A stretch of 41,019 bases of DNA, taken from the NCBI GenBank assembly GCA_003210015.1, contig QCNX01000005.1, positions 1-41,019 of the forward strand, written 5' to 3'. The stretch comes from Pelagibacteraceae bacterium AG-426-P20 (GTDB lineage Bacteria > Pseudomonadota > Alphaproteobacteria > Pelagibacterales > Pelagibacteraceae). The notes under the pieces were generated by a model. That model was not told the DNA's origin. It searched no databases and saw only the letters and a program-made list of their open reading frames with translations. The position numbers and the translations under genes were made by a program. Numbering within the stretch: the first letter of the stretch is position 1; each line of letters opens with the position of its first letter. Below are positions 1 to 41,019 of this stretch, piece after piece.

Positions 1-612
1 ATAAAAAAATATGATGGTTTAATCTGGGGTGGTAGTAGTTTGAACATTTATAACGACTGTATAGAAATCAAAAGACAGATTTCTTTTATGAAAGAATGTT
101 TTAAAAATATAAAAAAAATACTAGCGATTTGTTGGGGAATGCAAGTAGCCGTTACTGCGGCAGGCGGGAAAGTAAAAAAGTCTGAAAATGGGGCACATAT
201 TGGAATTGCAAATAATATCAAAATTAATGAAAATGGAATTAACCATCCTTTGTATAGGTCCAAAAATAAAAAGTTTAATTCACCTGCATTTAATTTTGAT
301 GAGGTAGTTACTTTGCCAGATGGAGCAATTCATCTAGCTTCAAACAAAATTAACAAAATACAAAGTATTAATTTTAAATCAGGTATAAGTGATGTATGGG
401 GATTGCAATATCATCCTGAAATTACGTATAGTAAAATGATTAGATTAATTAATTTTAGAAAAGATAAATTAATAAATTCAAGAAAATGTTTTAAGGACGA
501 AAAAGAGATTCAAGAGCATATTAATTTTATTGAAAAAGAGATTAAGGTTTCTGTAAAAGAGTCTAGAATGCTTGAGTTGAGGAATTGGTTAAATTATTTA
601 AAGGTTGCATAA
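1..612 (+). CDS. Class I glutamine amidotransferase-like protein (5' truncated by window edge)
   Basis: Frame open from base 1 (IKKYDGLIWGGSSLNIYND...); nucleophile-type motif AICWGMQ and C-terminal WGLQYHPE, as in GATase1/GMP synthase-type domains. Confidence 0.75.
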   Translation: MKKYDGLIWGGSSLNIYNDCIEIKRQISFMKECFKNIKKILAICWGMQVAVTAAGGKVKKSENGAHIGIANNIKINENGINHPLYRSKNKKFNSPAFNFDEVVTLPDGAIHLASNKINKIQSINFKSGISDVWGLQYHPEITYSKMIRLINFRKDKLINSRKCFKDEKEIQEHINFIEKEIKVSVKESRMLELRNWLNYLKVA

Positions 613-647
613 TTTAATCTATTTTTTATCTAACAATTTTTAAATAA

Positions 648-673
648 TTACTTCCAGGGTCAGCTGGAAGTAA
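648..673. terminator. Hairpin between convergent genes
   Basis: Perfect 10-bp inverted repeat TTACTTCCAG-GGTCAG-CTGGAAGTAA between the stops of the convergent ORFs ending at 612 (+) and 684 (-). Confidence 0.6.
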
Positions 674-683
674 ATTAAGTGTG

Positions 684-1001
684 TTATTGACCTGGTGCTT
701 TATAACCAATTTTACTCGCTTTTGTTGTTGCTTTTGTAAAATCGATAGCTTCTAATATAGTTAAGTTTTTTACAGCTCCTGATGCTTCCACAACTAATTT
801 TATTGCCGCAAAGTCCTCAAAACTAGGCACATCAGTAACAACTATAAAATCGTATGAGCCTCTTACTATATCCATGCTATGCATTGTTCCGCCCATAGCT
901 TTAGTAAGTTGCTCTACAACAGCTTTTCTATCGCTTGAAGGATCTTTTAAAAATCCTTGAAAAGCTTTTTCTGTATAGTTTCCCATAATGTATGCTTTCA
1001 T
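684..1001 (-). CDS. GYD domain-like protein
   Basis: 105 aa ORF; MKAYIMGNYTEKAFQGF...VEQLTKAMGGTMHSMDIVRGSYDFIVVTDVPS resembles GYD family (small alpha/beta barrel). Confidence 0.75.
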   Translation of the reverse strand: MKAYIMGNYTEKAFQGFLKDPSSDRKAVVEQLTKAMGGTMHSMDIVRGSYDFIVVTDVPSFEDFAAIKLVVEASGAVKNLTILEAIDFTKATTKASKIGYKAPGQ

Positions 1002-1101
1002 AATTATCTCCTTTATAAATTAATACTACCATTGTTAAAAAAATAGTTAATGTGCAAAAATAACATAGTAGACACAACTTATTGTCATGTTAGATTAATA
1101 A

Positions 1102-2544
1102 ATGTACGAAAAATTTGGACAATTTATCGATGGAAAATGGTCATCTTCATCAGATGGCCAAACTTACGAAGTTATTAATCCCGCAACTGAGGAAATATTA
1201 GGCAAAGCGTCCAAAGCCTCTCATGAGGATGTCGATAGAGCTCTAAAGTCAGCAGAAAAAGGATTACAAGTTTGGAAAAAAACTGCGCCTTGGCAAAGAG
1301 CATACATAATTAGAAAAATCGCAGATAAAATGAGAGAAAAACAAGATGTGCTAGCCAAATGGATGACTCTTGAAGTTGGAAAGCCTTTGGCTGAAGCAAA
1401 AGGAGAAATTGCTGGAGCAGCAGATATTTTTGAATGGAATGCCGAAGAAACGAAAAGAATTTATGGTCAAACTGTAGAAAGTAGATTTGAAGACACTAGA
1501 GTTCACGTCTACTATCAACCAGTAGGAGTTGTCGCTGCATTGTCTCCATGGAATTTTCCAGCAGTTTTATCAGCGAGAAAAATTTCAACAGCTTTAGCTG
1601 CTGGTTGTTCTGTAATAATCAAGCCAGATGTTATTACTCCAGGTGTTGTTATGGAGATGGTTGATATCTGTAAAGAATGTGGAGTCCCTGCTGGAGTAGT
1701 AAATCTTTTATCAGGTGATCCACCTAGTATAGCTCAACAATTGATCGCCTCTGATATAGTAAAAAAAATTTCTATTACAGGCTCATCAAGGGTTGGAAAA
1801 TTAATTTTAAAACAAGCTGCGGATAAAGTTCAAAGAGTAACAATGGAGCTTTCAGGTCATTCACCTTTTATTGTATTTGATGATGCAGATATTAAAAAAG
1901 CAGCTGATATGGCAATTGCTGCAAAATTTAGAAATAATGGTCAGGTATGTATTTCACCTAATAGATTTTATATCCATGACAGTAAAAAAGATGAATTTGT
2001 AAATTTATTTGTTGAAAAAACAAAAAAACTTAAAATTGGTAATGGAATGGATGCTGATACCCAGTTAGGCCCACTTACAACTCAGAAAAGATTAAACGAA
2101 GTTGAGGAATTAGTTGAAAAAACAAAAAAAGAAGGAGCAAAGGTTTTATTAGGTGGCAAAAGACCAGCTGGATTTAATAAAGGTTTTTTTTATGAACCAA
2201 CAATATTTGATAATGTACAAGATGATTTTACTATAATGAAACAAGAACCTTTTGGACCTTTAGTACCTATGCTTTCCTTTAAATCATTCGATGAAGTAAT
2301 TGAAAGAGCCAACAACCATGAACTTGGTCTATGCAGTTATGTTTGCACAAATTCTATGGAGAAAGCACATTTAGCCTCTGAACAATTAGAAACTGGTTCT
2401 GTGGCAGTTAATACTGGAGTGGTAGCAATTGCTGAAGCACCTTTTGGTGGAATTAAACAAAGTGGATACGGAAGAGAAGGTGGATCAAATGCAATTAAAG
2501 ATTATTTAAATGTTAAGTATACCCATTTAGGGATTAAAGGATAA
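1102..2544 (+). CDS. NAD(P)-dependent aldehyde dehydrogenase (succinate-semialdehyde dehydrogenase-like)
   Basis: 480 aa; ALDH motifs PWNFPA, VTMELSGHSPFIVFDDAD, NNGQVCISPNRFY, EPFGPL, PFGGIKQSGYGREGG. Confidence 0.93.
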   Translation: MYEKFGQFIDGKWSSSSDGQTYEVINPATEEILGKASKASHEDVDRALKSAEKGLQVWKKTAPWQRAYIIRKIADKMREKQDVLAKWMTLEVGKPLAEAKGEIAGAADIFEWNAEETKRIYGQTVESRFEDTRVHVYYQPVGVVAALSPWNFPAVLSARKISTALAAGCSVIIKPDVITPGVVMEMVDICKECGVPAGVVNLLSGDPPSIAQQLIASDIVKKISITGSSRVGKLILKQAADKVQRVTMELSGHSPFIVFDDADIKKAADMAIAAKFRNNGQVCISPNRFYIHDSKKDEFVNLFVEKTKKLKIGNGMDADTQLGPLTTQKRLNEVEELVEKTKKEGAKVLLGGKRPAGFNKGFFYEPTIFDNVQDDFTIMKQEPFGPLVPMLSFKSFDEVIERANNHELGLCSYVCTNSMEKAHLASEQLETGSVAVNTGVVAIAEAPFGGIKQSGYGREGGSNAIKDYLNVKYTHLGIKG

Positions 2545-2556
2545 TCTAAAATTAAA

Positions 2557-3264
2557 ATGTTTGAATTGATAGTTGCCTTTGGAGCTGGTTTAGTAAGTTT
2601 TTTATCACCTTGTGTATTACCTTTAATACCTGGATATATTTCTTATATCTCAGGTAGTTCTTTAAGTGAGTTAATAGAGAAAAAGGAAATTAACCTAATA
2701 CCAATAATCTTATTTACATTAGGTTTTTCAATTGTATTTATAATATTTGGCGCAGCCTCAACTTTTTTAGGTCAAGTACTTCTCCAAAACTCATATGAAA
2801 TTAGAATAGCAGCTGGGTTATTAATAATTATTCTTTCTTTACATATTATTGGAATAATTAATATAAAGTTTTTAAATTACGAAAAAAGAATTGAAACAAA
2901 AACAAATAGCAGATTTTATAGTCCTTTATTAATTGGTATGGCTTTTGCCTTTGGATGGACACCATGTATTGGTCCTATTTTAGGTTCAATTCTAGTTCTG
3001 GCTGCTACTGAGGAAAGTATTAATAGAGGAATTTTACTTTTAATTTTTTATTCTTTGGGACTAGCTCTACCTTTTATTTTGTCAGGTTATTTAATACAAA
3101 AATTTCTTATGTTTTCGAAAAATTTTAAAAAGAATATTAATTTAGTGTCTAAAATAGGTGGAATTATTCTATTAATAACAGGAATTTTAATATTAACTAA
3201 CCAATTACAAGCTTTGGGATATTATTTATTAAATATTTTTCCATTCTTGCAAAATTTTGGGTAA
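2557..3264 (+). CDS. ccdA: Cytochrome c biogenesis protein CcdA/DsbD transmembrane family
   Basis: 235 aa; GLVSFLSPCVLPLIPGYISYISG and FGWTPCIGPILGSIL motifs. Confidence 0.9.
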   Translation: MFELIVAFGAGLVSFLSPCVLPLIPGYISYISGSSLSELIEKKEINLIPIILFTLGFSIVFIIFGAASTFLGQVLLQNSYEIRIAAGLLIIILSLHIIGIINIKFLNYEKRIETKTNSRFYSPLLIGMAFAFGWTPCIGPILGSILVLAATEESINRGILLLIFYSLGLALPFILSGYLIQKFLMFSKNFKKNINLVSKIGGIILLITGILILTNQLQALGYYLLNIFPFLQNFG

Positions 3265-3271
3265 ATAAAAT

Positions 3272-3853
3272 ATGAAAATCTATCAAATAGACTCAAGCGC
3301 AAGAAAAGAAGGTTCTACTTCAAGAGCCTTAGCTAAAAAACTTTTAGATAAGATTAAAAAACCAGAGGATGAAGTTATTTATAGAGATTTAGATGATGAA
3401 ATGGTTTTCGTTTCAGGACTTACAGAATCTGGAATGAAAATTGATAAAAAAGATCAATCAGAGCACCATAAAAAAATGTTTGAATTATCAGATACTTTAG
3501 TAAGAGAACTTAAAGATAGTGACGTTATAATTATTTCTGCACCAATTTATAATTATGGCCCTCCAGCTACATTAAAAGCCTGGTCAGATCTTGCAGCAAG
3601 AGTAGGTGAAACTTTTAGATTTAAACCCAATGGTAGAAGAGAGGGTTTATTAAAAAATAAAAAAGCTTATTTAGTTATTACCTCCGGTGGTACAAAACTT
3701 AATAGTAATGAAGATTTTCTTACGCCTTGGTTAAAATTTATTTTAAATTTTTTTGGTATAGAGAATGTTCAAACTATAAGTGCAGACCAAATGGCTCTAA
3801 ATTATGAAAAATCTATCAAAGAGGCAGAAAAACAGATAGAAAACATTGCTTAA
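3272..3853 (+). CDS. FMN-dependent NADH-azoreductase / flavodoxin-like NAD(P)H oxidoreductase
   Basis: 193 aa; DSSARKEGSTSRALAKKL and IISAPIYNYGPPATLKAWSD motifs. Confidence 0.85.
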   Translation: MKIYQIDSSARKEGSTSRALAKKLLDKIKKPEDEVIYRDLDDEMVFVSGLTESGMKIDKKDQSEHHKKMFELSDTLVRELKDSDVIIISAPIYNYGPPATLKAWSDLAARVGETFRFKPNGRREGLLKNKKAYLVITSGGTKLNSNEDFLTPWLKFILNFFGIENVQTISADQMALNYEKSIKEAEKQIENIA

Positions 3854-3903
3854 AAAATAAATTTAAGCTTTAACCGATAGTAATAAAATAGTATTAGTGC
3901 AAT

Positions 3904-4710
3904 GTGTCGACGTTAAAATCATCAAATTATAAAACATATTCAAATTTTATTGAAAATTTAGCTAAGAAACTTACGAAATTTTATTATTTAAAACTAAATA
4001 AACCTTTTAAAATTTCTAATAAATTTAAAGGCAAAGGTTATGACCCTGTAACAAGTGCCGACAAAGCATTTGAAAAGTTTATTAGAAAACAAATTAGCAA
4101 AAGATTTCCCGATCATCAAATAATAGGAGAAGAGTTTGGTCATCAAAAATCAAAAAGTAATTTTACTTGGGTATTGGATCCCATAGATGGAACGAGATCA
4201 TTTGTTATTGGTAACCCTACTTGGAGTAATCTAATTTCACTTAATTATAAAGGCAAACCAGTTCTAGGTTTAGCTAATTTTCCAGTACTTAAAAAATATT
4301 ATTTTAATTCATCTGATAAAACTGCTTATTTAGTTGAAAATGGAAAAAAAAGAAAAATTAAAGTTAACAATAAAGCAAAATTTTCTAATATGAAAATGTC
4401 AGCAGCTTTTCATGGTGGGTTAAGTCTTAGCCAACAAAAAAGGATACCAAAAATATTAAAATTAATGCAATTTCCATGTGCAGATGCTTTAAGTTATTCG
4501 CACTTTACAGAGGGTAAAGTTGATGTTGTATTACAGTGTTCAAATAAAATTTGGGACATTCATCCTTTAATTCCAATTATTAATGCTGCAGGTGGAATAG
4601 TAAGCACATGGAGTAATCAAAATGCTACGAAAGCAGGAAACATAATTTGTTCACCAAATAAAAAAATTCACAATAAAGTTTTAAAAATGCTTAAACCTGT
4701 TTCAAAATGA
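3904..4710 (+). CDS. hisN: Inositol monophosphatase family (histidinol-phosphatase-like)
   Basis: 268 aa, GTG start; DPVTSADKAFEKFIR, GEEFG, WVLDPIDGTRSFVIG, KIWDIHPLIPIINAAGG. Confidence 0.8.
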   Translation: MSTLKSSNYKTYSNFIENLAKKLTKFYYLKLNKPFKISNKFKGKGYDPVTSADKAFEKFIRKQISKRFPDHQIIGEEFGHQKSKSNFTWVLDPIDGTRSFVIGNPTWSNLISLNYKGKPVLGLANFPVLKKYYFNSSDKTAYLVENGKKRKIKVNNKAKFSNMKMSAAFHGGLSLSQQKRIPKILKLMQFPCADALSYSHFTEGKVDVVLQCSNKIWDIHPLIPIINAAGGIVSTWSNQNATKAGNIICSPNKKIHNKVLKMLKPVSK

Positions 4711-5270
4711 TACCAGAAAAAGCACAAGAAATTTTAGATTTTTGGTTTAAAGAAACTCCTGCTGAAAAAAGGTTTAAAAAAGATAATGCTTTTGATCAAT
4801 TAATTAGAGATAGGTTTTTAAATGATTATAATTTTGCAAGTCAAAATGAATATGATGATTGGCAAGATCAACCAATGAGTGCTCTTGCTTTAGTAATTTT
4901 ATTTGATCAATTTTCTAGAAATATGTTTAGAGATGATAAAAAGGCTTTTGCTCAAGATCATAAAACCAGATTAATAGTTAACGACGCTGTGTATGCTGGT
5001 TACCTCGAAGCAATGAATGAGAGTCAAAGATTTTTTATGATATTGCCTCTTATACATAGTGAGGAAATTACTGATCACGACATGGCTTATTACTTACTTA
5101 ATAAATATCTAAGAGAGCATGAAGGATACAATCAAATTAAAAAATTTTGGCAAGACCATACAAAAGTTATTCGACAATTTCATAGATATCCTCATAGAAA
5201 TAAGATTTTAGGAAGAGAGTCTACGGATGAAGAAATCAAATTTCTTAATGAACCTAACTCATCGTGGTGA
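4707..5270 (+). CDS. DUF924 family protein
   Basis: 187 aa; starts ...AQEILDFWFKE, LALVILFDQFSRNMFRD, YPHRNKILGRESTDEE; 4-bp overlap with preceding gene. Confidence 0.88.
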   Translation: MIPEKAQEILDFWFKETPAEKRFKKDNAFDQLIRDRFLNDYNFASQNEYDDWQDQPMSALALVILFDQFSRNMFRDDKKAFAQDHKTRLIVNDAVYAGYLEAMNESQRFFMILPLIHSEEITDHDMAYYLLNKYLREHEGYNQIKKFWQDHTKVIRQFHRYPHRNKILGRESTDEEIKFLNEPNSSW

Positions 5271-5289
5271 GAATAAATTATGAGTATGT

Positions 5290-5622
5290 TTAATTTTTTT
5301 CTAGTAAATTTACCATCAATACCCCAATAATTATAAACACTAAACCTATTATTGAGTATAAACTTGGCACTTGATTAAATTTATATATTCCAACAATAGA
5401 AGTAGCAACAATACATAGACCAGCAAAAGATGCATAAGTAATACCAACAGGAATAGTCTTCATAACAATTGATAACGTAAACATACAGCCAACTATTGTA
5501 ATAGCAGTAAGTAAACTTGGGATTAATAATGTAAAACCATTTGCACTTTTAGCAAAACCATTTGCAGCTGTTCCTAAAATAACAGCAAGTATCAGTATAA
5601 TGTAGGCGATGATATTACTCAC
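5290..5622 (-). CDS. Small multidrug resistance (SMR/EmrE-like) family protein
   Basis: 110 aa, four hydrophobic segments, AYIILILAVILGTAANGFAKSANGF and PVGITYASFAGLCIV. Confidence 0.75.
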   Translation of the reverse strand: MSNIIAYIILILAVILGTAANGFAKSANGFTLLIPSLLTAITIVGCMFTLSIVMKTIPVGITYASFAGLCIVATSIVGIYKFNQVPSLYSIIGLVFIIIGVLMVNLLEKN

Positions 5623-5637
5623 ACTAAAAGAATATTC

Positions 5638-5859
5638 TTATTTTGTTATTTTATCTACAAACTTTTTTGTAATAGGACCAACTAATAATGCAGTTGTTAT
5701 AGCAATTGGAAGTCCAACAGCCCAAGCTTTTAAGAATCTAATTGGGTATTCATTATCCATTCCAGTATTCACATAAGTGATTATTAAAGTCATTAGTAAA
5801 CTCATTCCAAAACCCATTACCAATATAAATAAAAGGTTAGAATATTTTTTTGGGAACAT
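5638..5859 (-). CDS. DUF2798-like two-TM membrane protein
   Basis: 73 aa, two TM segments, FLKAWAVGLPIAITTALLVGPITKKFVDKI. Confidence 0.6.
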   Translation of the reverse strand: MFPKKYSNLLFILVMGFGMSLLMTLIITYVNTGMDNEYPIRFLKAWAVGLPIAITTALLVGPITKKFVDKITK

Positions 5860-5863
5860 TATC

Positions 5864-6415
5864 TTATATACTTTCTTTTTTAATTTGCTCTTGGAGTTTT
5901 TCGATCATGATTAACGGTGATTTTAAATTTGGGTGAATTTTATGAGCTTCTATGTAGCTATCAATTGCTTTTTTATAATTATTAAGGGCTGTTTGAACTA
6001 ATCCTTGACCAGCTAAAGCACCAAAATGTCTTTGTTCAAGTTCAAGTACTTTATCAATATCAGCTTGAGATTGTTCGTACTTCCCCATTAAATATAACAC
6101 TGTAGCTCTTTTATTCCATGCCTCAGGCCAGTTTGAGTCTAATTCAATAGCTTTAGTAAATGTCTCATAAGCTGTTTCAAGTTTATTTTGAGACACATAA
6201 AAAGAGCCGTCTGCTAGAAGAGCTGTTAATTTATTCCTAGAGGGGTGAGTACTCCATAACTCCCAAATTTTTGACTCAATTTTTTTTGAGTTTTCGTAGT
6301 TAGTTGTTTTTTTTAATTGATTGAATAAATCATCAATCTGCTTTTGTTGATTATCATCGGCATAAGATAAGCTTGAATAAACAAAAAAAATAAAAATACA
6401 GATTATTTTTTTCAC
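5864..6415 (-). CDS. Secreted TPR-repeat protein
   Basis: 183 aa; N-terminal signal peptide and TPR pattern (AYETFTKAIELDSNWPEAWNKRATVLYLMGKYEQSQADIDKVLELEQRHFGALAGQGLV). Confidence 0.8.
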   Translation of the reverse strand: MKKIICIFIFFVYSSLSYADDNQQKQIDDLFNQLKKTTNYENSKKIESKIWELWSTHPSRNKLTALLADGSFYVSQNKLETAYETFTKAIELDSNWPEAWNKRATVLYLMGKYEQSQADIDKVLELEQRHFGALAGQGLVQTALNNYKKAIDSYIEAHKIHPNLKSPLIMIEKLQEQIKKESI

Positions 6416-6831
6416 TAAATGTAAATTTTATCAGCAAGACCGTAGCATAATACAGCACTTAAAATTGTTAAAACCAATGGAGCATAGATTGCCTCATTAG
6501 AAGTTTTATCTGTATGTCCAAGTTTATTTATCTTCGTATTATAAAAACCAACTATAAAAGCTGAAAAATTCTGTAGGAATATTAGATTAAAGAAACCCCA
6601 TGTTGCTTCCAAACCATTAGGTCTGATGAAGCCTACATATATGGCCATTGCTACAGAACCAAAAAATATTGACCCAAAAAATCTAACCATTCCAGCACCA
6701 GTATCATCAATGCCATACTGATCTAGAAAGGATTTAGTTTGGAAAACACATCTAAATCCATAAAAAGCAAATCCTATAAAATGGATTATAAAAACTGCTA
6801 AATAAAATATTCCATTAAATTTTTCTATCAT
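6415..6831 (-). CDS. Hypothetical membrane protein
   Basis: 138 aa ORF with several hydrophobic segments, 1-bp overlap with downstream TPR gene. Confidence 0.65.
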   Translation of the reverse strand: MIEKFNGIFYLAVFIIHFIGFAFYGFRCVFQTKSFLDQYGIDDTGAGMVRFFGSIFFGSVAMAIYVGFIRPNGLEATWGFFNLIFLQNFSAFIVGFYNTKINKLGHTDKTSNEAIYAPLVLTILSAVLCYGLADKIYI

Positions 6832-6842
6832 TTTTAGTCCTA

Positions 6843-7127
6843 TTATTTTGCTTTAGTTAAATGATAAATTGAATAACTATCTAATACAGCTGACATAACA
6901 GGTTTTGATACTTCAGTTCCTTCAATAAATTTATATAAAGCGGCCTCATCAGTACAAAATATTTTAAACATTACAGTACTTTTATCTGGGGATACTGTGC
7001 CAATTGTTTTTTCTACTACAGCTACTTTCGCTCTTTCTGCTAGACCTTCGGGAGATTGCATGAAACCCATAAATTTTTCAAACATACCTTCTTTCAATTT
7101 AGCTACTACCAACATCTCTTTTTCCAT
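6843..7127 (-). CDS. Small hypothetical protein
   Basis: 94 aa ORF with a purine-rich RBS upstream on the - strand (AGAAAGGAGATAAA before ATG). Confidence 0.6.
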   Translation of the reverse strand: MEKEMLVVAKLKEGMFEKFMGFMQSPEGLAERAKVAVVEKTIGTVSPDKSTVMFKIFCTDEAALYKFIEGTEVSKPVMSAVLDSYSIYHLTKAK

Positions 7128-7148
7128 TTTATCTCCTTTCTAATTTAT

Positions 7149-7520
7149 TTAATATAAAGTTTGGGCTACCTTATTTACTCTTTCAGCACCGTCAGGGATT
7201 GTGTTAGCTATAAATGAATGACATTCTTCAGTTTTAACTTTGTCATATTTAGAGCCATAATATTTATCTACAGCTTTATTTACTCCATCATCCCATTCCT
7301 TTTCAGAAATACCTATTTCAAGAGCATATGTTTTCATAACTTTTACAGATGCCATAGATTTTTCTTTCATACTGTATTCAAATTCTTCACCTGATGGTAA
7401 GAAATAGTTTGCCATGTAAATTCCACTACATTCCCATGCTTTAGATTTATCGTTATTACTCATTTCTGCATAAGCAGAGTTGAATATTAAAAAATATAAT
7501 AATAAAATAATTTTTTTCAT
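7149..7520 (-). CDS. Small secreted hypothetical protein
   Basis: 123 aa; signal peptide MKKIILLLYFLIFNSAYA; three Cys in the ORF (WECSGIY, EECHSF). Confidence 0.6.
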   Translation of the reverse strand: MKKIILLLYFLIFNSAYAEMSNNDKSKAWECSGIYMANYFLPSGEEFEYSMKEKSMASVKVMKTYALEIGISEKEWDDGVNKAVDKYYGSKYDKVKTEECHSFIANTIPDGAERVNKVAQTLY

Positions 7521-7534
7521 AATTTTAATTGTTA

Positions 7535-7551
7535 TTTAGAATTACTCTAAA
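7535..7551 (-). promoter_or_regulatory. Candidate operator, site A: TTTAGA-N5-TCTAAA
   Basis: TTTAGAATTACTCTAAA; same palindrome, spacing and flank as sites at 15349 and 22041. Confidence 0.45.
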
Positions 7552-7587
7552 AGTGTAATGGTTTAATTACATAACTGGTATGCGATA

Positions 7588-8589
7588 TTATAACCAGCTA
7601 GGAATAGGCAGATTTTTTTCCTTTAAAAAAGATTTATTAAACATCTTGGAGTTGTACTTGTCGGATTTGTCACAGAGTATAGTTACAATAGTTTTTCCAG
7701 GACCTAATTCTTTTCCAAGTCTTATAGCTCCAGCAATATTAATTCCACAGCTAGTTCCTAAACTTAACCCTTCATTTTGAATTAAATCGTAAAGGATAGG
7801 TAAGGCTTCTTGATCATCAATTGAATAAGCGCCATCAATTTTAGCATTTTCAAAATTTTTAGTAATTCTACTTGAGCCTATTCCTTCGGTGATTGAATTT
7901 CCTTCAGATTTTAATTCACCACTTTTTATATAATTATAAAGAGCGGAACCTTTTGGATCTGATAAATAAATCTTAACATTTTTATTTTTTTCTTTAAGGG
8001 CATTACTAACACCTGAAATAGTTCCTCCAGTTCCTGATGAACAAACAAATCCATCAACTTTACCTTCAGTTTGTTCCCAAATTTCTTTTCCAGTTCCTTC
8101 GTAATGTCCTTTAGCATTAGCAGTGTTATCAAATTGATTAGCCCAAATAACTCCATTATTATTTGTTGGTTTTAATTCTTCAGCTAGTCTTGCTGCAACT
8201 TTGACAAAATTATTATCATCTTTGTAGGGTTTAGCTGGAACTAGTTTAAGTTCAGCTCCTAGATTTCTTAATGTGTCTTTCTTTTCTTGAGTTTGATTGT
8301 CATTCATAACAATAATTGTCTTATAACCAAGAGAGTTTCCTAATAAGCCTAATCCAATACCAGTGTTACCAGCAGTCCCTTCAACAACGATACCACCTTT
8401 TGATATCAATTTTTTTTCTTGGGCATCTTTTATTAATGCTAATGCAGCCCTATCTTTTACAGAGCCACCTGGGTTTAAAAATTCAGCTTTTCCATAAATA
8501 TTACATCCAGTAAGCTCAGAAGCTGCCTTAAGTTTTATTAGAGGAGTGTTGCCGATTGACTCGATAAAGTTATTTTTTATATTCTTCAT
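7588..8589 (-). CDS. cysK: Cysteine synthase A
   Basis: 333 aa; IGNTPLIKLK, NPGGSVKDRAAL, EGTAGNTGIGLG, SSGTGGTISGV. Confidence 0.92.
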   Translation of the reverse strand: MKNIKNNFIESIGNTPLIKLKAASELTGCNIYGKAEFLNPGGSVKDRAALALIKDAQEKKLISKGGIVVEGTAGNTGIGLGLLGNSLGYKTIIVMNDNQTQEKKDTLRNLGAELKLVPAKPYKDDNNFVKVAARLAEELKPTNNNGVIWANQFDNTANAKGHYEGTGKEIWEQTEGKVDGFVCSSGTGGTISGVSNALKEKNKNVKIYLSDPKGSALYNYIKSGELKSEGNSITEGIGSSRITKNFENAKIDGAYSIDDQEALPILYDLIQNEGLSLGTSCGINIAGAIRLGKELGPGKTIVTILCDKSDKYNSKMFNKSFLKEKNLPIPSWL

Positions 8590-9158
8590 TATTCTTTTTC
8601 TTTATCGGTAACAGCGTATGGTTTAAATCCTTTAGTAGCATCCCCAACTTTTTGGGCTGGAATACCCGCCATCACAGATTTTTCAGGTACATTTTTTGTA
8701 ACCACTGAATTAGATCCAATTAAAGAATTTTTTCCTATTGTAATAGGCCCTAATATTTGTGCACCAGATCCAACAACAACATTATCTTCTAAAGTTGGAT
8801 GTCTTTTTATATTCCTTTGGTCATTTGAATTTATACTTGGAGCAATTCCTCCCAAAGTAACATTATGGTAGATCGTAACATTATTTCCTATTTCAGATGT
8901 CTCACCAATCACAACTCCCATGCCATGATCAATAAATAAGTTTTTTCCAATCTTTGCTTTTGGATGAATTTCTATTCCAGTTAAGAATCTTGAAAATTGA
9001 GAAATTATTCTTGCAATTAAATCAAATTTTGCAATCGCAAAAAAATTAGCAATTTTATAAAAAAAAATCGCTTTAACACCTGGATAGGTTAGTATTAAGC
9101 TTAACTTTGATTTTGCCGCAGGATCTCTGTCAATTATAGATTGTAAGTAATCACGCAT
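8589..9158 (-). CDS. cysE: Serine O-acetyltransferase
   Basis: 189 aa; left-handed beta-helix hexapeptides, FIDHGMGVVIGETSEIGNNVTIYHNVTLGG; 1-bp overlap with cysK. Confidence 0.92.
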   Translation of the reverse strand: MRDYLQSIIDRDPAAKSKLSLILTYPGVKAIFFYKIANFFAIAKFDLIARIISQFSRFLTGIEIHPKAKIGKNLFIDHGMGVVIGETSEIGNNVTIYHNVTLGGIAPSINSNDQRNIKRHPTLEDNVVVGSGAQILGPITIGKNSLIGSNSVVTKNVPEKSVMAGIPAQKVGDATKGFKPYAVTDKEKE

Positions 9159-9228
9159 AAATTTGTTGGCTTGATATAAAATAATGTGAGATATATAGTA
9201 GTTATATTAAGAATTTAAAGGAGATATT

Positions 9229-9640
9229 ATGTACAGAAACACTAATTGTTTTCATCTAGCAATACCTTGCGGAGATTTAGAAACAGCTAAAAAATTTTAT
9301 AGTGAGACATTAGGATGCAGATTAGATAATTCTGCTCAAGAATGGGCCGATGTTGATTTTTGGGGAAACGAATTAACACTTCATGCAAGTGAACATAAGT
9401 TAGATAACGAAAGACACGATGTTGATATGGGAAATGTTTCAGTTCCTCATTTTGGAGTTCATTTATCAAGAAAAGATTTTGATACATTAAAGAATAGACT
9501 TAAAAAAAAATGGTCATAAATATTATGATGAGCCATACTTAAGATTTAAAGGTACCAAATATGAACAAGAAACGTTTTTTATCAAAGATCCAAATGAAAA
9601 CGTATTAGAAATTAAGACCTTGACTGCCAATGCAGAATAA
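9229..9640 (+). pseudogene. VOC (glyoxalase/dioxygenase superfamily) protein, frameshifted at an A9 run
   Basis: N-terminal ORF 9229-9519 (CFHLAIPCGDLETAKKFYSETLGC); removing one A from 9502-9510 restores ...LKKNGHKYYDEPYLRFKGTKYEQETFFIKDPNENVLEIKTLTANAE* ending at 9640. Confidence 0.85.
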
Positions 9641-9711
9641 TTAGTGCTGTAAATTTTAAATCTGCATCAAAAATTCTTAAAAAAAATAATAGTATATCTA
9701 GCTATTTTTCT

Positions 9712-9740
9712 TTGACTCACCTTTGTTAATTTAGTTAAAT
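9712..9740 (+). promoter_or_regulatory. Possible sigma70-type promoter for proX
   Basis: TTGACT (9712-9717), 17-nt spacer, TTAAAT (9735-9740), upstream of ORF at 9768. Confidence 0.4.
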
Positions 9741-9767
9741 TAATTTTAAACAAACAGAGGGGAAATA

Positions 9768-10730
9768 ATGAGAATAATTAAAAGTACACTAGTTGCTGGA
9801 TTAATTTCTATATTTGTGTCTTTTTCAAGTTTTGCAGAAAAAGTTAAAATAGGAGATCCAGGCTGGACGGGCGCAACAGCTATTGCAAATTTATTAGCTG
9901 CAGTTGTGACTGACAAAATGGGCGGAGAAGCAGAACTTGTTCCAGGTAACAATACTGCAATCTACGGCGCTATAGACAGAAGTAAAGGTGAAATAGAAGT
10001 TCATCCAGATATATGGTTGCCAAATCAACAAGCTTATACAAACGATTTAGTTCCAAAAGGAACTTTAAAACTAAGTAAAAAGCCTTACGAAGGAAACCAG
10101 GGTTACTGTGTTTCTCAACAGTTTGCAAAAAAAATGAACATTACTGCAATTGAAGACTTAGGCAGACCAGAAGTTGTTAAAGCAATGGATAGCGATGGCA
10201 ATGGTAAAGGTGAGTTTTGGATTGGAGCAGACGGTTGGGCATCAGCAAATGTTAACCAAGTTAAATTAAGAGACTATGGTTTGTATGATGCTGGTATTGA
10301 GCCAATAAGAGCAGCCGAAGCTGTTAAAAATGCAAGAGTTCTTGACTCAATTAAAAAAGGGGAAGGATATGCATTCTATTGTTACAAGCCTCATGCAATT
10401 TGGGGAATGGCAGACGTAGTTATGTTGGAAGAGCCAAAATTTGATCCAGCTAAATACAAAATGGTTCAACCAAAAGAAGATGCAGACTGGTATAACAAAT
10501 CTTATGTAGCTTCAAAAGATGCACTTAAACAAATTCAAATTGGTTGGGGTACATCTTTGGAAAAAAAATCACCTGCAATTGTAGAATTCTTTAAGAATTT
10601 TCAATTAACAGCTGATGATGTTTCATCGATGGCTTATGCGATTTCAGTTGAGAAAAAAGATCCAGCTGATGTAGCAAGATCTTGGATGAAAGCAAATAAA
10701 TCAACAGTTGATGGTTGGTTAGGACTTTAG
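9768..10730 (+). CDS. proX: Glycine betaine/proline-type ABC transporter substrate-binding protein
   Basis: 320 aa; signal peptide, VKIGDPGWTGATAIANLLAAVV, EVHPDIWLPNQQ, GEFWIGADGWAS, FYCYKPHAIWGMADVVMLEEP (OpuAC-type). Confidence 0.9.
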   Translation: MRIIKSTLVAGLISIFVSFSSFAEKVKIGDPGWTGATAIANLLAAVVTDKMGGEAELVPGNNTAIYGAIDRSKGEIEVHPDIWLPNQQAYTNDLVPKGTLKLSKKPYEGNQGYCVSQQFAKKMNITAIEDLGRPEVVKAMDSDGNGKGEFWIGADGWASANVNQVKLRDYGLYDAGIEPIRAAEAVKNARVLDSIKKGEGYAFYCYKPHAIWGMADVVMLEEPKFDPAKYKMVQPKEDADWYNKSYVASKDALKQIQIGWGTSLEKKSPAIVEFFKNFQLTADDVSSMAYAISVEKKDPADVARSWMKANKSTVDGWLGL

Positions 10731-10746
10731 ACTAAATCAAATTATT

Positions 10747-10776
10747 TATACTCGGCAATTAAAGTTGCCGAGTATA
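10747..10776 (+). terminator. Stem-loop between SBP and ATPase genes
   Basis: Perfect 12-bp stem TATACTCGGCAA-TTAAAG-TTGCCGAGTATA followed by TTTTTTCTT. Confidence 0.85.
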
Positions 10777-10801
10777 TTTTTTCTTACAAAAGAATTTAAA
10801 A

Positions 10802-11863
10802 ATGGATTCATCTAGTTCAGCAATTAAGATTGAAAATGTTTGGAAGGTATTTGGCAATACCTCTAAAATAGCTTTAGATGCAATTCAAATTAATAAGATC
10901 TCAAAAACAGAAGCTTTAGAAAAATATAATTCTGTAATAGGGGTTTCAGATGTTTCTTTTGACGTAAAACAAGGTGAAATATTTTGTGTGATGGGTCTTT
11001 CAGGAAGTGGAAAGTCAACTTTAGTAAGACATATTAATAGACTTTTAGAACCAACTTCAGGAAAGATCCTTATCAATAATCAAGATGTAATGACTCTTGA
11101 TAGAGAGAATTTACAAGAATTAAGAAATAAAAAAATTGGGATGGTATTTCAAAACTTTGCTCTAATGCCACATAGATCTGTAGTAGATAATATTGCTATG
11201 CCGCTTGAAATCAGAGGAATAAGTAAAAATGATAGATTAGATGCCGCAAATAAAATTTTGGATATTGTTGAGCTACAAGGGTGGGGCAACAAGTTTGCAC
11301 ATGAACTTTCAGGCGGTATGCAACAAAGAGTTGGTCTGGCAAGAGCTTTAGCTGCTGACCCAGAATTTTTATTAATGGATGAACCTTTTAGTGCATTAGA
11401 TCCACTAATTAGAAGACAACTTCAATCGGAGTTTATCAAACTTTCAAAACAAATGAAAAAGACAACTGTTTTTATTACCCACGATTTAGATGAAGCTGTG
11501 AGAGTTGGGCATAGAATTGCAATTATGAGGGATGGTAAAGTAATTCAAGTTGGAACTCCTGAAGAAATTGTAGTAAGTCCTGCAGATGAGTATGTAGCAG
11601 ATTTTGTTAAAGGAATTTCTAGATTAAAAGTTGTTCAAGCTAAATCAATAATGCAAACAGTAGAGTCTTATGAGAAAAAAAATGGAAAGTTATGGGATGA
11701 CCCCGAAAGTGTTCATGAAACTGACTTATTAAGTAAACTCATTGAAAAATCAAAATCAAAAGATAAACCGTTAATTGTCAATAATTCTAAAAATCAAGTT
11801 ATTGGAGTGATTACTCAAGCAGATCTTCTTAAAGCAGTTATTGAAGGGAGTGATGGTGAATAA
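10802..11863 (+). CDS. proV: Glycine betaine/proline ABC transporter ATP-binding protein
   Basis: 353 aa; Walker A GLSGSGKST, signature LSGGMQQRVGLARALA, Walker B FLLMDEPFSALDP, C-terminal CBS-like region. Confidence 0.93.
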   Translation: MDSSSSAIKIENVWKVFGNTSKIALDAIQINKISKTEALEKYNSVIGVSDVSFDVKQGEIFCVMGLSGSGKSTLVRHINRLLEPTSGKILINNQDVMTLDRENLQELRNKKIGMVFQNFALMPHRSVVDNIAMPLEIRGISKNDRLDAANKILDIVELQGWGNKFAHELSGGMQQRVGLARALAADPEFLLMDEPFSALDPLIRRQLQSEFIKLSKQMKKTTVFITHDLDEAVRVGHRIAIMRDGKVIQVGTPEEIVVSPADEYVADFVKGISRLKVVQAKSIMQTVESYEKKNGKLWDDPESVHETDLLSKLIEKSKSKDKPLIVNNSKNQVIGVITQADLLKAVIEGSDGE

Positions 11864-13358
11864 TCATAAAAATAATCCATCAAGATCAGAATTAATCACA
11901 GATTTTGTCAAAACAAACTCTGATTATTATATTAACCAGTTTCAAAAAATAGGTAGCAAACCTTCGTTTTCTTTTTCATTTAATCTAAATGCTGCAATTT
12001 TTGGCCCCATATGGTTTGGATTAAGAAATATTTGGAACTGGGCATTAACATTCTTAATTATTGAAACATTTGCAGTTGTTCAAATCATAAGAGGTTTATT
12101 TGGCAATATTACAGCAGAAGCGATTCAAAAAATTGAACAAGTTCAATCAACTATAGCATTTAGAAATAAACAATTAGAGGCAGCTATAACAAATAACCCA
12201 GATAAAGTGGATGTTTATAAAAGAAATATCAAATCTTTAGAAGATGCGATGCAAGGTTATATCAACGAAGTAGATAGAATCGAAGCTTCAGCTATTTGGA
12301 TTACTATTTTTGGAATTGTATTATTAATTTCCATAAAAATAATTCAAGGAGTTCTTGCAAATTCTAAACTAGAGAAAAGATATTCAGAATGGTTATCTGA
12401 TAAAACAATTAGTCCTGGTATGCAGACTAAAAATTTTATTTTAAGCACTATTTTCACTTCAGTTATTATGTTTTTTTCTGTGGTCCATTATAGTTTTCCG
12501 GGATTTATTACGATTATGAATGAATTTCCAACACATCCTGAAATCAGATTAACTTCAATAAGTTGGGTTGAAACAGTATTTAACTACGCTGTTATTAAAG
12601 GTGATGCACTATTTACAGCAATTACAATTGGTATTCGTTCTGTTTTAGATTTTCTAGAATTACTATTTGTTAAAACCCCTTGGATAGTTATTATAACCAC
12701 TATAGTAATTCTAACTGGCTTATCCGCAGGGCCTCGAGCTGCAATTTATTCTGCTGGATTTTTATGTTATATGGGTTTTTTGGGATTCTGGGTAAAAGCA
12801 ATGACCACTTTAGCTTTACTTGGCACAGCAGCAATTTTAAGTATTGCAATTGGAATACCTCTTGGAATTTTTTGTGCTAGACGTCAAAGATTTTATTCAA
12901 TGATAAGACCAATAATGGATTTTATGCAGACAATGCCAGCCTTTGTATTTATGATTCCTGTAATTGCATTTTTTGGAACTGGAAAAGTTGCTGCAGTAAT
13001 AATTACAATGATTTTTGGCGGAACTCCTGTAGTAAGATTAACAGTGCTTGGATTGAGGGGAGTGCCCGAGACAATAAGAGAAGCTGCCATTGCATATGGA
13101 GCTAGCAAATGGTATTTGCTTAGAAAAGTAGATCTACCATTAGCCACTCCCTCTATATTAGCTGGTGTAAACCAAACAGTTATGTTGAGTTTAGCTATGG
13201 TTGTAGTTGCATCATTAATTGGAGCAAAAGGTTTAGGCCAAGATGTTTTGGAAGCTTTACAATATGCCAATGTAGGTCAAGGTATTCTTGCTGGAGTAGC
13301 TATTTTATTCGTAGCATTAATTTTAGATAGGGTTGTTCAAGGTAAAAAAAGAGTTTAA
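11841..13358 (+). CDS. proW: Glycine betaine/proline ABC transporter permease with N-terminal extension
   Basis: 505 aa; BPD_transp_1-type C-terminal part (EAAIAYGASKWYLLRKVDLPLATPSILAG); true start may be ATG 11853. Confidence 0.9.
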   Translation: MKGVMVNNHKNNPSRSELITDFVKTNSDYYINQFQKIGSKPSFSFSFNLNAAIFGPIWFGLRNIWNWALTFLIIETFAVVQIIRGLFGNITAEAIQKIEQVQSTIAFRNKQLEAAITNNPDKVDVYKRNIKSLEDAMQGYINEVDRIEASAIWITIFGIVLLISIKIIQGVLANSKLEKRYSEWLSDKTISPGMQTKNFILSTIFTSVIMFFSVVHYSFPGFITIMNEFPTHPEIRLTSISWVETVFNYAVIKGDALFTAITIGIRSVLDFLELLFVKTPWIVIITTIVILTGLSAGPRAAIYSAGFLCYMGFLGFWVKAMTTLALLGTAAILSIAIGIPLGIFCARRQRFYSMIRPIMDFMQTMPAFVFMIPVIAFFGTGKVAAVIITMIFGGTPVVRLTVLGLRGVPETIREAAIAYGASKWYLLRKVDLPLATPSILAGVNQTVMLSLAMVVVASLIGAKGLGQDVLEALQYANVGQGILAGVAILFVALILDRVVQGKKRV

Positions 13359-13367
13359 TAAACTCTA

Positions 13368-13982
13368 ATGGAATTTCTTTTATTGGGTTTTTTTACAGGA
13401 TTAAGTTTGATCTTGGCAGTCGGATCTCAAAACATTTTTGTAATTGAGCAGGGTCTTAAAAAACAATATGTATTTTTAGTTTGTATCATTTGCTCTTTAT
13501 CAGACTTATTATTGATATTTCTTGGTATCCTTTTATTTCATTTTTTTCATCAGTACTTTAATTTACTCGTAGAATTAACCTTAAATATATTATTAATAAT
13601 TTTTTTAATTTATTTTGTCTTTTCAAAAATTAAATCCATAAAAGGAAATATAAGTTTTAATAGTGAAGTAAAAGATTCGTCCAAAATAGAAATATTACTT
13701 AAGACACTTGGTTTTACATATCTAAATGCACACGTATATTCTGATACTGTTTTCTTTTTAGGTAATTTTTCAAAAAACTTTTTATTAGACGAAAAGATAT
13801 ATTTTGGATTTGGTGCTTCTATAGCGTCTTTTATTTTCTTTTTTTTATTAGGTTATTTGTCTACTTATTTTTCAAAATATGCTCAAAATGATAGAGTGTG
13901 GAAATTCATAAATATTTTTATAATTGTTTTCATGTCATTTCTCACAATTTATATAATTAAAGAAACAGCTTATTTAATTTGA
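13368..13982 (+). CDS. LysE/ArgO family amino acid exporter
   Basis: 204 aa; FFTGLSLILAVGSQNIFVIEQGLKKQ, LGFTYLNAHVYSDTVFFLG. Confidence 0.85.
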   Translation: MEFLLLGFFTGLSLILAVGSQNIFVIEQGLKKQYVFLVCIICSLSDLLLIFLGILLFHFFHQYFNLLVELTLNILLIIFLIYFVFSKIKSIKGNISFNSEVKDSSKIEILLKTLGFTYLNAHVYSDTVFFLGNFSKNFLLDEKIYFGFGASIASFIFFFLLGYLSTYFSKYAQNDRVWKFINIFIIVFMSFLTIYIIKETAYLI

Positions 13983-15260
13983 AAAACCATATTTTCTTAG
14001 CCTGACATCACCTGTCCTCGCATGAGCTTCCATACCTTCATATCTTGATATTCTTGCACAAGCAGCACCAACTGATTTAGTAGACTCTTTAGTCATTCTC
14101 TGAAAACTAAGTGTTTTAATAAATTTTCCAACAAATAATCCACCTGTGTATCTTCCCGCACCTTTTGTGGGCAATATATGGTTTGTTCCAGAGCATTTAT
14201 CTCCATATGCTACAGTTGTTTCTTCACCAATAAATAATGAACCATAGTTTTTTAGTCTTTTATGAAACCATTCAAGGTTTTCTGTTTGAACCTCTAAATG
14301 CTCTGGTGCATATTCATCACTAACAGTTGCCATTTCTTCATCTGTATCACAAAGAATAACTTCACCATAATCTCTCCATGCTGCCTCAGCACTTGTTCTA
14401 GGAACTTCAGGTAATTCAGCAATTAGCTCTGGAACTCTTTTCATTACCTCTTCTGCAAGTCTTTTACTTGTTGTGTATAACCAAGCAGGAGAGTTGTAAC
14501 CATGTTCCGCTTGACCAACTAAGTCAACAGCAACCATTTCAGCATCAGCTTTATCATCTGCAATTACAGCAATTTCAGTTGGACCTGCAAATAGATCAAT
14601 ACCAACTTTTCCAAATAAAATTCTTTTTGCTTCAGCTACAAATTGATTTCCTGGTCCAACCAAAATATCTGCAGGAGGATTTTTAAATAAACCATTTGTC
14701 ATAGCAGCTATTCCCGGAACCCCACCTAGATTTAATATTACATCAGCACCACATAAGTCAGCAGTATAAACAATTGCTGGATGAGCTCCAATACCTTCTT
14801 TTGGAGGACTACAAGCAATAATATTTTTTACACCAGCTACTTTTGCAGTAGTTACACTCATGACAGCCGAAGCTATATGGGCATATCTTCCACCTGGAAT
14901 ATAACATCCCGCAGTATTAACGGGTATTAATTTTTGACCTGCAAATAATCCTGGCGAAAGTTCTACTTCAAAATCTTGACCATAATTTTTTAGTTGTGCT
15001 TCTGCAAATTTTCTCACTCTTTCATGAGAAAATTGAATATCGTCTTTTGTTTTTTGATCTAATTCTTTTTTAATTTTTTCAATTCTTTCTTTTGAAACAA
15101 CTATTTCACCATCATATTTATCAAATTTTTTAGTTAAATTAATACAAGCCTCTTCTTTAGAAGTTTCTATTTCTTTAAGAAGGTTTTTTACTATTTCTGT
15201 AGTTTTAGAGTCATCTGTAGATGAAGTCTTAGGTGATTTTTTTAGATACTGTATAGCCAT
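13974..15260 (-). CDS. Histidinol dehydrogenase superfamily; possibly HpsN-like sulfopropanediol 3-dehydrogenase
   Basis: 428 aa; AGCYIPGGRYAHIASAVMSVTTAKVAGVKNIIACSPP, DILVGPGNQFVAEAKRILFGKVGIDLFAGPTE, GQAEHG, YAPEHLEV, GTNHILPTKGAGRYTGGLFVGKFIKT. Confidence 0.9.
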   Translation of the reverse strand: MAIQYLKKSPKTSSTDDSKTTEIVKNLLKEIETSKEEACINLTKKFDKYDGEIVVSKERIEKIKKELDQKTKDDIQFSHERVRKFAEAQLKNYGQDFEVELSPGLFAGQKLIPVNTAGCYIPGGRYAHIASAVMSVTTAKVAGVKNIIACSPPKEGIGAHPAIVYTADLCGADVILNLGGVPGIAAMTNGLFKNPPADILVGPGNQFVAEAKRILFGKVGIDLFAGPTEIAVIADDKADAEMVAVDLVGQAEHGYNSPAWLYTTSKRLAEEVMKRVPELIAELPEVPRTSAEAAWRDYGEVILCDTDEEMATVSDEYAPEHLEVQTENLEWFHKRLKNYGSLFIGEETTVAYGDKCSGTNHILPTKGAGRYTGGLFVGKFIKTLSFQRMTKESTKSVGAACARISRYEGMEAHARTGDVRLRKYGFSN

Positions 15261-15348
15261 TGATTGTTTCCTTTTGATTTGTAGAGAAGTATTTAAAGTA
15301 TATGCTCTTTTTTTTCAATCAAGAATTTAAAAAAATGCTTAGTTATCA

Positions 15349-15365
15349 TTTAGAATCAATCTAAA
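15349..15365 (-). promoter_or_regulatory. Candidate operator, site B: TTTAGA-N5-TCTAAA
   Basis: TTTAGAATCAATCTAAA, about 90 bp upstream of the 13974-15260 gene start, overlapping the 3' end of the preceding gene. Confidence 0.5.
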
Positions 15366-16267
15366 GCTACTACAGCAGCTGCAATAGAAGCTAATCTTGC
15401 TTGTGCTTCATCTGATCGGCTTGTAATCACTACTGGAACTTTACCTCCAACAACAACTCCAGCAGCACAAGCACCTGAAAAATAGATCAACATTTTTACT
15501 AAACCATTTCCTGTTTCGACACTTGGAACTAACAATACATCAGCCATACCAGCAACATCATTTTTTATACCTTTTATTGCTGCTGATTTTTTTGAAATAC
15601 TATTGTCGAAAGCAAGAGGACCAAATACATCTGCATCCAAATTTTCTTTTTTAGCAAGCTTTGTTAGTTCTTCAGCGTCTTTTGAACTTGGAACACTGTC
15701 TAAAACTTCCTCAGTTGCTGAAAGTATTGCAACTTTTGGTCTCTCAATACCAATTCTGTGTGAAAAATTGATAACATTTTTTAAAATATGCATCTTTGTC
15801 TTAATGTTTGGCAAAACATTTAATGCACCATCAGTTATAATTAGGGGTTTATCCTCTTGCCCAATTGTCATGTGCCAAATATGACTTAGTCTGGTTTTTC
15901 CTAGTAAATCATATTCTCTTTTTAAAACCTCTTTCATTAGAACATCAGTATGTATGTGACCTTTAATAATGATTCTAATTTTTTTCTCACTAGCAAGTTT
16001 AGCTGCTATTGCAGCTGTGTTATTTTCTATGGGTTCATGAATAATTTCAAAACCAGATATATCCCATTTCAAATCTTCAGCACATTTAAATATTTCTTTT
16101 TTATCACCAATAAAAATGGGCTCTATAAGATTTTCATTTACCGCATCTTGAACTGATAACATTGGAAGAGGTTTTCCAGCATTAACCACTGCTGCTTTTA
16201 CTCCTTTTTTTTTATGAGCAAAATCTAATAGATTATTTGGACAGATGATTTCTTTGTTTGATAACAT
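15356..16267 (-). CDS. Phosphate acetyl/butyryltransferase family protein (Pta/Ptb-like)
   Basis: 303 aa; KGHIHTDVLMKEVL, LSHIWHM, ITDGALNVLPNIKTKMHILKNV, DVLLVPSVETGNGLVKMLIYFSGACAAGVVVGGKVPVVITSRSD. Confidence 0.88.
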   Translation of the reverse strand: MLSNKEIICPNNLLDFAHKKKGVKAAVVNAGKPLPMLSVQDAVNENLIEPIFIGDKKEIFKCAEDLKWDISGFEIIHEPIENNTAAIAAKLASEKKIRIIIKGHIHTDVLMKEVLKREYDLLGKTRLSHIWHMTIGQEDKPLIITDGALNVLPNIKTKMHILKNVINFSHRIGIERPKVAILSATEEVLDSVPSSKDAEELTKLAKKENLDADVFGPLAFDNSISKKSAAIKGIKNDVAGMADVLLVPSVETGNGLVKMLIYFSGACAAGVVVGGKVPVVITSRSDEAQARLASIAAAVVALD

Positions 16268-16297
16268 TTTATTATGGATAATTTTTTAATTAAATAA

Positions 16298-16310
16298 TAC
16301 TATTATAGTA
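16298..16310. promoter_or_regulatory. 13-bp perfect palindrome in divergent intergenic region
   Basis: TACTAT-T-ATAGTA between the start at 16267 (-) and the start at 16342 (+). Confidence 0.3.
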
Positions 16311-16341
16311 AAGTTTCAAATATTTATATTAAATTTATTAA

Positions 16342-17133
16342 ATGCGTTCTTATTTAAACAAAAATTATCAAAATTTAGAAGAAATAGCTAATAATCAAAA
16401 AAACAAGTATTTAGAAAACACACCCTTCCCACATATTGAATTTCAAGATTTTTTTTGTGATGAATTAATGAATGAAATTATAAATGAATTTCCAAATAAT
16501 TTAGATATTTTAGGAATAAAACATGAAAATGAAGTTGAAAAAAAATTTGCTTTACCTGTATATGATAAGTTATCAGAAAGCGCAAAATATTTGATTAACC
16601 AGCTTAATTCTTTTGAATTTGTTAATTTTTTAAACAAAATAACAGGAATTAAAGAAGCACTTATTCCAGACCCGTATTTAGAAGGTGGAGGCTATCATGA
16701 ATTAAAACAAAATGGTTTTCTGAATATTCATAGTGATTTTAATATTCATTTAAAAACCAAACTTGATCGTAGAGTTAATGTTTTAATATATCTAAATAAA
16801 GATTGGGAAGAAAATTTTGGTGGCTCTTTAGAACTATGGGACAAGGAAATGAAAAAATGTGAAAAAAAAATTACACCTACTTTTAATAAAGTTGTTATAT
16901 TTAATACAAATGATTTTTCATATCATGGTAATCCAAAAAAAATTAGTCACCCACAAAAAGTAAGTCGAAAGTCAATAGCGTTATACTATTATTCTTATGG
17001 AAGACCGAGTACTGATCTAAAAAATGATATTTCTCATAATACGGTTTTTATGAAAAGACCTAATACAAAAGATAAAGCTTCAAATCAATTTAAGAAACTT
17101 TTTGGTAAGTTTTATTATAAATCAAGATCGTAA
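16342..17133 (+). CDS. 2-oxoglutarate/Fe(II)-dependent oxygenase (prolyl 4-hydroxylase-like)
   Basis: 263 aa; NIHSDFNIH (HxD), RRVNVLIYLNKDWEENFGGSLELWD, FNTNDFSYHGNP (distal His), RKSIALYYYS. Confidence 0.85.
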   Translation: MRSYLNKNYQNLEEIANNQKNKYLENTPFPHIEFQDFFCDELMNEIINEFPNNLDILGIKHENEVEKKFALPVYDKLSESAKYLINQLNSFEFVNFLNKITGIKEALIPDPYLEGGGYHELKQNGFLNIHSDFNIHLKTKLDRRVNVLIYLNKDWEENFGGSLELWDKEMKKCEKKITPTFNKVVIFNTNDFSYHGNPKKISHPQKVSRKSIALYYYSYGRPSTDLKNDISHNTVFMKRPNTKDKASNQFKKLFGKFYYKSRS

Positions 17134-17181
17134 ACTTTTGTAATTCCTCAGATAGTCAAATATAATAAATAAAATTAGGAT

Positions 17182-18201
17182 TTAAGAATTTAAAATTTCT
17201 AAATCTTTTTTAATTATTTTAGGAATATTAATTTCTTTTTTGGAATTCTCTTTAAACCTTTTAAATTTATTTTGGCCAGGATACATTATTTCTTTTACAC
17301 CAGATATTTTAGGTAATCTTTTTATAATCTTTATATTTTCTTTAATTCTTTGGTTATAATTTTTTTGAAATAAATTAGCTTTAAAGGTGATAAATAAATG
17401 ACCAATATTTTGTGGTCCAGAAAAATCATTAAATGGATCTTTTACTTTACCAGCATGGTTACCACCGGTTAATACACCGCTTAAAATATCAACCATCCAA
17501 GCCAATCCTGATCCTCTAAAACCAGCTATTGGTAATTGAACACCCTCAAGTGCTTTTTTAGCGTCTGTTGTTGGGTTACCAAATTTGTCTAATGCGACAC
17601 CTTCAGGTATCTTTTTATTATTTCTTGCTGCTACTCTAATTTTTCCTCTGTTTATCATAGAAATTGATGTATCTAGAATAAAAGGAACCTTTGACCCTGT
17701 CGGAGCTCCAAAACAAATTGGATTTGTTCCAAATAAACTTTTTAATGCACCATGAGGAGCTACAGCAGGAGGGGCATTTGTATAAATCATTGTTATCAAA
17801 TTTTTTTTGACTGCTTGTTCTGCATAGTAACCTGAAAGGCCATAGTGACCACTATTTTTCACAGCAACCATTCCAATCCCAGTTTTTTTTGCATTATGAA
17901 TTGCTGTTTTTATTGCGATGTCAGCAGCAACAAACCCTATACTATTGTTTGCATCGATATGGGAAATAGACTGCGAAATTTTTTTGATTTTAATTTTTGG
18001 TTTAGGGTTAATAACTTTTTTACTAATTCGATCACAATACATTTTTAATCGAGATAAACCATGTCCATAAGCCCCCACTAATTCAGCATTGATTAAAGCA
18101 TTAGTAGAAATCAAAGCATGATTATTATTTAAACCAAACTTTTTAAAAATATTAATAATTTCTTTTTTAAGAATATTTGTTTTCAATTTAACCTTTTCCA
18201 C
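17182..18201 (-). CDS. Malate/L-lactate dehydrogenase (Ldh) family oxidoreductase; possible sulfolactate dehydrogenase
   Basis: 339 aa; HGLSRLKMYCDRI, KNSGHYGLSGYYAEQA, TNAPPAVAPHGALKSLFGTNPICFGAP, LPIAGFRGSGLAWMVDILSGVLTGG; overlaps tauC-like gene by 14 bp. Confidence 0.88.
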   Translation of the reverse strand: MEKVKLKTNILKKEIINIFKKFGLNNNHALISTNALINAELVGAYGHGLSRLKMYCDRISKKVINPKPKIKIKKISQSISHIDANNSIGFVAADIAIKTAIHNAKKTGIGMVAVKNSGHYGLSGYYAEQAVKKNLITMIYTNAPPAVAPHGALKSLFGTNPICFGAPTGSKVPFILDTSISMINRGKIRVAARNNKKIPEGVALDKFGNPTTDAKKALEGVQLPIAGFRGSGLAWMVDILSGVLTGGNHAGKVKDPFNDFSGPQNIGHLFITFKANLFQKNYNQRIKENIKIIKRLPKISGVKEIMYPGQNKFKRFKENSKKEINIPKIIKKDLEILNS

Positions 18202-20113
18202 GCCATGGAATGGTTTTATCTATTATTTTTCTTAGAGTTATATCAAATAAAAGACCAAGCATTCCCATAATAAAAATTGTTATCCAAATTACTTCGTATT
18301 GAAAATATTTCTTAGCAACGTTTTCAACAAATCCTATACCAGTAGTTCCTGCTAAAAATTCTGCTGCAACCAATGTTCCCCAACACATACCAACTGCTAC
18401 TCTTATTCCAGTTAAAATTTCTGGCAATGAGTTTGGGAAAATTACATATCTAAGAATTTGTTTTTTAGATGCACCTAAAGAATGAGCAGCATGAATTTTC
18501 GAAAGCTGTGTTCCTGAAGCCCCAGCTCTTGCTGAAATTATCATGATTGATAATGAAACCATAAATAAAAGAAACACTTTTCCAGTGTTATCTATACCTA
18601 ATACTGAAATAATTAATGGTGCCCAAGCTAAAGGAGGAACGGGTCTATAAAGTTCAATCAAAGGATCAAAAAAACCTTTGGCAAACCTGTTTAATCCCAT
18701 AAATAATCCCAAAGGCACACCTATAATTATTCCAAAAACCAATCCTAAGAAAACTCTCATAAACGAGTCCCATATATGTCCGTACGGGACTGGCACTTTT
18801 AATAATTTAAAATCACCTGTTACAATTTTTAAAACTGAACCTTTAAAGTTTTGTTTCACAACACCATCTTTTGTGTGAACAGGGTATTCACCTGGTAAAA
18901 TGTCAGCAATCCAATCAGGTAAAATAAAACCAATTACATTACTTAGATCAACCATTTGTATCCATAAAAGTGGAATATCTTTATAACCAACACTAGGTTT
19001 TGACATTAGTATAAATTTATTAAAAGTATCAGATGGTTTTGGAAGCCATCTTCCAGAGCCTTGTTCAGAACAGCTTGGTCCACTTGCAACTATTGTTCCA
19101 GCTGGGAATAATAGAATATCAATGAGTCTCAAACCCCCTTGAGCTCGAATTTGGGCATTATCAAATTTGACAATAGCATTTTGCATTTTATCTAATGCAT
19201 TAGGAGGATAGATACTTGCGAACTCTATTCTTCTAGCAATTTTAACAATATTTTTAGCATATGTAGAAGCAACTTCTTCACTATCATCTAAGTCTTTTCT
19301 ATAAGCTTTTATTTCATCTTTGATTTCTTTAATCTTACTTTTAAATTGAGGGTTATGGTTTCGTAATTTAAAAAATTCATCACTTATTAAATTTAATTCT
19401 TGTGCTGCAGTATGAAATTTTAAACCTTTATCAGTTGCCGGTATCAAGGGTACTTCTATAGTATTCTCAATACTTCCTGAACCAGCATCTATTTTTGTAA
19501 TTCCCCAACCACCTTCCTCGCTTACTGCTTTTAGTCTGTCATTTAATTCTTGCTCAGTTTCAAATGGATAATCAGGTTTTTGAAAATTCTCAGTTAAAAG
19601 ATTAATTTTACCTGTGATTTCTCTTATTTTTTGTTTTGTATCATTTTCAAGTAAATCTTCGTTAGTTAATAATGGTATTAATTGATTGGTTTTATTAATA
19701 AAACTAACAAGAATAGTTTTTTGTTGGTCATTGAGTTCTGCAGAGCTTTGTATTTCATTTAAAATTAGAGCTAGATTCTTATTTTCTTGTTTAATTTGTG
19801 AAGTACTCTTTAACTCTCTTTCTTCTATTGGAAATTGGTATTTCAATCCTAATAATGAATCATTTACTTTACCTACTTGACAAAGTTCATTAGCAGATTT
19901 CGGATAAAATCCTTTTGCAATATCCCAAGAATAATAGAGCCAAATTAGAAGAAGAAAACTACTTCCAACAATTACCCAATGTGTTCCACCTAATGCTCGT
20001 TCAGGGTTTCCAAAAACTGCATCAACTTTCTCAGTTTTGATTAAACGTCTTCCATAAAGAATACAGCCAATAACAGCAAAAAAAATTAGAAAAGTAATTA
20101 TTTGAGTGAGCAT
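18188..20113 (-). CDS. tauC: Taurine/nitrate/sulfonate-type ABC transporter permease with large extracytoplasmic insertion
   Basis: 641 aa; C-terminal permease VPYGHIWDSFMRVFLGLVFGIIIGVPLGLFMG, PLAWAPLIISVLGI, AAHSLGASKKQILRYVIFPNSLPEILTGIRVAVGMCWG. Confidence 0.88.
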   Translation of the reverse strand: MLTQIITFLIFFAVIGCILYGRRLIKTEKVDAVFGNPERALGGTHWVIVGSSFLLLIWLYYSWDIAKGFYPKSANELCQVGKVNDSLLGLKYQFPIEERELKSTSQIKQENKNLALILNEIQSSAELNDQQKTILVSFINKTNQLIPLLTNEDLLENDTKQKIREITGKINLLTENFQKPDYPFETEQELNDRLKAVSEEGGWGITKIDAGSGSIENTIEVPLIPATDKGLKFHTAAQELNLISDEFFKLRNHNPQFKSKIKEIKDEIKAYRKDLDDSEEVASTYAKNIVKIARRIEFASIYPPNALDKMQNAIVKFDNAQIRAQGGLRLIDILLFPAGTIVASGPSCSEQGSGRWLPKPSDTFNKFILMSKPSVGYKDIPLLWIQMVDLSNVIGFILPDWIADILPGEYPVHTKDGVVKQNFKGSVLKIVTGDFKLLKVPVPYGHIWDSFMRVFLGLVFGIIIGVPLGLFMGLNRFAKGFFDPLIELYRPVPPLAWAPLIISVLGIDNTGKVFLLFMVSLSIMIISARAGASGTQLSKIHAAHSLGASKKQILRYVIFPNSLPEILTGIRVAVGMCWGTLVAAEFLAGTTGIGFVENVAKKYFQYEVIWITIFIMGMLGLLFDITLRKIIDKTIPWRGKG

Positions 20114-20911
20114 TTAATTTTCTTTCCCCATAATTTCTTCTTCCATATTCCAAATCATTTCTAATATTTCTTCTCGTTTTGCAGAAAAATCTTTATTCTT
20201 TTTTATTTCCCTTAAATCTTCTTTAAGCCCCATTGAAGCAAAAGGAAGATTGTATTCTTTGTGGATACGACCTGGTCGTGGAGCCATTACATATAATCTT
20301 TCACCGAGTAATAAAGCTTCCTCGACTGAGTGAGTAATCAAAATAATTGTTTTACCTGTTTCTTTCCAAATTTTTAAAACTAAAGATTGCATTTTTTCTC
20401 TTGTTAAAGCATCAAGAGCTCCTAACGGTTCATCCATTAAGATTAAATCTGGATCATTAATAAGACATCTTGCTAAGGCAACTCTTTGCTGCATTCCTCC
20501 TGACAATTGATAAGTTGGAGTATTACCAAAACCTTTTAATCCTACAATATCTAACCACTCATCAACCTTTTTAGCTGTATTAACCGGATCTTCTTTTTTC
20601 ATTCTTAAACCAAAGTTTACGTTTTCTGCTACAGTTAACCATTCAAATAAAGCTCCTTGTTGAAAAACCATACCTCTCTCAACACCTGGCCCATCAATCT
20701 CATTATTATTTAAAGAAATACTTCCAGAAGTTGGTCTGATAAAACCTGCAGTTATATTCAATAAAGTTGTTTTGCCACAACCTGATGGCCCTAGAACTGT
20801 TAAGAGTTCTCCTTTTTTAAGAGTGAAATTTACATCTTTTAATGCGTGAACTGTTTCTCCTTTAGGAGTTTTAAAAATCATATTTAGATTTTGAGAAACT
20901 AAATCACTCAT
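20114..20911 (-). CDS. tauB: Taurine/nitrate/sulfonate-type ABC transporter ATP-binding protein
   Basis: 265 aa; GPSGCGKTTLLN, LSGGMQQRVALARCLI, LILMDEPLGALDALTR. Confidence 0.92.
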   Translation of the reverse strand: MSDLVSQNLNMIFKTPKGETVHALKDVNFTLKKGELLTVLGPSGCGKTTLLNITAGFIRPTSGSISLNNNEIDGPGVERGMVFQQGALFEWLTVAENVNFGLRMKKEDPVNTAKKVDEWLDIVGLKGFGNTPTYQLSGGMQQRVALARCLINDPDLILMDEPLGALDALTREKMQSLVLKIWKETGKTIILITHSVEEALLLGERLYVMAPRPGRIHKEYNLPFASMGLKEDLREIKKNKDFSAKREEILEMIWNMEEEIMGKEN

Positions 20912-20944
20912 AAATAATTTTTATTTTTAAAATTTTGTTAAAAA

Positions 20945-20977
20945 AATAGGCACCAATTTATTCAATTGGCGCCTATT
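20945..20977 (-). terminator. Stem-loop between SBP and ATPase genes
   Basis: 13-bp stem on - strand RNA AATAGGCGCCAAT...ATTGGUGCCUAUU with one G-U pair (A/C mismatch on + strand), followed by a U tract. Confidence 0.85.
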
Positions 20978-20998
20978 AAATTTTCTTTCTCTATAAAA

Positions 20999-21940
20999 TT
21001 ATAGAGGTAAGAAACTAGTGTCTACGTTTCCTCTTGGTGTTCCCATTCCTTTTAAGAATGCATCAAGATTTCCTTTAGTCATAGATTGTTTAGTCTCTTC
21101 TGGCGTTAAGAATTTGAAACCACTTAAAGTTTCTTTCATATCTGCAACTTTCATTTCAGATGCTTTAGCCATAACTTTCATGTTACTTTTACCAGCTTTG
21201 TATCTAGCATTAGCTTCATGAGTTACTTCTATGAAAGTTCTAAGCATTCCAGGATTTTCCTTCATGAACTTCGTAGTTACTGAAGTGATATCAATTCCTA
21301 GTATACCTGCTGCTCTAGCTTCATCGACTGTAAGTAATCTTGATCCTACAGCAGTAGCTGCTTTAATTGAGTTACCTCCAAATAAACATGCCATTACAAC
21401 ATCACCACTAACTAATGCAGCAGCTCCTTCTTCAGGATCCATTTGAATGATATCCATTTTTTTTCTGTCAGCTCCAACAACTTTCATACTTTCATCGAAA
21501 ACATACTCAGCCATTGTTCCTAATGGAACAGCAACCTTTTTACCCTCTAATTCAGTAGCGTTTGCTTTTGTAATCCCAGAAGCATTAGAAGTAACACAAG
21601 TAGTTCCTCCCATTCCGTATTCCATAGCAATATCAACTAATTTAATTGGCGCTTTAGATTTTACCGCATTGATAAATGGTACTAATCCTTGCGAGTAAGA
21701 AATATCAATGTCTCCCGCTAACATTGCGTCAGTCATTGCTCCACCGTTAGTAAAGTTTGTCCATTTAACTGGAACTCCAAGAGCTTTTGCAAATGCTTTT
21801 TTTTGCATATCCTCTAGATTAGGACTTGGCCATTCTAAAAAGTACGCAACTCTAACTTCATTCGCAGCTGAATTTGCAACTGAAACAGACAAGTTAAGAG
21901 CTACGATTGCTCCTAGAATAAAACTAATTATTTTTTTCAT
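20999..21940 (-). CDS. tauA: Taurine/sulfonate-type ABC transporter substrate-binding protein
   Basis: 313 aa; signal peptide, EVRVAYFLEWPSPN, DAMLAGDIDISYSQGLVPFINAV, LEGKKVAVPLGTMAEYVFDESMK. Confidence 0.85.
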   Translation of the reverse strand: MKKIISFILGAIVALNLSVSVANSAANEVRVAYFLEWPSPNLEDMQKKAFAKALGVPVKWTNFTNGGAMTDAMLAGDIDISYSQGLVPFINAVKSKAPIKLVDIAMEYGMGGTTCVTSNASGITKANATELEGKKVAVPLGTMAEYVFDESMKVVGADRKKMDIIQMDPEEGAAALVSGDVVMACLFGGNSIKAATAVGSRLLTVDEARAAGILGIDITSVTTKFMKENPGMLRTFIEVTHEANARYKAGKSNMKVMAKASEMKVADMKETLSGFKFLTPEETKQSMTKGNLDAFLKGMGTPRGNVDTSFLPL

Positions 21941-22040
21941 TTTTATCCTCTCATTAATTTAATTAAATTAGCGGTATTAAAATTCAATTTTAGAGAGATG
22001 TAAAACAAAATAATTGATACAATCAAAAGTTGTATTGTCA

Positions 22041-22057
22041 TTTAGACTAATTCTAAA
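22041..22057 (-). promoter_or_regulatory. Candidate operator, site C: TTTAGA-N5-TCTAAA
   Basis: TTTAGACTAATTCTAAA in the divergent region between tauA-like and aminotransferase genes. Confidence 0.55.
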
Positions 22058-22127
22058 GACAAAATAGTTCTAGCAAACCTATAAATTTAGTCTAAGAATT
22101 TTATAAATTAACTTAAAAAAATAATTT

Positions 22128-23474
22128 ATGAGCTCAGAAAATAGAACTTCAGTACCCAATTCATTGAATGAACATTGGATGCCTTTTACGTCTAATAAAG
22201 ATTTTAAACAAAATCCAAGATTAATTACGGAAGCAAAAGGTGTATATTTAAAAACTCATCATGGTAAAACCCAAATTGATGCTAGCTCTGGATTATTTTG
22301 CAATCCTTTAGGACATGGTAGAAAAGAAATTACAGAAGCTGTTACAAAACAATTAGAAACTTTAGATTATGCTCAACCATTTCAACAAGGTTTTGGTGGT
22401 TCATTTGAACTAGCTACTAAAATTTCAAAACATACTCCGGGTGATTTAAATAAAATTTTTTATACAATTTGTGGCTCAACTGCTGTTGAAACAGCTTTAA
22501 AAATTGCCATCGCTTACCACAGATCTAAAGGTAAAGCTGAAAGATTTAGATTTGTCGGAAGAGAGCGAGGTTATCATGGTATGAATATTGGATGTATTTC
22601 AGTTGGTGGTATGATTAACAATGTAAAAACTTTTGCAAGTGTTTTAATGCCAGGTGTACAGCATATGAGACACACACATTTACCAGAACATAAATTTGTG
22701 AGTGGCCAACCTGAAACAGGTGGGGATTTAGCAAATGATTTAGAAAGAATAGCAACTAATTTTGGTCCAGAAAATATTGCAGCATGCATAGTTGAACCAA
22801 TTGCTGGATCAACAGGAACATTAGTCCCTCCAAAAGGTTATTTACAAAAATTGAGAGAAATTTGTGATAAACATGGGATACTTTTGATTTTTGATGAAGT
22901 TATAACAGGATGGGGAAGAACAGGATCTTCTTTTGCAAGTATTGAATATGGAGTTACACCAGACATTATGACAATGGCAAAAGCTACTACGAATGGTGTA
23001 GTGCCAATGGGTGTTGTTGCATGTAAAGATGAAATTTATGACTCAGTAATGGACGCATCACCAATGGGATCAGTTGAATTATTTCATGGATATACTTATT
23101 CAGGAATTCCAGTTGCTGTTGCAGCAGCATTGGCGGTTCAAGATATTTTTGAAAAAGATGATATTTTTAATAGAGCAAAAAATTTAGCTCCATATTTTCA
23201 AAAGGGATTATTTTCTCTTCAAGACTTAGAGTCAGTAGATAATATTAGAGGTTATGGAATGATGGGTGGAATAGATATGAAATTAAATACTAAACCTGGA
23301 AAAGCTGGTTATGAATGTTTTAAAGCTTGCTATGAAGCTGGTGTTAACTTTAAAGCAACAGGAGATTGTTTAATCATTGCACCTCAATTTATATGTGAAG
23401 AAAAACACATTGATGAGATTATTGATAAGCTAAGAACAGGTATCACTAACTATCAAAAAAATCAAAAGAACTAG
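22128..23474 (+). CDS. Class III omega-amino acid:pyruvate aminotransferase (taurine- or beta-alanine-pyruvate type)
   Basis: 448 aa; LNEHWMPFTSNKDFK, IDASSGLFCNPLGHGRKEI, GSTAVETALKIA, LIFDEVITGWGRTGSSFA, MTMAKATTNGVVPMG. Confidence 0.9.
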   Translation: MSSENRTSVPNSLNEHWMPFTSNKDFKQNPRLITEAKGVYLKTHHGKTQIDASSGLFCNPLGHGRKEITEAVTKQLETLDYAQPFQQGFGGSFELATKISKHTPGDLNKIFYTICGSTAVETALKIAIAYHRSKGKAERFRFVGRERGYHGMNIGCISVGGMINNVKTFASVLMPGVQHMRHTHLPEHKFVSGQPETGGDLANDLERIATNFGPENIAACIVEPIAGSTGTLVPPKGYLQKLREICDKHGILLIFDEVITGWGRTGSSFASIEYGVTPDIMTMAKATTNGVVPMGVVACKDEIYDSVMDASPMGSVELFHGYTYSGIPVAVAAALAVQDIFEKDDIFNRAKNLAPYFQKGLFSLQDLESVDNIRGYGMMGGIDMKLNTKPGKAGYECFKACYEAGVNFKATGDCLIIAPQFICEEKHIDEIIDKLRTGITNYQKNQKN

Positions 23475-23512
23475 TTAGCTTAAAATTTATAAATTAAATA
23501 TATAGAACAACA

Positions 23513-24631
23513 ATGCGGATAGGCGTACCTAAAGAAATCAAACCACAAGAAAATAGAATTGGTTTAACTCCAGAAAGTGTAAAAACTTTAGTGTCCGAAG
23601 GTCATGAAGTTTTAGTTGAAAATAATGGTGGCTTTGAAGCTGGTTTTGAAAATGATCAATATACAAAAGCTGGTGCAAAGATTGTAGATAAAGCATCTGA
23701 TATATTTAACGATGCTGAAATAATTGTTAAAGTTAAAGAGCCTCAAAAAGTTGAAGTAGATATGATTAGAGAAAATCAAATCGTTTATACCTATCTTCAT
23801 TTAGCTGCTGCAAAAGGACTTACTGAAGGATTGATAAAATCAAAAAGTATCAATATTGCTTATGAAACAGTAACAGATGATAACGGTAGACTTCCTTTAC
23901 TTGCACCTATGAGTGCTGTTGCCGGTCGAATGTCAGTTCAAGCGGGCGCACATTGTTTAGAAAAAAATCAAAAAGGCAGAGGAGTGTTATTAGGGGGAGC
24001 GCCAGGAGGTGAACCAGCAAACGTATTAATTCTTGGAGGCGGTGTTGTAGGAGAAAACGCTGCAATTATAGCAACTGGTATGAGAGCTAAAGTTCATGTT
24101 GTTGATAAATCTGAAGAGAGATTAAAGCAATTAGTAGAAATGTTTGGAGATAAAATTATCCCTGAGCAAAGTGATAAAATAGATTTAAACAAGCTAGTAG
24201 CAGAAGCAGATTTATTGGTTGGTGGAGTGTTAATCCCAGGAGCTGAAGCACCAAAATTAGTAACTAAAGATATGTTAAAACTAATGAAAAGAGGCTCAGT
24301 CATTGTTGATGTTGCAATAGATCAAGGGGGATGTGTTGAAACAAGTAAACCAACAACTCACGGAGATCCAACATATATAGTAGATGACGTTGTTCATTAT
24401 TGTGTAGCGAACATGCCCGGCGGAGTTCCAAGAACTTCTACTTTTGCATTAAATCAAGCAACTCTTCCTTATTTAGTAAAACTTGCAAACAAAGGTTATC
24501 AAAAAGCCTTAGGTGAGGATAAAAACTTTTTAGCAGGATTAAATGTTTATAAAGGACATGTGACTTATAAAGCGGTTGCAGATGTGTTTGGACATCAATA
24601 TGTTGACCCAGGAGAAGCAATCAAAAATTAA
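23513..24631 (+). CDS. ald: Alanine dehydrogenase
   Basis: 372 aa; MRIGVPKEIKPQENRIGLTPESV, VKVKEPQ, LAPMSAVAGRMSVQAGAHCLE, HYCVANMPGGVPRTST. Confidence 0.95.
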   Translation: MRIGVPKEIKPQENRIGLTPESVKTLVSEGHEVLVENNGGFEAGFENDQYTKAGAKIVDKASDIFNDAEIIVKVKEPQKVEVDMIRENQIVYTYLHLAAAKGLTEGLIKSKSINIAYETVTDDNGRLPLLAPMSAVAGRMSVQAGAHCLEKNQKGRGVLLGGAPGGEPANVLILGGGVVGENAAIIATGMRAKVHVVDKSEERLKQLVEMFGDKIIPEQSDKIDLNKLVAEADLLVGGVLIPGAEAPKLVTKDMLKLMKRGSVIVDVAIDQGGCVETSKPTTHGDPTYIVDDVVHYCVANMPGGVPRTSTFALNQATLPYLVKLANKGYQKALGEDKNFLAGLNVYKGHVTYKAVADVFGHQYVDPGEAIKN

Positions 24632-24635
24632 TTAA

Positions 24636-27080
24636 ATGGAAAAGAAACTACCAGATAGCACAAAAGTTGTTGTTATTGGTGGTGGTGTAGTAGGCTGTTC
24701 GGTTGCTTATCATTTAGCAAAATTTGGTTGGAAAGATACAATCCTTTTAGAAAGAGATCAATTAACATCAGGAACAACTTGGCATGCTGCAGGACTTGTA
24801 AGTCAATTAGGTCCCTCTGCAGCAATAACTAAAATAAGAAAATATACTTTAGATCTATATAAAGAACTTGAAAAAAAAGTAGACCATTCAGCTGGATTAA
24901 GATTAAACGGTGCTCTTTCAATAGCTGAAACTAAAGGCAGATGGCAAGAACTACAAAGGCAAGCAACAACAGCACAACTTTATGATGTTGATGTAAAAAT
25001 TTTAGATAAAGATCAGATTAAAAAAGAATATCCAATTGTAAATACTGATGATGTAATAGGTGGAATTTTAATGCCAGGAGATGGTGCAGCTGATCCTTCA
25101 GGAGTGACACATATGTTAGCTAAAGCTGCAAGACAAGAAGGAGCAAAAATATTTGAAAAATCTCCTGTTGAGGAAATCATAACAAAAAATGGAAAAATTT
25201 CTGGTGTAAAAGTTAATGGTCAAAAAATAGATTGTGAATATATTGTTTTAGCATCTGGTATGTGGTCAAGACAAATAGGGGAAAAAGTAGGAGTAAGTAT
25301 TCCACTTTATCCTGCAGAACATTTTTATATTATTACTGAACCAATAGAAAACCTCTCAAAAACTTTACCAACTATTAGAGACTTTGATAACCGAACTTAT
25401 ATTAAAGAAGATGCTGGTAAAATATTAGTTGGTATTTTTGAAGGAAATTCAATTCCTGCTTGGGATAAAACAAACAAAGTTCCAGAAGACTTTTCTTTTG
25501 GTGAATTTCAAGAAAATTTTGAACATTTCGAACCTTATTTGGCATCTGCAATTAAAAGATTTCCAGTTTTAGAAACAGCAGGCATTAGAAAATTTTTTTC
25601 AGGACCAGAGTCTTTTACTCCAGATACAAATACTTTATTAGGAGAAGTGCCAGAGGTTAAAAACTTTTTTGTTTGCTGTGGATTAAATAGTATTGGCATA
25701 GGAAGTGGAGGAGGTGTTGGAAAAGTTACAGCAGAATGGTTGATGACTGGTCATATAAATGAAGATATTTTCAGTTATGACATAAAAAGATTTCAAAAAT
25801 TTCACTCAGAGTTAGGATTTATTAAGAAAAGAATTACAGAGTCGTTGGGTGATTTATATGGAATGCACTGGCCGTTTAAACAACATAAAACCTCTAGAAA
25901 CATCAAAACTCTTCCACATCATGAAAATTTAAAAAGCTTCGGAGCTTGTTTTGGCGTTTCAGGCGGATATGAAAGACCTATGTGGTTTGCTTTAGATGGA
26001 GAAAAAGCCGAATATGAATACAGCTATAATTATCAAAGTTGGTACCCTTCAGCAGAGTATGAAACTAACAATACTATTAAAAATGTTGGTTTATTTGACC
26101 TTACACCATTTTCTAAGTTTGAAATTAAATCAGACAAAGCTCACCAAGAACTACAGAAGATATGTACTGCTAATATCAAAAATGAAACTGGTAAATGTGT
26201 TTATACTCACATGCTTAATACTGACGGTGGAATAGAAACTGATCTAACAGTTGTTTGTGTTGATAATAACCATTTTAGAATAATAAGTTCCGCTGCAACA
26301 AGAGAAAGAGATAAATTTCATATTAAAAAACATCTTTCAAAGGATATTGAATTAAAAGATATTACAGATGATTTATGTGTATTTGGATTATTTGGTCCAA
26401 AAAGCAGAGATTTAATGAAGGCAATATCAAAAGATAATTTTGATAATGATGATTTTAAATTCGGCAGAGCAAAATATATCACAATTGAAGGTGTGAAGAT
26501 TTGGGCTCAAAGATTATCCTATGTGGGTGAATTAGGTTACGAATTATATGTTGAATTTAAAGATGCTAAAAAAATTTATGAACTAATTATTAATAAAGGT
26601 AAAAATTATAATCTTTCAAATTGTGGAATGCATGCAATGGATATTATGCGAATGGAAAGTGGATTTTTACATTGGGGTCATGATATTTCTCCTGAGGAAA
26701 ACCAATATCAAGCTGGATTGTCTTTTACCATCAGCAAAAAAAAAGATGTAGATTTTATAGGAAAAAAAGCAATAGAAAAAATTAAACAAGAAAAGATAAA
26801 AACTAGATTTGCCATGTTTACTCTTAAAGAAAGTGAACCAGGAAAGCCTTTATTGCTACATGACGAGCCTATTTATATTGATGATAAAATAATAGGAAGA
26901 TCAACGTCAGGGAACTACTCATTCAATTTCAAAAAGAATTTGGTATTTGGTTATATTAAAAATGATTTATCCAATGATGAGCTGCAATCTAAAAATTTAT
27001 TCATTGAAGTGGAAAAAAAGAAATATCCAATATCAATTCAATTAGGTGCCCTAAAACGAACAGACTATAAAAATTTATAA
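24636..27080 (+). CDS. FAD-dependent oxidase with GcvT-like C-terminus (dimethylglycine/sarcosine dehydrogenase-like)
   Basis: 814 aa; VVVIGGGVVGCSVAYHLAKFGW, TSGTTWHAAGLVSQL, C-terminal GcvT-like WAQRLSYVGELGYELYV and MRMESGFLHWGHD. Confidence 0.92.
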   Translation: MEKKLPDSTKVVVIGGGVVGCSVAYHLAKFGWKDTILLERDQLTSGTTWHAAGLVSQLGPSAAITKIRKYTLDLYKELEKKVDHSAGLRLNGALSIAETKGRWQELQRQATTAQLYDVDVKILDKDQIKKEYPIVNTDDVIGGILMPGDGAADPSGVTHMLAKAARQEGAKIFEKSPVEEIITKNGKISGVKVNGQKIDCEYIVLASGMWSRQIGEKVGVSIPLYPAEHFYIITEPIENLSKTLPTIRDFDNRTYIKEDAGKILVGIFEGNSIPAWDKTNKVPEDFSFGEFQENFEHFEPYLASAIKRFPVLETAGIRKFFSGPESFTPDTNTLLGEVPEVKNFFVCCGLNSIGIGSGGGVGKVTAEWLMTGHINEDIFSYDIKRFQKFHSELGFIKKRITESLGDLYGMHWPFKQHKTSRNIKTLPHHENLKSFGACFGVSGGYERPMWFALDGEKAEYEYSYNYQSWYPSAEYETNNTIKNVGLFDLTPFSKFEIKSDKAHQELQKICTANIKNETGKCVYTHMLNTDGGIETDLTVVCVDNNHFRIISSAATRERDKFHIKKHLSKDIELKDITDDLCVFGLFGPKSRDLMKAISKDNFDNDDFKFGRAKYITIEGVKIWAQRLSYVGELGYELYVEFKDAKKIYELIINKGKNYNLSNCGMHAMDIMRMESGFLHWGHDISPEENQYQAGLSFTISKKKDVDFIGKKAIEKIKQEKIKTRFAMFTLKESEPGKPLLLHDEPIYIDDKIIGRSTSGNYSFNFKKNLVFGYIKNDLSNDELQSKNLFIEVEKKKYPISIQLGALKRTDYKNL

Positions 27081-27953
27081 TTAAGTTTGTTTTCTTAATA
27101 TAAGAACAAAAATTACAGAAGTAATCATCATGATTAATGCATAAGCCGCAGTTGGAACCATATAAGTCATATTAGTACCAAATAATTGCAAACCTACAAA
27201 GACTGCTAAAGTTCCATTTTGAAGTCCAGCTTCTAAAGAAATACATCTTCTTTGAGCAACACCAGTAGTAAAAAATTTAGCTATATAAAAAGCTACGATC
27301 ATCATTGTAACATTTAAAGATAAGGCAATTGCCCCAGCTTTTGTTATGAACATCACAATGCTATCCCATTCTTCAATATAGATAGCAATAAAAACAATAC
27401 AGAATAAACCAATAGAAATTCTATTGATAATTTCCATATTGTTTACAATAAAATTACCCCACAGCTTTCTCATAATCATTCCAATTATTACTGGAACTGT
27501 CACAACAAAAAACATCTTCAAAGATATACTAAGCATTGAAACTTCGTTTTTAACGTATGTAATGTCAAATAATTCAATCGATAAAAAAACTACATAAGGA
27601 ACAGATACAATACTAATTAAACTAGTAATTGCTGTTAAAGATATTGAAAGAGCTACATCTCCATTAGCAAATTTTGTAAGTACATTTGAAGTTACCCCAC
27701 CAGGTGCTGCAGCAATCAACATAACACCTAATGCTAATTCAACTGGAGTTCTTAAAATAATTATCAAAAAATATGCAACAATGGGAAGTAATACTAACTG
27801 ACAAAACAATCCAATAAAAAAATCTTTAGGACTTTGAGCAACTCTTGTAAAATCTTTAACTGTTAAAGATGCACCTAATCCTAACATGATTAGTGCTAAT
27901 GCAACTGGTGCTATTGTAGTTACTATTCCCATGACCCCCCTGTAATATTGCAA
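27081..27953 (-). CDS. Bile acid:sodium symporter (BASS) family transporter
   Basis: 290 aa; LALIMLGLGASLTVKDFTRV, LIAAAPGGVTSNVLTKFANGDVALSISLTAITS, SLEAGLQNGTLAVFV. Confidence 0.88.
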   Translation of the reverse strand: MQYYRGVMGIVTTIAPVALALIMLGLGASLTVKDFTRVAQSPKDFFIGLFCQLVLLPIVAYFLIIILRTPVELALGVMLIAAAPGGVTSNVLTKFANGDVALSISLTAITSLISIVSVPYVVFLSIELFDITYVKNEVSMLSISLKMFFVVTVPVIIGMIMRKLWGNFIVNNMEIINRISIGLFCIVFIAIYIEEWDSIVMFITKAGAIALSLNVTMMIVAFYIAKFFTTGVAQRRCISLEAGLQNGTLAVFVGLQLFGTNMTYMVPTAAYALIMMITSVIFVLILRKQT

Positions 27954-27994
27954 CTTATATAACTTTAATGATTTTTATTATTTAATAAAGAAGT

Positions 27995-28981
27995 TTATGA
28001 AATAGTTAAAAGATTAAGGGTTTTTCTTAAAAATTTTGCTTTGTTTTTAAAAACTTTTTTTTGATAAGGAATAAGTTTCTCAATATTCATTCCAGTCAGT
28101 ACATATTGTTTTTTATCATTAAGTTTCAAATAACCCTTCTTCATTAAATATTTACATTTTCTAATTACTGTTGCTCTTGGAATATTTGTCATATCAGATA
28201 AAGACATAGCACTTACTCCAGTTGTTTGGTCATTTTCTTGATCTGTGACAATACCTTTATTAAATTTTATATAGTCTGGAGTTAAAGAGTGCACGTTTGT
28301 TTCATCTACACTTCTTTTATAATTAAAAGCCTGGTTCATTACAACTGTACCCCAAAGATGAAAAGTTGCAATATCCTCGAATGCTTCATGGTAACCAATG
28401 ATCATAGGAATTTGCATTCTATAAAACCATCTCCAACATAAACCAAAGTTTTTTTTAATAACTTGTTCAATATATTTTGTTTCAAGTTTTTTTGGATAAA
28501 TTCCATCTTTATTGAAAATTTCAGAAATTAAATAAATATATTTAGCGGTTAATTTTATTTGCCTTTCAGGCTTTACCTGAGAAAAGACAGAACGATCAAT
28601 TATTATTTGTTTTTTTATTCTTTTTAAAGCTCCTAATTTTTCAAGTTCTAAAACTTTTCGTCTAACAGTTTCTTTAGGTAATTGAAGTTTTTCGCATAAT
28701 TCTGTTATACTAAATTTCTCTATTTGAAGGTTTGATTTTGAATAAAATTGATCAAATGTGTGTGCAATATTCATTTGATCATAAAATTGTAACGTTTTTT
28801 CAACTAAAGAAATAACGATTAAGTATTTGTAATGATCTTTAAAAGCTTGATAAACATTATTCAGCCAGCTCCACTGATGAACGATCCAATCTCTTCCTAA
28901 CTGATCATAGCTCCTCATCATATGATCATAAACCTGATCATCATTCAGAACTCTTGTAAAATCGATTTGTCTTAAACTCAT
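27995..28981 (-). CDS. Predicted transcriptional regulator with two winged-HTH-like segments
   Basis: ORF track starts at 29050, but ATG 28981 (MSLRQIDFTRVL...) is a likely start; HTH-like FSITELCEKLQLPKETVRRKVLELEKLGALKRI and MSLSDMTNIPRATVIRKCKYLMKKGYLKL. Confidence 0.75.
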   Translation of the reverse strand: MSLRQIDFTRVLNDDQVYDHMMRSYDQLGRDWIVHQWSWLNNVYQAFKDHYKYLIVISLVEKTLQFYDQMNIAHTFDQFYSKSNLQIEKFSITELCEKLQLPKETVRRKVLELEKLGALKRIKKQIIIDRSVFSQVKPERQIKLTAKYIYLISEIFNKDGIYPKKLETKYIEQVIKKNFGLCWRWFYRMQIPMIIGYHEAFEDIATFHLWGTVVMNQAFNYKRSVDETNVHSLTPDYIKFNKGIVTDQENDQTTGVSAMSLSDMTNIPRATVIRKCKYLMKKGYLKLNDKKQYVLTGMNIEKLIPYQKKVFKNKAKFLRKTLNLLTIS

Positions 28982-29092
28982 AATTGTAAAAGTGTGATAT
29001 GAAACCCAAAATGAACAGGTGTCAACCAAATAGTGACCCAAAATGATCAATACTTATTTTGTTAAGACAAATGATTTATGGTTAACTTAATT

Positions 29093-29326
29093 ATGACCCA
29101 AAAAGGCTTTGACGCAGAAATTACTTTAGGTGAGACCCCAAATTTCGAAGTAGCTGAAGAAAAGCCTTTAAAAAAGACTAAACTAGATCGACCAAAGAAG
29201 GTTGATATCAATGTTCTTAAAGCAAGAGTTCAAGAAATACAAAATAAAGAAAATAAAAAAAATATAGCTATCTTTATTTTCTTTTTAGTAGTCTTAGGAG
29301 CTTTAGGTATATTTTTGTCATCATAG
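29093..29326 (+). CDS. Small single-TM (tail-anchored) hypothetical protein
   Basis: ORF 29078-29326, likely start ATG 29093 (MTQKGFDAEI...); charged N-terminus then IAIFIFFLVVLGALGIFLSS. Confidence 0.6.
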   Translation: MTQKGFDAEITLGETPNFEVAEEKPLKKTKLDRPKKVDINVLKARVQEIQNKENKKNIAIFIFFLVVLGALGIFLSS

Positions 29327-29368
29327 TAATAATTTGTAAAATGTTAATTTTAATGGTTAAATAACTCT

Positions 29369-29575
29369 ATGAAAAACTCTATTTCAGAAATTAAAAGTAA
29401 AATTATATCAAGTTATATAAATGATGAAAAAACATTTGATGAGACTAAATCATCCAACATTAATGTTTTATTAAATAGAGTTAAATTAGACCAAAAAAGA
29501 GAAAGTAGAAAAAAAATACTATTTTCTACTGCTGCTTCTGCAGGCGTATTGTTGTTTGGTTTCTTTATATTCTAA
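29369..29575 (+). CDS. Small single-TM hypothetical protein, paralog of preceding ORF
   Basis: 68 aa; shared INVLxxRVxxxQxxExxKxI then a terminal hydrophobic segment. Confidence 0.55.
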   Translation: MKNSISEIKSKIISSYINDEKTFDETKSSNINVLLNRVKLDQKRESRKKILFSTAASAGVLLFGFFIF

Positions 29576-29596
29576 TTTTTTACAAAACAAACCCAT

Positions 29597-29624
29597 TTGC
29601 ATCAATTACTAAAAGTAGTATAAA
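29597..29624 (+). promoter_or_regulatory. Possible tRNA promoter
   Basis: TTGCAT, 16-nt spacer, TATAAA, about 17 bp upstream of the tRNA 5' end. Confidence 0.4.
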
Positions 29625-29640
29625 CCACAATATTCATTGT

Positions 29641-29717
29641 GGCGGGGTAGCTCAGTTGGTTAGAGCGCAGGACTCATAAGCCTGAGGTCAGTGGTTCGAT
29701 CCCACTTCCCGCTACCA
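29641..29717 (+). tRNA. tRNA with CAU anticodon, probably elongator tRNA-Met
   Basis: GGCGGGGTAGCTCAGTTGGTTAGAGC...CTCATAA...GGTTCGATCC...ACCA; cloverleaf drawn by eye, CCA encoded. tRNA-Ile2 (CAU, lysidine) not excluded. Confidence 0.9.
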
Positions 29718-29726
29718 TACATTGAT

Positions 29727-31436
29727 TTAGTAGTTCAACTTTCTGAAAACTGAAAATGGTACTCCGTTTCTTGAGATTATAACTTCATCAGTACCAGGAT
29801 ATTGCTTAAAGCATGTAGTTTGAACATTTGGATACCTGACTATATACTCCATATCTTTTACTTTCATTACTCCTTCTCTATCGACCAAATGTTTTAAGTT
29901 AGGATATATTTTAGGATTAAAAATATCTAGAGTAGTTCGATTAATTAAAACCACATAATTAGCCTCTACTTCTTTTTCACCTCTATAAATTTTTTTGATA
30001 CCAAGTTTTCTTACTAAATAATAAAGTAATGTGGAATCTCCAGAGCAATTAGTAATTTTCATATTTTGAATTTCTTCCATAGAATATTTTTTTTTAATCT
30101 CCAAAACCAGATCTTTATAAGATGTACCCCAATAGTCGTGCTCCCAATTATCTTTGCTATCTTCATAAAATATTGATGAATAATTTACATAATTATAGTG
30201 ATATGGTGTAAGTAAAATAAATCTATAAAAGAATACAGAAAATAAAATTAAAACTATTGATAAGCTTATTTTTGATTTGTACGAATTTTTAAAATTATTA
30301 AATAATTGATCTAAAGAAAATGCAGCAATCAAACTAAAAAAAGGTATAGTGAATAAAAATAATCTTAAATTATCATAAAGATTAACACTCAATAACAAAA
30401 CTAAAAAAATCGGAAATAATGCTAAAATATTAACAAAATAAAATTTAAGATTAAAATTTGTAATTTCATTTTGAATTGAAATTTTTTTTAAAAAAAACAA
30501 AAAATATGATCCCAATAATAAAAAAGTAGAAAAGAAAGGCAATCTATACATTATTATATCTAAAAAATAAGTTTTTGGAGTATTAAAAACTTCATAATAT
30601 TCTCCATTTATTAATCCAATTTTTGGACCATCATTCCAATTAATAGTGTTCTTTACTATTAGTGAAAAAAAATTAATAAAATTATCATTTTGAATTTCCT
30701 CAATCATATGAGGCCAGCATAAAATTATCAAAAATAATGAAATTATTATTGCTATGGGCGAGTGTATAAAAAGTCTTTTGGTTAGATGTTTTAGATTTGA
30801 TTTATATTTGATAAATAAAAAAACCAATCCACTAATTATTACTGGAAATATAACAACTAAAAAAGTTAATCTTACTCCACATCCAAAACCTATAAAGAAT
30901 GAGGATAAGAATAAATTTTTGTATAATTCTTCATCTTCAACACAATAACTATAAAAATAATAACAAAACCAAATTAGAGAAAAAAAAACAATTATATCTT
31001 TTGAATTCATCCCCATGTGACCAAAGAAAAAAGGATTTAACAGAGTTAACAGAGATGCATATAAAGCAATATTAAAATTAAATAATTTTTTAGTAAAAAG
31101 AAAAAGACCTAAAATACTTAAGGTTGAAAAAGATATATTTACTATATGCATTACAAAATCGATATTGTTTGCATAAAAACTTTTATTAATTAATAAAATT
31201 ATTTGACCCAAAGCATATGAAAGAGTGTCATACAATCCTGGATAAAATTGATTATTTCTAAATTGATAACCCTCAAATTCACCAAAAGAAATTAAATATT
31301 TATATCTTACAAGGCCATTAATATGATGAAAATATTCATCAGTTGACAAACCTATCGTTAAAGATGACCACCATGCTAGAGATAGCAATAACAGTATAGT
31401 TATTATTCCAATTAAACTAAGTTTATTTTTTGCCAT
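29727..31436 (-). CDS. Multi-TM glycosyltransferase (GT39/ArnT-like)
   Basis: 569 aa; many TM segments; STDEYFHHINGLVRYKYL, NPFFFGHMGMNSKDIIVFFSLIW (loop resembling GT-C enzymes). Confidence 0.7.
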   Translation of the reverse strand: MAKNKLSLIGIITILLLLSLAWWSSLTIGLSTDEYFHHINGLVRYKYLISFGEFEGYQFRNNQFYPGLYDTLSYALGQIILLINKSFYANNIDFVMHIVNISFSTLSILGLFLFTKKLFNFNIALYASLLTLLNPFFFGHMGMNSKDIIVFFSLIWFCYYFYSYCVEDEELYKNLFLSSFFIGFGCGVRLTFLVVIFPVIISGLVFLFIKYKSNLKHLTKRLFIHSPIAIIISLFLIILCWPHMIEEIQNDNFINFFSLIVKNTINWNDGPKIGLINGEYYEVFNTPKTYFLDIIMYRLPFFSTFLLLGSYFLFFLKKISIQNEITNFNLKFYFVNILALFPIFLVLLLSVNLYDNLRLFLFTIPFFSLIAAFSLDQLFNNFKNSYKSKISLSIVLILFSVFFYRFILLTPYHYNYVNYSSIFYEDSKDNWEHDYWGTSYKDLVLEIKKKYSMEEIQNMKITNCSGDSTLLYYLVRKLGIKKIYRGEKEVEANYVVLINRTTLDIFNPKIYPNLKHLVDREGVMKVKDMEYIVRYPNVQTTCFKQYPGTDEVIISRNGVPFSVFRKLNY

Positions 31437-32301
31437 TTAATAATTTTTTCAGATAACTAGAGTAGTTACAATTACCATAAAAAATAATAGATTTCTTGAT
31501 ATGAGACTTGTCAATCCAGCTATTATTAAGTGCGATCTCTTCAATACAAGCAATTTTAAACCCCTGTCTATTTTCAATTGCAGAAACAAAAGCTGATGTT
31601 TTGTAAAAATCTTCTATCGATCCCGTATCCAACCAGGCACCACCTCTTCCAATTATATCTGCTGATAATTGTCGTTTTTTTTTATAAAAATTCAATAAAT
31701 CAACAATTTCGACTTCATTTCTCTTAGAAGGTTTTAATTTTTTTGCATAATTAATGACTTTGTTATCGAAAAAATACAGACCAGTAATAGCTAGGTCAGA
31801 CAAATATTTTTTTGGTTTTTCTTTGATAGACAGAATTTTATTTTTTTTATCAACTTTTGCTACACCAAAAGACTCTGGTTTTTGAACTTTATGAAGCACG
31901 ACTCTTGCACCTTTTTTTAGTTTCGTATTTTCTTTAAGCTGTTTAGTTAAACTTTGTCCGTAAAAAAAATTATCACCTAAAATCATAGCAACATTTTCTT
32001 TACCAATAAATTTTTCACCTATTACAAAAGCATCAGGTAAACCACGAGGTTTTGTTTGTTCTAAATAAGAAATTTTAATTCCCAAATTGTTTCCGTTAGG
32101 AATAATTTTTTTATATTGATTTAGTTGACCTTTGTTAACAATAATTAAAATATCTTTTATCCCTGCAAGCATTAATATTGAAAGAGGATAAAATATCAAA
32201 GGTTTATCATAAATCGGGAGTAGTTGTTTATTAACAGCTTTGGTTAAAGGACTCATTCTTGTTCCTTTACCACCAGCTAATATTATACCTTTTTTAATCA
32301 T
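31423..32301 (-). CDS. rfbA: Glucose-1-phosphate thymidylyltransferase
   Basis: 292 aa; KGIILAGGKGTRMSPLTKAVNKQLLPIYDKPLIFYPLSILMLAGI, MILGDNFFYG, WLDTGSIEDFYKTS. Confidence 0.93.
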   Translation of the reverse strand: MIKKGIILAGGKGTRMSPLTKAVNKQLLPIYDKPLIFYPLSILMLAGIKDILIIVNKGQLNQYKKIIPNGNNLGIKISYLEQTKPRGLPDAFVIGEKFIGKENVAMILGDNFFYGQSLTKQLKENTKLKKGARVVLHKVQKPESFGVAKVDKKNKILSIKEKPKKYLSDLAITGLYFFDNKVINYAKKLKPSKRNEVEIVDLLNFYKKKRQLSADIIGRGGAWLDTGSIEDFYKTSAFVSAIENRQGFKIACIEEIALNNSWIDKSHIKKSIIFYGNCNYSSYLKKLLNGKK

Positions 32302-33311
32302 CCTTTACCCAATCTTTTTACAATATCTTTTTTAGTTAGAGATTTATAATATTTTTTGTTTTTATAATACCAATCAAAAGTTAATTTAATACCTTGTCTA
32401 AAATTTGTTCTTGGTTTCCAGCCGAGTTTAGACTTTATTTTATTACTATTTAAGGCATACCTGACATCATGGCCAGGTCGATCTTTTACAAATAAAATTT
32501 TAACTTTTTTTCCAATTTTAGTACTTAGTTTTGAAACATTAATTAACTGTTTTGAAACTTGTAAATTATTAAGATTTTTATTTGATCCAATATTGTAAAA
32601 TTCACCAATTTTACCTTTTGTTAAAACTTTTAGAAGTGCTTCACAATGATCTTTAACATAAATCCATTCTCTTGAGTTTTTGCCTTTGCCATAAATAGGT
32701 AGAGGTTTGTTATTTAAAATATTATAAATAAGTTTAGGAATTAATTTTTCTGGATGTTGTTTAGGACCATAATTATTTGAGCAATTTGTAATCATTGCGG
32801 GAATTTTATAAGTTCTGACGTAAGAACTAACCAAATGATCTGAAGAAGCTTTACTAGCAGCATAGGGCGAGCTTGGTTTATATGGATAATTTTCAGAAGA
32901 TCTACCAGATAAAATATCTCCATAAACTTCATCTGTTGATATATGAATTAGTTTTGATTTATGTTTTTTAACATAATCTTTAAAACATTCTAACAGATTA
33001 AAAACTCCAACTATATTGCTTTGAATAAAATTTTCAGGAGCATCAATTGATCTATCAACATGAGTTTCAGCTGCAAGATTAAAAATGGCATAAGGTTTAT
33101 GTTTAAAAAGTATTTTTTTAAGTTTTTTGTCTTTAATATTGCACCTTATAAATTTGTATTTTCCTGAATTTTTATATTCTTTTGTATTATAAAAATTTGA
33201 TGAATAGCTAACTTTATCAATGTTAATTACATGGAATTTTTTAGAAATTAGTAAATCTATTAAATTACTTCCAATAAATCCTAATCCACCAGTAACAAGA
33301 ATTTTTTTCAT
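32298..33311 (-). CDS. rfbB: dTDP-glucose 4,6-dehydratase
   Basis: 337 aa; ILVTGGLGFIGSNLIDLL, NLAAETHVDRSIDAPENFIQSNI, HISTDEVYGD, YAASKASSDHLV, NNYGPKQHPEKLIP. Confidence 0.94.
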   Translation of the reverse strand: MKKILVTGGLGFIGSNLIDLLISKKFHVINIDKVSYSSNFYNTKEYKNSGKYKFIRCNIKDKKLKKILFKHKPYAIFNLAAETHVDRSIDAPENFIQSNIVGVFNLLECFKDYVKKHKSKLIHISTDEVYGDILSGRSSENYPYKPSSPYAASKASSDHLVSSYVRTYKIPAMITNCSNNYGPKQHPEKLIPKLIYNILNNKPLPIYGKGKNSREWIYVKDHCEALLKVLTKGKIGEFYNIGSNKNLNNLQVSKQLINVSKLSTKIGKKVKILFVKDRPGHDVRYALNSNKIKSKLGWKPRTNFRQGIKLTFDWYYKNKKYYKSLTKKDIVKRLGKG

Positions 33312-33319
33312 TTTAATTA

Positions 33320-33847
33320 TTAATGACCCGGAAACTCAATTAAATTTTCTACTTTATACCCTTTTTTGACCAAATTGTCAGAACCATTTAAATCAAAAAG
33401 ATTTATAACAAACACAAAACAAGCAACGTTTCCACCAGAAATTTCAATTAATTTTGCAGCTGCTTCAGCAGTACCACCCGTTGCGATTAAATCATCAATG
33501 ATTAAAACTTTATCATGTTTATTAACAGAGTCTTTATGCATTTCTATTGTTGCAGTTCCATATTCTAATTCAAAATCCACAGAATGGACTTCACCAGGTA
33601 ATTTGTTTTTTTTTCTTAACATTATAAAAGGTTTTTTTAGAATATAAGAAACGGCTGATGCAAAAACAAAACCTCTTGATTCTATGGCTGCTATTTTATT
33701 AAAATTAAATCTTTTTGACCTTTCCACTATTTGATCAATAGTGTCAGCAAATGCTTTTTCATCTTTAATTAGGGTTGTAATATCTCTAAATAATATACCT
33801 TTTTTTGGATAATCAGGAATAGATCTGATAAAATCTTTTAAATTCAT
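33320..33847 (-). CDS. apt: Adenine phosphoribosyltransferase
   Basis: 175 aa; IRSIPDYPKKGILFRDITTLIKD, ESRGFVFASAVSYIL, VLIIDDLIATGGTAEAA. Confidence 0.94.
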   Translation of the reverse strand: MNLKDFIRSIPDYPKKGILFRDITTLIKDEKAFADTIDQIVERSKRFNFNKIAAIESRGFVFASAVSYILKKPFIMLRKKNKLPGEVHSVDFELEYGTATIEMHKDSVNKHDKVLIIDDLIATGGTAEAAAKLIEISGGNVACFVFVINLFDLNGSDNLVKKGYKVENLIEFPGH

Positions 33848-33888
33848 AATAGTAATTTATAAAACTATAAATAAATTAATTTTTAAAC

Positions 33889-34761
33889 ATGACAATAAAT
33901 AAATTAGCTATAATAGGTGGCAGTGGTCTTTACGATGTTGAGGAGTTCAAAAATAGGGAATTATTGAATATAAATACTCCCTGGGGAAAACCTTCAGATC
34001 AAATTTTAAAAACAAAATTTAATAATAAAGAGGTTTATTTTTTGCCAAGGCATGGAAGGGGTCATTTTATTTCACCTTCAAAAATAAACTTTAGAGCAAA
34101 TATTGATGCTCTTAAACAATTAGGTGTAACTGATATTGTTTCAGTTTCAGCAGTTGGTTCTTTAAAAGAGGATTTGCCACCAGGAAAATTTGTAATTGTT
34201 GATCAATTTATAGACCGGACATTTGCCAGAGAAAAAACATTTTTTGATGGAGAGATTGTTGCTCATGTTTCCATGGCACACCCTACATCTAATGGTTTAA
34301 TGAATGCCTGTGAAGATGCAATTAAAAAAGAAAAAATAGAATATCAAAGAAATGGAACATATGTTGTGATGGAAGGTCCACAATTTTCAACACTAGCAGA
34401 GTCTAATTTATATAGATCTTGGAAAGCAGATGTAATTGGGATGACTAATATGCCAGAGGCAAAATTAGCAAGAGAAGCAGAAATAAGATACGCATCTGTC
34501 TCAATGGTAACAGATTATGATTGCTGGCATCCAGATCATGAAAATGTTGATGTTCAGCAAGTGATAAAAGTTTTATTGGGTAATGCGGCTAAAGCAAAAA
34601 ATATGATTAAAAATTTAATAGAAAATTTTGAAAATCACATTGACCCCAAAGATCCAACAAATAATTGTTTAGATGTTGCAATAATAACTGCTCCGGAAAA
34701 AAGAACAAAAAAAACAATAGAAAAATTAAAAACTGTTGCTGGAAGGGTTCTTAGTAAATAA
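33889..34761 (+). CDS. mtnP: S-methyl-5'-thioadenosine phosphorylase
   Basis: 290 aa; IIGGSGLYDV, RHGRGHFISPSKINFRANIDALKQLGV, EGPQFSTLAESNLYRSWKADVIGMTNMPEAKLAREAE, DYDCWH. Confidence 0.95.
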   Translation: MTINKLAIIGGSGLYDVEEFKNRELLNINTPWGKPSDQILKTKFNNKEVYFLPRHGRGHFISPSKINFRANIDALKQLGVTDIVSVSAVGSLKEDLPPGKFVIVDQFIDRTFAREKTFFDGEIVAHVSMAHPTSNGLMNACEDAIKKEKIEYQRNGTYVVMEGPQFSTLAESNLYRSWKADVIGMTNMPEAKLAREAEIRYASVSMVTDYDCWHPDHENVDVQQVIKVLLGNAAKAKNMIKNLIENFENHIDPKDPTNNCLDVAIITAPEKRTKKTIEKLKTVAGRVLSK

Positions 34762-35831
34762 TGAAAATAGAGGGAAAAGAATATCGCACTATTTGGTTTG
34801 AAAATAATATTGTTAAAATAATAGATCAGACAAAACTTCCTCATAAATTTATTATTAAAGATTTAAAAACAGTAAACGATGCAATAAATGCAATCAAAAC
34901 TATGGAAGTAAGAGGCGCTCCTCTAATAGGAGCTACAGCAGCTTACGGATTAGTTTTAGCTATAATTGAAAATAATGATCAATCATTTTTAAAAAATTCT
35001 GCAGAAAATTTAGCAAGTTCAAGACCTACGGCTATAAATTTAAAGTGGGCTGTAGATAGAATGATGAAAAAATTATCAGGTGTTAATAGTGATAAAATTT
35101 TAGAAATAGCCCTGAATGAGTCAAAAGAAATTTGTGAAGAAGATATAAAATTTTGTGAAAATATTGGATTAAATGGCTTAAAAATAATTGAAGAAATTTA
35201 TAGTAAAAAAAAAGATACTGTTAATATTTTAACACACTGTAATGCAGGCTGGCTTGCAACCATTAATTGGGGGACTGCAACTTCCCCTATTTATCATGCA
35301 CACAAAAAAGGGATACCAGTACATGTTTGGGCTGATGAAACTAGACCAAGAAACCAAGGAGCAAACCTTACTTCTTATGAATTAAATGAAGAAGGAATTA
35401 AAAATACAATTATTGCAGATAATACAGGTGGCATTTTAATGCAAAGAGGTGATGTTGATATGTGTATTGTTGGAACTGATAGAACTTTAGCAAATGGAGA
35501 TGTTTGTAATAAAGTCGGAACTTACCTAAAAGCGTTAGCTGCTCACGATAATAATATTCCTTTTTACGTTGCTCTTCCAAGTTCAACAATAGATTGGAAT
35601 ATTAATGATCATAAAGATATTCCAATCGAAGAGAGAGACTCTGAGGAATTATCACACGTAGAAGGTTTAGATGATGCGGGAAATATAATGAAAATTCAAA
35701 TTTACCCAAAAAAAAGTACAGCAATGAATTTAGCTTTTGATGTTACACCTGCCAAATATGTTACAGGTTTGATAACTGAAAAAGGTATATGCCAAGCATC
35801 ATCTGAAGGATTAAAAAAATTATTTCGATGA
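34761..35831 (+). CDS. mtnA: S-methyl-5-thioribose-1-phosphate isomerase
   Basis: 356 aa; IKTMEVRGAPLIGATAAYGL, SRPTAINLKWAV, HCNAGWLATINWGTATSPIYHAHKKGI, DETRPRNQGANLT, GTDRTLANGDVCNKVGTY. Confidence 0.95.
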   Translation: MKIEGKEYRTIWFENNIVKIIDQTKLPHKFIIKDLKTVNDAINAIKTMEVRGAPLIGATAAYGLVLAIIENNDQSFLKNSAENLASSRPTAINLKWAVDRMMKKLSGVNSDKILEIALNESKEICEEDIKFCENIGLNGLKIIEEIYSKKKDTVNILTHCNAGWLATINWGTATSPIYHAHKKGIPVHVWADETRPRNQGANLTSYELNEEGIKNTIIADNTGGILMQRGDVDMCIVGTDRTLANGDVCNKVGTYLKALAAHDNNIPFYVALPSSTIDWNINDHKDIPIEERDSEELSHVEGLDDAGNIMKIQIYPKKSTAMNLAFDVTPAKYVTGLITEKGICQASSEGLKKLFR

Positions 35832-36484
35832 AAAATTTAGATCAAAGAAATCAAATTATTGAATATTCTTTAAAATTAAACTCTACAAACCTTTCACCTC
35901 TTAGATCAGGCAACATATCTTTGAGAGGTAAAGAAAATGACAAAGATGGATATTTAATTACCCCGTCAGGAAAAAAATACGATACATTAAAACCAGATGA
36001 CATTGTTTTTATGGGTTTAAACGAAGAAGAAGAAAAAAACGACTCAACTAACAAACCCTCATCTGAATGGAGATTTCATCGAGATATTTATTTAAAAAAA
36101 AAAGAAGCAAAAGCTATTGTTCACGCTCATTCTCCACACGCAACAGCTGTATCTTCACATGGAAAACCAGTACCACCATTTCATTATATGATTGCTCTTG
36201 CTGGGGGTGAAGACATAAAATGTGCAGAATATGCTACTTTTGGTACAGAAGATCTTTCTAATAATGTAATTAAAGCCTTAGAAAATAGAAGCGCATGCTT
36301 AATGTCTAATCACGGTCAGGTTGCTTTTGGTAAAAATTTAGAGGATGCATTTGAACTTGCACAAGAGATAGAAAATATTTGTCATCAATACACTATTGCT
36401 CTAAAGTTAGGTACTCCAAAGATTCTCTCATTTGAAGAAATGAAAAAAGTTTTGGATAAAGCTAAAGGTTATAAAAAAAGGTAA
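35828..36484 (+). CDS. Class II aldolase/adducin family, fuculose-phosphate-aldolase-like
   Basis: 218 aa; RSGNISLRG, GYLITPSGKKYDTLKPDDIV, KPSSEWRFHRDIYL, AIVHAHSPHATAVS, HYMIALAGGEDIKCAEYATFGT, CLMSNHGQVAFG. Confidence 0.88.
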   Translation: MKNLDQRNQIIEYSLKLNSTNLSPLRSGNISLRGKENDKDGYLITPSGKKYDTLKPDDIVFMGLNEEEEKNDSTNKPSSEWRFHRDIYLKKKEAKAIVHAHSPHATAVSSHGKPVPPFHYMIALAGGEDIKCAEYATFGTEDLSNNVIKALENRSACLMSNHGQVAFGKNLEDAFELAQEIENICHQYTIALKLGTPKILSFEEMKKVLDKAKGYKKR

Positions 36485-36485
36485 A

Positions 36486-37526
36486 ATGATTAAAGTTGGG
36501 GAGCATATTACTTTAGATATTATAGGTACTATAAAAGAGTACGATCCCTCAGTTTATGAGAAGGTTATTAATAAAATTGCTAAAGCTGCAGATGTAACTA
36601 TTTTAAATATTTCAAAATATAAATTTGAACCTCAAGGATTTACAATTTTGGCATTATTAGCAGAAAGCCATATAAGCTTTCATACTTTTCCAGAAAAAGG
36701 AATAATCAGTTTTGATTTTTTCACATGTGGAAAAATAAGCCCTTCTATTGCAATCGATATAATAAAAAAAGAATTTGAATATAAAAGAATTGTTAAAAAA
36801 GAATTTAATAGAGACACAAAATCTCTTTACCATGATATTTACAGCTCGCCTGGTTTACAAAAATCATATGTAGTAAATGAAGTTTTAGAAGACTTTAAAT
36901 CAAAAGTTGGTCAACACATAGAAATTTTGGAATTAGAACAGTTTGGAAAATCTTTATTTATTGATGGGGAAATACAAGTAGCAGCTTCTGATGAGCATTT
37001 ATATAGCTCAACATTTGTTGGTGCAGGTTTAAAATTAAACAAAGAAAATGAAAGAGCTGCAATAATAGGTGGAGGTGACGGCGGTGTTGCTAGAGAATGT
37101 ATTTCTAAAAATTTTAATTTTGTAGATTGGTATGAACTTGACCCTGAAGTTGTTGAAGTTTGCAATAAACACTTGGGCGATATTGGTAAAAAAGCTACTG
37201 AAAAAAACTCAGTAAAATGTGTTTGGGGTGATGCATTCGAGAGTATTAAACAAGCAAGTGACGATACATATGACCATATATTTGTAGATTTAAACGATGA
37301 TCAATTTTGTATTGATTTAGCTTCAAAAAATATGGACTCTTTAGTAAGAATTTTAAAACCTAAGGGAGTGATAACAGCCCAGGTTGGAAGTCAAGACAAA
37401 AAACCTCTTCAAGTTGAAAATTGGCTGAATGTTTTCAACCATCATTTTGGAAATACTAATTTATCAAGAGTTTATATACCAAGTTTTGACTGTTCTTGGA
37501 ATTTTTCCTCATCAATAAATCACTAA
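36486..37526 (+). CDS. Fused S-adenosylmethionine decarboxylase-family (SpeD) and spermidine synthase (SpeE) protein
   Basis: 346 aa; N-terminal LLAESHISFHTFPEKGIISFDFFTCG (S61, H66, C81), then SpeE part LFIDGEIQVAASDEHLYSS, AAIIGGGDGGVARE, WYELDPEVVEV. Confidence 0.9.
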   Translation: MIKVGEHITLDIIGTIKEYDPSVYEKVINKIAKAADVTILNISKYKFEPQGFTILALLAESHISFHTFPEKGIISFDFFTCGKISPSIAIDIIKKEFEYKRIVKKEFNRDTKSLYHDIYSSPGLQKSYVVNEVLEDFKSKVGQHIEILELEQFGKSLFIDGEIQVAASDEHLYSSTFVGAGLKLNKENERAAIIGGGDGGVARECISKNFNFVDWYELDPEVVEVCNKHLGDIGKKATEKNSVKCVWGDAFESIKQASDDTYDHIFVDLNDDQFCIDLASKNMDSLVRILKPKGVITAQVGSQDKKPLQVENWLNVFNHHFGNTNLSRVYIPSFDCSWNFSSSINH

Positions 37527-37586
37527 TTTTTTCTTTTTTAAATCTCCAATTTGTGAAATACTATTTTTTTTATTAAAGGAGAAACT

Positions 37587-38414
37587 ATGAATATATTCAA
37601 AAAAACTATTTTTTCAGTTTTACTTTCTTTGTTAGTAATGGGAAATGTAAATGCTGACAAAATTAGAATTGGAACCGAAGGTGCCTATCCTCCATGGAAC
37701 TCAAAAACTGAGGCAGGTAAGTTAATAGGATTTGAAGTAGAATTAGCTTACACACTATGTAGATATATTGGACAACAATGTGTAATGGTTGAACAAGATT
37801 GGGATGGTATGATACCAGCGTTAATCATGAGAAAGTTTGATGCAATAATGGCGGGTATGTCAATTACTGCTGAAAGACAAAAAGCTATTAGCTTTTCTCA
37901 AGGTTATGCAGATGAAGTTGCTTCATTGGCAGTGATGAAAGGATCTAGCCTTGAAGGTTTAGATACACCTGCTGGAATTAATTTAACTAAACCTAACGCG
38001 GCAGCAAAAAAAGCATTAAAAACTCTTACAGCAGCCTTAGCTGGAAAAACAGTTTGTGTACAAACTGCTACCATTCATCAAAACTTTTTAGATTCTGGTG
38101 ATGTTGGAAAAGTGAATGTAAGAACTTATAAAACACAAGACGAAGTAAACTTAGACTTAGCGTCAGGAAGATGTGATGCTGCACTAGCTGCTGCTGTTGC
38201 ATTCAGTGATTATGCAGAAAAATCTGGTAAACCAGTTGTCTTAACTGGACCTACTTTTTCAGGTGGAGCATTTGGTAATGGCGTTGGAGTTGGTATTAGA
38301 AAAGATGATACTGAACTTCTAAATAAGTTTAATGCCGCAATTAACAAAGCGAGAAAGAACGGAGATATTAGTAGAATAGCTACTAAGTGGTTCGGTTTCG
38401 ACGCTTCTATGTAA
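37587..38414 (+). CDS. Polar/basic amino acid ABC transporter substrate-binding protein
   Basis: 275 aa; signal peptide, IRIGTEGAYPPWNSKTEAGKLIGFEVELAYTLC, EQDWDGMIPALIMRKFDAIMAGMSITAERQKAISFSQGYA. Confidence 0.9.
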   Translation: MNIFKKTIFSVLLSLLVMGNVNADKIRIGTEGAYPPWNSKTEAGKLIGFEVELAYTLCRYIGQQCVMVEQDWDGMIPALIMRKFDAIMAGMSITAERQKAISFSQGYADEVASLAVMKGSSLEGLDTPAGINLTKPNAAAKKALKTLTAALAGKTVCVQTATIHQNFLDSGDVGKVNVRTYKTQDEVNLDLASGRCDAALAAAVAFSDYAEKSGKPVVLTGPTFSGGAFGNGVGVGIRKDDTELLNKFNAAINKARKNGDISRIATKWFGFDASM

Positions 38415-38426
38415 TTTATTTTAGAT

Positions 38427-38453
38427 TTGGCGACTATAATGTATAGTCGCCAA
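38427..38453 (+). promoter_or_regulatory. Stem-loop between SBP and first permease, just upstream of the ATG
   Basis: Perfect 12-bp stem TTGGCGACTATA-ATG-TATAGTCGCCAA; ATG at 38459. Confidence 0.8.
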
Positions 38454-38458
38454 TCTCT

Positions 38459-39151
38459 ATGGAACTTCTAGCATTTGGTGATACTGGTTGGGGTGATGAG
38501 TTGTTTTATGCTACCCTAATGACTATAGCTGTATCTATTACAGCAATGATCATCGGTTTTAGTTTTGCAGCAATTTTTACTCCACTTAAACTATCAAAGA
38601 ATAAATTATTAAATTTAATTGCAAATTCTTACACAACAGTAATTAGAGGCGTTCCAGAATTATTAGTAATTTATCTTTTCTTTTTTGGAGGGACTGGCGC
38701 AGTAATGTTTGTTGCCTCAATATTTGGTTATAATGAATATATTGAAATAAATGCGTTCATAACTGGTGCGTTCGCAATTGGAATTATTTCAGGAGCCTAC
38801 TCAACTGAAGTCTTTAGGGGAGCAGTTATGTCAATCGACAAAGGTCAATTTGAGGCTGCTAAAGTTTTAGGATTAAGTAAATTTGTGCAATTTTATAAGA
38901 TTATTCTTCCACAAGTTTTACGACTAGCTATTCCCAATCTAAGTAATGTTTGGCAAATTACACTTAAAGACACATCTTTAATTTCCGTGACTGGTTTGGT
39001 TGAAATTATGAGACAATCTTATATTGCAGCTGGATCAACAAGAGATCCTTTATTCTTTTACTCATTCGCTGCAGTTTTGTATTTATTACTTACTTTTGTA
39101 AGCATGAAATTAATCAATAGATTAGAAGTTAAATATAGTAGGGGGTATTGA
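38459..39151 (+). CDS. Polar amino acid ABC transporter permease (HisQ-like)
   Basis: 230 aa; TTVIRGVPELLVIYLFFFGG, SGAYSTEVFRGAVMSIDKGQFEAAKVLGLSKFVQFYKIILPQVLRLAIPNLSN. Confidence 0.9.
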   Translation: MELLAFGDTGWGDELFYATLMTIAVSITAMIIGFSFAAIFTPLKLSKNKLLNLIANSYTTVIRGVPELLVIYLFFFGGTGAVMFVASIFGYNEYIEINAFITGAFAIGIISGAYSTEVFRGAVMSIDKGQFEAAKVLGLSKFVQFYKIILPQVLRLAIPNLSNVWQITLKDTSLISVTGLVEIMRQSYIAAGSTRDPLFFYSFAAVLYLLLTFVSMKLINRLEVKYSRGY

Positions 39152-39825
39152 TGGATTTTGAATTAATGATTAATAGTTTCCCTAAATTATTAAGTGCAGC
39201 AGTGATAACATTAAAACTTCTTTCTGTTTCTTTGGTAATAGGACTATTCATTGGATTATTTTTTGCAATTCTAAGATTAAATAAAAATATTTTTATCAAT
39301 AAGTTTGCTTATGGATACTCTTATATATTTAGAGGTACACCACTTTTAGTACAAATTTTTATAATTTATTTTGGATTAGGTCAGATTGAATATTTAAGAT
39401 CGACAGTTTTATGGGTAATTTTAAAAGAACCATATTGGTGTGCAATTATCGCTTTTGCTTTAAACACTGGTGCTTATACATCTGAAATTTTAAGATCAGC
39501 ATTCCAAACAATTAAACCTGGTATAATTGAGGCTGGTCAAAGCTTAGGTATATCTAGCAAGATTATTTTTTATAAAATACAAATTCCAATTGCTATTAGA
39601 CAATCCCTTCCAGCTTATGGAAATGAAATAATTCTGATGATGAAAGGCACTTCTCTAGCAAGCACGGTTACAATTATGGATTTAACTGGTGTTGCAAAAT
39701 ATATAATTTCTACAACTTTTAAACCGATAGAAGTATTCATAGTTGCTGGTGGAATTTATCTATTTATGACTTTTATTATTCACAACGTAATCAAATTTTT
39801 GGAAAAAAAATATAGTTTTAATTAA
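39148..39825 (+). CDS. Polar amino acid ABC transporter permease (HisM-like)
   Basis: 225 aa; YSYIFRGTPLLVQIFIIYFGLGQ, NTGAYTSEILRSAFQTIKPGIIEAGQSLGISSKIIFYKIQIPIAIRQSLPAYGNE; 4-bp overlap with previous gene. Confidence 0.9.
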   Translation: MMDFELMINSFPKLLSAAVITLKLLSVSLVIGLFIGLFFAILRLNKNIFINKFAYGYSYIFRGTPLLVQIFIIYFGLGQIEYLRSTVLWVILKEPYWCAIIAFALNTGAYTSEILRSAFQTIKPGIIEAGQSLGISSKIIFYKIQIPIAIRQSLPAYGNEIILMMKGTSLASTVTIMDLTGVAKYIISTTFKPIEVFIVAGGIYLFMTFIIHNVIKFLEKKYSFN

Positions 39826-40974
39826 AGTATTACCAAATCTAACTTTTGTTTACCAAGTCTTTCATTACCATTTTCTGTAACTAAATAAGTTTCACCAAGA
39901 TTCATTGCTAATTGATTTTCAGAGTCCATTAATATCATATGCATGAAAAATACATTGCCAGGTTCAATAACATAAGGATTACCAGTATAAAGCATTGGCC
40001 AATCCATCCAATTAGGAGAAAAAGTATTCCCTAATGAGTAACCACAGGCGTTCATTCTAGCTTTATTGTAACCAAGATCATCAAATGTTTTTGCATGAAT
40101 ATCAAAAACCTCTCCAATTTTATTACCTGGTTTCAGTTTATTTTCACAATTTGTTAAAGCCTCAACACAGGCCTCATGCATTTTGATATGTTTGGGATCA
40201 GCTTTTCCTACAGGAATAGTTCTAAACATTGCTGAATGATAATGTTTATAAGTGCCGGCCCACTCAATACTTAATTGATCTTGATTTGATAACTCTCTTT
40301 TTTCTGCTTGGTATCTACATAAAAGAGCATTGTGACCTGAGCCAATAATATATTCATTAGCTGGGTAGTCTCCACCACCTTCCAAAACTGCCTTTTGCAT
40401 TTCAGCTAAAATTTTTGCTTCACTTGCACCAGCTTTAGTATGCTTCCAAGCTTGGTCTAAAGCATTATCAGCAAGTTCGGCCGCTTTTCTTACATAAACA
40501 ATTTCTTCTTGAGATTTTATAACCCTGAGTTTAGTTATTAATTCAGATTGATCTTCAACATTACAATATTTTTCTAAAGATTTATTTAATTTCAAAGCAT
40601 TACGACCGGTCATTCCATAAGCTTCATATTCAATTCCTATATTTTTTCCTTTTAACGAAAGTTCATTTAAAATTAATTTAAGATCATCAGTTGGATTTGA
40701 ACCATCTTTATCAACCCAAATTCTAATATCTTCAATATTCGAAGTGTTTTGTGCTTGTCGTAAATCAGGTGCTCTAGTTAAAAGTATTACATTTCCATTT
40801 TTTATCTAAAACTAAAGTTTGAAAAAAAACATAACCAAAAGTGTCGTAACCAGTTAACCAATACATAGACTCTTGTCTAAACATCAAAAGAGCATCAAGA
40901 TTTTGCTCTTTCATTGATTTTAAAATTTTTGCTTTTCTATTTGAAAACTCTTCTTTTGAAAAATGAAGTGCCAT
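39822..40974 (-). pseudogene. M24 (creatinase/Xaa-Pro peptidase-like) family protein, frameshifted at an A6 run
   Basis: N-terminal ORF 40774-40974 (MALHFSKEEFSNRKAKILKSMKEQNLDALLMFRQESMYWLTGYDTFGY) and C-terminal ORF 39822-40613; dropping one T at 40798-40803 joins them via LDKNGNVILLTRAPDLRQAQNTSNIEDIRIWVDKDGSNPTDDLK. Confidence 0.85.
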
Positions 40975-41019
40975 TAAATTATTTAATAACTAGTATACTC
41001 TTTAATTTCCTTGATTGTT

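Follow-up and report, generated by a model that had tools for sequence, protein, structure and literature searches.

Does the open reading frame that joins a SpeD domain to a SpeE-like domain in this 41,019-nucleotide stretch of DNA (the window) encode an S-adenosylmethionine (AdoMet) decarboxylase fused to an aminopropyltransferase, or has its SpeD half acquired another substrate? An earlier note described a single-polypeptide SpeD::SpeE fusion with an altered HTFPE motif and left the substrate open, since some bacterial SpeD homologues have become pyruvoyl-dependent ornithine or arginine decarboxylases. Here we report that the gene almost certainly encodes the known bifunctional polyamine enzyme of SAR11 bacteria, comprising an AdoMet decarboxylase (AdoMetDC) and an aminopropyltransferase, with 5'-methylthioadenosine (MTA) disposed of by the upstream genes of the operon and putrescine made elsewhere. 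Both activities have been shown in the literature for orthologues; here we describe sequence, conservation, phylogenetic placement and gene context, and we infer the cleavage and activities of the window protein and what exactly becomes of MTA. The fusion gene comprises the following features.

36486..37526, + strand: speD-speE fusion ORF, a 346-aa AdoMet decarboxylase-aminopropyltransferase (ORF, Pfam, NCBIfam and family matches)
36504..36812, + strand: class 1b AdoMet decarboxylase half, residues 7-109 (PF02675; alignment to 1TMI, 1TLU and 2III)
36663-36668, + strand: codons of the predicted self-cleavage site E60/S61
36840..37505, + strand: aminopropyltransferase half, residues 119-340 (PF17284 and PF01564; SpeE alignment; fold match)

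The ORF begins with ATG and runs as an uninterrupted frame of 346 codons to a single stop. In Pfam searches the AdoMet_dc domain (PF02675) covers residues 7-109 with 94 bits against a cut-off of 25, and is followed in the same frame by Spermine_synt_N (PF17284) at residues 119-165, also over its cut-off, and by Spermine_synth (PF01564) at residues 170-340, with 83 bits against a cut-off of 22.9. The NCBIfam model of class 1b SpeD, TIGR03330, scores 96 bits against 75.65. When aligned with the T. maritima and Aquifex AdoMetDC chains, E60-S61, H66 and C81 of the fusion correspond to T. maritima S63, H68 and C83, the residues whose roles are given in PMC10407285. The profiles and the alignment thus uphold the class 1b proenzyme proposed earlier, with E60-S61, H66 and C81 in the T. 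maritima spacing, and the single-polypeptide fusion is equally confirmed, as both domains lie in one frame and recur together across the family.

According to the proposed mechanism, the N-terminal half would cut itself between E60 and S61, with S61 becoming the pyruvoyl cofactor, and the cleaved half would decarboxylate AdoMet. The C-terminal half would then move the aminopropyl group onto putrescine, releasing MTA, and further transfer may yield spermine and thermospermine, as in the tested orthologues. Those orthologues come from the strains HTCC1062 and HTCC7211, whose genomes we take to be two single-contig genomes of our search (1,308,759 and 1,456,888 bases). The window fusion shows 86% identity to its counterpart in the presumed HTCC1062 genome and 91% to that in the presumed HTCC7211 genome; HTFPE is common to all three, and the differences are limited to point substitutions.

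The fusions of HTCC1062 (WP_011282223) and HTCC7211 (WP_008544956), which share with the window protein the genus and the one-polypeptide layout and, going by the presumed genomes, HTFPE and the catalytic residues, were expressed in E. coli (PMC11107197). Both are reported to bring spermidine back in a speD mutant of E. coli, from which it follows that their N-terminal half is a working AdoMetDC (PMC11107197). By analogy, the SpeD half in the window probably decarboxylates AdoMet, as its Pelagibacter orthologues do in E. coli (PMC11107197). Since both activities were demonstrated earlier in close relatives, the protein is to be regarded as an ordinary enzyme and not as a new decarboxylase. The enzyme is already published, and the substrate question is answered by the earlier work on close orthologues, so that the ORF is settled as the published Pelagibacter bifunctional enzyme and not as a further case of a SpeD turned ornithine or arginine decarboxylase.

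Two other readings of the SpeD half were weighed. That the fusion combines AdoMetDC with a side activity on arginine or ornithine that matters physiologically would fit the frequency of multifunctional enzymes reported for SAR11 (PMC8437039), but we consider it very improbable: no sequence feature suggests such an activity, the conserved motifs are those of an ordinary SpeD, and the genome encodes a further decarboxylase.

Even less probable is a conversion of the SpeD half into a pyruvoyl-dependent decarboxylase of ornithine (SpeDC) or arginine (SpeDA), so that the fusion makes putrescine or agmatine instead of decarboxylated AdoMet. Cases of such neofunctionalisation of SpeD are on record, some of them in pelagiphages of the same host (PMC9992855, PMC10407285), and F65, directly before H66, is common to the SpeD half and the pelagiphage arginine decarboxylase (ADC). 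The latter enzyme, of pelagiphage HTVC201P (AXH71538), is a SpeD homologue like the window half and its phage infects the same genus (PMC9992855); its measured activity is that of an arginine decarboxylase, and it is reported not to restore spermidine in a speD mutant (PMC9992855). However, it differs from the window fusion in being a stand-alone protein of 122 aa with IETS and HSWDE motifs. The SpeD half has AES in place of ETS, with E60 where the HTVC201P group has Thr, and an intact HTFPE in place of HSWDE. In pairwise comparison its identity is 21% to the HTVC201P ADC versus 35-40% to the phage SpeDs of S-PM2, P2559S and S-CREM1. PMC10407285 describes a central proline that separates AdoMetDC from SpeDA and four residues that mark SpeDC; both central prolines of the window fusion, P49 and P69, are missing in HTVC201P, and either of the two may be the published one. 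The restoration of spermidine in E. coli speD mutants by the orthologous fusions (PMC11107197) speaks directly against this reading, as does the requirement of the fusion partner for decarboxylated AdoMet. In addition, the profile search of the genome, which is 76% complete, gave the fusion as the sole AdoMet_dc gene and no second SpeD, and a separate PLP decarboxylase is encoded there.

The placement of the SpeD half points the same way. In a maximum likelihood tree of 63 SpeD sequences, two pelagiphage proteins and five other alphaproteobacterial proteins form one clade with 100/98 support, and the fusions fall outside it together with the AdoMetDCs of T. maritima, Aquifex, S-PM2, P2559S and phiYS40. 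The tree was built from 116 columns with several long branches, and the HTVC201P ADC is its only characterised non-AdoMetDC, no characterised ornithine decarboxylase or SpeDC being included; it is support, not proof, for a position apart from the pelagiphage ADC. The phylogenetic check proposed earlier thus argues against an ADC. With the in vivo AdoMetDC activity of the orthologues (PMC11107197), this separate position and the PLP decarboxylase and agmatinase found in the genome, the view that the substrate is open lacks support. Five alphaproteobacterial SpeD homologues that group with the pelagiphage ADC (L154, L156, L160, L161 and L162) have Thr at the position preceding the cleavage Ser as well as a modified HTWPE motif, and are possible SpeDC or SpeDA enzymes.

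The motif that had been singled out as altered is indeed HTFPE, at residues 66-70 of the fusion, and in other alphaproteobacterial SpeDs its third position is mostly W and in some Y. As a sign of changed function it fails, because F68 is invariant in 111 fusions and the SpeD of phage P2559S likewise reads HTFPE. According to PMC9992855, the latter is a true AdoMetDC, with which a speD mutant of E. coli regains spermidine. H66, F68, P69 and E70 are identical in all 111 homologues, so HTFPE is the rule in the SAR11 lineage, and it should not serve as a marker of a substrate shift.

Genome-wide searches with PF02784, PF01276 and PF00491 gave no match on contig C5, which carries the window; the earlier statement that the window holds no other putrescine-making gene agrees with this, and such genes sit on other contigs, as follows.

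L178:3078-6191 (contig C11 of the window's genome, G000): PLP decarboxylase, then SpeY homologue, then agmatinase

The decarboxylase is a 394-aa protein of the alanine-racemase fold, directly followed by a deoxyhypusine-synthase-like SpeY, for which the NCBIfam name is 1,9-bis(guanidino)-5-aza-nonane synthase, and by the agmatinase. A second agmatinase-family gene is located on contig C1, and no fold-I decarboxylase (OKR_DC_1) was found in the 76% complete genome. A 394-aa Pelagibacter PLP protein is reported to decarboxylate arginine, not ornithine or lysine, and the Pelagibacter ADC is described as clustered with an arginase/agmatinase homologue; in the legend to the cluster figure SpeY is named as well (PMC9992855). 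By its length, fold type and gene cluster, the C11 decarboxylase appears to belong to the type for which ADC activity was shown in Pelagibacter. Putrescine would thus come from a separate PLP arginine decarboxylase and agmatinase. The search for a speA/speC-type gene, suggested earlier as a check, turned up a separate PLP decarboxylase and agmatinase, which weakens the open-substrate reading. The earlier note named as decisive against its own proposal a clear AdoMet-only activity alongside a separate ornithine or arginine decarboxylase; this is largely what we see, as AdoMet activity goes with a separate decarboxylase in the orthologues and, judged from its gene content, in the window genome.

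The transferase half is a divergent aminopropyltransferase. Alignment with free-standing alphaproteobacterial SpeE shows that it keeps GGGDGG at residues 195-200 as well as D219, D268 and D271, and its membership among aminopropyltransferases is supported by GGGDGG, the acidic residues, and the tetramerisation and spermine-synthase domains over cut-off. It lacks the C-terminal YY...H.A.FALP segment and the YHE motif of free-standing SpeE, and it scores 98 bits with the NCBIfam equivalog model of spermidine synthase, TIGR00417, against a cut-off of 250. The missing segment and the low speE score are also seen in the fusions of the presumed HTCC1062 and HTCC7211 genomes. The transferase halves of HTCC1062 and HTCC7211 are reported to make spermidine, spermine and thermospermine, the latter two seen in a speE mutant (PMC11107197). 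Because the orthologues make all three products, a plain spermidine synthase label is unsuitable. With reference to Green et al. 2011, PMC8437039 describes the SAR11 SpeE as a broad-range fusion; it also proposes that the enzyme can work in reverse.

An AlphaFold model of the fusion was of moderate confidence (mean pLDDT 73.5). Its best fold matches in the PDB were human spermine synthase (3c6k and 3c6m), over the whole length of the fusion with a large rmsd, followed by spermidine synthases over about 240 columns; given the large rmsd of the former, the fold match is no firm guide to the domain arrangement. The alignment of 3c6k along the whole predicted model is a likeness of layout and fold, kinship aside. 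An AdoMetDC-like N-terminus joined to an aminopropyltransferase, as in the window fusion, is also described for the AdoMetDC-SpmSyn fusions of a delta-proteobacterium and a candidate-phylum bacterium and for animal spermine synthase (PMC12803844). The N-terminal domain of the animal enzyme is reported to have lost AdoMetDC function (PMC12803844), whereas in the Pelagibacter half the catalytic residues are all retained.

Of the 118 genomes of the family, 95 gave a match to the fusion, nearly always full-length in one open frame, a recurrence that leads us to reject a frameshift, an assembly artefact or chance as its origin. Every one of the 80 loci retained from the genome collection is from Pelagibacteraceae (Ca. 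Pelagibacter, SAR11); the window's own genome comprises 909,565 bases in 59 contigs. No variation was seen at S61, H66, F68, P69, E70 or C81 across 111 homologues, and P49 is likewise invariant. At least about half of the listed genomes without a fusion match belong to genus g5, and the family genome search gave no fusion match in the listed g5 genomes, some of which are more than 90% complete.

MTA is the by-product of aminopropyl transfer, and the genes directly upstream of the fusion are suited to its disposal.

33320..33847, - strand: apt, adenine phosphoribosyltransferase, divergent (TIGR01090, 205 bits versus cut-off 186)
33889..34761, + strand: 5'-methylthioadenosine phosphorylase, 290 aa (TIGR01694, 313 bits; NF006492, 450 bits; both over cut-off)
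34761..35831, + strand: mtnA, 5-methylthioribose-1-phosphate isomerase, 356 aa (TIGR00512, 425 bits versus cut-off 279)
35828..36484, + strand: class II aldolase, 218 aa, probable Ald2-type 5-methylthioribulose-1-phosphate aldolase (PF00596)

The aldolase gene overlaps mtnA by 4 bases and ends 1 base before speDE. Its product is fuculose-phosphate-aldolase-like and also matches 6btd; its probable assignment to the Ald2 type is based on position and family. Taken together, the MTA phosphorylase, mtnA and aldolase genes correspond to the DHAP shunt in its MtnP form, as described in PMC10986504. The phosphorylase, MtnA and the aldolase, together with the divergent apt, would dispose of MTA, apt reusing the adenine freed from it. 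Among loci of sufficient length, most have the order apt-mtap-mtnA-aldolase-speDE; two single-contig genomes (L172 and L173) lack the shunt genes at the speDE locus, one of them the presumed HTCC1062 genome, which in this respect differs from the window. It is about equally balanced, in our judgement, whether most sampled SAR11 loci unite the fused enzyme and an MTA phosphorylase-MtnA-Ald2 DHAP shunt in one operon, coupling aminopropyl transfer to salvage as adenine, DHAP and a methylthio-aldehyde. Our literature search on SAR11 found no paper describing the fused enzyme as coupled to a DHAP-type MTA shunt. The MTA-disposal operon represents a testable piece of the sulfur and purine economy of SAR11. 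On the other side of speDE, at 37587-39825 of the window, a lysine/arginine/ornithine-type solute-binding protein and two permeases are encoded, and they come after speDE in most of the loci that reach this far.
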